Below, piece after piece: positions 1 through 64,000 of a stretch of 64,000 nucleotides of DNA. The stretch's first letter is position 1, and the number at the start of each line of letters is the position of its first letter. The position numbers and the translations under genes were made by a program. The notes beneath the pieces are model-generated. The model did not search any database. It saw only the letters and a list, made by a program, of their open reading frames with translations, and had not been told where the DNA came from. The stretch lies in the NCBI RefSeq assembly GCF_023498005.1, contig NZ_CP097289.1, positions 5,704,001-5,768,000 of the forward strand, read 5' to 3'. This stretch comes from Streptomyces durmitorensis (GTDB taxonomy: Bacteria > Actinomycetota > Actinomycetes > Streptomycetales > Streptomycetaceae).

Positions 1-2329
<2,329 letters not shown>

Positions 2330-2418
2330 AGTTGCTCGCGTCCACTGTGTTGGTTCTGAAACCACGAACAACCCCGTATGTCGGGCCACGACTACGGTGC
2401 GGTTGACAGTTTCATAGT

Positions 2419-2537
2419 GTTTCGGTGGTCATAGCGTGAGGGAAACGCCCGGTTACATTCCGAACCCGGAAGCTAAGCCTCACAGCGCCGATGGTACTGC
2501 AGGGGGGACCCTGTGGGAGAGTAGGACGCCGCCGAAC
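2419..2537 (+). rRNA. 5S ribosomal RNA
   Basis: Typical streptomycete 5S rRNA of about 118 nt, starting TTTCGGTGGTCATAGCG and ending GACGCCGCCGAAC; the two ends pair as the terminal stem. It lies about 90 bases after the 23S gene, the usual 16S-23S-5S order, so the operon ends here. The boundaries are uncertain by one or two bases. Confidence 0.96.
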
Positions 2538-2550
2538 TATTATTAACGGG

Positions 2551-2584
2551 AAACCCCCGCACCCTCTGGGTGCGGGGGTTTTCT
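2551..2584 (+). terminator. rRNA operon terminator
   Basis: A perfect 14-bp inverted repeat, 2551-2564 against 2568-2581, with a 3-base loop and a T-rich end. It begins 14 bases after the 5S gene and is the obvious intrinsic terminator of the rRNA operon. Confidence 0.93.
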
Positions 2585-2603
2585 GCGTTCACCATATATA
2601 TAG

Positions 2604-2626
2604 AGGCCCTTGAAGGGCCTTTTTCT
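2604..2626 (+). terminator. second hairpin with T-run after the rRNA operon
   Basis: AGGCCCT (2604-2610) and AGGGCCT (2614-2620) form a perfect 7-bp stem with loop TGA, followed by TTTT. It is a back-up terminator for the rRNA operon and may also stop transcripts arriving from the convergent DUF58 gene, which ends at 2630. Between the two hairpins lies a CATATATATA stretch, strikingly AT-rich for this genome. Confidence 0.8.
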
Positions 2627-2629
2627 GTT

Positions 2630-3940
2630 TCAGAGGCGGCCGGCTGCCTTCAAGGACAGGTATGCGTCTGCCAGTGCCGGGGCCAAATCGGTTGGAGTCG
2701 CGTCTACGACGGTGACGCCGTGGCGGATGAGCTGTTCTGCCGTGCGATGGCGCTCCGCGTGGGCCTGGGCGGCGGCTGCGGCGTCGTACACGGCCTCCGT
2801 TGTTCCGCGGGCCTTGGCCATCTGCTCTATGTGAGGGTCGGCCACCGATGCCAGCAGGACTGTGTGGCGCTGAGTGAGGCGTGAGAGTACGGGGAGCAGG
2901 CCCTCTTCGATGGGCGCTGCGTCCAGGCTGGTGAGCAGCACGATCAGTGAGCTGCGTGTTGCGGTGCGGAGGGCCGTTGAGGTCAGGCCTCTGGCGTCCG
3001 TTTCGACGAGTTCCGGTTCGAGCGTGGCCAGGGCGCTGACCACAGAGGGGAGCACCTCTCCTGCCGCCTTGCCCTGGACCAGGGCGCGTACCCGGCGGTC
3101 GTATGCGAGGAGGTCCACCCGGTCGCCCGCTCGGGAGGCCAGGGCCGCGAGGAGCAGGGCCGCGTCCATCGAGGCGTCGAGGCGCGGGGCGTCGCCGACG
3201 CGGCCCGCCGAGGTGCGGCCGGTGTCGAGGACCAGCAGGATGTGGCGGTCGCGTTCCGGGCGCCAGGTGCGGATGGCGACGGTGGACTGGCGGGCGGTGG
3301 CGCGCCAGTCGATGGAGCGGGTGTCGTCGCCGGGGACGTAGTCGCGGAGGCTGTCGAATTCCGTGCCCTGGCCGCGGGTCAGGACGCTGGTGCGGCCGTC
3401 GAGTTCGCGGAGGCGGGCCAGCTTGGACGGGAGGTGCTTGCGGCTGGTGAAGGGGGGCAGGACCCGGAGCGTCCACGGGACCTGGTGGCTGCCCTGGCGG
3501 GTGAGCAGACCCAAGGGGCCGTACGAGCGGATGGTGACGCGGTCGGCCTGGTGGTCGCCTCGGCGGGTGGGGCGCAGGCGGGTGGTGAGGCGGCGGCGTT
3601 CGCCGGGAGGGATCGTCAACCGGTGGCGGGATGCCTCGACTTCGGTGCCGGGCTGCCAGCTGCTGGGGGGCCAGGCGTCGCGGAGCTGGGCGCGCAGGGG
3701 GCGGCCGGAGGGGTTGGTGACGGTCAGCTCGACGTCGGCGGATTCCCCGAGGCGTACGGAGGTGTCGCCTGCGCGGGTCAGACCGAGGCGGCGTACGGGG
3801 GCGGCCAGGGCGAAGTCGCAGGCGCAGGCCAGGGCCAGCGGGGCGTTCACGGCGAGGATGCCTGTCCAGCTGGGGTCCCAGATGCCCACGGGGAGGCTGC
3901 CGAGGGCCGCCAGGAGGGCCGTGCGGCCGGTGAGGGCCAT
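2630..3940 (-). CDS. DUF58 domain protein (VWA-like, MoxR partner)
   Basis: Protein of 436 residues. The N-terminus (about residues 7-48) is hydrophobic, with room for two membrane segments. The DUF58 signature SLRDYVPGDDTRSIDW is at about 197-212, followed by a von Willebrand A-like fold with ILLVLDTGR near 233-242, in which the metal-site motif is degenerate. DUF58 proteins are regularly encoded beside MoxR AAA+ ATPases and are thought to act with them in assembling or maturing envelope or metal-dependent complexes; the substrate here is unknown. The ATG overlaps the TGA of the MoxR gene by one base (TGATG), so translation is coupled. It is the last gene of the operon. Confidence 0.9.
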   Translation of the reverse strand: MALTGRTALLAALGSLPVGIWDPSWTGILAVNAPLALACACDFALAAPVRRLGLTRAGDTSVRLGESADVELTVTNPSGRPLRAQLRDAWPPSSWQPGTEVEASRHRLTIPPGERRRLTTRLRPTRRGDHQADRVTIRSYGPLGLLTRQGSHQVPWTLRVLPPFTSRKHLPSKLARLRELDGRTSVLTRGQGTEFDSLRDYVPGDDTRSIDWRATARQSTVAIRTWRPERDRHILLVLDTGRTSAGRVGDAPRLDASMDAALLLAALASRAGDRVDLLAYDRRVRALVQGKAAGEVLPSVVSALATLEPELVETDARGLTSTALRTATRSSLIVLLTSLDAAPIEEGLLPVLSRLTQRHTVLLASVADPHIEQMAKARGTTEAVYDAAAAAQAHAERHRTAEQLIRHGVTVVDATPTDLAPALADAYLSLKAAGRL

Positions 3941-4932
3941 CAGCGGGGGACCGGGACGTGGGCGAGGATCGCGTTGATGACGGAGTCGGCCGTCACGCCC
4001 TCCATCTCGGCTTCCGGGCGGAGTTGCACGCGGTGGCGGAGGGTGGGCAGGGCGAGGGCCTTCACGTCGTCGGGGATGACGTAGTCGCGGCCCGTCAGCC
4101 AGGCCCAGGCGCGGGCCGTCGAGAGGAGCGCCGTAGCGCCTCGGGGGGAGGCGCCCAGCGTGAGGGACGGGGACTCGCGTGTGGCGCGGCAGATGTCGAC
4201 CACGTAGGCGGTGATCTCGGGGGAGATCGACGTCTTGGCGACCGCGGCGCGGGCTGCCTCCAGGTCGGCGGGGCCTGCCACGGGGCGGATGCCGGCGGCG
4301 TGGAGGTCGCGGGGGTTGAAGCCTTCCGCGTGGCGCGTGAGGACGTCGATCTCGTCCTGGCGTGAGGGGAGGGGGACGGTGAGTTTGAGGAGGAAGCGGT
4401 CCAGCTGGGCTTCGGGGAGGGGGTACGTGCCCTCGTATTCCACGGGGTTCTGCGTGGCCGCGACGAGGAAGGGCTCCGGGAGCGGGCGGGGGGTGCCGTC
4501 GACCGTGACCTGGCGTTCCTCCATCGCTTCGAGGAGGGAGGACTGGGTCTTGGGAGGGGTGCGGTTGATCTCGTCGGCGAGGAGGAGGTTGGTGAAGACC
4601 GGGCCCGGCTGGAAGGAGAACTCGGTGGTGCGGGCGTCGTAGATGAGGGAGCCCGTGACATCGCTCGGCATCAGGTCCGGGGTGAACTGGACGCGCTTGG
4701 TGTCGAGTTCGAGGGATGCGGCGAGGGCGCGGACGAGGAGGGTCTTCGCCACTCCGGGTACGCCTTCGAGCAGGACGTGGCCGCGGCAGAGGAGGGCCAC
4801 GACGAGCCCTGTCACCGCGGGGTCCTGACCGACCACGGCCTTGGAGATCTCGGTGCGCAGGGACTCCAGGGAGGAGCGGGCGCTGCCGGAGCTTCCGGAG
4901 TTCTCGGCGTTGTCAGTGGTCGGGTCCATCAT
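3940..4932 (-). CDS. MoxR-family AAA+ ATPase
   Basis: Protein of 330 residues, the usual length for MoxR. Walker A GVPGVAKT is at about 57-64, Walker B LLLADEIN at about 116-123, and the sensor-type motif VAATQNPVEYEGTYPLPEAQ follows. MoxR ATPases are chaperone-like AAA+ machines that work with VWA/DUF58 proteins. The ATG at 4932 is chosen because its ATGA overlaps the stop of the upstream DUF4350 gene and AGAGG lies 10 bases before it; the frame stays open far upstream but without a plausible start. The ATG at 4929 is the alternative. Confidence 0.94.
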   Translation of the reverse strand: MMDPTTDNAENSGSSGSARSSLESLRTEISKAVVGQDPAVTGLVVALLCRGHVLLEGVPGVAKTLLVRALAASLELDTKRVQFTPDLMPSDVTGSLIYDARTTEFSFQPGPVFTNLLLADEINRTPPKTQSSLLEAMEERQVTVDGTPRPLPEPFLVAATQNPVEYEGTYPLPEAQLDRFLLKLTVPLPSRQDEIDVLTRHAEGFNPRDLHAAGIRPVAGPADLEAARAAVAKTSISPEITAYVVDICRATRESPSLTLGASPRGATALLSTARAWAWLTGRDYVIPDDVKALALPTLRHRVQLRPEAEMEGVTADSVINAILAHVPVPR

Positions 4933-6533
4933 GAAGTACGTACCTCTTTTTCGAGGGCGTCGAGTTGGTCGGTGAGGTTGATGAGGGCTGCGTCGTTGCC
5001 TGGCGGCGGGCCGAAGAGGAGGGGGTGCAGGTCCTGGCCCGGGGTGCGGAGCCTGGCGGTCAGGGCGGGGAGCAGGGTCTCGGGCGCGTGCGCCTGGCCG
5101 GGGGATACGCCGATGAGGGGGGCGATGCGGGTGCGGGTGGTCGAGCGGAGGGCGGCGGCCGCGCGGTCGCGGGCGTTCGCCTTGCGGTAGAGGCGGGCTC
5201 GGCCTTCGACGGTTTCCGAGGCGCGGATGGCCACGGGGAGGCGTTCGGGGACCAGCGGGCCGAGGCGGCGGGCGCGCCACAGGGCGGCGAGTGCGGCGGC
5301 GATGGTGAGTTGGAGGGTGGCCCAGAGCCAGCCGTCGGGGATCAGGTCGAAGAAGCCGCGGTCGGCGGAGTCGTCGGTCGCCGCGTCGTCGGCGGGTGAG
5401 GGGAGGTACCAGACCAAGTGGGGGCGGGAGCCGAGGAGTTGCAGGGCCAGTGAGGCGTTGCCCTGCTCGTCGATGCGGTCGTTGAAGAGGATGTCGGGGG
5501 CGCCGAGTACGACGGTGTCGCCGGGGCCGTCGGCGGCCGGGAGCTGAAGGAGGCTGGGCAGGCCGTCGCTGAGGTAGCAGGACTCGGCGTCCGGGGCGAG
5601 GGTGTCGTAGCGGAGGCCGCCCACGTCGGCGGAGCCTGCGCGCTGGGCGGCGGGCAGGGAGCAGCGGGGGGAGAGCGTCGAGTCGATGCTGGGGGTGGCG
5701 TCCGCGGTGACCCCCGGGGCGAGGGTGCTGACCGAGGGGGTGCCGGGGGCGAGGAGGACGGTGCGGCCTCGGGAGTCCTCGGTGGCCGCGCGGAGGCGTG
5801 ACTGCTGGCGCTCGGTGAGCCGGTCGGGGGCGGCCACCAGGAGCGTGGTGTCCGGGTCTGCCGCGGACCTGGCCTCTTCGGAGGTGGTGACCACGCGGGT
5901 GGACACGCCGCGGTCGGCGAGGAGTTCGGCTACCGCACGGCTGCCGTAGGGGTCGGCCGAGCGGGGGTCGAGGCGGCCGTGCTGGGCACCGGAGCGGACG
6001 GTGGCGATGGCGACGGCGGCTGCCAGGAGGACGACCAGGGCGAGGAGGATGCCGCGGGTTCGGGTCCAGAGTTGGCGGGGGGTGGGGGCGGAGGAAGTGG
6101 GGGTGGGGGCGGGGCCGTCGGCGCTGGTGGGGTTGCCAGGGCGGCTGGGGCTCTTGGGGTCGTCGGGGGAGCTGTCGGGAACCCCGGGATTGCTGGGGGC
6201 GCCGGAAGTGCCGGGGCGGCTGGGAATCCTGGGGCTGCCAGAGCTGCCCGACCCGCCGGGGCTGTCGGGAATCCTGGAGTGGTCGGGAGTGCCTGGGGCG
6301 TCGGTGCCGTCCGAGCTGTCGGCAACGCCGGAGTCGTTAGGGGTGCCGGGGCTGTCGGGCCCGGGGGTGTTGGGACCGGCTGGGCCGTCGGTATTGGCCT
6401 CAGGGGGCGTTCCGCTCTCAGTTCCGAATCCGGCTCCGGGCCTGGTCCCGGGCTCGGCCCCGGACCAGCCCCTCGCTCCGGGCTTGGTTCCGGCTTTGGG
6501 GGAGGGGTTTTTAGGGTCCTGGGGGGCCGTCAA
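4929..6533 (-). CDS. DUF4350 domain membrane protein
   Basis: Protein of 534 residues if it starts at the TTG at 6533, which forms a TTGA overlap with the stop of the DUF4129 gene and has GAGGGAG just upstream. The first ~160 residues are low complexity, rich in G, P, S, T and D, and probably disordered. A membrane helix (LLALVVLLAAAVAIATV, ~168-184) comes next, then the extracytoplasmic DUF4350 region (DPYGSRAVAELLADRGV...), a second helix near residue 400 (WATLQLTIAAALAALW) and a cytoplasmic tail of about 115 residues. DUF4350 proteins sit in MoxR/DUF58/DUF4129 operons across actinobacteria; the biochemical role is unknown. A downstream GTG start would remove part of the disordered region. 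Confidence 0.82.
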   Translation of the reverse strand: MTAPQDPKNPSPKAGTKPGARGWSGAEPGTRPGAGFGTESGTPPEANTDGPAGPNTPGPDSPGTPNDSGVADSSDGTDAPGTPDHSRIPDSPGGSGSSGSPRIPSRPGTSGAPSNPGVPDSSPDDPKSPSRPGNPTSADGPAPTPTSSAPTPRQLWTRTRGILLALVVLLAAAVAIATVRSGAQHGRLDPRSADPYGSRAVAELLADRGVSTRVVTTSEEARSAADPDTTLLVAAPDRLTERQQSRLRAATEDSRGRTVLLAPGTPSVSTLAPGVTADATPSIDSTLSPRCSLPAAQRAGSADVGGLRYDTLAPDAESCYLSDGLPSLLQLPAADGPGDTVVLGAPDILFNDRIDEQGNASLALQLLGSRPHLVWYLPSPADDAATDDSADRGFFDLIPDGWLWATLQLTIAAALAALWRARRLGPLVPERLPVAIRASETVEGRARLYRKANARDRAAAALRSTTRTRIAPLIGVSPGQAHAPETLLPALTARLRTPGQDLHPLLFGPPPGNDAALINLTDQLDALEKEVRTS

Positions 6534-7231
6534 TTGGGGGCTCCCTCTTGGGTGTTGCTGAGGGTTGGCCTTGTGTGGGTCAGGGCCTTGTCCAGGGTGG
6601 TCAGGCGGCGGTATGTCGGCTCTGTGGCTGTGCGGCCGCCGTACGTGATGGCGTCGAACGACTGGGCTGCCGCGTGGAGTTCGGTGGCGTGGGTCGGCAG
6701 GGTGAGCGATGCCTCCGCCGCTGCTTCGTCCGCCGTGCGGCCGGGGCGGGGGTCCAGGAGAGCGCGTTCCTCCAGGGAGCGGACCAGCGCCCGCATGCGC
6801 TCCTGGACGGCTTGGTTCCAGTGGCCCTTGGCGGCGTGTGCCTCGGCGGCGGCGCGGTGTTCCGCGGCGGTGCGCGGGCGGTCGTCGAAGAGGGCGGGGG
6901 ACGACGTGGGGGCGCGGTGCGGGGTGCCGAGGCGCCACCACAGGGCCGCCAGGAGGGCGACCACTGCGATGACGATGACCAGGAGGCCGAGGCCGCCGCC
7001 CGGGGTTGCCCCCGAGGCGGCGGTGAACAGGTCGTCGACCCATTCCCAGAAGCGGTTCAGGGCGCGCTGCAGGAGGCTCGGGTCGTTCTCGTGGTACGCG
7101 GGGTCGGACAGCTCGCGCTCGGCTGCCTCCCTTGCGGGGCCGCGCGGGATCGTCACCGGCGGGTCGTCGTCGCCGGTGCGGGTCAGGAACGGTGCGAGCG
7201 CCCTCGATCCGTGCAGTACTGCCCCCGTCAC
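6530..7231 (-). CDS. DUF4129 domain membrane protein
   Basis: Protein of 233 residues. One membrane helix (GLLVIVIAVVALLAALWW) lies around 80-98, followed by the cytoplasmic DUF4129 domain with its typical pieces ERALLDPRPGRTADE and AAQSFDAITYGGRTA. In bacteria DUF4129 is often a C-terminal domain of transglutaminase-like membrane proteins; here it is free-standing, as is normal for actinobacterial MoxR operons. The GTG at 7231 begins 4 bases after the upstream stop, and the 3' end overlaps the DUF4350 start. Role inferred from context: membrane component of a MoxR-type envelope system. Confidence 0.86.
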   Translation of the reverse strand: MTGAVLHGSRALAPFLTRTGDDDPPVTIPRGPAREAAERELSDPAYHENDPSLLQRALNRFWEWVDDLFTAASGATPGGGLGLLVIVIAVVALLAALWWRLGTPHRAPTSSPALFDDRPRTAAEHRAAAEAHAAKGHWNQAVQERMRALVRSLEERALLDPRPGRTADEAAAEASLTLPTHATELHAAAQSFDAITYGGRTATEPTYRRLTTLDKALTHTRPTLSNTQEGAPN

Positions 7232-7235
7232 CGCA

Positions 7236-8543
7236 TCAGCTCCCGGGGGTTCCGGGGGCGTTGGAGCCGTTGTCGCCCTGGAGGCCCGCGGCGCGCGCGA
7301 GTTCGAGGTCGAGTGCCTCGCGGCGGATCCGCTGGTCGATGTAGAGGAGGACCGTGACGCCGGCGGTGATCGGGAACGTCAGCATCGAACCGATGACCGA
7401 TCCGATGCCGCTGACGATCAGGAAGGTCCAGCCGAGATCGCCGGTGCCGCTGTCGAGGAAGCCGGTGACGCCGTCGCCGCTCAGCGCGCCCGCGATGAGG
7501 GTGAAGGGGATGACGATGATCGACGCCACTACGTTGGCGATGATCGCGGCGAGCAGCTGGATGCCGAACACCCGCCACCAGGAGCCGCGGACCAGCTTCA
7601 CCGAGCGGGTCAGCGACTTCTTCACACCCTGCTTCTCCAGCATCAGGGCGGGCGAGGCGAGCGAGAAGCGGACGAGCAGCCAGATGGCGACACCCAGGGC
7701 GGCGAATCCGCCGAGCACGGCGAGGCTGATGCCCGCGTCGGACGCCCCGGCCACCGCGATCAGCACGCCGGGCAGGGAACCCGCGGCGACGACCGCCATG
7801 CCGATGAGCGGGAGCAGCAGCGTCAGGCCGATCAGCCTCGGCAGCTGCGGCTTGGCGTCCTGCCAGGCCTCCGCCGTGGTGACCGACTTGCCGAGCACCG
7901 CACGGCTGGTGACCATCGTGAGCAGCGCGGTGGCGACGATCGTGCCGAGCAGGGTGATCAGCAGGATCACGCCGGAGCTCAGCAGGGTGTCGCCCAGGGC
8001 GCGGGTCAGTTCGCCGACGGTCGCGCTCGGGTCGTCGAGGACGTCCGTGGTCTCGCTGTCGTTGAGGACGAGCCCCTGCAACAGGATGACGACGATCTCC
8101 GTGAACACGGCCACGGCCAGGGAGATGCCGAGCACCGTGCGCCAGTACGTACGCATCGTGGAGACCGCGCCGTCCAGGATCTCGCCGACGCCGAGCGGCC
8201 GCAGCGGGATGACGCCGGGCTTGGCGGCGGGCGGCGGGCCCTGCCAAGCGCCCCATCCGGGATAGCCGCCGGGACCGCCAGGTCCACCGGGGCCGGGGCC
8301 GCCGGGACGTCCGCCGCCCCAGCCGCCGCCGGGCGGCGGCGCGGGAGGAGGCGGGGTCTGGCCGGCCGCCGGCGGGCTGGGGGCGGACCACTGGGCGGGC
8401 GGCGGCTGCTCCTTGGACCACTTCGAGCCCGGACCGTTCGGCTGGTCCGAGGGCCCGGCGGGCTCGGCAGGTTCGGACGTGCCGGAGTCCTGTCCGTCGG
8501 AGGGGGCAGATCCGGGCGAAGCCCAGCCCGGAGTGTCGTTCAT
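7236..8543 (-). CDS. glycerophosphoryl diester phosphodiesterase-type membrane domain protein
   Basis: Protein of 435 residues. Residues 1 to ~115 are proline/glycine-rich and probably disordered. The rest is polytopic, with several clear helices (VLGISLAVAVFTEIVVILL, VILLITLLGTIVATALLTM and others). It resembles the membrane domain found at the N-terminus of some glycerophosphodiester phosphodiesterases, but no GDPD catalytic domain is present, so enzymatic activity is not implied. The ATG at 8543 has GAAGGAG 6 bases upstream. It is the first gene of the operon leading to MoxR-DUF58 and is divergent from mtnA across about 140 bases, which must hold both promoters. Confidence 0.8.
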   Translation of the reverse strand: MNDTPGWASPGSAPSDGQDSGTSEPAEPAGPSDQPNGPGSKWSKEQPPPAQWSAPSPPAAGQTPPPPAPPPGGGWGGGRPGGPGPGGPGGPGGYPGWGAWQGPPPAAKPGVIPLRPLGVGEILDGAVSTMRTYWRTVLGISLAVAVFTEIVVILLQGLVLNDSETTDVLDDPSATVGELTRALGDTLLSSGVILLITLLGTIVATALLTMVTSRAVLGKSVTTAEAWQDAKPQLPRLIGLTLLLPLIGMAVVAAGSLPGVLIAVAGASDAGISLAVLGGFAALGVAIWLLVRFSLASPALMLEKQGVKKSLTRSVKLVRGSWWRVFGIQLLAAIIANVVASIIVIPFTLIAGALSGDGVTGFLDSGTGDLGWTFLIVSGIGSVIGSMLTFPITAGVTVLLYIDQRIRREALDLELARAAGLQGDNGSNAPGTPGS

Positions 8544-8683
8544 CGTCGCTCCTTCACGGTGCCCGTCCGCTGTCGCGGCGGCCGGTTGGCAGCCATCGTG
8601 CCACGGCACGCCCTTGCGGTGACCGGGCAGCGTATGGGCTGCACACCTTCAATTGTCCGTCAGGTACGGGGCAGACTGGGCGG

Positions 8684-9865
8684 ATGGCTGATCAGTACGC
8701 GCAATCCGGCGAGGACGCACGGCCGACCGAGACCCCGATGAGCTCAGCGCACCCAGTGGACGTGAAGACCCCGGCGATCCCCGCGATCCGCTGGGCCGAG
8801 CCACCGGAGGGCCCCGTACTGGTCCTCCTCGACCAGACCAGGCTGCCCGGCGAGGAGACCGAGCTGGTGTGCACGGACGCCCCCGCCCTGGTGCAGGCGA
8901 TCCGCACGCTGGCCGTCCGCGGGGCGCCGCTGCTCGGCATCGCCGGTGCCTACGGCGTCGCGCTGGCCGCCGTACGCGGCTTCGACGTGGACGAGGCCGC
9001 GGGCGCGATCGCGGGGGCGAGGCCCACCGCGGTCAACCTCGGGTACGGAGTCCGCAGAGCCCTGACGGCATACCGCTCGGCGGTCGCGGACGGGGCCGAC
9101 CAGGAGCTCGCGGGCGCCGCGGCGCTGGCGGCCGCGCGGGCGCTGCACCGGGAGGACGCCGAGGCGAGCGCGCGGATGGCGGTGCACGGCCTGGCGCTGC
9201 TCGACGAGCTGCTGCCCGGCGGCTGGCACCGGATCCTCACGCACTGCAACACGGGGGCGCTGGTCTCCGGCGGCGAGGGCACGGCGTTCGCGGTGGCACT
9301 CGCCGCACACCGGAAGGGGCGGCTGCGCAGGCTGTGGGTGGACGAGACGCGCCCCCTGCTCCAGGGTTCGCGGCTGACCGCGTACGAGGCGGCGCGGGCC
9401 GGAATGCCGTACACCCTGCTCACGGACAACGCGGCGGGGTCGCTGTTCGCGGCGGGTGAGGTGGATGCCGTACTGATCGGCGCCGACCGCATCGCGGCCG
9501 ACGGTTCGGTGGCCAACAAGGTGGGGAGCTATCCGCTCGCGGTCCTTGCCCGCTACCACCACGTTCCGTTCATCGTGGTGGCTCCGGTCACGACCGTGGA
9601 CCCGGAAACCCCGGACGGAGCGGCCATCGAGGTGGAGCAGCGAGGGAGCCATGAAGTGACGGAGGTCACGGCACCCTATGTGCCGATGTCCGGTTTTGAG
9701 GCGGGGGGCGGGATCGCGGTGGCACCTCTGGGGACCCAGGCGTACAACCCCGCGTTCGACGTGACCCCACCGGAGCTGGTGACGGCGATCGTCACCGAGC
9801 AAGGCGTCGTGTCGCCCGTGACGGCGGGGGGTCTGGAGGAGCTGCGGTCGGCTCCACGGCTCTAG
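8684..9865 (+). CDS. mtnA: S-methyl-5-thioribose-1-phosphate isomerase
   Basis: Methionine salvage enzyme that converts 5-methylthioribose-1-phosphate to 5-methylthioribulose-1-phosphate in the cytoplasm. Protein of 393 residues, slightly long for the family because of a ~30-residue N-terminal extension. Family motifs are all present: RGAPLLGIAGAYG, the catalytic cysteine in LTHCNTG, VDETRPLLQGSRLTAYE, the catalytic aspartate in IGADRIAADGS, NKVGSYPLAV and the end motif YNPAFDVTPPELV. The ATG at 8684 lacks a strong ribosome site; an in-frame ATG at 8738 (MSSAHP) is an alternative. No other methionine-salvage gene is nearby, which is usual for this locus. Confidence 0.95.
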   Translation: MADQYAQSGEDARPTETPMSSAHPVDVKTPAIPAIRWAEPPEGPVLVLLDQTRLPGEETELVCTDAPALVQAIRTLAVRGAPLLGIAGAYGVALAAVRGFDVDEAAGAIAGARPTAVNLGYGVRRALTAYRSAVADGADQELAGAAALAAARALHREDAEASARMAVHGLALLDELLPGGWHRILTHCNTGALVSGGEGTAFAVALAAHRKGRLRRLWVDETRPLLQGSRLTAYEAARAGMPYTLLTDNAAGSLFAAGEVDAVLIGADRIAADGSVANKVGSYPLAVLARYHHVPFIVVAPVTTVDPETPDGAAIEVEQRGSHEVTEVTAPYVPMSGFEAGGGIAVAPLGTQAYNPAFDVTPPELVTAIVTEQGVVSPVTAGGLEELRSAPRL

Positions 9866-9871
9866 GCGCTC

Positions 9872-9916
9872 CTCCAGGCACTCCAGGAACTCCAGGAACT
9901 CCAGGCACTCCAGGCA
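9872..9916. repeat. five tandem 9-bp units, CTCCAGGMA
   Basis: Units start at 9872, 9881, 9890, 9899 and 9908 and differ only at one C/A position. They begin 7 bases after the mtnA stop codon. Likely a slippage product; no function is apparent. Confidence 0.85.
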
Positions 9917-10016
9917 GCCGCCACCCGCCCTGGGTCCTGGCAGCTCCTGCTCGAAGCCGCTCCGTCGACCGCGATGTACGGTGCGGCGAGCGCAGGGGGT
10001 CGGCTGTGGCCGGCTC

Positions 10017-10124
10017 ATGATCGTGATTGCTCTCGCCTGGATGGCGGTAGTCATCGGTCTTGTCGTCGTCGGAGTGTCCGGCGCCTTCGGGCTGACGGAA
10101 ATGCTGTCGGTCGTATCGGACTGA
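10017..10124 (+). CDS. small single-helix membrane protein (35 residues)
   Basis: Short reading frame from ATG to TGA beginning MIVIALAWMAVVIGLVVVGV and ending LTEMLSVVSD. It is almost entirely one hydrophobic helix (about residues 2-22) with a short acidic tail, the pattern of a membrane peptide. It sits directly upstream of mtrA on the same strand. A small membrane protein is, as far as I recall, annotated at this place in other actinobacteria (under the name MtfM), but I could not check this. The ribosome site is weak (AGGGGG about 17 bases upstream). A role with the MtrAB-LpqB system is an inference from position only. Confidence 0.55.
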   Translation: MIVIALAWMAVVIGLVVVGVSGAFGLTEMLSVVSD

Positions 10125-10267
10125 CGCGTCACCGGCGCGCCCGTCCCGGGATTCGTGGCCGAAATCGGCGGCGGCGGGCGACGGCAGACAGTAGTGACCT
10201 CGTACGACTATCGTCACAGGCCAGTGACCTACCTCACCAGCGCCCCGGTCACAGTTACGAGAATGGG

Positions 10268-10957
10268 ATGATGTCAGGCATGAAGGGACGAGTCCTTGTC
10301 GTCGACGACGACACCGCACTGGCCGAGATGCTCGGGATTGTGCTGCGTGGAGAAGGTTTTGAGCCGTCGTTCGTAGCTGATGGCGACAAGGCGCTGGCCG
10401 CTTTCAGGGAGGCAAAGCCGGATCTTGTACTGCTGGATTTGATGTTGCCGGGCCGCGACGGCATCGAGGTGTGCCGCCTGATCAGGGCGGAGTCCGGGGT
10501 GCCGATCGTCATGCTCACGGCGAAGAGCGACACCGTGGACGTCGTGGTCGGTCTTGAGTCCGGCGCCGATGACTACATCGTGAAGCCCTTCAAGCCGAAG
10601 GAGCTCGTCGCCCGCATCAGGGCGCGGCTGCGGAGGTCAGAGGAGCCCGCTCCGGAGCAGCTGACCATCGGTGACCTGGTCATCGACGTGGCGGGGCACT
10701 CCGTGAAGCGTGAGGGGCAGTCGATCGCGCTGACGCCCCTGGAGTTCGACCTCCTGGTCGCCCTTGCCCGCAAGCCGTGGCAGGTGTTCACGCGTGAGGT
10801 GCTCCTGGAGCAGGTCTGGGGCTACCGCCACGCGGCCGACACCCGTCTGGTGAACGTGCACGTCCAGCGGCTGCGCTCGAAGGTCGAGAGGGACCCCGAG
10901 CGTCCGGAGATCGTGGTGACCGTCCGTGGTGTCGGTTACAAGGCCGGACCGAGCTGA
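10268..10957 (+). CDS. mtrA: OmpR-type response regulator MtrA
   Basis: Protein of 229 residues, the usual length. The N-terminal receiver has the acidic pair in VVDDDTAL, the phosphoacceptor aspartate at 57 (DLVLLDLMLPGRDG) and lysine in YIVKPFKPKEL. The C-terminal winged helix (about 130-229) has the typical ends LTPLEFDLLVALARKPWQVF and TVRGVGYKAGPS. MtrA is the highly conserved actinobacterial regulator of cell-wall, division, development and antibiotic genes, phosphorylated by MtrB and modulated by LpqB; both follow here. The start is ambiguous between ATGs at 10268, 10271 and 10280. GTGAC-type sites just upstream may be its own or another regulator's operators. Confidence 0.97.
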   Translation: MMSGMKGRVLVVDDDTALAEMLGIVLRGEGFEPSFVADGDKALAAFREAKPDLVLLDLMLPGRDGIEVCRLIRAESGVPIVMLTAKSDTVDVVVGLESGADDYIVKPFKPKELVARIRARLRRSEEPAPEQLTIGDLVIDVAGHSVKREGQSIALTPLEFDLLVALARKPWQVFTREVLLEQVWGYRHAADTRLVNVHVQRLRSKVERDPERPEIVVTVRGVGYKAGPS

Positions 10958-10958
10958 C

Positions 10959-13118
10959 GTGACCCGGGACAGTTCCCCCGTACCGCCCGGGGCTCCGGGC
11001 GGCCGTTCGGGGCGGACTGGAGGGGCCAAGGCCAAGGGGCCGGCGCGGCGTGGCTCCACGTTCGGGCGGCTCCTCGACGGCGGTCTGCTGTTGCAGGACG
11101 GGGTGCAGGGCAGCCCTGTCCTGAGGCTCTTCGTGCGCTGGGTGCGGCGGCCGCTGCTGCCCGCGCTGCGGCTGTGGCGGCGCAACATCCAGCTGAAGGT
11201 CGTCGTCACGACGCTGCTCATGTCGCTCGGGGTCGTGCTGATGCTCGGCTTCGCCGTCATGAGCTCCGTGAACAACGGCCTGCTCAAGGCCAAGGTCAAG
11301 GCCTCGCAGAGCCAGGCCGACGGCGGCTTCAGGGCCGCTCAGGACGAGGCGAACTCGGCCCGGCCGCGCTCCGGGCAGGACAGCGGCACGTCGGGCGGTG
11401 GGGCCACACCGCCCACCGCCGTGTGGATGTCCGACCTGGTGGAGCAGCTCTCCAGCGGCGGTCAGAGCGCGTTCAACGTGGTGACGCTGAGCCCGACGTC
11501 CACGCCCGGCGGCGCCAGCGTGCGCGGGCCGCGTGCCTCCGGGGGCGTGGACCCGATCCAGAGCGTGCCCGAGTCCCTGCGCGACAGCGTCGACAAGGGC
11601 ACCCGGGCGTATCAGAGCAATACGCGGATCGTCTTCAACGACGGCCGTGACGCACAGCCGGGCCTGGTCATCGGCAAGCGCCTGAACGACCTGAACGGCG
11701 ACCCCTACCAGCTCTACTACCTCTTCCCGCTGACCCAGGAGGAGGAGTCCCTCGGCGTCGTCAGGACGACGCTCGCCACCGCGGGACTGTTCGTCGTCGT
11801 ACTGCTCGGTGCCATCGCCTGGCTGGTGGTGCGCCAGGTCGTCACGCCGGTGCGGATGGCCGCGGGCATCGCCGAGCGGCTCTCCGCCGGACGCCTTCAG
11901 GAACGTATGAAGGTCACCGGAGAGGACGACATCGCGCGGCTCGGCGAGGCCTTCAACAAGATGGCGCAGAACCTCCAGCTGAAGATCCAGCAGCTCGAGG
12001 AGCTCTCGCGGATGCAGCGGCGGTTCGTCTCGGACGTCTCGCACGAGCTGCGTACGCCGCTGACGACCGTGCGGATGGCGGCCGACGTCATCCACGACGC
12101 GCGCGTGGACTTCGACCCGGTGACCGCGCGGTCGGCCGAGCTGCTCGCCGACCAGCTGGACCGGTTCGAGACGCTGCTCGCGGATCTGCTGGAGATCAGC
12201 CGCTTCGACGCGGGCGCGGCGGCCCTGGAGGCCGAGCCGATAGACCTGCGTGAGGTCGTACGACGGGTCGTGGGCGGCGCCGAGCCGCTCGCGGACCGCA
12301 AGGGGACCCACATCCGGATCGTCGGGGACCAGCTGCCCGTGGTCGCCGAGGCCGACGCGCGCCGGGTGGAGCGCGTCCTGCGCAACCTCGTGGTCAACGC
12401 CGTGGAGCACGGCGAGGGCCAGGACGTCGTGGTGCGGCTCGCGGTGGCGGGCGGTGCGGTGGCGGTCGCGGTGCGGGACTACGGGGTGGGGCTCAAGCCC
12501 GGCGAGGCGACCCGGGTCTTCAGCCGCTTCTGGCGGGCCGACCCGGCACGCGCGCGTACCACCGGTGGTACGGGCCTCGGGCTCTCCATCGCACTGGAGG
12601 ACGCGCGGCTGCACGGCGGCTGGCTGCAGGCGTGGGGCGAGCCGGGCGGTGGTTCGCAGTTCCGTCTGACGCTGCCGCGCACGGCGGACGAGGCGCTGCG
12701 GGGCTCGCCGATACCGCTGGAGCCCGATGACTCGCGGCGCCACCGCGGCCTGAACGACGCGGGCCTCCCGCTCGGTGGCGCGAACAAGCTCGCCACGGTG
12801 CCGGTGCAGCCGTCGGCGGCGGAGCGAGTGCCGCCGCCCGTCCCGCCGAGGGCGCCGGTGGCGCCGCGGCTCGCGCAGTCGGGCGGGACGGTGGACCCGA
12901 CGGCGTTGCCGGGAAACGGTGCGCGCGTCGTGCCGCGGCGGCCGATGGACGACGACATGCCGCGCGGCGAGGAGCCCGATGGGCCCGCGTCCGGGGCGGA
13001 CCGGAGCACCGGTGAGCCGGCGACGGAAGCGGATCGCGTGAGCGAGACGGAAGCGGATCGAGTGAGCGACACGGAAGCTGATCCCGCAAGGGAAGGGGAG
13101 GCCTCTCGTGGGCGCTGA
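10959..13118 (+). CDS. mtrB: sensor histidine kinase MtrB
   Basis: Protein of 719 residues; the GTG start lies 1 base after the mtrA stop. A basic cytoplasmic N-terminus is followed by a membrane helix (VVVTTLLMSLGVVLMLGF, about 78-95), an extracellular sensor loop, a second helix (LFVVVLLGAIAWLVV) and HAMP. Next are HisKA with phospho-accepting His362 in SDVSHELRTPLTT and the HATPase domain (N-box VVNAVEHGEG, then VRDYGVGLKPGEA and TGGTGLGLSIA). The last ~150 residues are a proline- and acid-rich tail that includes a short duplicated EADRVSETEADRVSDTEAD motif. It is the cognate kinase of MtrA at the membrane. The end overlaps lpqB by 11 bases. Confidence 0.97.
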   Translation: MTRDSSPVPPGAPGGRSGRTGGAKAKGPARRGSTFGRLLDGGLLLQDGVQGSPVLRLFVRWVRRPLLPALRLWRRNIQLKVVVTTLLMSLGVVLMLGFAVMSSVNNGLLKAKVKASQSQADGGFRAAQDEANSARPRSGQDSGTSGGGATPPTAVWMSDLVEQLSSGGQSAFNVVTLSPTSTPGGASVRGPRASGGVDPIQSVPESLRDSVDKGTRAYQSNTRIVFNDGRDAQPGLVIGKRLNDLNGDPYQLYYLFPLTQEEESLGVVRTTLATAGLFVVVLLGAIAWLVVRQVVTPVRMAAGIAERLSAGRLQERMKVTGEDDIARLGEAFNKMAQNLQLKIQQLEELSRMQRRFVSDVSHELRTPLTTVRMAADVIHDARVDFDPVTARSAELLADQLDRFETLLADLLEISRFDAGAAALEAEPIDLREVVRRVVGGAEPLADRKGTHIRIVGDQLPVVAEADARRVERVLRNLVVNAVEHGEGQDVVVRLAVAGGAVAVAVRDYGVGLKPGEATRVFSRFWRADPARARTTGGTGLGLSIALEDARLHGGWLQAWGEPGGGSQFRLTLPRTADEALRGSPIPLEPDDSRRHRGLNDAGLPLGGANKLATVPVQPSAAERVPPPVPPRAPVAPRLAQSGGTVDPTALPGNGARVVPRRPMDDDMPRGEEPDGPASGADRSTGEPATEADRVSETEADRVSDTEADPAREGEASRGR

Positions 13119-14958
13119 CCACGATCGCCGCCCGCACCGGCGTGCACTGCGGGCCGGTCTGCTGTTCGGCTCCTGCGGGGTGCTGCTCGCGGGCTGTGCC
13201 TCGATGCCCGACAGCGGCAACCTGAAGGCGGTCGACGCCTCCCAGCGGCCGGACTCGCAGTCGCAGGTCCGTGTCTACGCGATGCCGCCGGGTGAGGACG
13301 CGAGCCCCGAGGAGATAGTCCAGGGCTTCCTTGAGGCGCTGACCAGCGACGACCCTGACTTCGCGATGGCGCGCAAGTATCTGACCAAGGAAGCCTCCAA
13401 GGGCTGGGACCCGGATGTGCAGACCACGGTGCTCGAGAACGGGCCGAGCACGGGGTCGGGCAGCGTCGGGGACGGCGGCGGTCGGACCGGCCGTTTGTTC
13501 CCGCTGACCGGTCGCAAGGTCGCCACGGTCGACAAGGAGCACGCGTACCAGCTCGACAACGCCGCGTACAACCAGTCCGTCCACCTCTCCCAGCAGGACG
13601 GACCCAACGGCAAGGAGTGGCGGATCGACCGGGTGCCGCCGGGCGTCGTGCTCGGTCAGTCCGACTTCCAGCGGATCTACTGGTCCGTCAACAAGTACTA
13701 CTTCGCGACGCGTTCGACCGGAGCGGCCGGTGGCGGCCAGGAAGGGCTCGTCGCCGACCCCGTCTACATACGTCAGCGAATAGACCCCGTGACGGAGTCC
13801 GTCAAGGCGCTGCTCGACGGGCCCACCACCTGGCTCAAGCAGGTCGTGGGCACGCGCTTCCCGACGGGTACGCACCTCAAGGCGGGCACCAGGACGCTGG
13901 CGCCCGACGACCAGGGCAAGCTGACGGTGCCACTGAACGCGAAGGCCGATCCCATAGGCCAGGAGCGGTGCACCGAGATGGCCGCCCAAATGCTCTTCAC
14001 GCTCCAGGACCTGACGTCGTCCGGCGTCCAGGAGGTGGAGCTGCAGCGCCGCAACGGCTCGCAGCTGTGCGTCCTGAGCAAGGAACGGGCCGAGTCCGTC
14101 GCCTCGCGCCGCACCCCGGAACACCCCGACTACCAGTACCTCATCGACGACAAGCGGCGCCTGGTGCAGATGCCGGCCGCCCGCAAGGACGATCCGGTGC
14201 CCGTGCGGGGGAAGTTGGGCAGCGGCGGGCAGCCGCTGCGGTCCGCCGCCGTGTCGCGGGACGAGGAGCGGGCGGCCGGGGTGTCGCTCGACGGGCGCTC
14301 GCTGTACATGGGGTCGCTGGTCTCCGACGGCCCGCTCGGCAAGCCCGAGGTGCGCAGCAAGGCCAAGTCGGAGGAGGACGGTCTGTCCACGCCGAGTTGG
14401 GACGGCCGCGGCGACCTCTGGGTGGCCGACCGTGACCTGAAGCGGCCGCGCCTGCTCTGGCTTGACCAGGGCGCGGGAGAGCCGGTGCCGGTCAAGATCG
14501 CGAACCTCGACGGACGGATCGAGGCGGTGCGGGTGTCGGCCGACGGCGTACGGATCGCGCTACTCGTGAAGAAGGACGGCAAGACGTCCCTGCAGATCGG
14601 CCGCGTCGAGCGGACGGGCGCCAAGGGCGAGCAGCCGGTCATCTCGGTGGACGGACTGCGCCGGGCGGCACCGCAGATGGAGGAGGTCACCGCCATGTCG
14701 TGGGCGGGCGGCAGCCGGCTGGTGGTGGTCGGGCGCGAGTCCGGCGGTGTGCAGCAGATGCGGTACGTCCAGTGCGACGGCTCGGTTCCCGCGGGCGCGA
14801 CCCTGCCCGGCCTCACCGGCGTGAAGGAGATCGCGGCGTCCGAGGACGAGCGGCAGCCGCTGGTGGCGCACTCGGACGACGGGATCGTGCGGCTGCCGAC
14901 GGGTGCGCAGTGGCAGACGGTGGTCAAGGAGGGGTCGGCGCCGGTCTATCCGGGGTGA
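13108..14958 (+). CDS. lpqB: lipoprotein LpqB (MtrAB accessory protein)
   Basis: Protein of 616 residues. It has a lipoprotein signal with a basic start, a hydrophobic stretch and a lipobox LLAGC with Cys30 as the lipidated residue. The mature part has the GerMN (sporulation/germination) domain in the first half and the LpqB beta-propeller-like domain in the second. Known in mycobacteria and streptomycetes to sit outside the membrane and tune MtrB signalling. The GTG start lies inside the end of mtrB (11-base overlap), so the three genes form one transcript mtrA-mtrB-lpqB. Confidence 0.96.
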   Translation: MGADHDRRPHRRALRAGLLFGSCGVLLAGCASMPDSGNLKAVDASQRPDSQSQVRVYAMPPGEDASPEEIVQGFLEALTSDDPDFAMARKYLTKEASKGWDPDVQTTVLENGPSTGSGSVGDGGGRTGRLFPLTGRKVATVDKEHAYQLDNAAYNQSVHLSQQDGPNGKEWRIDRVPPGVVLGQSDFQRIYWSVNKYYFATRSTGAAGGGQEGLVADPVYIRQRIDPVTESVKALLDGPTTWLKQVVGTRFPTGTHLKAGTRTLAPDDQGKLTVPLNAKADPIGQERCTEMAAQMLFTLQDLTSSGVQEVELQRRNGSQLCVLSKERAESVASRRTPEHPDYQYLIDDKRRLVQMPAARKDDPVPVRGKLGSGGQPLRSAAVSRDEERAAGVSLDGRSLYMGSLVSDGPLGKPEVRSKAKSEEDGLSTPSWDGRGDLWVADRDLKRPRLLWLDQGAGEPVPVKIANLDGRIEAVRVSADGVRIALLVKKDGKTSLQIGRVERTGAKGEQPVISVDGLRRAAPQMEEVTAMSWAGGSRLVVVGRESGGVQQMRYVQCDGSVPAGATLPGLTGVKEIAASEDERQPLVAHSDDGIVRLPTGAQWQTVVKEGSAPVYPG

Positions 14959-15053
14959 CGCCTTGCGAAGGGCCGGACGGCCCTTCCCCAGCTCTCCAGC
15001 TCCCCAGCTCCCCAGCAACGGCTTTCCCGCGCCGTGGAGTTGCCCGCAGACGG

Positions 15054-15076
15054 TTGTCCACAGGCGGTTGTCCACA
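15054..15076 (+). promoter_or_regulatory. two perfect DnaA boxes (TTGTCCACA)
   Basis: TTGTCCACA occurs at 15054-15062 and again at 15068-15076, same orientation, 14 bases apart. This is the preferred Streptomyces DnaA box. A weaker relative (TTGCCCGCA) lies at about 15040-15048. They fall in the ~160-base gap between lpqB and the ComF-like gene, so they could bind DnaA for transcriptional control or titration. Confidence 0.65.
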
Positions 15077-15116
15077 GGGGTGGCAGGGCCGTGCGCGCCT
15101 TGGCACAGTGGTGGGC

Positions 15117-15905
15117 ATGCGGGGGTGGTGGCGGGACCTCACCGATCTGGTGCTGCCGGCCGAGTGCGGAGGCTGCGGCAGGCCTCGTACGGCGCTCTGC
15201 GCGCAGTGCCGCGACGCCCTGTGCGGGGCCGCGCCGCGCCGGGTGAGCCCTGATCCCCGGCCGGCCGGACTGCCGGTGGTGCACGCGGCGGCGCCCTATG
15301 GGGACGCGGTGCGGGCGCTGCTGCTCGCGCACAAGGAGCGGGGCGCTCTGGGGCTCGCGGGGCCGCTGGGCGCGGGGCTCGCTGGGGCCGTGCGTGCGGG
15401 GCTGATGGACCCCGGAGCGGGGCCGACGGACACCGGAGCGGGGGATGGTGACGCTCCGGTACTGCTCGTGCCCGTGCCGTCGGCTCCCGCGGCCGTGCGG
15501 TCGCGTGGGCACGATCCGGTACGGCGGATCGCGCTGGCCGCCGCGGGTGAGCTGCGGCGGGGCGGGACACGGGCCCGGGTGCTCTGCGTGCTGCGTCAGC
15601 GGCGTGCCGTGGCCGACCAGGCGGGGCTCAACTCCCGGCAGCGGCAGGCGAATCTGCACGGTGCCCTGGAGGTGACGGCGGGTGGCGGGCGGCTCCTCGC
15701 CGACGGTGGCCGGGTGGTGGTCGTGGACGACCTGATGACCACGGGCGCGTCTTTGGCGGAGGCGGCCCGCGCAATACGTGACGTACACACGGAAAGTAAA
15801 GGGCGGTCCGCGGTGGTAACAGCCCGTGAAATACCGTGCGAGAACGCGATCATCGCAGCTGTTGTCGCCTCCTCACCGGATTCTTTCGGAATAAACCGGA
15901 ACTGA
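15117..15905 (+). CDS. ComF-family phosphoribosyltransferase-like protein
   Basis: Protein of 262 residues. The N-terminal zinc ribbon has two CxxC pairs (Cys17/Cys20 and Cys28/Cys31). The C-terminal type I phosphoribosyltransferase fold carries the PRPP-binding loop VVVVDDLMTTGASLAEAARA. It resembles competence protein ComF and amidophosphoribosyltransferase-like proteins; the role in actinobacteria is not established. The ATG at 15117 gives MRGWWRD; a GTG pair a few bases upstream is possible. It follows lpqB after a gap with DnaA boxes, as expected from the conserved lpqB-comF order. Confidence 0.9.
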   Translation: MRGWWRDLTDLVLPAECGGCGRPRTALCAQCRDALCGAAPRRVSPDPRPAGLPVVHAAAPYGDAVRALLLAHKERGALGLAGPLGAGLAGAVRAGLMDPGAGPTDTGAGDGDAPVLLVPVPSAPAAVRSRGHDPVRRIALAAAGELRRGGTRARVLCVLRQRRAVADQAGLNSRQRQANLHGALEVTAGGGRLLADGGRVVVVDDLMTTGASLAEAARAIRDVHTESKGRSAVVTAREIPCENAIIAAVVASSPDSFGINRN

Positions 15906-16220
15906 CTGGGAACTTGCATCGTTGCAGGTAGTGAGAGTGCCAATACACCTGAATGGAGGTATGCGGCGGTAGAGGGTGACGACATCCGTCCGGGCGAGAT
16001 ATGTTCGGTTGTGAGGAATGGCGGACGCCGTCCCTCGCATATCGGAATGCCGGCCGCTGGGTTTTCTGCAATCACCTGGGCCGGTCGGGGTGGAGATCTT
16101 GTTCGCGGGGGAGGAGGAGGTGGAAGTCACCGAGTCCGAGGCTCCGGGAGTCACCGGGGCCTGGTGCAAAAGGGAGATGCTCCGCCGCCGAAGCGGAGCG
16201 ATCCGGGAACGGAGTTCTGC
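15906..16220. other. hpf leader region
   Basis: 315 bases between comF and hpf. It is less GC-rich near 15910-16020, where promoters are likely, although I could not fix a clear -35/-10 pair. AGTCACCG occurs twice (around 16125 and 16149). A perfect 7-bp hairpin, 16179-16185 (GCTCCGC) against 16193-16199 (GCGGAGC), ends about 20 bases before the hpf start. Frames open across this gap look non-coding. Confidence 0.5.
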
Positions 16221-16913
16221 GTGGACATCGTCGTCAAGGGCCGCAAGACCGAGGTAACAGAGCGGTTCCGCAAGCACGTGGCCGAGAAGCTGAATCTGGA
16301 GAAGATCCAGAAGCTCGACGGCAAGGTGATCAGCCTGGACGTCGAGGTGTCCAAGGAGGCCAACCCGCGTCAGGCCGACCGTTCCGACCGCGTGGAGATC
16401 ACACTCCGCGGGCGTGGACCCGTGATCCGCGCGGAGGCCTCGGCAACCGATCCGTACGGTGCGCTGGACCTGGCCACGGCAAAGCTGGACGCACGACTGC
16501 GCAAGCAGCACGAGAAGCGCCACAACCGGCGCGGCAACGGCAGGCTCTCCGCCGCCGAGGTTGCCGAGCGGGTGCCGGACGCGGCGACTCTCAACGGAGA
16601 CGGCACCGTCGCACGTGAGGAAGAGCCGGACGGCGTGCCCGTCAAGAGGATCGGCTCGCTGGAGATCCAGGGCGAAGGCCCGCTCGTGGTCCGCGAGAAG
16701 ACCCACGTGGCGGCGCCGATGTCGCTCGACCAGGCGCTCTACGAGATGGAACTCGTCGGGCACGACTTCTACTTGTTCGTCGACTCGGAGTCGAAGGAGC
16801 CCAGTGTCGTCTACCGCCGGCACGCCTACGACTACGGAGTCATCCGTCTGAACACCGACCCGATGATCGCGCAGCCCGAGACGGGCGGCGGGGGCGGTGC
16901 GCTCGGCGGCTGA
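16221..16913 (+). CDS. hpf: ribosome hibernation promoting factor, long form
   Basis: Protein of 230 residues. The N-terminal HPF/RaiA domain (about 1-105, with VVKGRKTEVTERFRKHV) binds the small ribosomal subunit. A linker and a C-terminal dimerisation domain (about 165-225, with MSLDQALYEMELVGHDFYLF and the end YDYGVIRLN) drive 100S ribosome formation in stress or stationary phase. The GTG at 16221 has CGGAG shortly upstream and yields the length I recall for S. coelicolor SCO3009. It has its own leader with a hairpin and its own terminator, so it is probably regulated separately from comF. Confidence 0.95.
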   Translation: MDIVVKGRKTEVTERFRKHVAEKLNLEKIQKLDGKVISLDVEVSKEANPRQADRSDRVEITLRGRGPVIRAEASATDPYGALDLATAKLDARLRKQHEKRHNRRGNGRLSAAEVAERVPDAATLNGDGTVAREEEPDGVPVKRIGSLEIQGEGPLVVREKTHVAAPMSLDQALYEMELVGHDFYLFVDSESKEPSVVYRRHAYDYGVIRLNTDPMIAQPETGGGGGALGG

Positions 16914-16937
16914 CCACGGTCGGCCGAGGGCTGAGAG

Positions 16938-16973
16938 GGTGCCCCTGGAGCGCTGTGCGCCCCCAGGGGCACC
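16938..16973 (+). terminator. hpf terminator
   Basis: Perfect 11-bp stem, 16938-16948 (GGTGCCCCTGG) against 16963-16973 (CCAGGGGCACC), loop of 14 bases, about 25 bases after the hpf stop. Confidence 0.8.
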
Positions 16974-17108
16974 ATCATGCGACCCCTGCGCGCACCGCGC
17001 GGCCGTCCGGGCATGAAATCATGGGCGGAGCCGGCCAACCGGTGTGCTGTTGCCTCGGGTTGGCGGCAGCCAACGCACAACGGGCCATGGCCTTCAGGGG
17101 GAGGAACG

Positions 17109-17852
17109 ATGGCGGACAGCTTCGGACCGATGCGGGATCAGGATGCCGACCAGGGCATCGGCATCGGCACGGACGCGGGCGCACCGCGCAAGGAGCCCAT
17201 CAGGGTCCTTGTGGTGGACGACCACGCGCTCTTCCGCCGGGGCCTGGAGATCGTCCTCGCCGCCGAGGAGGACATCCAGGTCGTCGGTGAGGCGGGCGAC
17301 GGCGCCGAGGCGGTGGACAAGGCCGCTGACCTGCTGCCGGACATCATCCTGATGGACGTACGCATGCCCAAGCGCGGCGGCATCGAGGCGTGCACCTCCA
17401 TCAAGGAGGTCGCGCCGAGCGCCAAGATCATCATGCTGACGATCAGCGACGAGGAGGCCGACCTCTACGACGCGATCAAGGCGGGCGCCACGGGATATCT
17501 CCTCAAGGAGATCTCCACGGACGAGGTGGCCACGGCGATTCGCGCGGTCGCCGACGGGCAGTCGCAGATCAGCCCGTCCATGGCGTCGAAACTGCTCACC
17601 GAGTTCAAGTCGATGATCCAGCGCACCGACGAGCGCAGGCTGGTGCCCGCGCCGCGTCTTACCGACCGCGAACTGGAAGTCCTGAAGCTGGTGGCGACGG
17701 GCATGAACAACCGCGACATCGCGAAAGAGTTGTTCATCTCCGAGAACACCGTGAAGAACCACGTCCGCAACATCCTGGAGAAGCTCCAGCTGCACTCCAG
17801 GATGGAAGCGGTCGTCTACGCGATGCGGGAGAAGATTCTCGAGATCAGGTGA
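17109..17852 (+). CDS. NarL/LuxR-type response regulator (orphan)
   Basis: Protein of 247 residues. The receiver domain (about 30-150) has VVDDHALFRRG, phosphoacceptor Asp83 in DIILMDVRMP and lysine in TGYLLKEIS. The LuxR-type helix-turn-helix (about 176-235) has LTDRELEVLKLVATGMNNRD and ENTVKNHVRNILEKL. The ~30-residue N-terminal extension is polar. No histidine kinase gene is adjacent. The ATG at 17109 has GGGGAGGAACG just before it. It corresponds in order to the conserved regulator after hpf. The stop falls inside the first copy of a 14-bp tandem duplication. Confidence 0.93.
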   Translation: MADSFGPMRDQDADQGIGIGTDAGAPRKEPIRVLVVDDHALFRRGLEIVLAAEEDIQVVGEAGDGAEAVDKAADLLPDIILMDVRMPKRGGIEACTSIKEVAPSAKIIMLTISDEEADLYDAIKAGATGYLLKEISTDEVATAIRAVADGQSQISPSMASKLLTEFKSMIQRTDERRLVPAPRLTDRELEVLKLVATGMNNRDIAKELFISENTVKNHVRNILEKLQLHSRMEAVVYAMREKILEIR

Positions 17853-17870
17853 GGGCGATCAGGTGAGGGC
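17843..17870. repeat. 14-bp perfect tandem duplication across two convergent stop codons
   Basis: GATCAGGTGAGGGC occurs at 17843-17856 and again at 17857-17870. The first copy carries the stop of the response regulator (17850-17852); the second carries the stop of the convergent glycosylase gene (17859-17861). Confidence 0.9.
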
Positions 17871-19049
17871 GCGGACCAGCTCGGCGGTCAGCTCGGGACG
17901 GTTCACCCGCTCCACCCGTACGGAGTCGCAGTTCACCCAGGACGCCGCCTCACGCAGCGCCTGAGCCACCGCGGGCACGGCCTTGGGGCTGTCAAGGGAC
18001 ACCTGCTTGGCGACCAGCGTGCTGCCCTCGCGGGCGGGGTCCACGCGGCCGACCAGGTGGCCCCCGGCAAGGACCGGCATCGCGAAGTACCCGTGGATCC
18101 GCTTCGGCTTGGGGACGTACGCCTCGAGGCGGTGGGTGAAGCCGAAGATCCGCTCCGTGCGGGCCCGCTCCCAGATCAGGGAGTCGAAGGGCGAGAGGAG
18201 CGTCGTGCGGTGGCGGCCGCGCGGGGCCGTCTCCAGGGCCGCGGGGTCGGCCCAGGCGGGCTTGTCCCAGCCCTCCACCGTCACCGGGACCAGGCCCGAG
18301 TCCGCGACCACCGCGTCGAACTGCTCGCCCTTGAGGCGGTGGTAGTCCGCGATGTCCGCGCGCGTGCCGACGCCCAGCGACTGTCCGGCAAGACGGACCA
18401 GGCGGCGCAGGCACTCCGCGTCGTCCAGGTCGTCATGGAGCAGGGTGTCCGGGATGGCGCGCTCCGCGAGGTCGTACACCCGCTTCCAGCTGCGGCGCTC
18501 TGTGCAGACCACCTCGCCGTACATCAGCGCGCGCTCGACGGCGACCTTGGCGTCCGACCAGTCCCACCACTCGCCCTTGTTCTTCGCGCCGCCCAACTCC
18601 GTGGCCGTGAGCGGGCCTTCGGCGGTGAGCTGCTTGATGACCGTGTCGTACGCACCGTCCGGCAGGTCGTGGTGCCAGTGCGGGCGGGTGCGGTAGGCGC
18701 GGCGGCGGAAGGCGAAGTGCGGCCACTCCTCGATGGGCAGGATGCAGGCGGCGTGCGACCAGTACTCGAAGGCGTGCGCCCTCGCCGGGCCCGCGCCCGC
18801 CGATGCCCCGTCCCAGTACGCCGCCTCGATCCTGTCGCGGCCGACCGCTCCGAGACGGGCGTACGGAATGAGTTCGTGGGAGCGGGCCAGGACCGAGATC
18901 GTGTCCAGCTGGACCGCGCCGAGATGGCGCAGCACGCCCCGCACACCGGACCTGCGGTCCGGGGCGCCCATGAAGCCCTGGGCGCGGAGCGCGATGCGGC
19001 GGGCCTCGTCGGCGGAGAGGGCGGTGGCGGGGCTCGGCAGGCTCGTCAT
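17859..19049 (-). CDS. winged-helix protein of the YcaQ/AlkX-like DNA glycosylase family
   Basis: Protein of 396 residues from the ATG at 19049. It contains AVQLDTISVLARSHELIPYAR with the QLD motif that in YcaQ-type glycosylases is the catalytic Q-x-D, and the C-terminal conserved pieces LLSPFDSLIWERARTERIF and PKPKRIHGYFAMPVL. Members of this family (also called HTH_42 or winged-helix DNA-binding) unhook DNA crosslinks or remove alkylated bases. An in-frame GTG at 19079 would add ten residues. It is convergent with the response regulator, 6 bases between stops. Confidence 0.88.
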   Translation of the reverse strand: MTSLPSPATALSADEARRIALRAQGFMGAPDRRSGVRGVLRHLGAVQLDTISVLARSHELIPYARLGAVGRDRIEAAYWDGASAGAGPARAHAFEYWSHAACILPIEEWPHFAFRRRAYRTRPHWHHDLPDGAYDTVIKQLTAEGPLTATELGGAKNKGEWWDWSDAKVAVERALMYGEVVCTERRSWKRVYDLAERAIPDTLLHDDLDDAECLRRLVRLAGQSLGVGTRADIADYHRLKGEQFDAVVADSGLVPVTVEGWDKPAWADPAALETAPRGRHRTTLLSPFDSLIWERARTERIFGFTHRLEAYVPKPKRIHGYFAMPVLAGGHLVGRVDPAREGSTLVAKQVSLDSPKAVPAVAQALREAASWVNCDSVRVERVNRPELTAELVRALT

Positions 19050-19159
19050 GCCGGAAACGATAGGCGGCGGCACTGACAACGCCAGTGGCCTGCCGGAACG
19101 CGTCGGCGGCCGGGTCTGGCCCCAGCCCCGGGCGTCAGTCCCGGCCTCAGCCCACGGCC

Positions 19160-19741
19160 TCAGCCCAGGGCGTCCCTGGCCGGCAGATACGGCTGGCTCG
19201 ACGACAGGCCGAGGTCGCTCGGGAGCAGGGCGCCCACCCAGCAGTCGCGGAGCGTGGACTTGTTCAGGAGGGCGCCGCGGAGGGTGCCCTCGACGGTGAA
19301 GCCCGTCTTCTCCACCACCGCGCGCGACCCCGTGTTACCGACCTCCGCGCGCCACTCCAGGCGGGTGCAGCCCAGGTCGGTGAAGGCCCACCTGGCCAGG
19401 GCGAGGACGATCTCCGTCATGTAGCCGCTGCCCCGGTGCTCCTTCGCCGTCCAGAAGCCGACCTCCCAGGCGCCCGAGCGCGGGTGGTGCAGGCTGGCGG
19501 CGGCGATCAGCGGGCCGCCGTCCCGGGGGCGTACGGCAAAGGTGTACTCCGTGTCGTACCGCCAGCCGTCCGGCACCATGCGCGTGATGAAGCCCTCCGC
19601 GTCCGAGCGCGCGTACGGCGAGGGGATCGTGGTCCAGCGCTGGATGTCGGGGTCCTGGCAGGCCGCGTACGTCTCGTCGGTGTCGGCGGGCGTGAAGGTG
19701 CGCAGGCTCAGGCGTTCGGTGGTGAGGGTGACGGGCTCCAT
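19160..19741 (-). CDS. GNAT-family N-acetyltransferase (RimJ/RimL type)
   Basis: Protein of 193 residues. It starts METVTL-like (MEPVTLTTERLSLRTFTPAD), the common opening of this class, and has the acetyl-CoA loop region EHRGSGYMTEIVLALARWAF and the end motif NTGSRAVVEKTGF. It transfers acetyl from acetyl-CoA to a protein N-terminus or small amine; the substrate cannot be read from sequence. It is divergent from secA across 223 bases. Confidence 0.88.
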   Translation of the reverse strand: MEPVTLTTERLSLRTFTPADTDETYAACQDPDIQRWTTIPSPYARSDAEGFITRMVPDGWRYDTEYTFAVRPRDGGPLIAAASLHHPRSGAWEVGFWTAKEHRGSGYMTEIVLALARWAFTDLGCTRLEWRAEVGNTGSRAVVEKTGFTVEGTLRGALLNKSTLRDCWVGALLPSDLGLSSSQPYLPARDALG

Positions 19742-19964
19742 CCGGTGATTCTGCGGGGGCGAGGGACCCGAGGCCAGTGCTTTTGGCTGACGTTTCCCCT
19801 GCATTTCGCCGAGCGCTGATCGGCACAACCCGGCACCTTCCAGGCCCCCCGTCCGTTGACGTATCGGCAGACCTCCCGGCGCGGCCCGCTCCTCGCTTAC
19901 GATGGCCGTTGCCCTATGAGTAAACCGACCATGCCAGGCCCGACCGGCAAGGAGACCAACCCCC

Positions 19965-22805
19965 GTGTCCGTCCTCTCGAAGATCATGCGTGCAGGCGAA
20001 GGCAAGATCCTGCGCAAGCTGCACCGCATCGCGGACCAGGTCAACTCCATCGAAGAGGACTTCGTCAGCCTCTCCGACGCCGAGCTGCGCGCGCTGACCG
20101 AGGAGTACAAGGAGCGTTACGCCGACGGCGAGACCCTTGACGACCTCCTCCCCGAAGCCTTTGCCACGGTGCGTGAGGCCGCCAAGCGCGTCCTCGGCCA
20201 GCGGCACTACGACGTCCAGATGATGGGCGGCGCCGCGCTGCACCTCGGCTATGTGGCCGAGATGAAGACCGGTGAGGGCAAGACGCTCGTCGGCACCCTC
20301 CCCGCGTACCTCAACGCCCTGTCGGGCAAGGGCGTGCACCTGATCACGGTCAACGACTACCTGGCCGAGCGCGACTCCGAGATGATGGGCCGCGTCCACA
20401 AGTTCCTGGGTCTGTCCGTCGGCTGCATCATCGCCAACATGACGCCGGCCCAGCGCCGCGAGCAGTACGCGAGCGACATCACGTACGGCACGAACAACGA
20501 ATTCGGATTCGACTACCTGCGCGACAACATGGCGTGGTCGAAGGACGAACTGGTGCAGCGCGGCCACAACTTCGCGATCGTCGACGAGGTCGACTCGATC
20601 CTCGTGGACGAGGCCCGTACGCCGCTGATCATCTCCGGCCCCGCCGACCAGGCCACCAAGTGGTACGGCGACTTCGCCAAGTTGGTCACCCGCCTCACCA
20701 AGGGCGAGCCCGGCAACCAGCTGAAGGGCATCGAGGAGACCGGCGACTACGAGGTCGACGAGAAGAAGCGCACCGTCGCCATCCACGAGTCCGGCGTCGC
20801 CAAGGTCGAGGACTGGCTGGGCATCGACAACCTGTACGAGTCGGTGAACACCCCGCTCGTGGGTTACCTGAACAACGCCATCAAGGCCAAGGAACTCTTC
20901 AAGAAGGACAAGGACTACGTCGTCATCGACGGCGAAGTCATGATCGTCGACGAGCACACCGGCCGTATCCTCGCCGGCCGCCGCTACAACGAGGGCATGC
21001 ACCAGGCGATCGAGGCGAAGGAAGGGGTGGACATCAAGGACGAGAACCAGACCTTGGCCACGATCACCCTGCAGAACTTCTTCCGGCTCTACAAGCGCCA
21101 CGACCACGACGGCAAGGAAACCCCCGGCCTCTGCGGCATGACCGGTACGGCCATGACCGAGGCCGCCGAGTTCCACCAGATCTACAAGCTGGGCGTCGTG
21201 CCGATCCCGACGAACCGGCCCATGGTCCGCGCCGACCAGTCGGACCTGATCTACCGCACCGAGGTCGCGAAGTTCGCCGCCGTCGTCGACGACATCGCCG
21301 AGAAGCACGAGCAGGGCCAGCCGATCCTGGTCGGCACGACCTCCGTGGAGAAGTCGGAGTACCTCTCCCAGCAGCTCTCCAAGCGCGGCGTCCAGCACGA
21401 GGTGCTCAACGCGAAGCAGCACGACCGTGAGGCGCCGATCATCGCCCAGGCCGGCCGCAAGGGCGCCGTCACCGTCGCCACGAACATGGCCGGACGAGGC
21501 ACGGACATCAAGCTCGGCGGCAACCCCGACGACCTCGCAGAGGCGGAGCTGCGCCAGCGCGGTCTCGACCCCGTCGAGCACGTCGAGGAGTGGGCCGCCG
21601 CGCTGCCCGCCGCCCTGGAGAAGGCCGAGCGGTCCGTGAAGGCGGAGTTCGAGGAGGTCAAGAGCCTGGGTGGGCTCTACGTCCTTGGCACCGAGCGTCA
21701 CGAGTCGCGCCGCATCGACAACCAGCTGCGCGGTCGCTCCGGCCGTCAGGGCGACCCCGGCGAGTCCCGCTTCTACCTCTCGCTCGGCGACGACCTGATG
21801 CGCCTGTTCAAGGCGCAGATGGTCGAGCGCGTGATGGCCATGGCGAACGTCCCGGACGACGTACCGATCGAGAACAAGATGGTGACGCGCGCGATCGCGT
21901 CCGCCCAGTCCCAGGTCGAGCAGCAGAACTTCGAGACCCGCAAGAACGTCCTGAAGTACGACGAGGTCCTCAACCGCCAGCGCGAGGTCATCTACGGCGA
22001 GCGTCGCCGCGTCCTGGAGGGCGAGAACCTCCAGGAGCAGGTCACGCACTTCATGGACGACACGATCGACGCGTACATCTCGGCGGAGACCGCCGAGGGC
22101 TTCGCCGAGGAGTGGGACCTGGACCGGCTGTGGGGCGCCTTCAAGCAGCTCTACCCGGTGAAGGTCACCATCGACGAGCTGGAGGAGGACGCGGGTGACC
22201 GCGCGGGTCTGACCGCCGAGTTCATCTCCGAGTCCATCAAGGACGACATCCACCAGCAGTACGAGACGCGTGAGGAGCAGCTCGGCTCCGAGATCATGCG
22301 TGAGCTGGAGCGGCGCGTCGTCCTCTCGGTGCTCGACCGCAAGTGGCGTGAGCACCTCTACGAGATGGACTATCTCCAGGAGGGCATCGGCCTCCGCGCC
22401 ATGGCGCAGAAGGACCCGCTGGTCGAGTACCAGCGCGAGGGCTTCGACATGTTCAACGCCATGATGGACGGCATCAAGGAGGAGTCCGTCGGCTACCTGT
22501 TCAACCTGGAGGTCCAGGTCGAGCAGCAGGTCGAGGAGGTTCCGGTGTCGGACGCGGCCGGGGCCACGTCCCTGGACAAGAAGGACGCCGTTCCGGCCGG
22601 CGGCGGCCGTCCCGAGATCCGCGCCAAGGGGCTCGACGCCCCGCAGCGCCCCGACCGTCTCCACTTCCAGGCGCCGAACGCCGAGGGCGGGGTCGACGAG
22701 GGGGACTTCGAGACCGAGGACGCGGGTGTGCGGTCCGAGTCGGACGGGATGACGCGTGCCGAGCGGCGTAAGGCTCAGAAGGGTGGGCGGCGCCGCAAGA
22801 AGTAG
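19965..22805 (+). CDS. secA: preprotein translocase ATPase SecA
   Basis: Protein of 946 residues. It is the motor ATPase that pushes preproteins through SecYEG. Walker A MKTGEGKT is near 99-106, the DEAD-box segment is [18 protein letters not shown], and the second ATPase half has [14 protein letters not shown] and [20 protein letters not shown]. The helical scaffold follows ([21 protein letters not shown]). The tail ends [17 protein letters not shown] and lacks the cysteine-rich zinc motif of E. coli SecA, as is common in actinobacteria. GTG start at 19965. Two hairpins follow the gene. Confidence 0.98.
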
Positions 22806-22810
22806 TGGCG

Positions 22811-22870
22811 TGACGCTTTGCGTCAGGTAGTGCTGTGGAGGGCCGGGCGCCGTGAGGTGTCCCGGCCCTC
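22811..22870 (+). terminator. secA terminator (two hairpins)
   Basis: First hairpin: TGACGC (22811-22816) and GCGTCA (22820-22825), loop TTT. Second, stronger: GAGGGCCGGG (22838-22847) and CCCGGCCCTC (22861-22870), perfect 10 bp. Both are within 65 bases of the secA stop. A CCCGGGG-rich repetitive stretch follows up to the end of the next gene. Confidence 0.82.
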
Positions 22871-22933
22871 TCGCCTTGTCCGGGGGCTTTCCCGGGGCAT
22901 CCCCGGGGCTTTCCCGGGGGCTTCCCGGGGCCT

Positions 22934-23389
22934 TCACGGGGGTGGAGCGCCCACTTCTACCGCCGTGCAGCGCCACCTCTGGTCGTCGCCCAGGTGCAGG
23001 CGGAACGCCAGGGCCCTGAGGGCGGAGCCCGCGCCGATCCTCGCGAAGACCTCGTAGACCCCGGGGCGGGGTTCGTAGTGGCCGATCCGGTGGATCGTGG
23101 GGCGTCGGTCGTTCACGTTGAAGGGCGCGAGTTCGGCGAGGCGGGTCAGGTCGTCGAACGCGGTGTGGGCGATGTGGCGGGCCGCCCAGTGGACCGGCTT
23201 CTGGCCGCTGAGCACCAGGAGCAGGCGTTCGGCGAAGAGCTCCGTGGGGTGCGGTGGGGGTTGGGGTGGGGTCCTGAGGGGGCGTGTGGGGGTACGTGCT
23301 GCCGCCGAGGGGCGGCGGGGGTCCGTGCGGCCCGGTGGGCGTGTGGTCGTCGCCGGGCGGGGGCGGGGCCTGGTCATCACCTTCTGCAT
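22934..23389 (-). CDS. Rv3235-family protein
   Basis: Protein of 151 residues from the ATG at 23389, which has CGGAGG 9 bases upstream. The first ~60 residues are arginine/proline-rich and probably disordered. The folded part runs from ELFAERLLLVLSGQKPVHW to DQRWRCTAVEV. It matches the small family named after M. tuberculosis Rv3235, encoded close to secA, mtrAB and lpqB in many actinobacteria; function unknown. It is convergent with secA. Confidence 0.8.
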   Translation of the reverse strand: MQKVMTRPRPRPATTTRPPGRTDPRRPSAAARTPTRPLRTPPQPPPHPTELFAERLLLVLSGQKPVHWAARHIAHTAFDDLTRLAELAPFNVNDRRPTIHRIGHYEPRPGVYEVFARIGAGSALRALAFRLHLGDDQRWRCTAVEVGAPPP

Positions 23390-23755
23390 ACCGTGGTGCC
23401 TCCGGCTTCGCTGTCCGGCTCCTGGGGTGCTCGATCCTGGGATACCGGGGAGTAACTTCCGTCGGAGATCTTGTACGGGGGCGGAGGCGGGGGTCGCAAG
23501 GGGCTGCGGGGTCCGGGGGCGAGGGGCGGGGGAGTCACCTATCTGGGTGGCCAGGGGTGCGTTGTTCCTTGGGGGCGTTGGGGTGGGCCGGGTGAAGGGC
23601 GGGCGTCGCGGGTGACGTGGGGGGTGGGTGTGGGGCACAGCTCGAAGGGGGACGCCCGCACGTATTCTGGGGGCCTGTTCAGGTGCCTCGAGGTGTCCTC
23701 AGGTGTCTTCAGGTGCCTTCAGAATCTGTGATTCCGACTGTGAAAGCGGGCCGTC
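23390..23755. other. divergent intergenic region with 10-bp tandem units
   Basis: 366 bases between divergent genes. Most is G-rich and unremarkable. Four consecutive 10-bp units of AGGTGYCYTC-type sequence start at 23681, 23691, 23701 and 23711, ending 35 bases before the next start codon. Promoters for both genes must be here, but I could not place them. Confidence 0.55.
23681..23720. repeat. four tandem 10-bp units
   Basis: AGGTGCCTCG, AGGTGTCCTC, AGGTGTCTTC and AGGTGCCTTC lie head to tail. The 10-bp period places every unit on the same face of the helix, which would suit a regulator-binding array, but slippage is equally possible. Confidence 0.8.
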
Positions 23756-24253
23756 ATGCGCGTCTACGTTCCCCTGACCCTGAGCCGTCTCGCCGAGGCG
23801 TACAAGGCGGGCGAGCTGGGGCCGGCGCCGCTGACCGCCTATGCCGTGACGCCTGCTCTGCGTGAGTGGTACGTCTCCGATGACATCGAGGAGCTGGAGT
23901 ACGCCGCCCTGAACCGGGCCGCGCTTGCTTCGCTGCGGTTGATCGCCGGTGACGCGGGGGTGGCTCGGCGGCGGGTTGTGGTGGCTGCGGATGTGCCGGA
24001 TGCGGGGCTGGAGCCGGAGCTGGGGCCGGACGCGGCTCTTGGTGAGGTTCGGGTCGCCGGGGTGCTGGGGTTCAAGAAGGTTGCCGCCGTGCATGTGGAC
24101 GCGGAGGACGCGGAGGGGGATGTCGCCGCGGCGGTGGGGGTGCTGGGGGCTGCGGATCAGGGGGACGATGACGCGCGGTTCACTGTGGACGGGGTCGAGG
24201 ATCATGAGCTGCTGTGGTTCGCGACGCAGGAGATTCCTGGGTTGATCGGCTGA
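23756..24253 (+). CDS. conserved protein, DUF6912-like
   Basis: Protein of 165 residues beginning MRVYVPLTLSRLAEAYKAGE. No signal peptide or membrane segment. The sequence (YAVTPALREWYVSDDIEELEYAALNRAA) matches what I recall of a conserved actinobacterial family named DUF6912, encoded near secA; its function is unknown. The second half is acidic. It is followed directly by two copies of the palindromic intergenic element. Confidence 0.72.
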   Translation: MRVYVPLTLSRLAEAYKAGELGPAPLTAYAVTPALREWYVSDDIEELEYAALNRAALASLRLIAGDAGVARRRVVVAADVPDAGLEPELGPDAALGEVRVAGVLGFKKVAAVHVDAEDAEGDVAAAVGVLGAADQGDDDARFTVDGVEDHELLWFATQEIPGLIG

Positions 24254-24257
24254 GGGG

Positions 24258-24436
24258 TCCCTGCGGGGCTTGGGCGGGGTACGGAGCTGGTCCGCCTTGG
24301 GGGCGGGGCCGCGCCGGTATGTCCGTCCTCGCTATCGTCCGGTGGCCGCGGGGTTGCTTCGCTGCTGGAGTGCCGCGAGCCGTGCTCCGGGCGGACATAC
24401 CGGCACGTCCCCTCGGGTGCGCTGCCGGCTGCGGGG
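24258..24436 (+). repeat. palindromic intergenic element, copy A
   Basis: Core inverted arms GCCGGTATGTCCG (24313-24325) and CGGACATACCGGC (24392-24404) enclose a conserved block CTCGCTATCGTCCGGTGGCC, a variable ~30-base centre and CCGTGCTCCGGG. After the right arm comes conserved ACGTCCCCTCG. The left flank, from TCCCTGCGG through TTGGGGGCGGGG, is shared with copy C. It begins 5 bases after the upstream stop codon. Confidence 0.88.
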
Positions 24437-24605
24437 GCGTGCGTGCTGCGGGGCTGGTCTGTCTTTGGGGGCGGGGCCGTGCCGGTATGTCCGTCCTCGC
24501 TATCGTCCGGTGGCCGTGCGGTTTCTTCGGTGGGGGAGTGCTGGGAGCCGTGCTCCGGGCGGACATACCGGCACGTCCCCTCGGGTGCGCTGCCGGCTGC
24601 GGGTG
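24437..24605 (+). repeat. palindromic intergenic element, copy B
   Basis: In tandem with copy A, period 168 bases. The arms at 24481-24493 and 24560-24572 extend to a perfect 16-bp pair here (24478-24493 with 24560-24575). Same conserved inner blocks; the central ~30 bases differ from A and C. The outer limits are approximate. Confidence 0.88.
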
Positions 24606-24755
24606 CCTTCTTGCTTGGGTGTTCGGCGCACTGGATGCTGCGGGGTAATCGGGTGGGCGGGCGGGAAGTATCCGTCGCGGAGCGGCGGGCCTGTTTGTTG
24701 CGGGGCTGTGTTGCCGGGGGAGTGGGTTGTCGGTGGGGGCGGGTAGCGTTTCCGT

Positions 24756-25433
24756 ATGGGGAAGCTGCAGCGCGGGGCGCACATCGTGTGGGACTGGAAC
24801 GGGACACTCCTGCATGACATTCATGCGGTGATCGAGTCGACGAACGCTTCGTTCGCGGAGATCGGGCTGGATCCGATCACGCTCGAGCGGTATCGCGACC
24901 TGTACTGCGTGCCTGTCCCGCTCTTCTACGAGCGGCTCATGGGGCGGTTGCCCACGGACGCCGAGTGGGAAGTCATGGACGCCGTCTTCCACAAGCACTA
25001 CTGGGCTCGGGCCGAGGCCTGCGGCCTGGCCGACGGTGCCGCCGAGCTGCTCGCCGAGCGGCGGGCAGCCGGGCGTACGCAGTCGTTGCTGTCGCTCGCG
25101 CCGCACGAGCACCTCGTGCCGATCGTGCGGCGGCACGGGATCGAGGAGCACTTCGTGCGCATCGACGGGCGCATGGACGCCTCGCACGCGGGCAAGGCCG
25201 AGCGGATGGTGCGGCACCTTGCGGCTCTTGAGGGAGTCGCTGCCGCCGAGCGTGTCGTGGTCATCGGGGACGCCGTCGATGACGCGGTCGCGGCGGCGCA
25301 TGTGGGTGCGCAGGCCGTGCTCTACACCGGGGGGTCGCACAGCAGGGCCAGTCTGGAGGCCGTGGGGGTGCAGGTTCCCGTGGTCGACAGTCTTGCCGAG
25401 GCCGTGGAGGTGGCCGAGCGGCTGGCTGCTTAG
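24756..25433 (+). CDS. HAD-superfamily hydrolase
   Basis: Protein of 225 residues. Motif I reads VWDWNGTLLHD, with the nucleophile aspartate present but the usual second aspartate (DxD) replaced by asparagine (DWN). Motif II is near SLLSLAPHEH, and motif IV is VVVIGDAVDDAVAA. It resembles phosphoglycolate-phosphatase-like members; the substrate is unknown. The Asn may lower phosphatase activity or change chemistry, though DWNGT variants recur in the superfamily. The ATG at 24756 has no strong ribosome site. It ends about 75 bases before the next gene on the same strand. Confidence 0.87.
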   Translation: MGKLQRGAHIVWDWNGTLLHDIHAVIESTNASFAEIGLDPITLERYRDLYCVPVPLFYERLMGRLPTDAEWEVMDAVFHKHYWARAEACGLADGAAELLAERRAAGRTQSLLSLAPHEHLVPIVRRHGIEEHFVRIDGRMDASHAGKAERMVRHLAALEGVAAAERVVVIGDAVDDAVAAAHVGAQAVLYTGGSHSRASLEAVGVQVPVVDSLAEAVEVAERLAA

Positions 25434-25509
25434 GTGAAGCGGCTTACCCTGTGCGGTCGGGTGCGTACGCTGGGTGGGATGGTTCCGACGCGGGCGTAGC
25501 GGGGGCGAC

Positions 25510-27828
25510 ATGGGATTCGGCTTCGGGCAGCGCAGGAGTGGTCGGTTGCCCGCTGAGACCACCAGCTTCGTGGGTCGGGGCGAGGATGTCGCCGCCTTGG
25601 GGCGGGCGTTCGGGCAGTCCCGGCTTGTGACCGTCGTGGGGCCCGGAGGCGTCGGCAAGACCCGGGTGGCCTTGCGGGTGGCCGCGGGGGCCGCCGAGCG
25701 GTTTCCCGACGGGGTCTGGCTCGCCGAGCTGTCCGCGCTGCGGGATCCGGAGCTGCTGCCGGGGACCCTCGCCACCGTGCTCGGACTGCCCGAGCAGACC
25801 GGGGTGCAACCGCTCGACGCCGTGGTCGATTTTCTGCAGCAGCGGCGGGCGCTGATCGTTCTTGATACGTGTGAGCATCTGGTGGACGCCTGCGCCATGC
25901 TCGCCGATGTGCTGCTCAGGGAGGCGCCGGGCACCAGCGTCCTCGCCACCAGCAGACAGCCGCTCGACGTGCCGGGCGAGAGCTGCTGGCCCCTGCAACC
26001 GCTCGGCGGGGCCGAGGCCGTGGAGCTGTTCGTGCAGCGGGCCGGTGCCGTGGTGCCGGGGTTCGCCGTGAGCGAGGGCAACCGGGAGCTGCTGAGCGCC
26101 CTGGTGCGCCGGCTCGACGGCATTCCGCTCGCGCTGGAGCTCGCCGCCGTGCGGCTGCGCGCGGTGCCGCTGGAGCAGCTCGCCGCCCGGCTCGACGCCC
26201 GGTTCCGGGTGCTCACCGGCGGTCGGCGCACCGCGCTCACGCGGCACCAGACGCTGCGTACGGCGATCGACTGGTCCCACGAGCTGTGCACGGAGCCCGA
26301 GCGCGTGGTGTGGGCCAGGCTCTCGGTGTTCGCGGGGACCTTCGACCTCGCGGCTGCCGAGCAAGTCTGCGCGGGCGGTGCGGAGTTGCCTGCCTGCGAG
26401 GTCATCGAGTATCTGATCGGGCTCGTGGACAAGTCGGTGGTGCAGCGGGGAGCGGGGGACACCTACCGGCTGCTCGACACCATCAGGGAGTACGGCGCCG
26501 AGCGGCTCGGGACGGACACGGACGAGGCAAGGCAGCGGCACTTCACGTACTACGGAGAGCTGGGGCGGCGCTTCGAGGAGCGTTTCCTGAGCGCGGAGCA
26601 GGTGGCGTTGCACGCGGCGGCGCGGGATGCCGAGGACGATGTGCGGGCCGCGCTGGAGTACGCGTACGGGACGCCGGGCCTTGAGCGCGAGGGGCTGCTG
26701 CTCGCCACCCGGCTCTGGCCGCACTGGCGGGCGGTGGGCGCCATGTCCGAGGGGGAGCGCTGGATCGACAAGGGGCTGCGCGCGGCGCCCGGCGACAGCC
26801 CTGAGCGGGCCGCGGGGCTGCACAGGACCGGTGAGTTCTGCCTGTGGCTCGGCAATCCCGGGGCCGCCCTTGAGCGGCTCACCGAGGCGGTCGGTGTCGC
26901 GCGGCGCGTCGGGGACGACGGTGTCGCGGGACTTGCCGAGGCCGAACTGGCGGGCACCCGGGTCATTCTGGCGGCGGGCTCGGGCTCGGGCTCCGGCTCC
27001 GGTGACCTCGCCGAGGCCCTGGCCGAGATGGGGCGGGCCAGGGTGCGGCTCGTCGAGGTCGGTGACCCGGCGCGGTCGGCGCTGTTCTGCCACGAGGAGG
27101 CGGCCGTCAGAGCGGCGCTGGGGGATCCCGCGCTCGCCCTCGAACTGTGCGACGAGGCGTTGGCGCACCTCGAGCCCTTCGAGGGTGAGCGGCATCTGCG
27201 CGGCGCGGCCCTCATGGTGAAGGGCGTCTCCCTCTGGGTGGCGGGCCGCGGCAAGGAGAGCGCGCAGACGCTGCGGCAGGCGCTGGACTCCGTCGGGCGG
27301 ATCGGCGAGGCGCTGGCCGCGAGGCTGTGCTGCGCCGGGCTCTCCTGGGCGGCGGCCCAGGAGGAGCGGTGGATCAGGGCCGCCTGGCTCCTCGGGTACG
27401 TGGAGGCGGCGCGGAGCCGTACCGGGGACACGTTCGGGATGTTCCCGACGCTGCGGGGGCTGCATGCCCAGGTGCGCGAGCAGGTCGCGGAGGCGCTCGG
27501 CGAGCAGGCCTTCGCCCGGTGGTACGGGGAGGGCGAGCGGCTGTCCATGCGGGAGGCGGTGGCCGCGGCTCAGGCCGACCTGGACCGGCCCGCCGCCGTG
27601 CCGGGGCCGCGGGGCGTGGGGGGTGCCGGGCTCGATGTGCTGACCCGGCGTGAGCGGGAGGTGGCGGCGCTGGTGGCGCAGGGCATGTCCAACCGGGAGA
27701 TCGCCGAGCGGCTGGTCATCTCGAAGCGGACCGCTGATGCGCATGTGGAGCACATTCTGGCGAAGCTGGGGGTTTCCTCTCGGACGGAGATCGCGGGGGT
27801 TGCGGGCCTGGGGGCCTTGGGGAGTTGA
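25510..27828 (+). CDS. large ATP-binding LuxR-family transcriptional regulator
   Basis: Protein of 772 residues from the ATG at 25510. The N-terminal STAND/NB-ARC-type ATPase has Walker A VVGPGGVGKTRVA near 38-50, Walker B RALIVLDTCEHLVD, and LDGIPLALELAAVRLRA. A long helical, TPR-like middle includes a short (SG)n run near residues 490-500. The C-terminal LuxR helix-turn-helix (about 700-762) has LTRREREVAALVAQGMSNRE and SKRTADAHVEHILAKLGV. It is built like AfsR/MalT-class signal-sensing activators but without a SARP N-terminus; the signal and targets are unknown. A GTG at 25474 would add 12 residues. A strong hairpin follows. Confidence 0.9.
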   Translation: MGFGFGQRRSGRLPAETTSFVGRGEDVAALGRAFGQSRLVTVVGPGGVGKTRVALRVAAGAAERFPDGVWLAELSALRDPELLPGTLATVLGLPEQTGVQPLDAVVDFLQQRRALIVLDTCEHLVDACAMLADVLLREAPGTSVLATSRQPLDVPGESCWPLQPLGGAEAVELFVQRAGAVVPGFAVSEGNRELLSALVRRLDGIPLALELAAVRLRAVPLEQLAARLDARFRVLTGGRRTALTRHQTLRTAIDWSHELCTEPERVVWARLSVFAGTFDLAAAEQVCAGGAELPACEVIEYLIGLVDKSVVQRGAGDTYRLLDTIREYGAERLGTDTDEARQRHFTYYGELGRRFEERFLSAEQVALHAAARDAEDDVRAALEYAYGTPGLEREGLLLATRLWPHWRAVGAMSEGERWIDKGLRAAPGDSPERAAGLHRTGEFCLWLGNPGAALERLTEAVGVARRVGDDGVAGLAEAELAGTRVILAAGSGSGSGSGDLAEALAEMGRARVRLVEVGDPARSALFCHEEAAVRAALGDPALALELCDEALAHLEPFEGERHLRGAALMVKGVSLWVAGRGKESAQTLRQALDSVGRIGEALAARLCCAGLSWAAAQEERWIRAAWLLGYVEAARSRTGDTFGMFPTLRGLHAQVREQVAEALGEQAFARWYGEGERLSMREAVAAAQADLDRPAAVPGPRGVGGAGLDVLTRREREVAALVAQGMSNREIAERLVISKRTADAHVEHILAKLGVSSRTEIAGVAGLGALGS

Positions 27829-27837
27829 CGGCTCCCT

Positions 27838-27889
27838 GCATCCGATCGCCCCGCCGTACAACGCATCCGATCGCCCCCCCCGTACAACG
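27838..27889. repeat. direct repeat, two copies of ~26 bp
   Basis: GCATCCGATCGCCCC followed by CCGTACAACG occurs twice back to back, differing only in the length of the central C/G run, just after the LuxR-type gene. Confidence 0.8.
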
Positions 27890-27893
27890 CACC

Positions 27894-27923
27894 GTGCCTG
27901 CCCTCGCCGACGAGGGCAGGCAC
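27894..27923 (+). terminator. terminator after the LuxR-type regulator
   Basis: Perfect 13-bp stem, 27894-27906 (GTGCCTGCCCTCG) against 27911-27923 (CGAGGGCAGGCAC), with tetraloop CCGA. No T-run follows, as is common in Streptomyces. It may also serve the convergent DJ-1/PfpI gene. Confidence 0.82.
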
Positions 27924-28067
27924 GTCTGTGTGGCCGGAAAGCGGCACAGGGGACAGCATGACGGCTTGTGCGTGTGCACTGCATCGGTACCGGCCCGGAA
28001 CCGTATACGCATTTCCACGGCCCCGGCCTGATCGGTATACGTACCGACCCTTCCGCGCGTCCCGGCT

Positions 28068-28634
28068 CTACGTCACGGGCGCCTTCGCCCGCAGCACCGT
28101 CAGGAACTCCCTCATCCAGCCCGAGTGATCCGGCCAGGCGCGGGCCGAGACCAGCGTGCCGTCGACCACCACCTCCGCGTCACGGAACGTCGCGCCCGCC
28201 GTCTGCATGTCCAGCTCCAGGGCCGGGTACGCCGTGACCCTGCGGCCGCTCAGGCCGCCGATCGCCGCCGTCAGGAGCGGGCCGTGGCAGATCTGGGCGA
28301 CCGGCTTGTCCGAGTCGAAGAAGGACTTGAGGATCTTGCGGAGCTCCGGGTCGTTGCGCAGATACTCGGGTGCCCGGCCGCCCGGGATCACCAGAGCGGC
28401 GTACTGGCCGGGATCGACTTCGGAGAAGGCGAGGTCCGCGGGCCAGGTGTAGCCGGGCTTCTCCGTGTACGTGTCGAAGCCGGGCTCGAAGTCGTGCACC
28501 ACGAACTGCAGCTTCTTGCGGGCGGGGGCGGCGATGTGGACGTCGTACCCCTCCTCGCGCAGCCGCTGGTAGGGGTACAGGACCTCCAGGGACTCCGCCG
28601 CGTCGCCGGTCACTATCAGGATCTTGGCTGCCAT
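28068..28634 (-). CDS. DJ-1/PfpI-family protein
   Basis: Protein of 188 residues. It has the class I glutamine-amidotransferase-like fold with the nucleophile cysteine in AQICHGPLLTAA and the upstream glutamate region SEVDPGQYAALVIPGGRAPEYL. Members include PfpI proteases and YhbO-type stress and glyoxalase-like proteins. The exact activity here is not readable. The ATG at 28634 has GGGGAG 9 bases upstream. Two 21-bp direct repeats lie just upstream (28652-28672 and 28675-28695). It is divergent from the glutamate dehydrogenase gene. Confidence 0.9.
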   Translation of the reverse strand: MAAKILIVTGDAAESLEVLYPYQRLREEGYDVHIAAPARKKLQFVVHDFEPGFDTYTEKPGYTWPADLAFSEVDPGQYAALVIPGGRAPEYLRNDPELRKILKSFFDSDKPVAQICHGPLLTAAIGGLSGRRVTAYPALELDMQTAGATFRDAEVVVDGTLVSARAWPDHSGWMREFLTVLRAKAPVT

Positions 28635-29175
28635 CGGTGCTCGCTCCCCAATCGTGGGCGGACCGGGTCCGTAGTCGTGGGCGGACCGGGTCCGTCCGTC
28701 GCGCGCTGTCCGTCCGTCCCGCTCAACGTGCATCCGCCCGTCCGGTTTGCCAAGAGGGCCCACCGGTTTGCGGGGAGGGTTCATCGTCGACGGATGGCGC
28801 GAAAGTCTCTGTGCAGAGTGTCAAAGTTCCACCCCTGCTTTTGTACACATACGGCTCATGACGACTCCCGGGTGGAGGGCGATAGCCTTGACCCGTGATC
28901 AGCGCGATATCCCGCGGGGGCGTGTACGCCCCCGCCCTGCGCCCGGGGAACACGGAGGACATCCGTGCCCGGGGCGTCGCTGACGCTTCTTCGCGGTGCG
29001 GCCAGCCAGATCATCCCGGCCATCGGTCAGCGAAACCGCTGAAAATGGCGGATAACCGCCCGCTCATCTCTCACCGCGGCATAACGTCGACTTCGACCGG
29101 AGACCCCGCGTCGCGGCGTTACGTCGGATCACTTCCCTACGTCACGCAACGGCGCGCGACAGGAGTCAGAGGACA
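28635..29175. other. intergenic region between PfpI-like gene and gdh
   Basis: 541 bases. It contains the 21-bp direct repeat TCGTGGGCGGACCGGGTCCG (28652 and 28675), a perfect inverted repeat GCGGGGGCG/CGCCCCCGC around 28914-28935 and three ACGTC sites (29084, 29121, 29139) in the 95 bases before gdh. AT-richer patches around 28800-28860 and 29030-29090 are likely promoter regions. No convincing gene is present. Confidence 0.55.
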
Positions 29176-32100
29176 ATGCAGACCAAGCTGGACGAAGCCA
29201 AAGCCGAGCTGCTCACAAGGGCGGCCCGGGTAGCTGAGAACAGCCCGGTTGGGGGGCGCCTACCGAATGGGGCACCCACCGGGTCGAAGGGCGACGAGGC
29301 CACGCCCGACCAGGACACGGCCCTCGCGTTCCTCCAGCGCTACTACCTGCACACCGCCCCGGAGGATCTCGCCGACCGTGACCCGGTCGACGTCTTCGGA
29401 GCAGCCTTCTCCCATTACCGGCTGGCCGAGAACCGCCCGCAGGGCACGGCCAACGTCAGAGTGCACACCCCGACCGTCGAGGAGAACGGCTGGACGTGCA
29501 GCCACTCCGTCGTCGAGGTGGTCACCGACGACATGCCCTTCCTGGTCGACTCGGTCACCAATGAGCTCTCGCGGCAGGGGCGCGGCATCCATGTCGTCAT
29601 CCACCCCCAGGTCGTCGTACGACGGGATCTGACCGGCAAGCTCCTCGAGGTCCTCACCGACCCCGGCACGGAGCGCCCGCACGACGCGGTCACCGAGTCC
29701 TGGATCCACGTCGAGATGGACCGCGAGACCGACCGCGCGGACCTCAAGCAGATCAGCGCCGATCTGCTCCGGGTCCTCTCCGACGTACGCGAGACCGTCG
29801 AGGACTGGGAGAAGATGCGCGATGCCGCGCTGCGCATCGCCGATGAGCTGCCCTCCGAGCCGACCGCCGACGACCTGCGCGACCAGGAGGTCGACGAGGC
29901 CCGCGAGCTCCTTCGCTGGCTCGCCGACAACCACTTCACCTTCCTCGGCTTCCGTGAGTACGACCTCAACGACGACGACTCGCTCGCCGCGGTGCCCGGC
30001 ACCGGCCTCGGCATCCTGCGCGCCGACCCGCAGCACGACGGGGAGGAGGACCACCCGGTCAGCCCCTCCTTCAGTCGGCTGCCCGCGGACGCGCGTGCCA
30101 AGGCCCGTGAGCACAAGCTGCTCGTGCTGACCAAGGCCAACAGCCGCGCCACCGTGCACCGGCCCAGCTACCTCGACTACGTCGGCGTGAAGAAGTTCGA
30201 CGCCGAGGGCAACGTGATCGGCGAGCGGCGCTTCCTCGGGCTCTTCTCGTCCGCCGCGTACACCGAGTCCGTGCGCCGGGTGCCGGTCATCCGGCGCAAG
30301 GTCCAGGAGGTCCTCAAGGGTGCGGGCTTCTCGCCCAACAGCCACGACGGCCGCGACCTGCTCCAGATCCTGGAGACGTACCCCCGCGACGAGCTCTTCC
30401 AGACCCCGCCCGACGAGCTGCGCGCCATCGTCACGTCCGTGCTCTACCTCCAGGAGCGGCGCAGGCTGCGGCTCTACCTGCGCAAGGACGAGTACGGCCG
30501 TTACTACTCGGCCCTGGTCTACCTGCCGCGTGACCGCTACACCACCGGCGTGCGCCTGCGGATCATCGACATCCTCAAGGAGGAGCTCGGCGGCGACAGC
30601 GTCGACTTCACCGCCTGGAACACCGAGTCGATCCTCTCCCGGCTGCACTTCGTGGTGCGTGTCGCGCCGGGCGGCGGGCTCCCGCAGCTCACCGACGCCG
30701 ACACCGACCGCATCGAGGCGCGGCTCGTCGAGGCCGCACGCTCCTGGGCCGACGGCTTCGGCGAGGCGCTGACCGCCGAGTGCGGCGAGGAGCGCGCCGC
30801 CGAACTCCTTCGCCGCTACTCGGGCGCCTTCCCCGAGGGGTACAAGGCCGACCACACGCCGCGCGCCGCCGTCGCCGACCTCCAGCACCTGGAGCAGCTC
30901 AAGCACGGGCGCGAGGACTTCGCGCTCAGCCTGTACGAGCCGGTGGGCGCCGCCCCCGGCGAGCGCCGCTTCAAGATCTACCGCTCGGGCGGCCAGGTCT
31001 CGCTCTCCGCCGTCCTGCCGGTCCTCCAGCGCCTGGGCGTCGAGGTCACCGACGAGCGGCCCTACGAGCTGCGCTGCACCGACCGCACGAACGCGTGGAT
31101 CTACGACTTCGGCCTTCGCCTGCCCAAGTCGCAGAACGGCAACGGCGACTATCTCGGCGACGACGGCCGCGAGCGCTTCCAGGAGGCCTTCTCCGCCGCC
31201 TGGACGGGCGAGGCCGAGGTCGACGGGTTCAACTCGCTCGTCCTGCGGGCCGGGCTCAACTGGCGTCAGGCGATGGTCCTTCGCGCCTACGCCAAGTACC
31301 TGCGCCAGGCGGGCTCCACGTTCAGCCAGGACTACATGGAGGACACCCTCCGCAACAACGTCCACACCACCCGCCTGCTCGTCTCGCTCTTCGAGGCGCG
31401 GATGTCCCCGGACCGCCAGCGCGCCGGGACCGAGCTGACCGACGGGCTCCTGGAGGAGCTGGACGGCGCGCTCGACCAGGTGGCGAGCCTGGACGAGGAC
31501 CGCATCCTGCGGTCCTTCCTCACCGTCATCAAGGCGACGCTGCGCACGAACTTCTTCCAGGAGGCGGAGGGCGGCAAGCCGCACAACTACGTCTCCATGA
31601 AGTTCGACCCGCAGGCCATCCCGGACCTTCCGGCGCCGCGTCCGGCGTACGAGATCTGGGTGTACTCGCCGCGCGTCGAGGGCGTGCACCTGCGCTTCGG
31701 CAAGGTCGCCCGCGGTGGTCTTCGCTGGTCCGACCGGCGTGAGGACTTCCGCACCGAGATCCTCGGTCTGGTCAAGGCGCAGATGGTGAAGAACACCGTC
31801 ATCGTGCCCGTCGGCGCCAAGGGCGGCTTCGTCGCCAAGCAGCTGCCCGACCCGTCCGTGGACCGCGACGCGTGGCTGGCCGAGGGCGTGGCCTGCTACA
31901 AGACGTTCATCTCGGCGCTGCTCGACATCACCGACAACCTGGTCGCGGGCGAGGTCGTGCCGCCGGCCGACGTCGTGCGGCACGACGAGGACGACACGTA
32001 CCTCGTGGTCGCGGCCGACAAGGGGACGGCGACCTTCTCGGACATCGCGAACGAGGTCGCCCAGTCCTACAACTTCTGGCTCGGTGACGCCTTCGCCTCC

Positions 32101-34122
32101 GGCGGCTCCGCCGGTTACGACCACAAGGGCATGGGCATCACCGCCCGCGGCGCCTGGGAGTCCGTCAAGCGGCACTTCCGGGAGCTGGGCACCGACACCC
32201 AGACCGAGGACTTCACGGTCGTCGGCGTCGGCGACATGTCCGGTGACGTGTTCGGCAACGGAATGCTCCTCAGCGAGCACATCCGCCTGGTGGCCGCCTT
32301 CGACCACCGGCACATCGTCATCGACCCGAGGCCCGACGCCGCCACCTCGTACGCCGAGCGGCGCCGCCTCTTCGAGCTGCCGCGCAGCTCCTGGGCGGAC
32401 TACAACAAGGAGCTGCTCTCCGCGGGCGGCGGGATCTTCCCGCGCAGCGCCAAGGCGATCCAGCTGAACGCCCACATCCGCGAGGCACTCGGCATCGAGA
32501 CGGGCGTCGCGAAGATGACCCCGGCCGACCTGATGAAGGCGATCCTCCAGGCGCCGGTCGATCTGCTGTGGAACGGCGGCATCGGTACGTACGTGAAGTC
32601 GTCGGCCGAGTCGAACAGCGATGTCGGCGACAAGGCGAACGACGCGATCCGCGTGAACGGCGCCGACCTGCGCGTCAAGGTCGTCGGCGAGGGCGGCAAC
32701 CTCGGTCTGACCCAGCTGGGCCGCATCGAGTTCGCGCGCGCCGGCGGGCACATCAACACCGACGCCATCGACAACAGCGCGGGCGTGGACACCTCCGACC
32801 ACGAGGTGAACATCAAGATCCTGCTCAACGCGGTCGTCGGAGCCGGCGACATGACCGTCAAGCAGCGCAACAAGTTCCTCGCCGCGATGACGGACGAGGT
32901 CGGGACCCTGGTCCTGCGCAACAACTACGCGCAGAACACCGCCCTGTCGAACGCGGTCGCCCAGTCCCCGTCCCTCCTCCACGCCCACCAGCGCTTCATG
33001 CGCCGCCTGGGCCGTGACGGTCACCTGGACCGGGGCCTGGAGTTCCTGCCGACCGACCGGCAGATCCGTGAGCTCCTGAACTCCGGCCGCGGGCTCAGCC
33101 AGCCCGAGCTCGCCGTGCTCCTCGCGTACACGAAGATCACGGCCGCCGACGAGCTGATCCAGACCACGCTCCCGGACGACGACTACCTGCGCCGTCTGCT
33201 GCACGCGTACTTCCCCCAGGCACTTCAGGAGAAGTTCCCCGAGCAGATCGACGAGCACGCGCTGCGCCGCGAGATCATCACCACGGTTCTGGTCAACGAC
33301 ACGGTGAACACCGGTGGTTCGACCTTCCTGCACCGCCTCCGCGAGGAGACGGGCGCCTCGCTCGAGGAGATCGTGCGGGCGCAGCTCGCGGCCCGCGAGA
33401 TCTTCGGTCTGAGCAAGGTCTGGGACGCGGTCGAGGCGCTCGACAACGTGGTGGCGGCCGACGTCCAGACGCGCGTCCGGCTGCACTCGCGCCGTCTGGT
33501 CGAGCGCGGCACGCGCTGGCTGCTCAACAACCGGCCGCAGCCGCTCCAGCTCGCCGAGACCATCGACTTCTTCAGCGAGGGAGTCGCCGAGGTCTGGACC
33601 GAGCTGCCCAAGCTGCTGCGCGGCTCCGACCAGGAGTGGTACCAGAGCATCCGGGACGAGCTGACGGGCGCGGGCGTCCCCGACGAACTCGCCCAGCGCG
33701 TCGCCGGGTTCTCGTCGGCCTTCCCGTCGCTGGACATCGTGGCGATCGCCGACCGCATGGACAAGGAGCCGATGGCCGTCGCCGAGGTCTACTACGACCT
33801 CGCGGATCGGCTGCGGATCACCCAGCTCATGGACCGCATCATCGAGCTGCCGCGGGCCGACCGCTGGCAGTCGATGGCGCGTGCGTCGATCCGCGAGGAC
33901 CTGTACGCGGCGCACGCCGCCCTGACGGCCGACGTGCTCGCCGCCGGGAACGGCGAGGACACTCCCGAGCAGCGCTTCAAGGCCTGGGAGGAGAAGAACG
34001 CGGCGATCCTGAGCCGGTCGCGGACGACGCTGGACGAGATCCAGAGCTCGGACGCGTTCGACCTGGCGAACCTGTCGGTCGCCATGCGGACCATGAGGAC
34101 GCTGCTGCGCACCCACTCGTAG
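29176..34122 (+). CDS. gdh: NAD-specific glutamate dehydrogenase, large (180-kDa) type
   Basis: Protein of 1648 residues, the size of the large NAD-GDH first described in Streptomyces clavuligerus. It oxidises glutamate to 2-oxoglutarate and ammonia, a catabolic reaction. The long N-terminal part carries ACT-like regulatory regions (VEVVTDDMPFLVDSVTNELS). The catalytic core lies at roughly residues 800-1250, with RGGLRWSDRREDFRTEILGL, the substrate region VGAKGGFVAKQLP and VGVGDMSGDVFGNGMLLS of the dinucleotide region. The helical C-terminus follows. The ATG at 29176 has CAGAGGA just upstream. It is monocistronic, with its own long upstream region and a strong terminator. Confidence 0.96.
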   Translation: MQTKLDEAKAELLTRAARVAENSPVGGRLPNGAPTGSKGDEATPDQDTALAFLQRYYLHTAPEDLADRDPVDVFGAAFSHYRLAENRPQGTANVRVHTPTVEENGWTCSHSVVEVVTDDMPFLVDSVTNELSRQGRGIHVVIHPQVVVRRDLTGKLLEVLTDPGTERPHDAVTESWIHVEMDRETDRADLKQISADLLRVLSDVRETVEDWEKMRDAALRIADELPSEPTADDLRDQEVDEARELLRWLADNHFTFLGFREYDLNDDDSLAAVPGTGLGILRADPQHDGEEDHPVSPSFSRLPADARAKAREHKLLVLTKANSRATVHRPSYLDYVGVKKFDAEGNVIGERRFLGLFSSAAYTESVRRVPVIRRKVQEVLKGAGFSPNSHDGRDLLQILETYPRDELFQTPPDELRAIVTSVLYLQERRRLRLYLRKDEYGRYYSALVYLPRDRYTTGVRLRIIDILKEELGGDSVDFTAWNTESILSRLHFVVRVAPGGGLPQLTDADTDRIEARLVEAARSWADGFGEALTAECGEERAAELLRRYSGAFPEGYKADHTPRAAVADLQHLEQLKHGREDFALSLYEPVGAAPGERRFKIYRSGGQVSLSAVLPVLQRLGVEVTDERPYELRCTDRTNAWIYDFGLRLPKSQNGNGDYLGDDGRERFQEAFSAAWTGEAEVDGFNSLVLRAGLNWRQAMVLRAYAKYLRQAGSTFSQDYMEDTLRNNVHTTRLLVSLFEARMSPDRQRAGTELTDGLLEELDGALDQVASLDEDRILRSFLTVIKATLRTNFFQEAEGGKPHNYVSMKFDPQAIPDLPAPRPAYEIWVYSPRVEGVHLRFGKVARGGLRWSDRREDFRTEILGLVKAQMVKNTVIVPVGAKGGFVAKQLPDPSVDRDAWLAEGVACYKTFISALLDITDNLVAGEVVPPADVVRHDEDDTYLVVAADKGTATFSDIANEVAQSYNFWLGDAFASGGSAGYDHKGMGITARGAWESVKRHFRELGTDTQTEDFTVVGVGDMSGDVFGNGMLLSEHIRLVAAFDHRHIVIDPRPDAATSYAERRRLFELPRSSWADYNKELLSAGGGIFPRSAKAIQLNAHIREALGIETGVAKMTPADLMKAILQAPVDLLWNGGIGTYVKSSAESNSDVGDKANDAIRVNGADLRVKVVGEGGNLGLTQLGRIEFARAGGHINTDAIDNSAGVDTSDHEVNIKILLNAVVGAGDMTVKQRNKFLAAMTDEVGTLVLRNNYAQNTALSNAVAQSPSLLHAHQRFMRRLGRDGHLDRGLEFLPTDRQIRELLNSGRGLSQPELAVLLAYTKITAADELIQTTLPDDDYLRRLLHAYFPQALQEKFPEQIDEHALRREIITTVLVNDTVNTGGSTFLHRLREETGASLEEIVRAQLAAREIFGLSKVWDAVEALDNVVAADVQTRVRLHSRRLVERGTRWLLNNRPQPLQLAETIDFFSEGVAEVWTELPKLLRGSDQEWYQSIRDELTGAGVPDELAQRVAGFSSAFPSLDIVAIADRMDKEPMAVAEVYYDLADRLRITQLMDRIIELPRADRWQSMARASIREDLYAAHAALTADVLAAGNGEDTPEQRFKAWEEKNAAILSRSRTTLDEIQSSDAFDLANLSVAMRTMRTLLRTHS

Positions 34123-34138
34123 TCCGTCGTACGTCGAT

Positions 34139-34177
34139 GGGGGCGCCCCGAGCCTGACGGCTCGGGGCGCCCCCTTT
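34139..34177 (+). terminator. gdh terminator
   Basis: Perfect 16-bp stem, 34139-34154 against 34159-34174, loop TGAC, followed by TTT, 17 bases after the gdh stop. It cleanly separates the housekeeping region from the wall-polymer cluster. Confidence 0.93.
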
Positions 34178-34275
34178 CGCGTATCGGGACTAGGCCGTTC
34201 ACACCCCCCTGAAGAGCGCCAATCGGGCATTAGCGATAATTAGTAGGATGAGCTGGCATCTGACTGGAGGGACGC

Positions 34276-37164
34276 ATGGGAGCGATAGGTGAGCGGGGGA
34301 CGCCGGAGGCGCGACCCGATGTGTCCGTAGTGGTGATCGTCTACAACGACGCCGAGCGGCTGCCGACCGCCGTCCAGTCGGTGCTCGACCAGACGCTGCG
34401 CGGCGTCGAGGTCGTCATCGTCGACGACTGCAGCACGGACGGCTCGTACGGGACGGCGCAGGAGCTGGCCGCCGAGCACCCCGAGCGGGTGCGGGCCTAC
34501 CAGCTCCCGGAGAACAGCGGCGCGGGCGGTGAACCCCGCAACGTAGGAATCGGCCACACCGTCGGCCGCCACGTGATGTTCCTCGACAGCGACGACGTCC
34601 TGGAGCGCAACGCCTGCCGCAACCTCCTGGAGGCCGCCGAGCGCGACGGCTCCGACATCGTCTCCGGGCTCTGCGTACGCCTTTCCATGGACACCCGCAA
34701 CAAGAAGCGCGACCGGTGGTACCCCTGGCTCTACGCCACGACCCGCACCCTGGAGTCCGTCACCGAGCTGCCCGACCTGTTCGTCTGGGACACGCTCTCC
34801 ACGAACAAGCTCTACCGCCGCGACTTCCTCGTCGAGAACGCCCTGCGCTTCCCCAAGGGGATGTTCTACGAGGACCTGATGTTCATCGCCGAGGCCTACC
34901 TCGCCGCCGAGCGCATCACGCTCATCCCCAACCAGGTCTACTTCTGGCACGTCCACGAGCGGGCCGAGGCGAAGTCCGTGACCAACCGGCGCCACGAGAT
35001 GACCAACTTCGAGCACCGCCTTGAGATCCACCGCCGGATCGACGCGCTGCTCGCGGAGCGCGGCCTCGACGAGCTGCGCCTGGCCAAGGACATCAAGTTC
35101 CTCAAGCACGACCTGGTGCTCCACCTGCGCGACCTGCCCTTCCGCGACGCCTCCTTCCGGCAGGAATTCGCGGGCCTCGCGCGCGGCTATCTCGCCGGCC
35201 TCGACCGCGCCGCGTACGCCGAGGTGCAGCCCATTCAGGCCATCTGCGGCTACCTCCTGGAGCAGGGCGACTGGGAGAACCTGCTGCCAGCCGTCGACAC
35301 CCTCACCAACCGCGACAAGATCTCCGCGCCGCTGGCCGAGCGGGACGGCCACGTGTACTGGTGCGCCGAGCACCTCGACGACCCGTTCGGCCGCCAGGTC
35401 CTCGACGTCACCGCGCTCGGCTATCACAGCAAGCGCTTCGACCAGATGTTCCTGCGCAACGTCCTGACGCGGTACGAGGAGTCGGCGGGGACGGTGCGCA
35501 TGGCGGGCCGCATCACCAACCCGCTCGGCACCGTCGCACCGGACGCCGTGCTCACCGCCGAGCTGGAGTTCAGCGCGCGCCGCCGCAGCCTCCAGTCCTT
35601 CCGCTTCCCGGTATCCGCCGTGCGGTACGAGGGTGATGTCATCACCTGGGAGGCGTCCGCCGACCTCGCCCGGCGCCTTCGCCCGCTCGGCGTCGTCGAC
35701 GCGGTGTGGGACGTGCGCCTGCACCTCACCGCCGACGGCGTGCGCACCCGGACGCGGCTCACCGCGGGCGACCCGGGGCTCGCCGAGGGGATGCTTCCGG
35801 TGCGGCCGAGGCTGACCCGCCTGGTCGCCGACCACCTGGAGCCGGAGGTCTCGCAGCGCGGCCACCTCGCGTTCCGCCTCGTCACGCGGGACGCGGCGGG
35901 CGGCCGGATCCAGGACCTGGTGGCGCGCGGCACGCAGGGCGTACCGGGGCGGCTCGCCAAGTCCGGCTTCCGCAGGGCGAAGAAGCTGCGGAAGGACCTC
36001 ACGTCCGGGCAGAGCAGACTGCGCGTGTACGACGAGGTGTTCAGCCGCCTTCCGGTGAAGAAGGGCACGGTCGTCTTCGAGAGCCACCTCGGCAAGCAGT
36101 ACAGCGACAGCCCCCGGGCGATCTACGAGGAGATGCGGCGCCAGGGGCTCGACTTCGACGCCGTGTGGTCCTACACCGGGAACCCGAAGGGCTTCCCCGA
36201 GGACGCGACGCTGGTACGGCGCTGGTCGCTGCCGTACCTGCGGGCCCTGGCGCAGGCCGAGTTCTGGGTCGACAACCAGAGCTACCCGCTCAAGCTCACC
36301 AAGCGTCCAGGAACGACGTACATCCAGACCTGGCACGGCTCCGCGCTCAAGCGCATGGGCTTCGACGAGCCCGCGTGGAAGCTGCGCGGCAAGCCGCAGC
36401 AGGACGAGCAGCAGCGGGTGCTCGACCGCTTCGACCGCTTCCTGATCCGCTCCGAGCACGACGTGCGGACCCTCGCCAAGGCCCTGCGCCTGAAGGAGAA
36501 GGTGCTGCTGCGGGTCGGCTATCCGCGCAACGACGCGCTGGTGCGGGCGAAGAGGGCCGAGGACACGAGCGGTGTGCGCGAACGCGGTTCGCTGGCAGTG
36601 GAGTTGGGCATCCCCGAGGACAAGCAGGTGCTGCTCTACGCGCCGACCTTCCGCCGGCACGGCGGGCGGCACGGGCGCTTTGAACTGCCCTTCGACGTGG
36701 AGCGGTTCGCCGAGGAGTTCGGCGACCGGTACGTCCTGCTCGTGCGCTCGCACTACCTCAACCACGTGGTGCTCCCGCCGTCCGTGCGCGGACGCGTCAT
36801 CGACGTCTCCGCATACCACGACGTCACACCGCTCTATCAGCTCGCCGACGCGATGATCACCGACTACTCGTCCGTGATGTTCGACTACGCCCTTCTCGAC
36901 CGGCCGATGCTGTTCTTCACGTACGACTACGAGGAGTACGTGCACGAAGGGCGAGGCACTTACTTCGACCTGCGGGAACGGGCTCCCGGACCGGTCGTCG
37001 ACACCGAGGAGGAGCTGTTCGGGGCGCTGAAGGCGCTCGACGAGCAGGCACTTGAGTACGGGGACGCGCGGGCGCGGTTCGTGGCCGAGTTCGGTGAGTA
37101 CGACCGGGGCGATGCCGCCAAGAGCGTCGTCGATCAGTTCTTCTCGCACTGGAGCGGCAAGTGA
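34276..37164 (+). CDS. bifunctional GT2 glycosyltransferase / CDP-glycerol glycerophosphotransferase
   Basis: Protein of 962 residues. Residues ~15-240 are a GT-A glycosyltransferase (VSVVVIVYNDAERLP, FLDSDDVL as the metal motif). A beta-rich accessory region (with VWDVRLHLTADG) fills ~400-540. Residues ~600-955 are a TagF/TarF-like CDP-glycerol glycerophosphotransferase with the conserved histidine at 687 in QTWHGSALKRMG, YAPTFRRHGG, LLVRSHYLNH and ITDYSSVMFDY. Expected to add a sugar and glycerol-phosphate (or a similar polyol-phosphate) to a wall polymer on the cytoplasmic face. GGAGG lies 5 bases before the ATG. The end overlaps the next gene by four bases (GTGA). Confidence 0.92.
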   Translation: MGAIGERGTPEARPDVSVVVIVYNDAERLPTAVQSVLDQTLRGVEVVIVDDCSTDGSYGTAQELAAEHPERVRAYQLPENSGAGGEPRNVGIGHTVGRHVMFLDSDDVLERNACRNLLEAAERDGSDIVSGLCVRLSMDTRNKKRDRWYPWLYATTRTLESVTELPDLFVWDTLSTNKLYRRDFLVENALRFPKGMFYEDLMFIAEAYLAAERITLIPNQVYFWHVHERAEAKSVTNRRHEMTNFEHRLEIHRRIDALLAERGLDELRLAKDIKFLKHDLVLHLRDLPFRDASFRQEFAGLARGYLAGLDRAAYAEVQPIQAICGYLLEQGDWENLLPAVDTLTNRDKISAPLAERDGHVYWCAEHLDDPFGRQVLDVTALGYHSKRFDQMFLRNVLTRYEESAGTVRMAGRITNPLGTVAPDAVLTAELEFSARRRSLQSFRFPVSAVRYEGDVITWEASADLARRLRPLGVVDAVWDVRLHLTADGVRTRTRLTAGDPGLAEGMLPVRPRLTRLVADHLEPEVSQRGHLAFRLVTRDAAGGRIQDLVARGTQGVPGRLAKSGFRRAKKLRKDLTSGQSRLRVYDEVFSRLPVKKGTVVFESHLGKQYSDSPRAIYEEMRRQGLDFDAVWSYTGNPKGFPEDATLVRRWSLPYLRALAQAEFWVDNQSYPLKLTKRPGTTYIQTWHGSALKRMGFDEPAWKLRGKPQQDEQQRVLDRFDRFLIRSEHDVRTLAKALRLKEKVLLRVGYPRNDALVRAKRAEDTSGVRERGSLAVELGIPEDKQVLLYAPTFRRHGGRHGRFELPFDVERFAEEFGDRYVLLVRSHYLNHVVLPPSVRGRVIDVSAYHDVTPLYQLADAMITDYSSVMFDYALLDRPMLFFTYDYEEYVHEGRGTYFDLRERAPGPVVDTEEELFGALKALDEQALEYGDARARFVAEFGEYDRGDAAKSVVDQFFSHWSGK

Positions 37165-38303
37165 ACCGGGACATATTCTTCGTCTCCAACAGCGTCAACG
37201 AGCTGGGCGGGATCACCAGTTGGTCCCATCAGATGGCCCGCCTCTTCGTCGAGCGCGGCCACCGCGTGCACGTCATCGGCATCACCGACCCCGGCGTACC
37301 GCAGGACGTCGGCACGGACCTGCCGTACCCCACCACGACGCTGTACGACGAGCATCCGCCGCGTGTCGGCCCGGTGCGCGGCATCAAGGGGCGGCTCAAC
37401 GTGGCCGAGCACCGGCTGCGCGCGCGGCGCGAGGCGGGCATGCACGAGCAGGCCGCCAGGATGACCGCGCTCTTCGCGCAGGCCGGGCCCGGAGCCGTCG
37501 TCATCGTCACGCAGGTGTGGGCGATGGAGTGGGTCGAACTCGCCGACACCAGCGGCATGACGGTCATCGGCATGAGCCATGAGTCGTACGCCTACTCGCG
37601 GGCGTCCTCGCGCGGCAACCGTGTGCGCAAGCACTACAAGGACGTCGACCGGATGCTCGCGCTCACCCGCGAGGACGCCGACCTGTGGATCAGGCAGGGC
37701 CTGGACAACGCGTCCTTCATGCCGAACCCGCTGCCCTTCATGCCCGAGGTGCCCTCGCAGCGCACGGAGAAGGTCGTCACCAGCATCGGCAGGCTGCACG
37801 ACCAGAAGGGTATCGACATGCTCCTCGACACCTGGGCGGAGGTCGCGCCGCTGCACCCGGACTGGACGCTGCGGATCTACGGCTCCGGCGAGGACGAGGA
37901 GATCCTCAAGAAGCAGTGCACGTCGCTCGGCCTCGACGGCTCCGTGGAGTGGATGGGGCGGACGAGCGATGTGCCGGGCGCGCTGCGGGGCGGGTCGGTG
38001 TTCGTGCAGTCGTCGCGCGGCGAGGGCTTTCCGCTCGCGCTGATGGAGGCGATGGCCACCGCTGTGCCGTGCGCGGCCTTCGACTGCGCGCCGGGCGTGC
38101 ACGAGATCGTGCGGGACGGTGTGGACGGGCTGCTCGCGCGGCTCGGGAACACGGGTGAACTGGCGCGCAGGCTGGACACGTTGATGTCCGACAAGGAGCT
38201 GCGGGACCGGATGGGGGAGCTTGCCAGGGTGAACATCCAGCGCTACACGACGGATGAAGTCGTGCGGCGCTGGGAGGAGTTGTTCCTGTTCCTGGAGCGG
38301 TAG
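37161..38303 (+). CDS. GT4-family glycosyltransferase
   Basis: Protein of 380 residues with the GT-B fold. The acceptor half begins FFVSNSVNELGGITSWSHQ. The donor half has SIGRLHDQKGIDMLL, EWMGRTSDVPGALRGG and SSRGEGFPLALMEAMATAVP with the E-x7-E nucleotide-sugar motif. It uses a nucleotide sugar with retention. The GTG start overlaps the stop of the previous gene, so both are co-translated and likely act on the same polymer. It is convergent with the ABC transporter genes, 18 bases between stops. Confidence 0.93.
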   Translation: MNRDIFFVSNSVNELGGITSWSHQMARLFVERGHRVHVIGITDPGVPQDVGTDLPYPTTTLYDEHPPRVGPVRGIKGRLNVAEHRLRARREAGMHEQAARMTALFAQAGPGAVVIVTQVWAMEWVELADTSGMTVIGMSHESYAYSRASSRGNRVRKHYKDVDRMLALTREDADLWIRQGLDNASFMPNPLPFMPEVPSQRTEKVVTSIGRLHDQKGIDMLLDTWAEVAPLHPDWTLRIYGSGEDEEILKKQCTSLGLDGSVEWMGRTSDVPGALRGGSVFVQSSRGEGFPLALMEAMATAVPCAAFDCAPGVHEIVRDGVDGLLARLGNTGELARRLDTLMSDKELRDRMGELARVNIQRYTTDEVVRRWEELFLFLER

Positions 38304-38321
38304 GCCGCCGGGGCGGCTTCG

Positions 38322-39203
38322 CTACTTCTTGCCGCCCGTGAACCGCTCGTACTCCTTCAGGACGTCCTCCGTGGGGCCGTCCATGCGCAGCTCGCCGTGC
38401 TCCAGCCAGAGCACGCGCTCGCAGGTGTCGCGGATCGACTTGTTGTTGTGGCTGACGAGGAAGACCGTGCCCGCGCGCTTGCGCAGCTCGCGGATGCGGG
38501 CCTCCGAGCGCTTCTGGAAGGAGCGGTCGCCCGTCGCCAGGGCCTCGTCGATGAGCAGGACGTCGTGGTCCTTGGCGGAGCCGATGGAGAAGCGCAGGCG
38601 GGCGGCCATGCCGGAGGAGTACGTCCGCATGGGCAGCGTGATGAAGTCGCCCTTTTCGTTGATCCCGGAGAAGTCGACGATGTCCTGGTAGCGCTCCTGG
38701 ACCTGCTCGCGGCTCATGCCCATGGCCAGGCCGCCGAGGCGGACGTTGCGCTCGCCGGTGAGGTCGTTCATCAGGGCCGCGTTCACGCCGAGCAGCGAGG
38801 GCTGTCCGTCGGTGAAGATGCGGCCGTTCTCGACGGGCAGGAGCCCCGCGACCGCCTTCAGGAGGGTCGACTTGCCCGAGCCGTTCGTGCCGATCAGGCC
38901 GATGGCCTCGCCCTTGCGGGCGGTGAAGGAGACACCTCTGACGGCGTGCACCTTGCGTACGCCGGACTCCTCGCGGCCCTTGCCCCGCTTGAGGATGCGG
39001 CCCAGGGCGGCGGTCGCGCTGCCCCGGCCGGAGGGGGATCCGGCGCCGTGCACCCGGTAGACGATGTCGACCTGGTCGACGATGACCGTGGGGGCTGGTG
39101 CCGGGGCCGGGGCCGGGGTGGGGGTGGGTGCTGGAGTCGGTGCGGGGGTGTGGGTGTCGGTGGGGAGATCTGTCGTTGTGGGGGTTGCTGTCTTCTCAGC
39201 CAC
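38322..39203 (-). CDS. ABC transporter ATP-binding protein (TagH/Wzt type)
   Basis: Protein of 293 residues. The N-terminal ~40 residues are a Pro-Ala-Thr tract. ATPase motifs: Walker A GTNGSGKST, signature YSSGMAARLRFSI, Walker B DVLLIDEALATGD and the switch histidine in FLVSHNNKSI. It powers export of a lipid-linked wall polymer across the membrane with the permease encoded just upstream. The GTG at 39203 overlaps the permease gene end by eight bases. It lacks a long C-terminal substrate-binding domain of the Wzt kind. Confidence 0.93.
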   Translation of the reverse strand: MAEKTATPTTTDLPTDTHTPAPTPAPTPTPAPAPAPAPTVIVDQVDIVYRVHGAGSPSGRGSATAALGRILKRGKGREESGVRKVHAVRGVSFTARKGEAIGLIGTNGSGKSTLLKAVAGLLPVENGRIFTDGQPSLLGVNAALMNDLTGERNVRLGGLAMGMSREQVQERYQDIVDFSGINEKGDFITLPMRTYSSGMAARLRFSIGSAKDHDVLLIDEALATGDRSFQKRSEARIRELRKRAGTVFLVSHNNKSIRDTCERVLWLEHGELRMDGPTEDVLKEYERFTGGKK

Positions 39204-40131
39204 GGCCGTACGTCTCCTCTGCCTTCCAGAAGTAGATGAACCCGCCGACCCCGGCGAGCAGAGCCCAGCCGACGGCCCACGCCCAGACGTGGTGCGGGAG
39301 CTGGTCCGCGTGGAAGCTGTCGATGAGAGCGAACCGCATCAGGTCGATGTAGATGGCGGCCGGATTGCACTCCAGGAGGACCTGGAGCGCGTGCGGCAGG
39401 TGCTGGTCCTTGAGGATCGCGTCGATGCTCCACATCACGCCGGACACGTACATCCACGTGCGCAGCACGAACGGCATCAGCTGGGCGATGTCCGGAGTCT
39501 TGCTGCCCAGGCGGGCCATCACCAGGGCCAGGCCCGTGTTGAACGTGAACTGCAGGACCAGGACCGGGACCACCAGGAACCAGGACATGCTCGGCGGCAC
39601 GCCGAAGCAGAGCAGGATCACGACCAGCGCGCCCATGGAGAACAGGAGCTGCTGGAGCTGCTGGAGGCTGAACGAGACCGGCAGCGCGGCCCGCGGGAAG
39701 TGCAGGGCGCGCACCAGGCCGAGGTTGCCGGCGATGGCGCGGGTGCCCGCCATCACCGAGCTCTGCGTGAACGTGAAGATGAAGACGCCGGTGACCAGGA
39801 ACGGGACGTAGTCCGGGACGTCGTGCTTGGTGTTCATCAGCACGCCGAAGATGAAGTAGTACACCGCCGCGTTCAGGAGCGGCGTCATGACCTGCCAGAC
39901 CTGGCCGAGCTTCGCCTGGCTGTACTGGGCGGTGAGCTTGGCGGTCGCGAAGGCGGTGATGAAGTGGCGCCGCTGCCAGAGCTGGCGGACGTACGCCGGG
40001 AGCGTGGGGCGGGCGCCGCTGACGGTCAGGCCGTGCCGGGCGGCGAGCTCGGCGGCATCGGGGACGGCCGGGGCGGCGGCCGCGGGGCGGGGTGGAGCGT
40101 CGATGACCTGACTCACGTCCGCTGCTTTCAC
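39196..40131 (-). CDS. ABC-2 type polysaccharide/teichoic acid export permease (TagG type)
   Basis: Protein of 311 residues with about six membrane helices after a soluble N-terminus of ~70 residues; conserved start of the domain LTAQYSQAKLGQVWQVMTPL. Partner of the ATPase encoded next to it; together they form a TagGH/Wzm-Wzt-like exporter. The start is uncertain: the GTG at 40131 (MKAADVSQ) or the GTG at 40116 (MSQVIDAPP), neither with a good ribosome site. It is divergent from a TetR-type gene across ~128 bases that contain repeated CCGTATCGTCG. Confidence 0.92.
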   Translation of the reverse strand: MKAADVSQVIDAPPRPAAAAPAVPDAAELAARHGLTVSGARPTLPAYVRQLWQRRHFITAFATAKLTAQYSQAKLGQVWQVMTPLLNAAVYYFIFGVLMNTKHDVPDYVPFLVTGVFIFTFTQSSVMAGTRAIAGNLGLVRALHFPRAALPVSFSLQQLQQLLFSMGALVVILLCFGVPPSMSWFLVVPVLVLQFTFNTGLALVMARLGSKTPDIAQLMPFVLRTWMYVSGVMWSIDAILKDQHLPHALQVLLECNPAAIYIDLMRFALIDSFHADQLPHHVWAWAVGWALLAGVGGFIYFWKAEETYGRG

Positions 40132-40179
40132 TCGGGAGCCGTGGGGGTGCGAGCGGCCGGGCCTGACGTCGGGACGGGT

Positions 40180-40239
40180 CCGTATCGTCGCAACGTCGAG
40201 AGTAGGACCATGCGACGTCGGAACGCAACCGTATCGTCG
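40180..40239. promoter_or_regulatory. candidate operator region between TagG-type gene and tetR
   Basis: CCGTATCGTCG occurs at 40180-40190 and 40229-40239, same orientation, 49 bases apart. Between them CGTCGCA (40186-40192) and TGCGACG (40211-40217) form an inverted repeat. A TATGCT box at 40248-40253 is close enough to the ATG at 40260 to suggest a leaderless tetR transcript. A binding site for the adjacent TetR-type regulator is an inference. Confidence 0.45.
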
Positions 40240-40259
40240 TCACGTTCTATGCTGTCCGC

Positions 40260-40880
40260 ATGACGACGAGCAGGCCAGGAGATGAACAGCCGCGCCGCAG
40301 GGCGCCCGCGGGGGCCGCGGTGCTCCGTGAGGATGTGACCGAGGCCATCAGGGCCGCCGTCTTCGAGGAGCTCGCGGCGGTCGGGTACGCGCGCATGTCC
40401 ATCGAGGGCATCGCGCGCCGCGCGGGCGTCGGCAAGACCGCGGTGTACCGCCGCTGGCGCTCCAAGCTGCATCTGGTGCTCGACCTGGTGTCGGCGATAG
40501 CGGTCCAGGGTCTGCCGATGCCGGACAGCGGCTCCCTGGAGGGCGATCTGCGGCTGCTGTACGAGGTGACGTCGCGCGCCCTGCGGCACCCCGTGGCCTC
40601 GCAGGTGATCCCCGATCTGCAGGCGGAGGCGGCACGCAACCCGGAGATCGCACAGGCCATGCAGAAGGCCTTGCGGGAGGGGCAGCACGGGGTGGCGAAC
40701 GGCATCGTGCGGGCGGCCGTGGCGCGGGGCGAGGTGCGGGACGGGGTCGACGAGGACCTCGCCCTCGACCTGGTGTCGGGGCCGCTCTACTGGCGGTCCG
40801 TGGTGGTGCGGGCCGAGCTGCCCAAGGGGTATCTGGGCAGCCTCGCGACGGCTACTGCGGCGGCGCTTCGGGCTTTGTGA
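40260..40880 (+). CDS. TetR-family transcriptional regulator
   Basis: Protein of 206 residues. The N-terminal helix-turn-helix (about 25-70) has IRAAVFEELAAVGYARMSIE and GIARRAGVGKTAVYRRWRSK. The C-terminal ligand/dimer domain ends PKGYLGSLATATAAALRAL. It lies divergent to the exporter genes, so it may repress tagGH-type transcription or its own; the inducer is unknown. Confidence 0.92.
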   Translation: MTTSRPGDEQPRRRAPAGAAVLREDVTEAIRAAVFEELAAVGYARMSIEGIARRAGVGKTAVYRRWRSKLHLVLDLVSAIAVQGLPMPDSGSLEGDLRLLYEVTSRALRHPVASQVIPDLQAEAARNPEIAQAMQKALREGQHGVANGIVRAAVARGEVRDGVDEDLALDLVSGPLYWRSVVVRAELPKGYLGSLATATAAALRAL

Positions 40881-40924
40881 GTGGGGCTGCCGCCGAGTGA
40901 CAGTGGCTGAGCTCTGACGTCAGG

Positions 40925-41092
40925 TCAGGTCCGCTTCTCCCGCTTGACGAAGAGGGTCACGCCGCAGGCGAGGGCTATGACGCCGGTGGCCACGCTGACC
41001 AGGGCCTGCCGTGTGTTGTCGTCGATGACGAAGCTGGACGAGATGTTGACGACGAGGGCGACGGCGAGCACGAGCCAGAGCAGGATCTTCAT
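40925..41092 (-). CDS. small two-helix membrane protein (55 residues)
   Basis: Short protein MKILLWLVLAVALVVNISSS and onward, with one helix at about 3-20, a short polar loop (FVIDDNTRQ) and a second helix at about 32-48, ending in a basic tail KREKRT. It reads as a real membrane protein with coding-like composition, embedded at the end of a much longer open frame whose upstream part is a shadow of galE and the repeat. Function unknown. The ribosome site is weak. It is convergent with the TetR gene. Confidence 0.68.
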   Translation of the reverse strand: MKILLWLVLAVALVVNISSSFVIDDNTRQALVSVATGVIALACGVTLFVKREKRT

Positions 41093-41487
41093 GGGGTCAA
41101 GTGTGCGGGATCCCTGCGGTGGGCTTGGGCTTGGGCTTGGGCGGGGGTGCGGGGTGCGGGGGTGCGGGGTTGGTCCGTCTTGGGGGCGGGGCCGCGCCGG
41201 TATGTCCGTCCTCGCTATCGTCCGGTGGCCGCGATTGCTGCTTCGGTGCTGGAGTGCGGGGAACCGTGCTCCGGGCGGACATACCGGCACGTCCCCTCGC
41301 GAGCGTTCCCGGCTGCGACGCGTACGGTCCCCGCGCTGGGCCGGTCGAGTCCGGCGGCGCCGCCTGAACATCGCTGAGTGCTCCCTTTCGCCCGACCGCC
41401 GCTGCACGCGGGCGGTGACCCGCCCGCCGCCGTGGCCGTCGCGCTGCGCATCTGGGGGCATCGCCCAGTTGATCCGCTCGCTCGGGC
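41093..41487. other. intergenic region between small membrane protein and galE
   Basis: 395 bases. The first ~240 are repeat copy C and its simple-sequence flank. The remaining ~155 bases look non-coding and include GCGGGC/GCCCGC around 41408-41426, which may form a weak terminator for galE. Confidence 0.5.
41111..41330 (+). repeat. palindromic intergenic element, copy C
   Basis: Third copy, same orientation, 17 kb from A and B. Arms GCCGGTATGTCCG (41196-41208) and CGGACATACCGGC (41276-41288). The left flank TCCCTGCGG is followed by an expanded GGGCTTGGGCTTGGGCTTGG and a GGGTGCG repeat before the shared TTGGGGGCGGGG. The spacing between arms matches A and B to within one base. Confidence 0.88.
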
Positions 41488-42465
41488 TCAACCCCGCGGC
41501 GGATGCAGCCGCACCCACCCGGCCCACGCCGAAGCCACCATCTCGCGCACGTCCCGCTTGGCCGACCAGCCGAGCTCGGCGGCGATGCGGTCCGCCGAGG
41601 CCACCACACGGGCCGGGTCGCCGGGGCGGCGTGGGCCCACCGTGGGCGGCAGGTCGTACCCCGTGACCTCGTTGATCAGGTTGGCCATCTCCAGGACCGA
41701 AACACCCTCGCCGCGGCCGATGTTGAGCGTCAGGTCGGTGCCGCGCGGCGCCGTGGCCAGCCTGCGGGCCGTCGCCACATGGGCCTCCGCGAGGTCGGTC
41801 ACGTGGATGTAGTCGCGTACGCACGTGCCGTCCGGGGTCGGGTAGTCCGCGCCGAAGACGCGCGGGGCCTCGCCGTCCGTGAGCTTCTCGAAGACCATCG
41901 GGACCAGGTTGTAGACGCCCGTGTCGGCCAGCTCGGGGCTCGCCGCGCCCGCCACGTTGAAGTACCGCAGCGACGCCGTCGACAGGCCGTGCGCCCGGCC
42001 CGTCGCGCGGACCAGCCACTCGCCCGCCAGCTTCGTCTCGCCGTACGGACTCATCGGGAGGCAGGGGGTCTCCTCCGTCACCAGGTCCACGTCGGGCATG
42101 CCGTACACCGCGGCCGACGACGAGAGGACGAAGGAACCGACCCCCGCGTCCGTCACCGCCGAGAGCAGGACCCGAAGGCCCTCCACGTTCTCGTGGTAGT
42201 ACCGCAGCGGCTGCTCGACCGACTCGCCCACCTGCTTCTTCGCCGCCAGGTGCACGACCCCCGTGACGGCGTGCTCCGTCAGCGTGCGGGACAGCAGGTC
42301 CGCGTCCAGCGTCGAGCCGGTCACCAGCGGCACGCCGTCGGGGACGCGCTCGGCGATGCCCGAGGACAGGTCGTCGTAGACCACGGCCCGCTCGCCCGCC
42401 TCCGTCATGGCGCGGACCACATGAGCCCCGATGTAGCCGGCGCCGCCGGTGATCAGCCAGGTCAT
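41488..42465 (-). CDS. galE: UDP-glucose 4-epimerase
   Basis: Protein of 325 residues, an extended short-chain dehydrogenase. NAD-binding TGGAGYIGAH is at the N-terminus, the catalytic serine lies in VLSSSAAVYG, and Tyr-Lys is in YGETK; DGTCVRDYIHVTDLAEAH and LNIGRGEGVSVLEM follow. It interconverts UDP-glucose and UDP-galactose (possibly the N-acetyl forms), supplying sugar donors for the neighbouring glycosyltransferases. The ATG at 42465 has GAAGG upstream. Confidence 0.95.
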   Translation of the reverse strand: MTWLITGGAGYIGAHVVRAMTEAGERAVVYDDLSSGIAERVPDGVPLVTGSTLDADLLSRTLTEHAVTGVVHLAAKKQVGESVEQPLRYYHENVEGLRVLLSAVTDAGVGSFVLSSSAAVYGMPDVDLVTEETPCLPMSPYGETKLAGEWLVRATGRAHGLSTASLRYFNVAGAASPELADTGVYNLVPMVFEKLTDGEAPRVFGADYPTPDGTCVRDYIHVTDLAEAHVATARRLATAPRGTDLTLNIGRGEGVSVLEMANLINEVTGYDLPPTVGPRRPGDPARVVASADRIAAELGWSAKRDVREMVASAWAGWVRLHPPRG

Positions 42466-42534
42466 CGTCAGTGAGCCTTCCGTGTCGTGTCTCCAGTGAT
42501 GGGCAGTCTCGCAGAGCCGCACGTACGGGCGGCG

Positions 42535-44178
42535 TCAGCGCCCGCCGCCCACCCACCGCGCGAGCCGCCTGCGCGCCACCCCCACCACGCCCCGCATCCC
42601 CGGCGCGAGCCGCACCGCCAGATTCCCCGCCTGCGTCGCGTACGGCTGGGCGAGCAGCAGACCCCGGCGCGACGGCAGTGCCGTACGCCGCAGCAGCCCC
42701 GGGCCCGCGACCGCGCGCGCCGTCGTCTCGCGCGCTGTCCCGTCGTCGAAGTGGAGGCGCAGCCGCAGGTCCCATACGCCGCCGCCGAGCGAGCCCAGGT
42801 CGAGGACGACCTCGGTCAGCCAGGTGGCCCCGGCCTCGGTGTCCGCCGGCTTGAACGCCGCCGTGCGGCGCAGCGACGGGCCCTCGCCGCCCCTCGGCGC
42901 GAGCTCCACGTCGACCGTCGTCGGGCCCGCGTCCGCCACCCGTCCGTACAGCTCGTGAAGGCGCAGCGTCAGGCGGCTGCGGTGCGCGCGGGGGCGCAGC
43001 TCGGCGTCCACCGCGAGCGGGAGGAGGCGGATGGGGCGTACGAGGAGGTGCTCCAGGGTCACCTGGGGGAGGTCCGGGGACCAGACGGGTGTGACGCCGT
43101 CCGGCGACAGCGCGTAGGGAGGCGGGAGGCGCGCGGGGCGGGCGGCGACCTCCTGGAGGCGGGGCAGGTCGCGCGGCTCGGGGGACGCCTGGATCACACG
43201 GGCGATGACCCGGCCCGGCGCGGGCGCCGCGTCCAGGTCGGCCGTGTCGAAGGTCGCGAGGTACGCGCGCGTGGCCGTCCACCACTCCTGCCGGTACTCC
43301 GGACTGCGCGTGGTGAGCTCACGCGCGTACATCCGCAGGCTGTGGTCGATGAACTTGGCCCGTGCCGCGCGTGCGAGCCGCTTGCCCGCCGTCCCGCTCG
43401 GACTCGGCGCCTCCCGGAGGATCTCGACCGACTGGCGGTGGGCCTCCATGCGGGCCTGCCAGTTGTCGATGCCCGAGCGGTCCAGGGAGATCGAAAGCTT
43501 GGCCGCCGTGCGGCGCACGTTCCACACGTAGACGGGGTCGGTGATCAGCGCGATGCGCGGGCCCGCCGCCAGGACGCGGGCCGTGAAGACGAAGTCCTCG
43601 TACGTGAAGCGGCCCTCGGGGAAGCGCAGGGCGTGCCGGCGCAGGAAGTCGGTGCGGTAGAGCTTGTTGACGCAGAGGGTGTCGTGGACCAGGCGGGTGC
43701 GCAGCTCGGGGCGGGCGATGAGGCGGGCCTTCTTGTAGAGCATGGGCTGCCAGGGGGTCTCGCGTCCGGAGGGCAGCTCGCGGCGTACGCACAGGCCCGT
43801 GACCACCTCGGCGTCGTGCCGCGCGGCGGCCTTGAGGAGGGCGTCCACCGCGCCGGGCGGCAGCACGTCGTCGCTGTCGAGGAACATCACGTACGCGGAG
43901 GTCGTGGCCTCGATCCCGTCGTTGCGGGGAGTGCCGCAGCCGCCGCTGTTGGCGGCGCGGCGGATGGGCTTGACGCGTGGGTCCTCCTGCGCGAGCGCCG
44001 CGAGCAGCTCACCGCTGCCGTCCGTCGAGCCGTCGTCGACGGCGATCACCTCGCGGACGGCGGGGCCCTGGGCGAGCGCCGAGCGCACCGCGTCCGTGAC
44101 GTGCGCCGCGTCGTTGTAGCCGATCACGACGACACAGACCTGAGACGGCGGGGGCGAGAGAGACAGAGAGAGGTCCAC
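42535..44178 (-). CDS. GT2-family glycosyltransferase with C-terminal beta-domain
   Basis: About 547 residues from the GTG at 44178; a TTG at 44205 would add nine. The GT-A domain (~10-240) has VCVVVIGYNDAAHVT, VDDGSTDGSGELL and the metal motif FLDSDDVLPPG. The C-terminal ~200 residues are beta-rich, with GGGVWDLRLRLHFDDG, like the middle of the large GT2/glycerophosphotransferases here, but the glycerophosphotransferase domain itself is absent. It looks like a shortened or ancestral version of the 34276 protein (both have TGLCVR/SGLCVR after the metal motif). An AT-rich stretch lies just upstream. Confidence 0.87.
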   Translation of the reverse strand: MDLSLSLSPPPSQVCVVVIGYNDAAHVTDAVRSALAQGPAVREVIAVDDGSTDGSGELLAALAQEDPRVKPIRRAANSGGCGTPRNDGIEATTSAYVMFLDSDDVLPPGAVDALLKAAARHDAEVVTGLCVRRELPSGRETPWQPMLYKKARLIARPELRTRLVHDTLCVNKLYRTDFLRRHALRFPEGRFTYEDFVFTARVLAAGPRIALITDPVYVWNVRRTAAKLSISLDRSGIDNWQARMEAHRQSVEILREAPSPSGTAGKRLARAARAKFIDHSLRMYARELTTRSPEYRQEWWTATRAYLATFDTADLDAAPAPGRVIARVIQASPEPRDLPRLQEVAARPARLPPPYALSPDGVTPVWSPDLPQVTLEHLLVRPIRLLPLAVDAELRPRAHRSRLTLRLHELYGRVADAGPTTVDVELAPRGGEGPSLRRTAAFKPADTEAGATWLTEVVLDLGSLGGGVWDLRLRLHFDDGTARETTARAVAGPGLLRRTALPSRRGLLLAQPYATQAGNLAVRLAPGMRGVVGVARRRLARWVGGGR

Positions 44179-44225
44179 GGGGGAAATTTTAGAGGTTGCC
44201 AGCAATTATCCGATTAGGGGGTCTT

Positions 44226-45814
44226 TTACTGGTTCGTGTTCCCCGTCTCCCGTCGGTTCGTGTTCCCGCCACTCGCCTTCGCACTCCCGCCGCTCACCCG
44301 CGCCAGCACCTCGCCCGTCCGCGGTCCCCACGCCACCACGACCGCCTCCTTCGGCACCTTCTGGTCGGGCGAGAGCAGCAGCCAGCGCACGTGGTGGCGG
44401 CGCACGATCCGGGTGCGTTCGGCGCGGGTCGCATCGGGGGAGAGGTAGTCGCGCACCTCCTGGAGGCGGCGGTTGCGCGTGTCCTCGGCGAGGGAAGCAT
44501 CCGGCCAGGCGGGGGCGACGAGGTTGGCGCCGTACGCGGGGACGGACCGGGTGGGGTAGTAGCCGTTGGTCAGGACGACGTCGCCCTTGCGCATCTGGCT
44601 CACCGCCCAGCCGTAGCCGGGCCAGCGCGGCGGCTGGTCGAAGCCCACCGGGTCGAGGGCGCGCGGCACGACCGCGCCCGCCTGGAGCGTGAAGAAGCCG
44701 ATGGCCGCTCCGGTGGCCGCCACGCCCCCGAGGGCCATGCGCCACCGGCGCCAGGGGCGGGGCGCCGCGAGCTCGATCGCGAGGGCGAACTGGAGGGGGA
44801 CGAGGGTCAGGCCCAGGATGCGGCCGTAGGTGTAGTGGCCGCTGAGCCAGCCGTAGGCCACGACCGCGCAGTCCAGGGCGAACATCAGGACCAGCGGATC
44901 GCGGCGGTCCCTGCGGAACCTCAGCGCGAGCGCGGGCAGGCCGATCAGCGCGAGCCAGAACCGCTGCGGCATCTCGGTGTAGAGCTGCCGGTGGATCCAG
45001 TCGACGCTCTCGTCACCGACGAGGGAGAAGACCGAGTAGTAGGGCCAGCTCGCCGCGATCACCGCCGCCGTCACGGCGGTCACCGCCCACTTCCACAGCG
45101 CGGGCAAGGGGTGCTTGGCCGAGGCCGCGAACGCCACCACTCCGATCACCGCCGCCACGGACGAGATGGGATGGACGAGCAGGATCACTCCGCACAGCGC
45201 GCCGAGACCCGCGTACGCCCCGGCGCCGCGAGGCGACTTCGCGAGCGAACCCGCCCAGGCCCACGCCCAGAACGCCAGGCCGATCGCGAACGTCGACGGG
45301 TAGGCGAGGTTCCCCGTCATCGACATCAGACCGAGGTAGCCGCTCCACCACGCCATCCGCGTGCCCCAGAGCACCACCATCGCGAACAGGGCTAGGACCG
45401 GCGCCCATTGACGCGGCGTCAGGACCTTCACGAACCGGCCGAGGCCCGTGAGCAGCACGAGCAGGTTCAGCGGCCCCGCCAGCTTCACGACCTCCCAGCC
45501 CGCGAGCCCCGACGCCCGCGCGAAGACGCCCTGCGCCACCGCGTACGGCGAGTAGTACGGGCTGCCCGCGCCCGGCAGGTCCGCCATCGGGTGGCGCGGG
45601 TGCAGCAGGTTGTCCTTGAGCCGCTCCACGACCGCCGCGTGCTGCCCGAAGTCGCAGCACATCGGCACCCGCCAGAAGGCGAGCGACATGATGATCCAGA
45701 ACAGACCGCCGAACACGACGTACGGGCTCGGCCGCCACCGCCTGCGCCCGTGCAGGGCCGTCGCGCCGTGGACCCGGCGGCGCGTGAGGAGGCCCGCTCC
45801 CCGCGTGGCCATGC

Positions 45815-45818
<4 letters not shown>
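44226..45818 (-). CDS. polytopic membrane protein, probable sugar transfer (GT-C-like)
   Basis: Protein of 530 residues with about ten hydrophobic segments, then a soluble C-terminus of ~140 residues ending in GGNTNRRETGNTNQ. The first loop after helix 1 contains CCDFGQHAAVVERL. The arrangement resembles GT-C glycosyltransferases and related envelope proteins, though I do not recognise a specific family. Its ATG overlaps the stop of the upstream GT2/glycerophosphotransferase gene (ATGA), so the two are co-expressed. Role inferred from the cluster: extracytoplasmic sugar addition to the wall polymer. Confidence 0.78.
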
Positions 45819-49660
<3,842 letters not shown>

Positions 49661-49680
49661 GGCGACCGGCCTTTCGTACG

Positions 49681-49715
49681 CTCCCAGTCATGGGAGTGGG
49701 GAGAATCATGGGAGT
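49681..49715. promoter_or_regulatory. palindrome and direct repeat between divergent polymer genes
   Basis: CTCCCA (49681-49686) and TGGGAG (49691-49696) form an inverted repeat; TCATGGGAGT occurs at 49688-49697 and 49706-49715. It lies 20-55 bases upstream of the GTG of the minus-strand gene, in a 169-base divergent promoter region. It is the shape of an operator, but the binding protein is unknown. Confidence 0.45.
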
Positions 49716-49829
49716 ACGGGCTTATTCATCCCTTTTGCCCCTTCCGGTCAATTTCTTTGCCTCGCTTCATCCCAATGAGTGAGGCGCGGTCTTCGACAGG
49801 GCGTGCCCGGCTGGCTACGGTCGGTGTTC

Positions 49830-51929
49830 ATGTCGCGCTTCTCGGTTGTCGTCCCCGCCCATCGCGTCCAGGGCTACCTGAGGGAATGCCTGGACTCCGT
49901 GCTCGACCAGAGCCGCGCCGATCTGGAGCTGATCGTCGTGGACGACGCGTCGCCCGACGCGTCCGCCGCGATCGCCGCGGAGTGTGCGGAGCGCGACCCG
50001 CGCGTGCAACTCGTCCGCGTCCCCGCGCACTCGGGAGCGGGTCCCGCCCGCAACATCGGCGCGGACCGCGCCACCGGCAGCTACCTCCTCTTCCTCGACG
50101 GCGACGACCTGCTCCTGCCGGGCGCCCTTGAGTCGATCGCACAGGCCCTCGACGCGGCGGACGACCCGGACGTCCTCGTCTTCGGCCACGACCGCGTCGA
50201 CTGGTGGGAGAGCGTGCGGGCGGGCGGCGACGACCTGGCGGGGGACCAGCTGGCCGTCACCGTCGCCGCCTGGAACCGCGTCTTCCGGCGCGGCTTCTGG
50301 CAGGAGCGCCGCCTCGCGTTCAGCGACGGCCCCTACGAGGACGTGGTGCCGGTGCGGCGCGCGGCCCTGACGCCCGGCGCGCGCACCGCCGTCCTCGACA
50401 AGGCCTGCGTCCGCTGGCGCGAGCGGCGCGGCGGCAGCTTCGCCACGTCGCCGGGCCGGGAGCACTTCGCGGTCATCGGGCGGTACGAGGAGCTGCTCGC
50501 CGCCGCGGACCCGGCCGACCGCGCCCGGCTCGTCCCGCACGCCGCCGCGCATCTGCTCGCGGTGCTCGACGACCCCGGGCGCATCGCGCCGCGCGACCGG
50601 CGTGACTTCTTCCGCGGGGCGGCCCGCCTCTACCGCACGTACGGCCCGGCGGGCCCGGCGCCCACTCCCGGGGCGAAGGCCCTCGCCACCGCCTCGTACG
50701 CCGCCTACGAAGCGCAGCGCAAGAGCCGGTCCCGCAGGACGGGCGTCACCCGCAGGCTCAAGGAACAGAAGAAGAAGTTGCGCGCCCGCGCCATGCGCGT
50801 CGCCTACCGCGCCGACCTGCGCCGCCCCCTGGACCCCCACCTCGCGGTCTACGGCGCCTACTGGAACCGCGGGATCTCCTGCAACCCGGCCGCCATCCAC
50901 GCCAAGGCCCGCGAACTCGCCCCGCACATCCGGGGCGTGTGGGTGGTCTCATCGCGGCACAAGCACCGCGTACCGGCCGGAGTCGAGTACGTCGTCGAGG
51001 GCTCGCGGCGCTACTGGCAGGCGATGGCCAGGGCGACGTACCTGATCAACAACTCCAGCTTCCCCGGCGGCTTCACCAAGCGCCCCGGCCAGGTCTACCT
51101 CCAGACCCACCACGGGACCCCGCTCAAGAAGATGGGCCTGGACCAGCGCCGCTACCCCGCCGGCACGCACGGCATCAGCTTCCAGAAGGTCCTGGACCAC
51201 ACCGACCAGTGGGACCTCAGCCTCTCCGCGAACCCGCACTCCACGGAGGTCTGGGAGCGGGTCTACCCCTCGACGGCCTACCAGGCCCTGGAGGCGGGCT
51301 ACCCGCGCAACGACGTCTACTTCACGGCGGGCGAAGCCGAAGTCCGCCGGATCCGCGAGGAGTTGGGCGTCGCGGACGGCCGGACGGTCCTGCTCTACGC
51401 GCCCACCCACCGCGACTACCAGAAGGGTTTCCTGCCCCGCGTGGACCTGGAGCGCTTCGTGAGCGCACTGGGTCCTTCGTACGTCGTGCTCGTGCGCGCC
51501 CACTACTTCTACGGCGCCGACGCGGGCCTGCGCGCCCACCCGCAGCTTGTCGACGTCACCGGCCACGCGCGCGTGGAGGACCTCTGCCTGGCCGCCGACG
51601 CCCTCGTCACGGACTACTCGTCGCTGATGTTCGACTACGCTTGCCTGGACCGCCCGATCGTGACGTACGCCCCCGACTGGCAGGCCTACCGCATGGCGCG
51701 CGGCACCTACTTCGACCTGCTCTCCGGGCGCCCGGGCGAGACGCCGGGGGCCGTGGCCACCACCGAGGACGAGCTTGCCGGGCTCTTTCGCGGCGGGGAG
51801 TGGGACGCGGCCGACGCGGCGGACCTGCGCAAGGCCTTCCGGGCGCGGTTCTGCCCGTACGACGACGGGGGCGCCGCCGAGCGGGTGGTGCGGCGGCTGT
51901 TCCTCGAAGGTCAGGCGCCCCGCTCGTAA
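49830..51929 (+). CDS. bifunctional GT2 / CDP-glycerol glycerophosphotransferase
   Basis: Protein of 699 residues from the ATG at 49830. The GT-A domain (~1-200) has FSVVVPAHRVQGYLRECLDS and a metal motif FLDGDDLLLPG. A basic linker (RRLKEQKKKLRARAMR) follows, with no large beta-region, and then the glycerophosphotransferase domain (~320-695) with His428 in QTHHGTPLKKMG, YAPTHRDYQKGFLP, LVRAHYFYG and VTDYSSLMFDYA. It is the most compact of the four. Predicted to polymerise or prime a polyol-phosphate chain. The last 19 bases overlap the convergent GT4-Stealth gene. Confidence 0.9.
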   Translation: MSRFSVVVPAHRVQGYLRECLDSVLDQSRADLELIVVDDASPDASAAIAAECAERDPRVQLVRVPAHSGAGPARNIGADRATGSYLLFLDGDDLLLPGALESIAQALDAADDPDVLVFGHDRVDWWESVRAGGDDLAGDQLAVTVAAWNRVFRRGFWQERRLAFSDGPYEDVVPVRRAALTPGARTAVLDKACVRWRERRGGSFATSPGREHFAVIGRYEELLAAADPADRARLVPHAAAHLLAVLDDPGRIAPRDRRDFFRGAARLYRTYGPAGPAPTPGAKALATASYAAYEAQRKSRSRRTGVTRRLKEQKKKLRARAMRVAYRADLRRPLDPHLAVYGAYWNRGISCNPAAIHAKARELAPHIRGVWVVSSRHKHRVPAGVEYVVEGSRRYWQAMARATYLINNSSFPGGFTKRPGQVYLQTHHGTPLKKMGLDQRRYPAGTHGISFQKVLDHTDQWDLSLSANPHSTEVWERVYPSTAYQALEAGYPRNDVYFTAGEAEVRRIREELGVADGRTVLLYAPTHRDYQKGFLPRVDLERFVSALGPSYVVLVRAHYFYGADAGLRAHPQLVDVTGHARVEDLCLAADALVTDYSSLMFDYACLDRPIVTYAPDWQAYRMARGTYFDLLSGRPGETPGAVATTEDELAGLFRGGEWDAADAADLRKAFRARFCPYDDGGAAERVVRRLFLEGQAPRS

Positions 51930-54757
51930 GGGGAGCGGACCGGGAAGTACGCCGTCAGGAACGAGCGGATGGCCAGGGCCATCTCCTCGTCGGCCAGTTC
52001 GCTGTCGGGGGACTCGCCGATGCAGAACGCCGTCTTGTTGCGGCCCTGGAGCAGCTGGCCCAGGCGCGCGTGGTCCTCACGCCTTCCGATGTCCACGAAG
52101 TCGTACGCGATGCCCGCAGGCACGGCGCGCCCCGTGAGGTACGCGTAGTGGTGGTGCAGGGACGACACCAGGGCGAGGTCGCTGTTCGAGCGGAAGCGGC
52201 TGCGGGCGGTGGCTTCGAGCTCTTCGGGGAACCGCTCGGTGAGCTCCGCGAGGACGCTGCGGTGCAGGGCGTAGGGCGCGTGGAAGAAGCTGTGCGTCGT
52301 CGTCCTGCCGAACTCCCGCTTCAGCAGGGCCCGGTTGTTCTTCGCCGCGGCCAGATAGCCCTCGTCGTCCGGTGAGACGGGCAGTGCGGGCACGGACGCC
52401 GACGACCAGAAGAAGCGTGAGATGCCCGAGCTGTGGAAGAACGTGTCCGGGGTGGTGGGGCGGCCGAGGAACATGTCGTCGTTGAGGTAGAGGAAGTGCT
52501 CCGACAGGCCCTCGATGCGGTGCAGTTGGCTCTCGATGGAGTGGGAGTTGAAGGTGGGGAGCGCGGTATCCGGGTCGGCGAAGAGGTCGCGGTGGTCGAT
52601 GACCGTGACGTCCGGGTGGGCGGCGTTGAGCCAGGAGGGGGTCTGGCCCGCCGTGACGAGGTAGATGTGCCGGATCCAGGGCGCGTACATCGCGAGCGAG
52701 CGCATCGAGTAGCGCAGCTCGTCGCGGTTGCGGAAGCGGACGGCGCCGTGGTCGGGCGACGTGTCGTCGTCGGGGCGGCCGAGTGCCGCCTTGCGGCGGG
52801 CGTGCCATTCGGGGTCGGAGTCGTCGACCCAGGTGTAGACCGCGTCGATGGGGAAGTCCACGTCGCCGACGAGGAGTTGGGCGAAGACGTCGAGCGTCGG
52901 GTACGTGCGGTCGGCGATGCGGAGGGTCGCCGTGGGGGAGAGGGAGGGGAGCTCGGATCCGGCGAGGGTGGTGCCGAAGGGGGCGCGCCTGATGTCGGCC
53001 CTTTCGGCCCCGTCGGCCCCGTCGTCCGCTGCCCGCGGCCAGAACGCCACCGTGCAGGACTGTCCGACGCCGTGCCGCAGGGAGAGCGTCGTCGTGGTCA
53101 CCGGCTTGAAGACCTTGACGCCCGCGACCTCGCCGATGCCGTCGAGCCGCTCGGCGAGCACGACCCCGGGGGCGGCGTCCCGCGGGTTGACCAGCTCGGC
53201 GTAGACGGGCTGTCCGTGCAGGGACTCGGCGAGCGCCTTGAGCGCCCCGTCGCGCTCGTCGTCGGCCACGGCGAGGGTGTGCGTGGTGCCGGACGTGCGG
53301 ACCAGGACGTAGGGGATGTCCTTGGACTCCAGTGCTGTGGCGGTGAGTTCGAGGTTCCAGTCGGTCATGTCGGGGGCGAGGACGTCGTCACGGCGCTCGG
53401 CGAGCCGGCCCACCGAGCGGATGACGAGGCCGCTGGTGTCGGCGGCGGCGATCTCGTCCTCGCGGGCGCGCTCGTCGGCCGCGGGCTCGGCGTTCAGCGT
53501 GTACGGCGTGGTCGGGCGGAAGCCGCTGCCGCCGGACGCGACGCCGAGCGCCACCCGGTCCGCGCGGTCGTCGAGCCGTTCGGGGGCGTCGCGCCGGGCC
53601 AGGAGCCGGGAGTACAGCTCCTGCCAGCGGGCGGTGACGTCGGTGGAGGAGAAGCGGGCGTAGACGCCTTCGCGGGCGGCGTGCGCGTAGCCGCGCCGCG
53701 TCTCGGGGTCGCCCATCAACTCGCTCATGGCGGCGGCCAGTTCATGGATCTCGCCGGGCGGTACGAGCAGTCCGTCGACGCGGTGCCTGACGATCTCGGC
53801 GGGCCCGGTCAGGACGTCGTACGCGACGACGGGCACACCCGCGGCGAGCGCTTCGAGCAGCACGAGCGGGAACGCCTCGTTGTGCCCCGCGGTCATCAGG
53901 GTGAGCCCCGCCTTGGCCCACTCGGCGGCCATGTCCTGGCAGGGACCGAGGAGTTCGACGCGGTCCTGAAGCCCGAAGCCGTCGACCAGGCGGCGCAGAT
54001 GCTGCTCGCGGTGGCCGCCGCCGAAGACGCGCAGGGTCCAGTCCGGATAGGCGTCGGCGACCTCGGCGAAGGCCCGCACGGCGTGGTCGACGCGCTTCTC
54101 GCCGGTGAGGCGCGCGGCCATGACGATGACCTTGCTCTCGCCGTCGGCGCGCGGCCGGAAGCCGTCGGGCACGGCGTTCGGGATGACCGCGAGCTCGGGG
54201 GCGGTGGCGCCCAGGGACTCCGCGATCCAGTCGCGGGTGCGCTCGGTGAGGGTGACCAGGGCGTCCAGGCGCGGCGCGTGCAGGAGCAGGGGCTCGCCGG
54301 AGGGGCCGCGGCGCTGGGTGGGGCGGTGCTCCTGGTGCACGGTGACGACCCTGGCCGGGACGAGCCCGACGGCGGCGGCCATCAGGGCGGGCGTCGTGGT
54401 GACCAGGACGTCGGTGTCCAGGGTGGTCAGGGCGGCGGCCATCTCGACGTCGGAGAGCCGGTCGAAGGCGGACTCCCAGGCGGGCTTGATCAGTTCGCTG
54501 GGCAGCGCGGCGAGGGTGCGGCAGGCGGCCTCGTCCAGGCGCGAGGCGCGCACCGGACGCTCGGGCGAGGCGGTGCGGTCGACGAGGTAGCGGACGGGGA
54601 GGCTGCGGGCCTCGGGGAAGAAGGGCTCGGGCCGGGTCCGGAAGACGGAGATGACCTCGACATCGTGCCGGTCCGCCAGGTGCTGCGCCTGGGTGTAGGT
54701 GGCCAGCTCGGTGCCGCCCATCTCGTCGCCCCAGCCGAGGAGGTACGTGATCTTCAT
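51911..54757 (-). CDS. GT4 glycosyltransferase - Stealth phosphotransferase fusion
   Basis: Protein of 948 residues. Residues ~1-420 are a GT4 enzyme (GGTELATYTQAQHLADRHDV, MAARLTGEKRVDHAV, NEAFPLVLLEALAAGVPVV). A linker region (~430-620) follows. Residues ~630-945 are a Stealth-type sugar-phosphate transferase with conserved region 1 DAVYTWVDDSDPEW, region 2 RFRNRDELRYSMRSLAMY, region 3 HFLYLNDDMFLGRP and a last region near TTHSFFHAPYALHRSVLAEL. Stealth enzymes (e.g. capsule hexose-1-phosphate transferases) make phosphodiester-linked sugars. CGAAGGAGACCTC precedes the ATG at 54757, which overlaps the stop of the gene upstream. Confidence 0.92.
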   Translation of the reverse strand: MKITYLLGWGDEMGGTELATYTQAQHLADRHDVEVISVFRTRPEPFFPEARSLPVRYLVDRTASPERPVRASRLDEAACRTLAALPSELIKPAWESAFDRLSDVEMAAALTTLDTDVLVTTTPALMAAAVGLVPARVVTVHQEHRPTQRRGPSGEPLLLHAPRLDALVTLTERTRDWIAESLGATAPELAVIPNAVPDGFRPRADGESKVIVMAARLTGEKRVDHAVRAFAEVADAYPDWTLRVFGGGHREQHLRRLVDGFGLQDRVELLGPCQDMAAEWAKAGLTLMTAGHNEAFPLVLLEALAAGVPVVAYDVLTGPAEIVRHRVDGLLVPPGEIHELAAAMSELMGDPETRRGYAHAAREGVYARFSSTDVTARWQELYSRLLARRDAPERLDDRADRVALGVASGGSGFRPTTPYTLNAEPAADERAREDEIAAADTSGLVIRSVGRLAERRDDVLAPDMTDWNLELTATALESKDIPYVLVRTSGTTHTLAVADDERDGALKALAESLHGQPVYAELVNPRDAAPGVVLAERLDGIGEVAGVKVFKPVTTTTLSLRHGVGQSCTVAFWPRAADDGADGAERADIRRAPFGTTLAGSELPSLSPTATLRIADRTYPTLDVFAQLLVGDVDFPIDAVYTWVDDSDPEWHARRKAALGRPDDDTSPDHGAVRFRNRDELRYSMRSLAMYAPWIRHIYLVTAGQTPSWLNAAHPDVTVIDHRDLFADPDTALPTFNSHSIESQLHRIEGLSEHFLYLNDDMFLGRPTTPDTFFHSSGISRFFWSSASVPALPVSPDDEGYLAAAKNNRALLKREFGRTTTHSFFHAPYALHRSVLAELTERFPEELEATARSRFRSNSDLALVSSLHHHYAYLTGRAVPAGIAYDFVDIGRREDHARLGQLLQGRNKTAFCIGESPDSELADEEMALAIRSFLTAYFPVRSPYERGA

Positions 54758-55809
54758 GAGGTCTCCTTCGAGATGTCCCAGCACGTCAGCGCGAAGCCAC
54801 CGGACTTGGTGAAGTGGGCGTGGGCCCGGACCAGGGCGCCGCTCGGCAGGGCGAAGACGCGGAAGGGGGTGGGGTAGGCGGCCGAGGGGTCGCGCACGTC
54901 GGAGAGCCAGCGGCCGAGGGGGAGCGTGGCGGCACGGCTGTCCGCCTCCACGTGGAAGTCCCACACCCACTGGCCCGGGCTCGCCCCCGCCATCTCCGCG
55001 AGGGGCAGCCGGAAGCTGAACTCGGGGCCCTCCCACACCGCCCCGACGGGCACGGTGACCCCGTCACGCCGCCGCACGGCCTTGGCTCGCCACCGCCGCC
55101 GCGCACCCGTCATGACGAGCCGCCCGTGCACGGTGATGCCGTCGCCGCCGGGTACGAACCGGGTGAGCTCGGCGCGGGGCCGGGACCGCGTCACCTGGAG
55201 CACCGCGCGCCCGCTGCGGCACCGGACGACGCGGATGAGCGTGCCGGTGCGGGGGTCGGGGGCGTGGTGGAGGGTGGGCGTGGGCGGCGGTTCGGTGTCC
55301 GCCTCGATGCCGATGCCGATGCCGATGCCGCGCCGCAGGACGCGTCCGCTGGCGTCGGCGGTGACGACCGTGAGCCGCCAGACGCCTTCGCCGAGGCGCG
55401 GGTGGCCAGGGGTGTTCGGCTCGTCGGGCACGTCGCGTACGTCGGGCACGTCGCGTACGTCGGGCGTATCGCGCACGTCGCGCAAGGTGGCGGTCCCGGA
55501 CAGGAGCAGGCCGCCGTGGGCGTGCTGCTCGAAGGCGAGCGGGATCCGGAACCGGCGGTGGCCGCGCGAGACGACCAGGTGGGCCCGCTCGACCCGCTCG
55601 TCGGGGATGGCGGAGACGGTGGGGATGGCGGAGACGGCGGCGAATGCGACGTTGAGCGTCCGGCTGTCCCGGATCGACAGATGCACGGGCGCCAGGAGCG
55701 GCTGCGCCCCGCCGCCGACCCGGCCCGCGGCGGCGCGTTCCGCGCGGAAGCGGGTGGACCTGACGGTGGCGATCAGCCGCCGGGCGGCGGGCGGCAGGGC
55801 CGGGGTCAT
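54754..55809 (-). CDS. hypothetical protein, stand-alone accessory beta-domain
   Basis: Protein of 351 residues without signal peptide or membrane segment. No enzyme motif is visible. The C-terminal half (PEFSFRLPLAEMAG then GQWVWDFHVEADSR, RVFALPSGALVRAHAHFTKS) resembles the beta-rich regions with VWDxRLHL inside the neighbouring GT2 proteins. Two tandem-repeat tracts are present: RDVRDTPDVRDVPDVRDVPD (repeats of GTCGGGCACGTCGCGTAC) and GIGIGIGI. It is co-translated with the GT4-Stealth gene through an ATGA overlap, so it probably assists it, perhaps as a chain- or substrate-binding part. Confidence 0.72.
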   Translation of the reverse strand: MTPALPPAARRLIATVRSTRFRAERAAAGRVGGGAQPLLAPVHLSIRDSRTLNVAFAAVSAIPTVSAIPDERVERAHLVVSRGHRRFRIPLAFEQHAHGGLLLSGTATLRDVRDTPDVRDVPDVRDVPDEPNTPGHPRLGEGVWRLTVVTADASGRVLRRGIGIGIGIEADTEPPPTPTLHHAPDPRTGTLIRVVRCRSGRAVLQVTRSRPRAELTRFVPGGDGITVHGRLVMTGARRRWRAKAVRRRDGVTVPVGAVWEGPEFSFRLPLAEMAGASPGQWVWDFHVEADSRAATLPLGRWLSDVRDPSAAYPTPFRVFALPSGALVRAHAHFTKSGGFALTCWDISKETS

Positions 55810-55817
55810 GGCGTGAA

Positions 55818-55836
55818 CCCAATGTGGTGCATTGGG
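55818..55836. promoter_or_regulatory. palindrome in divergent promoter region
   Basis: CCCAATG (55818-55824) and CATTGGG (55830-55836), spacer 5 bases, starting 9 bases upstream of the minus-strand ATG at 55809 in the 155-base gap to the next plus-strand gene. Operator-like; the binding protein is unknown. Confidence 0.45.
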
Positions 55837-55964
55837 CCACTTTGCCTGCTGTTCGTTCCCGCGCGGCCTGTTGTTCGCTCCGCCGGGGGGTGTGGCCGCG
55901 CACGGGTCACCCGCCTGGCGGACGGGAGCGTAACCCTGGGCGATATGCGGCGATAAGCCCCTTA

Positions 55965-57761
55965 ATGATCATTTCTCTCGCGCAGTTCCAGCGCCGTAAG
56001 GAATCATCCGCACCACCGGCCGAAGCCCCCTCTTCGGCCCATACCCCGGGCGTCGCGGCCCTGTGCCGCCGCTGGGCCGACCCGGCGGCCGTGGCCCTCG
56101 CGACCGTCCTGATCGCCTGGCGCGCGAGCACGCTGGGCCAGTGGATCGTCGACGACGCCGCCATCACCTTCGCCTACGCCCGCAGCATCGACGAGGGCCT
56201 CGGCCCCGTGCAGCAGCCGGGCGCCGACCCCGTCGAGGGCTACTCCAACCCCTCCTGGCTCGCCCTGCTCCTCGTCGGCCGCAGGCTCGGCCTCTTCGAC
56301 CACGGCGCACTCCTCGGCGTCAGCGACCTGGTGCTCTACCCCAAGGCCCTCGCGCTGCTCTGCACGGCGGGCGTGCTCGCCTGCGTGGCCGCGGCGGCTC
56401 GGGCCGTGCTGCCGGGGCGGGCCTGGGCGGTGACCCTGCTGACCGGCGCCGTCCTCGCCGGAAACCTGTCGTACGTGGCCTGGTCCTTCTCGGGCCTGGA
56501 GAACCCGCTGTACGCGCTGACCGCCGCCGCGACCGGAGCGCTGCTCGTCCGGGGAGCCGCGCGCGGCGCCCTGCTGCGGCCCACCATCGCCGCGAGCGCG
56601 GGAGCCATCGCCCTGCTCGCCGCGCTGACCCGTCCTGACGGCGCGGTCCTCGCGGCGGCCTATCCGGTGACCGTGCTGCTCTTCCTGCGCCGGGACGGCA
56701 TCGCGCGGGCCGTGCGGGCGGCGGCGCTGAGCTGCGGCACGTTCGCGCTGCCGTACGGGGCGTTCCTGCTGTGGCGCCGGGCGACCTTCGGGCTCTGGGT
56801 CCCGAACACCGCGGTGGCCAAGGCCCAGAAGCCGCCGGGTCTCGCCCAACTGTCCTCGGCGGGAGAGCTGTTGGGCTACGGAGGCTGGGCGCTCGCCCTG
56901 ATCGGCGCGGCCTGCGTCGGCACCGCGCTGGCCCGCCCCGGACTCGCCCGCCCCGGACTCGCCCGCCCCGGACCGGCCCGCCCCGGACTCGCCCGCCCCG
57001 GACCGGCCCGCAGAGCCCTGGCCGCGCTGCTCGTCCCGCTGGCCCTGACCCTCCTCGCGTACGGCGTGCTCGGCCGGGACTGGATGGCCCTGTACCGCTT
57101 CGCCACCCCGGTGTGGGTGCTCGCCGCGACGGCACTCTCCTTGGCCGCCGTCACCGTCTGGCAGGCCGAACGCCTCCGCGCCCGCGTGCTCATCGGCTGC
57201 GCTCTCGCGGGCGCCCTGCTGCTCTCGGTCACCGGACAGGCCGCGCAGAACGGCAGGTTCGTCCAGCGCCCGACCCTGTCCATGTGCTTCGTGGCCGAGC
57301 GCTACGGCCACACCTTCAACGCGTACGCCGCGTACCTCGGCCTGCGCGACGCCACCGTCGCCCTGCCCGACCTGGGCGGCACCCTGCTCACCTCACGGCT
57401 GCGCGTCGTGGACGTCGCGGGCCTGACCGACCGCCGCGTGGCCGAGGCGTACGCGGCCGCCGACACCGCGGGCCTGCGCGACTACGTACTGAACGACGTG
57501 CGCCCCGAACTGCTCCACGTGCACGCCGCCTGGACGCGCAAGACGGGCCTGACCGTCCCCCGTCTGGCAGCCGCCGGTTACGTCCCCCTCTACCGCGAGG
57601 GCGACGGCGGCGACTTCGTCCGGGCCGACGCCGTACGCGACCCGGCCCGGATCGCCGCACTGCGCGAGCGGGTGCGACCGGCCTTGGACGACATGGTCGC
57701 CGAGATGCGCCCGGCGGGCTGCGGCCCCGCGCTGCGCGCGGGAGAGGGGTCCCCGGCATGA
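55965..57761 (+). CDS. polytopic membrane glycosyltransferase, GT-C type (AftB-like)
   Basis: Protein of 598 residues from the ATG at 55965. It has about nine membrane helices. The first loop has WIVDDAAITFAYARSIDEGL and VEGYSNPSWLALLL, which resembles the DD-containing loop and the EGYTN motif of actinobacterial GT-C arabinofuranosyltransferases such as AftB. A soluble C-terminal domain (~160 residues) follows. A tandem LARPG/PARPG repeat (nt ~56930-57012) sits in a loop near residue 330. It is expected to use a polyprenyl-phosphate sugar on the outer face. The stop overlaps the next start (ATGA). Confidence 0.82.
   Translation: MIISLAQFQRRKESSAPPAEAPSSAHTPGVAALCRRWADPAAVALATVLIAWRASTLGQWIVDDAAITFAYARSIDEGLGPVQQPGADPVEGYSNPSWLALLLVGRRLGLFDHGALLGVSDLVLYPKALALLCTAGVLACVAAAARAVLPGRAWAVTLLTGAVLAGNLSYVAWSFSGLENPLYALTAAATGALLVRGAARGALLRPTIAASAGAIALLAALTRPDGAVLAAAYPVTVLLFLRRDGIARAVRAAALSCGTFALPYGAFLLWRRATFGLWVPNTAVAKAQKPPGLAQLSSAGELLGYGGWALALIGAACVGTALARPGLARPGLARPGPARPGLARPGPARRALAALLVPLALTLLAYGVLGRDWMALYRFATPVWVLAATALSLAAVTVWQAERLRARVLIGCALAGALLLSVTGQAAQNGRFVQRPTLSMCFVAERYGHTFNAYAAYLGLRDATVALPDLGGTLLTSRLRVVDVAGLTDRRVAEAYAAADTAGLRDYVLNDVRPELLHVHAAWTRKTGLTVPRLAAAGYVPLYREGDGGDFVRADAVRDPARIAALRERVRPALDDMVAEMRPAGCGPALRAGEGSPA
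56930..57012. repeat. five-to-six tandem 15-bp units in coding sequence
   Basis: Units of GCCCGCCCCGGACTC or GCCCGCCCCGGACCG encode LARPG/PARPG repeats. The period is a multiple of three, so copy number can change without frameshift. Confidence 0.85.
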
Positions 57762-58930
57762 CGACGGCTCTGCCGCGCCAGACGCGCACCCGCCCCGAGC
57801 TCCCCACCGCCGCCGACACCGCGCCCCGCGTCGACTCCCTCACCGGGATGCGCTTCCTCGCCGCCTTCGCGGTGTTCGTGCACCACTTCACCGGTCTCAG
57901 CGCGCAGGGCGGTGTCGCCCACGCGCCGCTGCTCTTCCCGTACTCGACGCTCGGCGCGAACGGCGTGGGGTTCTTCTTCGTGCTCTCCGGGTTCCTGCTC
58001 ACCTGGGGGCACCGCCCCGGCACCCTCGCCCGACTCTTCTACTGGCGCAGGTTCGGCCGCATCTGGCCCGCCCACCTGGTCGCGACCCTGCCCTGCATCT
58101 GGGTCTTCTACCTCTGGGCCGGTGTGCCGACGGACGCCTTCAGCTTCGTCGCCTCGCTGCTCCTCGTGCAGACGTGGTTCCCCGGCGTCGTCCCGATGTT
58201 CCCCGGCAACGGCGTCGCCTGGACGCTCAGCGTCGAGGCCTTCTTCTATCTCCTCTTCCCGTTCGCCATCCGCGGCGCCCTGCGCCTGCGCACCCGCACC
58301 CTGGCCCTGCTCGCCGCCGCCGGACTCGTCGCCATGTGGCTGCTCAAGTGGTGGACGGCCACCCACCTCTCGCCCTTCGCCACCGAGTGGATCATGCGCA
58401 ACCCGGTGAGCCGCCTCCCCGAGTTCGGCGTCGGGATGGTCTGCGCGCTCGCCCTGCGCCGGGGCCACCGCTTCCGTATCGGCCCGGCGGCGGTCCTTGC
58501 CTGCCTCGCCGCGTACGCCGTCCTCTACTTCCACCGCACCGCCTGGTTCGGCCCGTACATCGCCGACCAACTCGCCTGGACTCTGCGGCCGTTCGCCGCC
58601 CTCTTCTCCGTCCTGTTCATCGTCGCCTACGTCCAGCGCGAGCTGACCGGACACCGGGGCTGGCTCTGCTCGCGCCCGATGGTGCTGCTCGGGCTCTGGT
58701 CGTACGCCTTCTATCTGCTGCACCAGACCCTCAACCGGCTGATCCTCGACACCTGGGGCCGCCCCCAGCCCGGCAACTCCGCGGTGTTCACGCTCCTGGG
58801 CGTCGCGGTCACCGTGGTCGTCCTGTCCTGGGCGCTGTTCACGTACGTCGAGGAACCGGCGAGGAAGTGGTGCGCGCGTCGCACCCCGCGCAGGTGGAGC
58901 CAGAAGAGCGCGTCGGCGGAGGCGAGTTGA
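57758..58930 (+). CDS. membrane acyltransferase, OafA/YrhL family (acyltransferase 3)
   Basis: Protein of 390 residues with about ten helices. The opening DSLTGMRFLAAFAVFVHHFT carries the conserved histidine pair, followed by GVGFFFVLSGFLLTW and YWRRFGRIWPAHLV, the usual acyltransferase-3 signature, and near the end LWSYAFYLLHQTLNRLIL and a YVEEPARKW tail. It likely O-acylates sugars of the polymer at the membrane. GGAGAGGGG lies just before the ATG, which overlaps the upstream stop. Confidence 0.93.
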   Translation: MTTALPRQTRTRPELPTAADTAPRVDSLTGMRFLAAFAVFVHHFTGLSAQGGVAHAPLLFPYSTLGANGVGFFFVLSGFLLTWGHRPGTLARLFYWRRFGRIWPAHLVATLPCIWVFYLWAGVPTDAFSFVASLLLVQTWFPGVVPMFPGNGVAWTLSVEAFFYLLFPFAIRGALRLRTRTLALLAAAGLVAMWLLKWWTATHLSPFATEWIMRNPVSRLPEFGVGMVCALALRRGHRFRIGPAAVLACLAAYAVLYFHRTAWFGPYIADQLAWTLRPFAALFSVLFIVAYVQRELTGHRGWLCSRPMVLLGLWSYAFYLLHQTLNRLILDTWGRPQPGNSAVFTLLGVAVTVVVLSWALFTYVEEPARKWCARRTPRRWSQKSASAEAS

Positions 58931-59010
58931 GCGCGTGACCCTTTGTGCCGATACACGTTGAACGCGAGCAACGCGCAGAAGATCCTGTGCTGGATGTGTT
59001 GGAGGAGAAC

Positions 59011-59751
59011 GTGCACCAGTCCGCGTACGAACAGATGGAACTCTGTGTCGAGCAGTACATGCCCACGGGCAGGCGCCACCGGGTGGTCGATCTCGGCGCC
59101 CGGGTCTCCGACGGGCAGACCCGCACCCACAAGGCCCTGCTCGAAGGGCGCGACACGGAGTACGTGGGCGTCGACGTGCTCGACGGACGCAACGTCGACG
59201 CGGTGATGACGAAGCCCTACCGCATCCCCGTGAAGTCCCGCAGCGCCGACTTCGTCATCTCCGGCCAGGCGTTCGAGCACATCCCCTTCTTCTGGGCGAC
59301 GATGCTGGAGATCGCCCGCGTCCTGAAGCCGCAGGGCATCGCCTTCGTGACGGCGCCCTCGCGCGGCCACGTGCACGACGCGCAGGACTGCTGGCGCTAC
59401 TACCCCGACGGGTTCCGCGCCCTGGCCGCGTACACCCGGCTCGAACTCCGCGAGGCCTACACGGACTTCCCGCCCATGAAGGGCATCCGCCACGCGTATG
59501 GCCAGATCGACGCCAAGCACGCCTACTGGGGCGACTCCGTCGGCGTGTTCCAGCGGCCCAAGAACTATCCGCGTCTCACCATGGCCCTGGTGCGCTCCAC
59601 GACCACGTGGTGGGCGAACAGGGTCGGCGGGGTCGACGGCGTCCCGCTGCCCGAGCCCGTCGAGGGCCGCACGCTGTGCGGCAGGCCGAAGGTGGTGGCC
59701 CCGCGCGCGGTGGACGAGCGGCCCGTCGAGGCACCAAGTAACGCCAAATGA
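59011..59751 (+). CDS. class I SAM-dependent methyltransferase
   Basis: Protein of 246 residues from the GTG at 59011, chosen because GGAGGAG is immediately upstream; a GTG at 58945 would add 22 residues. Motif I is degenerate (HRVVDLGARVSDGQ). The post-I region is YVGVDVLDGRNVD, and later regions are FVISGQAFEHIPFFW and EIARVLKPQGIAFVTAPSRG, typical of the Methyltransf_11 type. It probably methylates a sugar or chain end in the polymer pathway. It follows the acyltransferase by about 80 bases. Confidence 0.87.
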   Translation: MHQSAYEQMELCVEQYMPTGRRHRVVDLGARVSDGQTRTHKALLEGRDTEYVGVDVLDGRNVDAVMTKPYRIPVKSRSADFVISGQAFEHIPFFWATMLEIARVLKPQGIAFVTAPSRGHVHDAQDCWRYYPDGFRALAAYTRLELREAYTDFPPMKGIRHAYGQIDAKHAYWGDSVGVFQRPKNYPRLTMALVRSTTTWWANRVGGVDGVPLPEPVEGRTLCGRPKVVAPRAVDERPVEAPSNAK

Positions 59752-59806
59752 ACCTATGTTGACGAAATGTGACATCACGGATGAGTTGCGCGTACTGTCC
59801 GCTTTC

Positions 59807-60631
59807 ATGGCATGGCGACGCGCTGTGAATGGCGCATTGAAGCAACTGACCGGATATCAGCTGACGCGCAGACCGCTGCCGGCCCAGCGCGCGGCGGCGG
59901 CCCCCGCGCCGAAGCCCGCCCCGGCATCGAAGCCGAAGCCCAAGCCGAAGGCCCTGAACCTCCCCGCCGACTACGACGACGAGGCGAAGGAGATCATCCG
60001 TGCGGTGAAGCCGTACACGATGACCTCTCCCGAACGGCTGAACGCCTTCATCCTGGCGACCCGGCACGTCGTACGGCACGGCATCCCCGGCGACATCGTC
60101 GAGTGCGGTGTGTGGCGCGGCGGTTCGATGCAGGCCTGTGCCAAGGCGCTGATCTCCGCCGGTGACACCGAGCGCGACCTGTACCTCTTCGACACCTACG
60201 AGGGCATGACCCCGCCCACCGAGGAGGACCTGCGCCGGGACGGCAAGTCCGCCGAGGAGCTGCTCAAGCTGCAGGGCAAGGACCGTCCGATCTGGGCGGT
60301 CGCCTCCCTCGACGACGTCAAGTCGGGCTTCGAGAAGGTGCCCTACCCCAAGGAGCGCGTGCACTACGTCCAGGGAATGGTCGAGGAGACCGTCCCGCGC
60401 GAGGCGCCCGAGCAGATCTCCATCCTGCGCCTCGACACCGACTGGTACGCCTCGACCAAGCACGAACTCCAAGAGCTTTACTCGCGGTTGGTCAGCGGCG
60501 GCGTCCTGCTCATCGACGACTACGGCTACTGGCAGGGATCGCGCCAGGCCGTCGACGAGTTCCTGGAGAAGACCGGCGAGCGCCTGCTGCTCCTGCGCAT
60601 GGACGAGGGCCGCATCGCGGTCAAGCCCTGA
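59807..60631 (+). CDS. TylF/MycF-type O-methyltransferase
   Basis: Protein of 274 residues from the ATG at 59807; an ATG at 59756 would add 17. An Ala/Pro/Lys-rich stretch (~25-48) precedes the catalytic domain. SAM-binding region GDIVECGVWRGGSMQACAKA, then LYLFDTYEGMTPPTEED, the acidic metal-site region LRLDTDWYASTKHEL and VLLIDDYGYWQGSRQAVDEF are all as in macrocin O-methyltransferase TylF. Known relatives methylate sugar hydroxyls, fitting a polymer-decorating role. A very strong hairpin follows. Confidence 0.9.
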   Translation: MAWRRAVNGALKQLTGYQLTRRPLPAQRAAAAPAPKPAPASKPKPKPKALNLPADYDDEAKEIIRAVKPYTMTSPERLNAFILATRHVVRHGIPGDIVECGVWRGGSMQACAKALISAGDTERDLYLFDTYEGMTPPTEEDLRRDGKSAEELLKLQGKDRPIWAVASLDDVKSGFEKVPYPKERVHYVQGMVEETVPREAPEQISILRLDTDWYASTKHELQELYSRLVSGGVLLIDDYGYWQGSRQAVDEFLEKTGERLLLLRMDEGRIAVKP

Positions 60632-60680
60632 CCGCTCGGCGGGCAGCTGAGCCAACCAACTGAAGACAGCGGGCAGGTGA

Positions 60681-60727
60681 GCGGGCCCTGTGTCCGGCGG
60701 CTTCGAGCCGCCGGACACAGGGCCCGC
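60681..60727 (+). terminator. long-stem terminator after the TylF-like gene
   Basis: Perfect 22-bp stem, 60681-60702 against 60706-60727, with loop TCG. It is the longest perfect inverted repeat in the window and lies 50 bases after the stop, separating the decorating genes from the next large enzyme. Confidence 0.92.
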
Positions 60728-60850
60728 CCGCGTGATCACTCGAATGGCTCTGCGCGGGTGACCCGGAAGGGCGGCGGTTGTTAACCAAGTGGCCCCCAGC
60801 AGGACGCGCAGCCGTGCCCGTCAGTTCTCCGGAAGGAATGTGCGCAGCGC

Positions 60851-63800
60851 ATGACACCCCGACTTGCCGTCGTCGTCCCCGTCTACAACGTCGAGGAGTT
60901 TCTCGGCCCTTGCCTCCGGTCACTGGCCGAGCAGACCATGCCGGACCTCGAAGTCGTCATGGTGAACGACGGTTCCACCGACGGGAGCCCGCGCATCGCC
61001 CGCGAGTTCGCCGCCGACGACGCGAGATTCCGGCTGGTCGAGCAGGAGAACGCGGGGCTCGGGGCGGCCCGCAACGCGGGAGTGCGTCAGGCGCGGGGGA
61101 CCTACCTGGCGTTCGTCGACAGCGACGACGTCGTCCCGCGTGACGCGTACGAGCGGATGCTGGCGGCCCTCGACGAGTCCGGCTCGGACTTCGTCACCGG
61201 CAACGTCCACCGGCTGCGCTCCGCCGGCCGGAGCGAGCAGTCGCCGATGTTCCGCAAGATGATGGAGAAGAACCGCAGCGCCACGCACGTCACGCGCGAC
61301 TGGGAGCTGCTCGGCGACCGCATCGCCTGCAACAAGGTCTTCCGCAGGGACTTCTGGGACCGGCACGCCTTCGCCTTCCCGGAGGGCGTGCTCTTCGAGG
61401 ACACCCCCGTCACGATCCCCGCCCACTTCCTGGCCGCTTCCGTCGACGTACTGAAGGATCCCGTCTACCTCTGGCGCGACCGCGACGGCTCCATCACCAG
61501 CCGCCGCGCCAAGCCCCGCGCCGTGCGCGACCGCACGGCCGCCGTCCTCTCGGCCGGCGGATTCCTCGCCGAGCAGGCGGCCAGGGCGGCGGGCACACCG
61601 CAGGCCGAGGTCTTCGCCGATGCCAAGCGGCGCTATGACACCACCGTGTTCTCCGGTGACCTGTGGCTGTTCATGGAGGCCCTGCCGCACGGCGACGCCG
61701 CGTACCACGACGCCTTCATGGAGCAGGCCAACACCTTCCTCGACACCGTCGACCCCGCGGTCGTCGCCGCACTGCCGCTCGCCCTTCGCGTGCGCTGGCA
61801 GCTCATCCGCCAGCGCCGCGTCACCGACCTGCTCGCCTTCATGGCGTACGAGAAGTCCCACCCCGAGGCCTTCAGGGTCCGCGGCCTGCGCAGGCGCCGG
61901 GCCGACTTCCCCGGGATCGGCGGCCTGCCGCGCGAGACCGTCGCCCTGAAACGTTCCGACCTGCCGCTGACCGCGCAGCTCACCCACGCCGCCTGGGACG
62001 AGCAGGGCAGGCTCCGGCTCAAGGGCTACGCCTACATCCCCAACCTGCCCGCCGGGCGGATCGGGGCACGCGCCAGGATCGCCTGGCTGCGGGCCGGGCG
62101 CCGGCGGGTCCTGCCGCTGAAGCTGCGCACCGTGCGGGCGCGCGAGGCGACGTACCGCTCCAAGCAGGGCCTGCACAGCTACGACCGGTCGGGGTTCGAG
62201 ACGGTCATCGATCCCCGCAGGACCATCACCAAGCGCCGCAGCACCACCTGGAACGTCGAGATGGGCGTGGTCAGCGGGCTGCTGCCGCGCACCGGGCCGG
62301 TGCGGATGACCGGCGCGCCGCGGCTTCCCGTGCGGTATCTGGAGGAGTTCCTGCGGGTGGCCGTCACGCTCAGCAAGGGGCGGCTGCGGCTGCGCACGGA
62401 GCGGGTGGCGGGGCGGCTCGTCGCGCACGAGGGGTGCGGTGGCGTCGTCCGGCTGCACGGCAGGCTGGCGCCGGGCGAGTCGCAGGCCGTCGACGCCCTG
62501 CGGGTCGAGAACTGGCACACCAAGGAGGCGCACTACGCCCCCGCCCTGGTCAACGGCCGTGACTTCAGCGCGGATGTGCCGCTCGCCCTCTTCCGCGCCG
62601 GTGAGGACGAGCGCACCGGCGCACCGCGCAAGGCCGACCCGTGGGGCGTCGCCCTGGTCCGCGAGGGCGGCGACCGCACACCGCTGGCCGCCTGCCCCGA
62701 TGTGCCGCCGGGGCGGTACGGACTGCTGCCGGGGCGTGAACTCCTCGTCCTGGCCAACGCGTCGGGGAACCTGGAGCTGCGCGACCAGACCGTGCGGCCG
62801 CTCGTCTCCAGCGTGACCTGGGACGACGAGCTGCTCATCGAGGGCAGCCACCCCGACGCCGCGGCCCGCGCCGGGGAGCTGGTCTTCGTGCACGCCGGTC
62901 ACGGCGACGAGGCCGTGGTGCCGGTGCGGATCGAGGACGGGCGGTTCGCCGCCGCGCTGCGCCCCGAGGCCCTGCCGGGACCCGGCGGCACCCTGCCGCT
63001 CGCCGAGGGGCGCTGGAACCTCTTCCTGCGCGAGCCCGGCCAGAGCGACCCCGAGCAGTACACCCCGGTGTGCGTGGCGCCGGGCAAGGACCGCGGACTC
63101 CCGCTCGTGCGCACCCGATCCGGCCGTGACATCAGCCTCAAGCGCCACGCCCACGACGGCCTCCACCTGCGCTCGGGCTCCGCGGTGCCCATGACCGACC
63201 GGGGCGGCCCGCGCCAGCGCCGACTGCGCGAGGTGTACGCGGCGCGGCGCGGTGAGCCCCTGCGCGACGCCGTCCTGTACTGCAGCTTCGACGGACGCCA
63301 GTACTCGGACTCGCCCCGCGCCGTGCACGAGGAACTGGTCGGCAGAGGCGTCGAGTTGGAGCACCTGTGGGTGGTGCGCGACCAGCAGGTGGCGCTGCCC
63401 GAGAGCGCCACGCCCCTCGCCCTGTGGAGCGCCGAGTGGTACGAGGCCCTGGCCCGCTGCCGCTACGTCGTCACCAACACCCAGCTGCCCGCGTGGTTCG
63501 AGCGCGCCGAAGGACAGTACGTCGTGCAGACCTGGCACGGCACCCCGCTCAAGCGCATCGGCCGCGACCTCGCGGGCCACGCGTCCGGCGACCGTGCCTA
63601 CATGGCGACCCTGCCGGGACGCGCCGACCAGTGGAGCCTGCTGGTCTCACCCAACCGCTTCTCGACGCCCCTGCTGCGCGGCGCCTTCGGCTACACCGGG
63701 GAAGTCCTGGAGCGCGGCTATCCGCGCAACGACCTGCTGCACGCCGCCGACCGCGCGAAGGTCGCCGCATCCGTGCGCGAGCGGCTCGGCATCCCCGAGG

Positions 63801-64000
63801 GCAAGCGCGTCGTCCTGTACGCGCCCACCTGGCGCGAGAACCAGCCCAAGCAGGGCGGCCGCTACGGCCTCGACCTCCAGCTGGACCTCGACGCCGCGCG
63901 GCGCGCCATCGGCGACGACCACGTGCTCCTGGTCCGCAGGCACTACCTCGTCGGCGGCACCGTCCCCGGCTCGTACTTCGTCCGCGACGTCACGCGCCAC
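60851..64000 (+). CDS. bifunctional GT2 / CDP-glycerol glycerophosphotransferase (3' end outside window)
   Basis: At least 1050 residues, still open at the window end. It begins TPRLAVVVPVYNVEEFLGPC. GT-A domain ~1-240 with VNDGSTDGSPRIAREF and FVDSDDVVPRDAYERM. A long beta-rich middle (LRLKGYAYIPNLPAG, FETVIDPRR) follows. The glycerophosphotransferase domain starts near residue 800, with His896 in QTWHGTPLKRIG, SPNRFSTPLLRG, YPRNDLL, YAPTWRENQPKQGGRY and LVRRHYLVGG. It is the closest paralogue of the 45815-49660 protein but keeps the histidine and has no disordered insert. The ATG at 60851 follows GGAAGGAATG. Confidence 0.9.
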   Translation, partial: MTPRLAVVVPVYNVEEFLGPCLRSLAEQTMPDLEVVMVNDGSTDGSPRIAREFAADDARFRLVEQENAGLGAARNAGVRQARGTYLAFVDSDDVVPRDAYERMLAALDESGSDFVTGNVHRLRSAGRSEQSPMFRKMMEKNRSATHVTRDWELLGDRIACNKVFRRDFWDRHAFAFPEGVLFEDTPVTIPAHFLAASVDVLKDPVYLWRDRDGSITSRRAKPRAVRDRTAAVLSAGGFLAEQAARAAGTPQAEVFADAKRRYDTTVFSGDLWLFMEALPHGDAAYHDAFMEQANTFLDTVDPAVVAALPLALRVRWQLIRQRRVTDLLAFMAYEKSHPEAFRVRGLRRRRADFPGIGGLPRETVALKRSDLPLTAQLTHAAWDEQGRLRLKGYAYIPNLPAGRIGARARIAWLRAGRRRVLPLKLRTVRAREATYRSKQGLHSYDRSGFETVIDPRRTITKRRSTTWNVEMGVVSGLLPRTGPVRMTGAPRLPVRYLEEFLRVAVTLSKGRLRLRTERVAGRLVAHEGCGGVVRLHGRLAPGESQAVDALRVENWHTKEAHYAPALVNGRDFSADVPLALFRAGEDERTGAPRKADPWGVALVREGGDRTPLAACPDVPPGRYGLLPGRELLVLANASGNLELRDQTVRPLVSSVTWDDELLIEGSHPDAAARAGELVFVHAGHGDEAVVPVRIEDGRFAAALRPEALPGPGGTLPLAEGRWNLFLREPGQSDPEQYTPVCVAPGKDRGLPLVRTRSGRDISLKRHAHDGLHLRSGSAVPMTDRGGPRQRRLREVYAARRGEPLRDAVLYCSFDGRQYSDSPRAVHEELVGRGVELEHLWVVRDQQVALPESATPLALWSAEWYEALARCRYVVTNTQLPAWFERAEGQYVVQTWHGTPLKRIGRDLAGHASGDRAYMATLPGRADQWSLLVSPNRFSTPLLRGAFGYTGEVLERGYPRNDLLHAADRAKVAASVRERLGIPEGKRVVLYAPTWRENQPKQGGRYGLDLQLDLDAARRAIGDDHVLLVRRHYLVGGTVPGSYFVRDVTRH

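Follow-up and report, generated by a model that had tools for sequence, protein, structure and literature searches.

The window analysed here is a 64-kb stretch (C1:5704001-5768000) of a Streptomyces genome of 9.86 Mb, and it carries three copies of a palindromic element that we consider, with fair probability, to belong to a non-coding, non-autonomous family of intergenic hairpin repeats of Streptomyces, which is REP/BIME-like, kept folded and homogenised by conversion between its copies. The folded single strand is most likely the functional form of the element. Rarely does a bacterial repeat combine dozens of dispersed copies in each genome with orthologous sites in related species and with stem pairs that change on both sides. 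As its copies seem to be rewritten from one another, the family lends itself to studying the concerted evolution of bacterial repeats.

The hairpin in the window and in its genome

Copies A (24298..24414, covering model positions 1-117 of the core) and B (24466..24582) stand in tandem, B following A after 168 nt, and copy C occupies 41181..41298. All three lie on the plus strand and are placed by the R2 model at 108.9, 109.2 and 108.2 bits, respectively, with E-values of 3e-19 to 5e-19; this model was built from 43 matches, several of which belong to the window's own genome and one of which is the palindromic copy L133 in antisense. The paired plus-strand arms are 24 nt long and 88-92% complementary, and are found at 24305-24328 / 24389-24412 in A, at 24473-24496 / 24557-24580 in B and at 41188-41211 / 41273-41296 in C. 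Direct alignment of the 151-nt copies 24297-24447 and 24465-24615 gave 91% identity at a spacing of 168, with the third copy near 41180-41300, so that the tandem units of about 150 bases with a 168-base period and a third copy 17 kb away, as described in the earlier note, are borne out by alignment and R2 placement alike. The 13-base arm GCCGGTATGTCCG occurs six times exactly in the window, forming three inverted pairs, and when up to two mismatches are allowed it is matched 10 times as opposed to 3.2 expected, a number reached in none of 100 shuffles. The distance of about 92 bases given earlier for these arms is the full extent of the inverted pair, arms included (24313-24404), while the gap between the 13-base arms is 66-67 bases.

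Left of the tandem copies, an ORF of 165 codons ends at 24253, and to their right another, HAD-hydrolase-like by eye, starts at 24756. The position directly after a stop codon, as first described, is correct as to the stop at 24253 upstream, but copy A starts about 45 nt past it. Copy C is flanked by two minus-strand frames, one small and membrane-protein-like, the other a galE-like ORF, both named by eye. The repeated unit extends beyond the core: the 51-nt spacer between A and B (24415..24465, plus strand) consists of the right flank of A and the left flank of B, and by-eye comparison of 42 left and 42 right flanks delimits a conserved left flank of about 20-25 nt (24272..24297, plus strand) and a conserved right flank of about 30 nt (24583..24612, plus strand), the outer limits of both being approximate. 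As previously stated, no open frame is shared; by eye no frame is kept over the family, and the arms themselves differ between species. A coding reading was rejected, as the MSVLAIVRW frame of the own-genome copies vanishes once the arms change. Elsewhere in the window, a raiA-hairpin RNA (RF03059) was found at 16128-16175 with 74.8 bits, and positions 1-2537 are the end of an rRNA operon (LSU and 5S).

In the genome of the window, blastn gave at least 66 matches, counted from the best 40 of 125 candidates scored, and 62 matches were obtained with a 34-base pattern that tolerated up to 3 mismatches, its reversed control giving none. Copies with both arms, 88-90 nt apart between the ends of the arm pattern, numbered 61 in 39 stretches around matches. 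These form 42 clusters, namely 31 single copies and 11 tandem arrays of 2-4 copies, a set that leaves out at least two further places matched by the model (C1:5140347 and C1:3648636). The search of the arm across the full genome, which had been suggested earlier, thus raised the three copies to 61 at 42 places; moreover, the copies are dispersed over genome and genus, which speaks against the possibility, allowed for in the same note, that the similarity is confined to local duplication. The 19 array spacers of this genome resemble one another and measure 49-51 nt, giving a unit of about 167 nt, and two copies of S. lasiicapitis are likewise 167 apart. Intergenic positions were assigned to 40 of the 42 places by a home-made gene caller, which flagged the other two as inside a gene call.

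Paired arms and the transcript reading

The core of about 117 nt forms a long imperfect stem, which is set in the conserved frame GTGGGKCGGGGCCG-arm-TCCGTCCTCG ... CTGCGGGCGGA-arm'-CACGTCCCCTY. The arms within this frame vary, the variants including GCCGGTATG, GGCGGTATG, GGGGGTATG, GCCGGGGGTG, GCCGGAGCA, GCCGGTACA, GGGGGGATA and CACGGGGCATG, and the opposite arm follows. In a comparison of 36 rows with one or two copies per genome, left and right arm positions pair in 340 of 375 cases, while 2000 re-pairing shuffles gave a mean of 67.9% and a maximum of 76.1%. In the model-fitted alignment, both sides have changed in 10 of 22 pairs, with 56 double-changed cells as opposed to 11.2 in shuffles; this number was equalled by none of 500 shuffles, and slid structures gave 0-6 cells. 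This alignment leans to its own structure, but the arm test (340 of 375) is independent of it. Individual copies may also carry a paired change, such as L243 in the genome G294, whose change is absent from its siblings. The compensatory changes to be sought with a covariance model were therefore found, and the folded-structure half of the original proposal has gained support from this genus-wide covariation of the arms.

Hairpin-templated correction could imitate part of the covariation. However, one stem position is a C.T mismatch in 30 of 36 rows, and its retention speaks against such correction as the full explanation. A U.G beside the arm has been retained in 37 of 43 cases. Among the stem mismatches counted, C.A/A.C amount to 32 and G.T/T.G to 4, as if G.U of the other strand were tolerated, although few independent events underlie these counts and one T.G is invariant; a strand preference of wobble pairs was discarded for the same small number of independent events.

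A repeat family may show covariation without being an RNA gene, and this caution applies to the reading of the element as a structured 3'-UTR or small RNA whose hairpin would protect or terminate transcripts, which we regard as improbable. Stable palindromic 3'-UTR fragments are a subject of PMC4681348, as far as its consulted sections go. Besides the covariation and the mismatch excess just mentioned, predicted folds that are stable on both strands (z of -1.8 to -4.1 on the plus and -3.1 to -4.2 on the minus strand) would fit a transcript. So would the gene context in other genomes, where 54 of 58 loci could be classed, some species giving several, as codirectional (co+ 19, co- 14), convergent (17) or divergent (4): divergent sites are rarer than convergent ones, and the left neighbour points to the element in 36 of 54 loci. 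In the window's genome, on the other hand, the element shows no marked preference among gene contexts (co+ 13, co- 12, convergent 10 and divergent 7, by the home-made gene caller), and a terminator or 3'-UTR reading was set aside on this account. In addition, no U-run follows the stem by eye, a fixed internal promoter is not expected, since the arms change, and no Rfam family matches the element, either in the own copies or at five loci with other variants.

Copies at shared sites and the G-quadruplex neighbour

The 42 clusters were sought in the related genome G327, where both flanks of 34 could be located but only one flank of the other 8; the flanks of the two genomes are 77-90% identical, and two of the 34 mapped sites have inconsistent gap coordinates. 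A hairpin is present at 11 of these 34 sites and absent at 23, and the R2 model finds the same 11. The A/B locus has matching flanks in 17 of 18 relatives searched, among which R2 finds one hairpin in G327 and two whole copies, with pieces seen by eye, in G210, and none in the other 15. In the genomes G140 and G294, with 17 stretches, 1 of 12 comparable sites is common to both, with about 91% identity at that site. Of 15 further loci, 11 have a counterpart (5 in G294 and 6 in G140), and in none of these 11 was a hairpin match found at E <= 0.1, two pairs among them being rearranged (L230/L245) or aligned on one side only (L241/L253). The mobile or REP-like half of the earlier proposal has gained support from the 61 copies at 42 places and from such presence and absence differences between related genomes, and new hairpin copies most likely arise rarely.

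These differences, together with the 24-nt inverted arms, the unit of 150-170 bp and the dispersal of the copies, would also suit a MITE, that is, a deletion derivative of a DDE-type insertion sequence whose arms are transposase-binding ends and which is moved in trans. We think this origin unlikely, as the arms vary between species while the blocks inside and outside them stay, the reverse of what is expected for transposase-bound ends, and as conserved sequence runs about 20-30 nt outside the arms, so that the inverted repeats are not at the very ends. Furthermore, plasmids and phages gave no match with two query variants. At the empty sites in G327, G140 and G294, the flanks are too diverged to read a target duplication or the exact border. 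An inverted pair of copies about 1.2 kb apart (L069) encloses, by eye, no transposase-like ORF.

At the 11 sites shared with G327, the orientation of the hairpin agrees in all 11, and they are therefore taken as old shared sites. The mean identity of the orthologues is nevertheless 0.819, compared with a mean of 0.80-0.83 for pairs between the two genomes in general, whereas copies within a genome are 0.93 (the 11 of G327) and 0.89 (400 sampled pairs of the window's genome) identical. As judged by these comparisons, the copies at shared sites resemble the family of their own genome and not their orthologue, a pattern that shows concerted evolution. One of the 11 is an exception: no own copy is closer to C1:4491790 than its orthologue, and this copy has an A-T pair, present in all 11 copies of G327, where the other 60 own copies have C-G. 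When the tree of these copies is rooted on one G327 copy, all 61 copies of the own genome group together to the exclusion of G327 copies, with a support of 0.865.

Alleles are only weakly linked among the own copies. All four gametes were observed in 22 of 28 pairs of transversion columns when 36 copies, one per stretch, were compared, and with 54 copies the figure was 28 of 36 pairs. Part of this unlinking could also be the product of recurrent mutation. Some linkage remains, because the mean r2 within the family over the 117 bases is 0.054 and exceeds that of shuffled columns (0.030, sd 0.003, maximum 0.039).

A folded and converting repeat, our preferred reading, would work as follows. The single-stranded element would fold into a hairpin, most simply on the lagging-strand template during replication, and the cell machinery would act on the hairpin and not on the sequence of its arms, which is why paired changes of the arms could survive. 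Copies would be rewritten from one another by short tracts of gene conversion, and new arm pairs may spread in this way. Two further observations speak for this reading: in other genomes, convergent sites outnumber divergent ones (17 against 4), and most of the rows listed are oriented away from the chromosome centre, as detailed below. The nearly even gene context of the own genome tells against it.

A second repeat of G-quadruplex (G4) type, GCGGGGTAATCGGGTGGGCGGGCGGGAA, is found on the plus strand at 24640..24667, 58 nt after copy B, and its G4 core at 24650-24665 is the sole strict C-led G4 motif in the window. Within 700 nt downstream of the hairpin and on the same strand, the strict motif CGGGHGGGHGGGHGGG is present at 29 of the 42 clusters of this genome, as opposed to 0 of 42 each for downstream on the opposite strand, upstream on the same and upstream on the opposite strand; a looser consensus of the repeat gave 30, 1, 0 and 0, respectively. 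In the remainder of these stretches, the background rate per strand and 700 nt is 0.006 for the motif and 0.010 for the repeat. The polarity persists when the distance is set between 100 and 2000 nt; for the mirrored motif the count was 1. By eye, the motif is part of this second repeat, which is dispersed in the genome in units of about 50 nt and also occurs away from hairpins (10 matches in 349 kb). Since hairpin and G4 are separated by anything between 25 and about 600 nt, they do not form a single rigid element, and copy C has no strict motif downstream.

In other genomes, a downstream G4 on the same strand was found at 5 of 11 places in G327 and at 6 of 14 in G140 and G294, with 2 on the opposite strand. 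Further sets gave 3 of 40 (the three from G327, G140 and G210) and 0 of 18 in named species; the 83 rows of these counts are 80 distinct places, two matches being counted twice and L130, L060 and L212 being left out. By these counts, the G4 neighbour is, among the genomes compared, a feature of the own clade. Hairpin-free sites of G327 have a same-strand G4 at 6 of 14 places whose own-genome site has one, in a test that allowed one mismatch, used 32 of the 34 sites and also matched the opposite strand in 4 of the 6.

Within the own clade, the same-strand downstream G4 may stall replication forks and start exchange, or provide a landing site. A stronger version, to which we assign a rather low probability, is that hairpin and G4 repeat are one recombination unit, in which the same-strand G4 stalls replication and triggers continuous short-tract conversion among the dispersed hairpins. 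If this were true, the copies would be one freely recombining population, with compensatory arm pairs sweeping the genome, and the hairpin would be the self-propagating cargo of a G4-driven conversion, a genome-wide analogue of pilin gene conversion on non-coding DNA.

Distribution in Streptomyces and relation to known systems

Outside the window's genome, a search for exact 12-base arms 55-85 apart, which may leave out records of that genome, gave 19 stretches in 8 named Streptomyces species, in which the termini agree and the centres differ. A first covariance model built from 42 copies matched 91 of 392 sampled genus genomes, own included, at E <= 1e-3; as the best 9 candidates per genome were scored, diverged copies may be missed. 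The search among other Streptomyces that the earlier note had proposed has thus yielded relatives, and the matches by arm pattern and covariance model rule out a repeat of one genome only. Sequence similarity as such reaches less far: blastn of copy A over 120 relatives gave, besides own copies, partial matches only (best 7 candidates per genome), and a 27-base interior pattern with up to 3 mismatches matched only the own genome among 392 genus genomes, because the interior is species-specific. Over the class, R2 matched 12 of 394 genomes, of which 11 belong to the same genus, own included, and the sole match outside it, in G599 of another genus, is weak (42 bits). As far as sampled, the hairpin family therefore appears confined to Streptomyces.

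Several observations were made beside these matches. The stretch of G599 (L213) is a palindrome with TCCGTCCTCG at the same place of the stem, either by chance or as a distant relative. A 31-kb contig of IMG/VR (L255:7741-7861) contains one hairpin copy of 77.8 bits, found with the one pattern tried; the copy may belong to host DNA next to a prophage. Another, related repeat, whose sequence GTGCCGGTGTGTTCGTCTTCGCCGTTGGTGGGG is like the left arm, adjoins true copies in L094 (about 4854-4960) and L079 (about 5003, counted on the minus strand), occurring twice in L094 with a spacing of 104 nt, and a (CTGT)n microsatellite of 16 units abuts the hairpin copy in L093, just left of it on the element's own strand.

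The distribution also bears on a very unlikely alternative, in which the element would be a structural binding site for a protein such as gyrase, a nucleoid or a condensation factor, multiplied over the chromosome. The conserved frame around varying arms would agree with it, as would the spread of the scored copies (best 40 of 125 candidates) over 1.2-8.7 Mb of the 9.7-Mb chromosome and an orientation bias away from the chromosome centre, which here stands in for oriC. Among the matches listed, 103 of 159 rows from 19 genomes point away from the centre (p 0.0002), related genomes sharing sites so that rows are not independent, chromosome sizes being rounded and at least one genome having two contigs. 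Without the own genome, the figure is 76 of 117 among the matches listed; beyond 1 Mb from the centre it is 65 of 105 listed rows (p 0.02), the own genome giving 12 of 24, and G140 and G165 oppose the bias with 3 of 10 each among the matches listed. Against a site of this kind, copies were detected in only the 91 of 392 genus genomes given above, diverged ones possibly escaping, and the number of matches per genome varies from 6 to 74 among 16 carriers, most sites not being common between genomes. The match numbers are upper figures, since antisense shadows of the palindrome, which were noted in R2 matches elsewhere, may be counted in them.

The folded and converting repeat family can be compared with several known systems. 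ERIC, Correia (NEMIS) and RUP elements are intergenic palindromic repeats of 100-150 nt with inverted arms, and have recognisable fixed sequences over their hosts. The present family resembles them in size, intergenic position and inverted arms; here, however, it is structure and frame that persist from species to species, whereas arms and centre are exchanged for others. The REP/RAYT system is defined by a short hairpin (about 20-40 nt) with GTAG at its foot. No GTAG was seen by eye at the foot of the hairpin in our alignments, with their core of about 117 nt and 24-nt arms, and within 40 nt left of the core it occurs in 13 of 83 rows. The Y1 transposase (PF01797) gave 0 matches at E <= 0.001 in the own genome (best 3 candidates scored), in a search that matches in 5 of 14 control genomes, and no mobilising gene was found there by this search, which covered Y1 only. 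By the tests made, the family is not a member of the REP/RAYT system, although it is REP/BIME-like in working. The earlier formula of a folded structure or a MITE- or REP-like element is thus upheld as to fold and dispersal, but not as a strict MITE or, no Y1 having been found in the genome, as classical REP/RAYT.

Being multi-copy, intergenic, palindromic and partly tandem, the family does answer to a broad description of BIMEs. Like the REP/BIME repeats of enterobacteria and pseudomonads with their RAYT, it consists of dispersed intergenic hairpins in tandem or mosaic arrays, which are non-coding and have species-specific variants (in part PMC2267715); it differs in its core of about 117 nt instead of short hairpins, in a genome in which the search found no Y1, in arms that co-vary over the genus and in the G4 partner of its clade. 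MIRU and the stem-loop sequence families are similar as multi-copy structured intergenic repeats (Cozzuto 2008, PMC2267715). A table in that stem-loop survey names Corynebacterium and Mycobacterium among high-GC genomes, and Streptomyces occurs 0 times in its main text; in the text sections of a further survey (PMC1590033) Streptomyces occurs once, in a reference, and those of a paper on Streptomyces ncRNAs (PMC3765725) lack the words repeat, palindrom and copies. Among the titles and abstract openings listed, a scope that excludes subscription papers, no description of such a Streptomyces family was found.

The closest parallel for the proposed exchange is pilE of Neisseria gonorrhoeae, where, according to the sections consulted of PMC3547852, a G4 with an associated small RNA is linked to gene conversion and has been tested genetically. 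In both cases a G4 motif adjoins DNA that undergoes, or here would undergo, gene conversion, and by this analogy we infer that the link may apply to the Streptomyces hairpins. In contrast to pilE, which is one expression locus, the hairpins are present in many dispersed copies, are known from sequence alone and in other species stand without a G4. Such a family makes it possible to test directly, in harmless soil bacteria, how non-coding repeats undergo concerted evolution and what part hairpin and G4 play in starting it.
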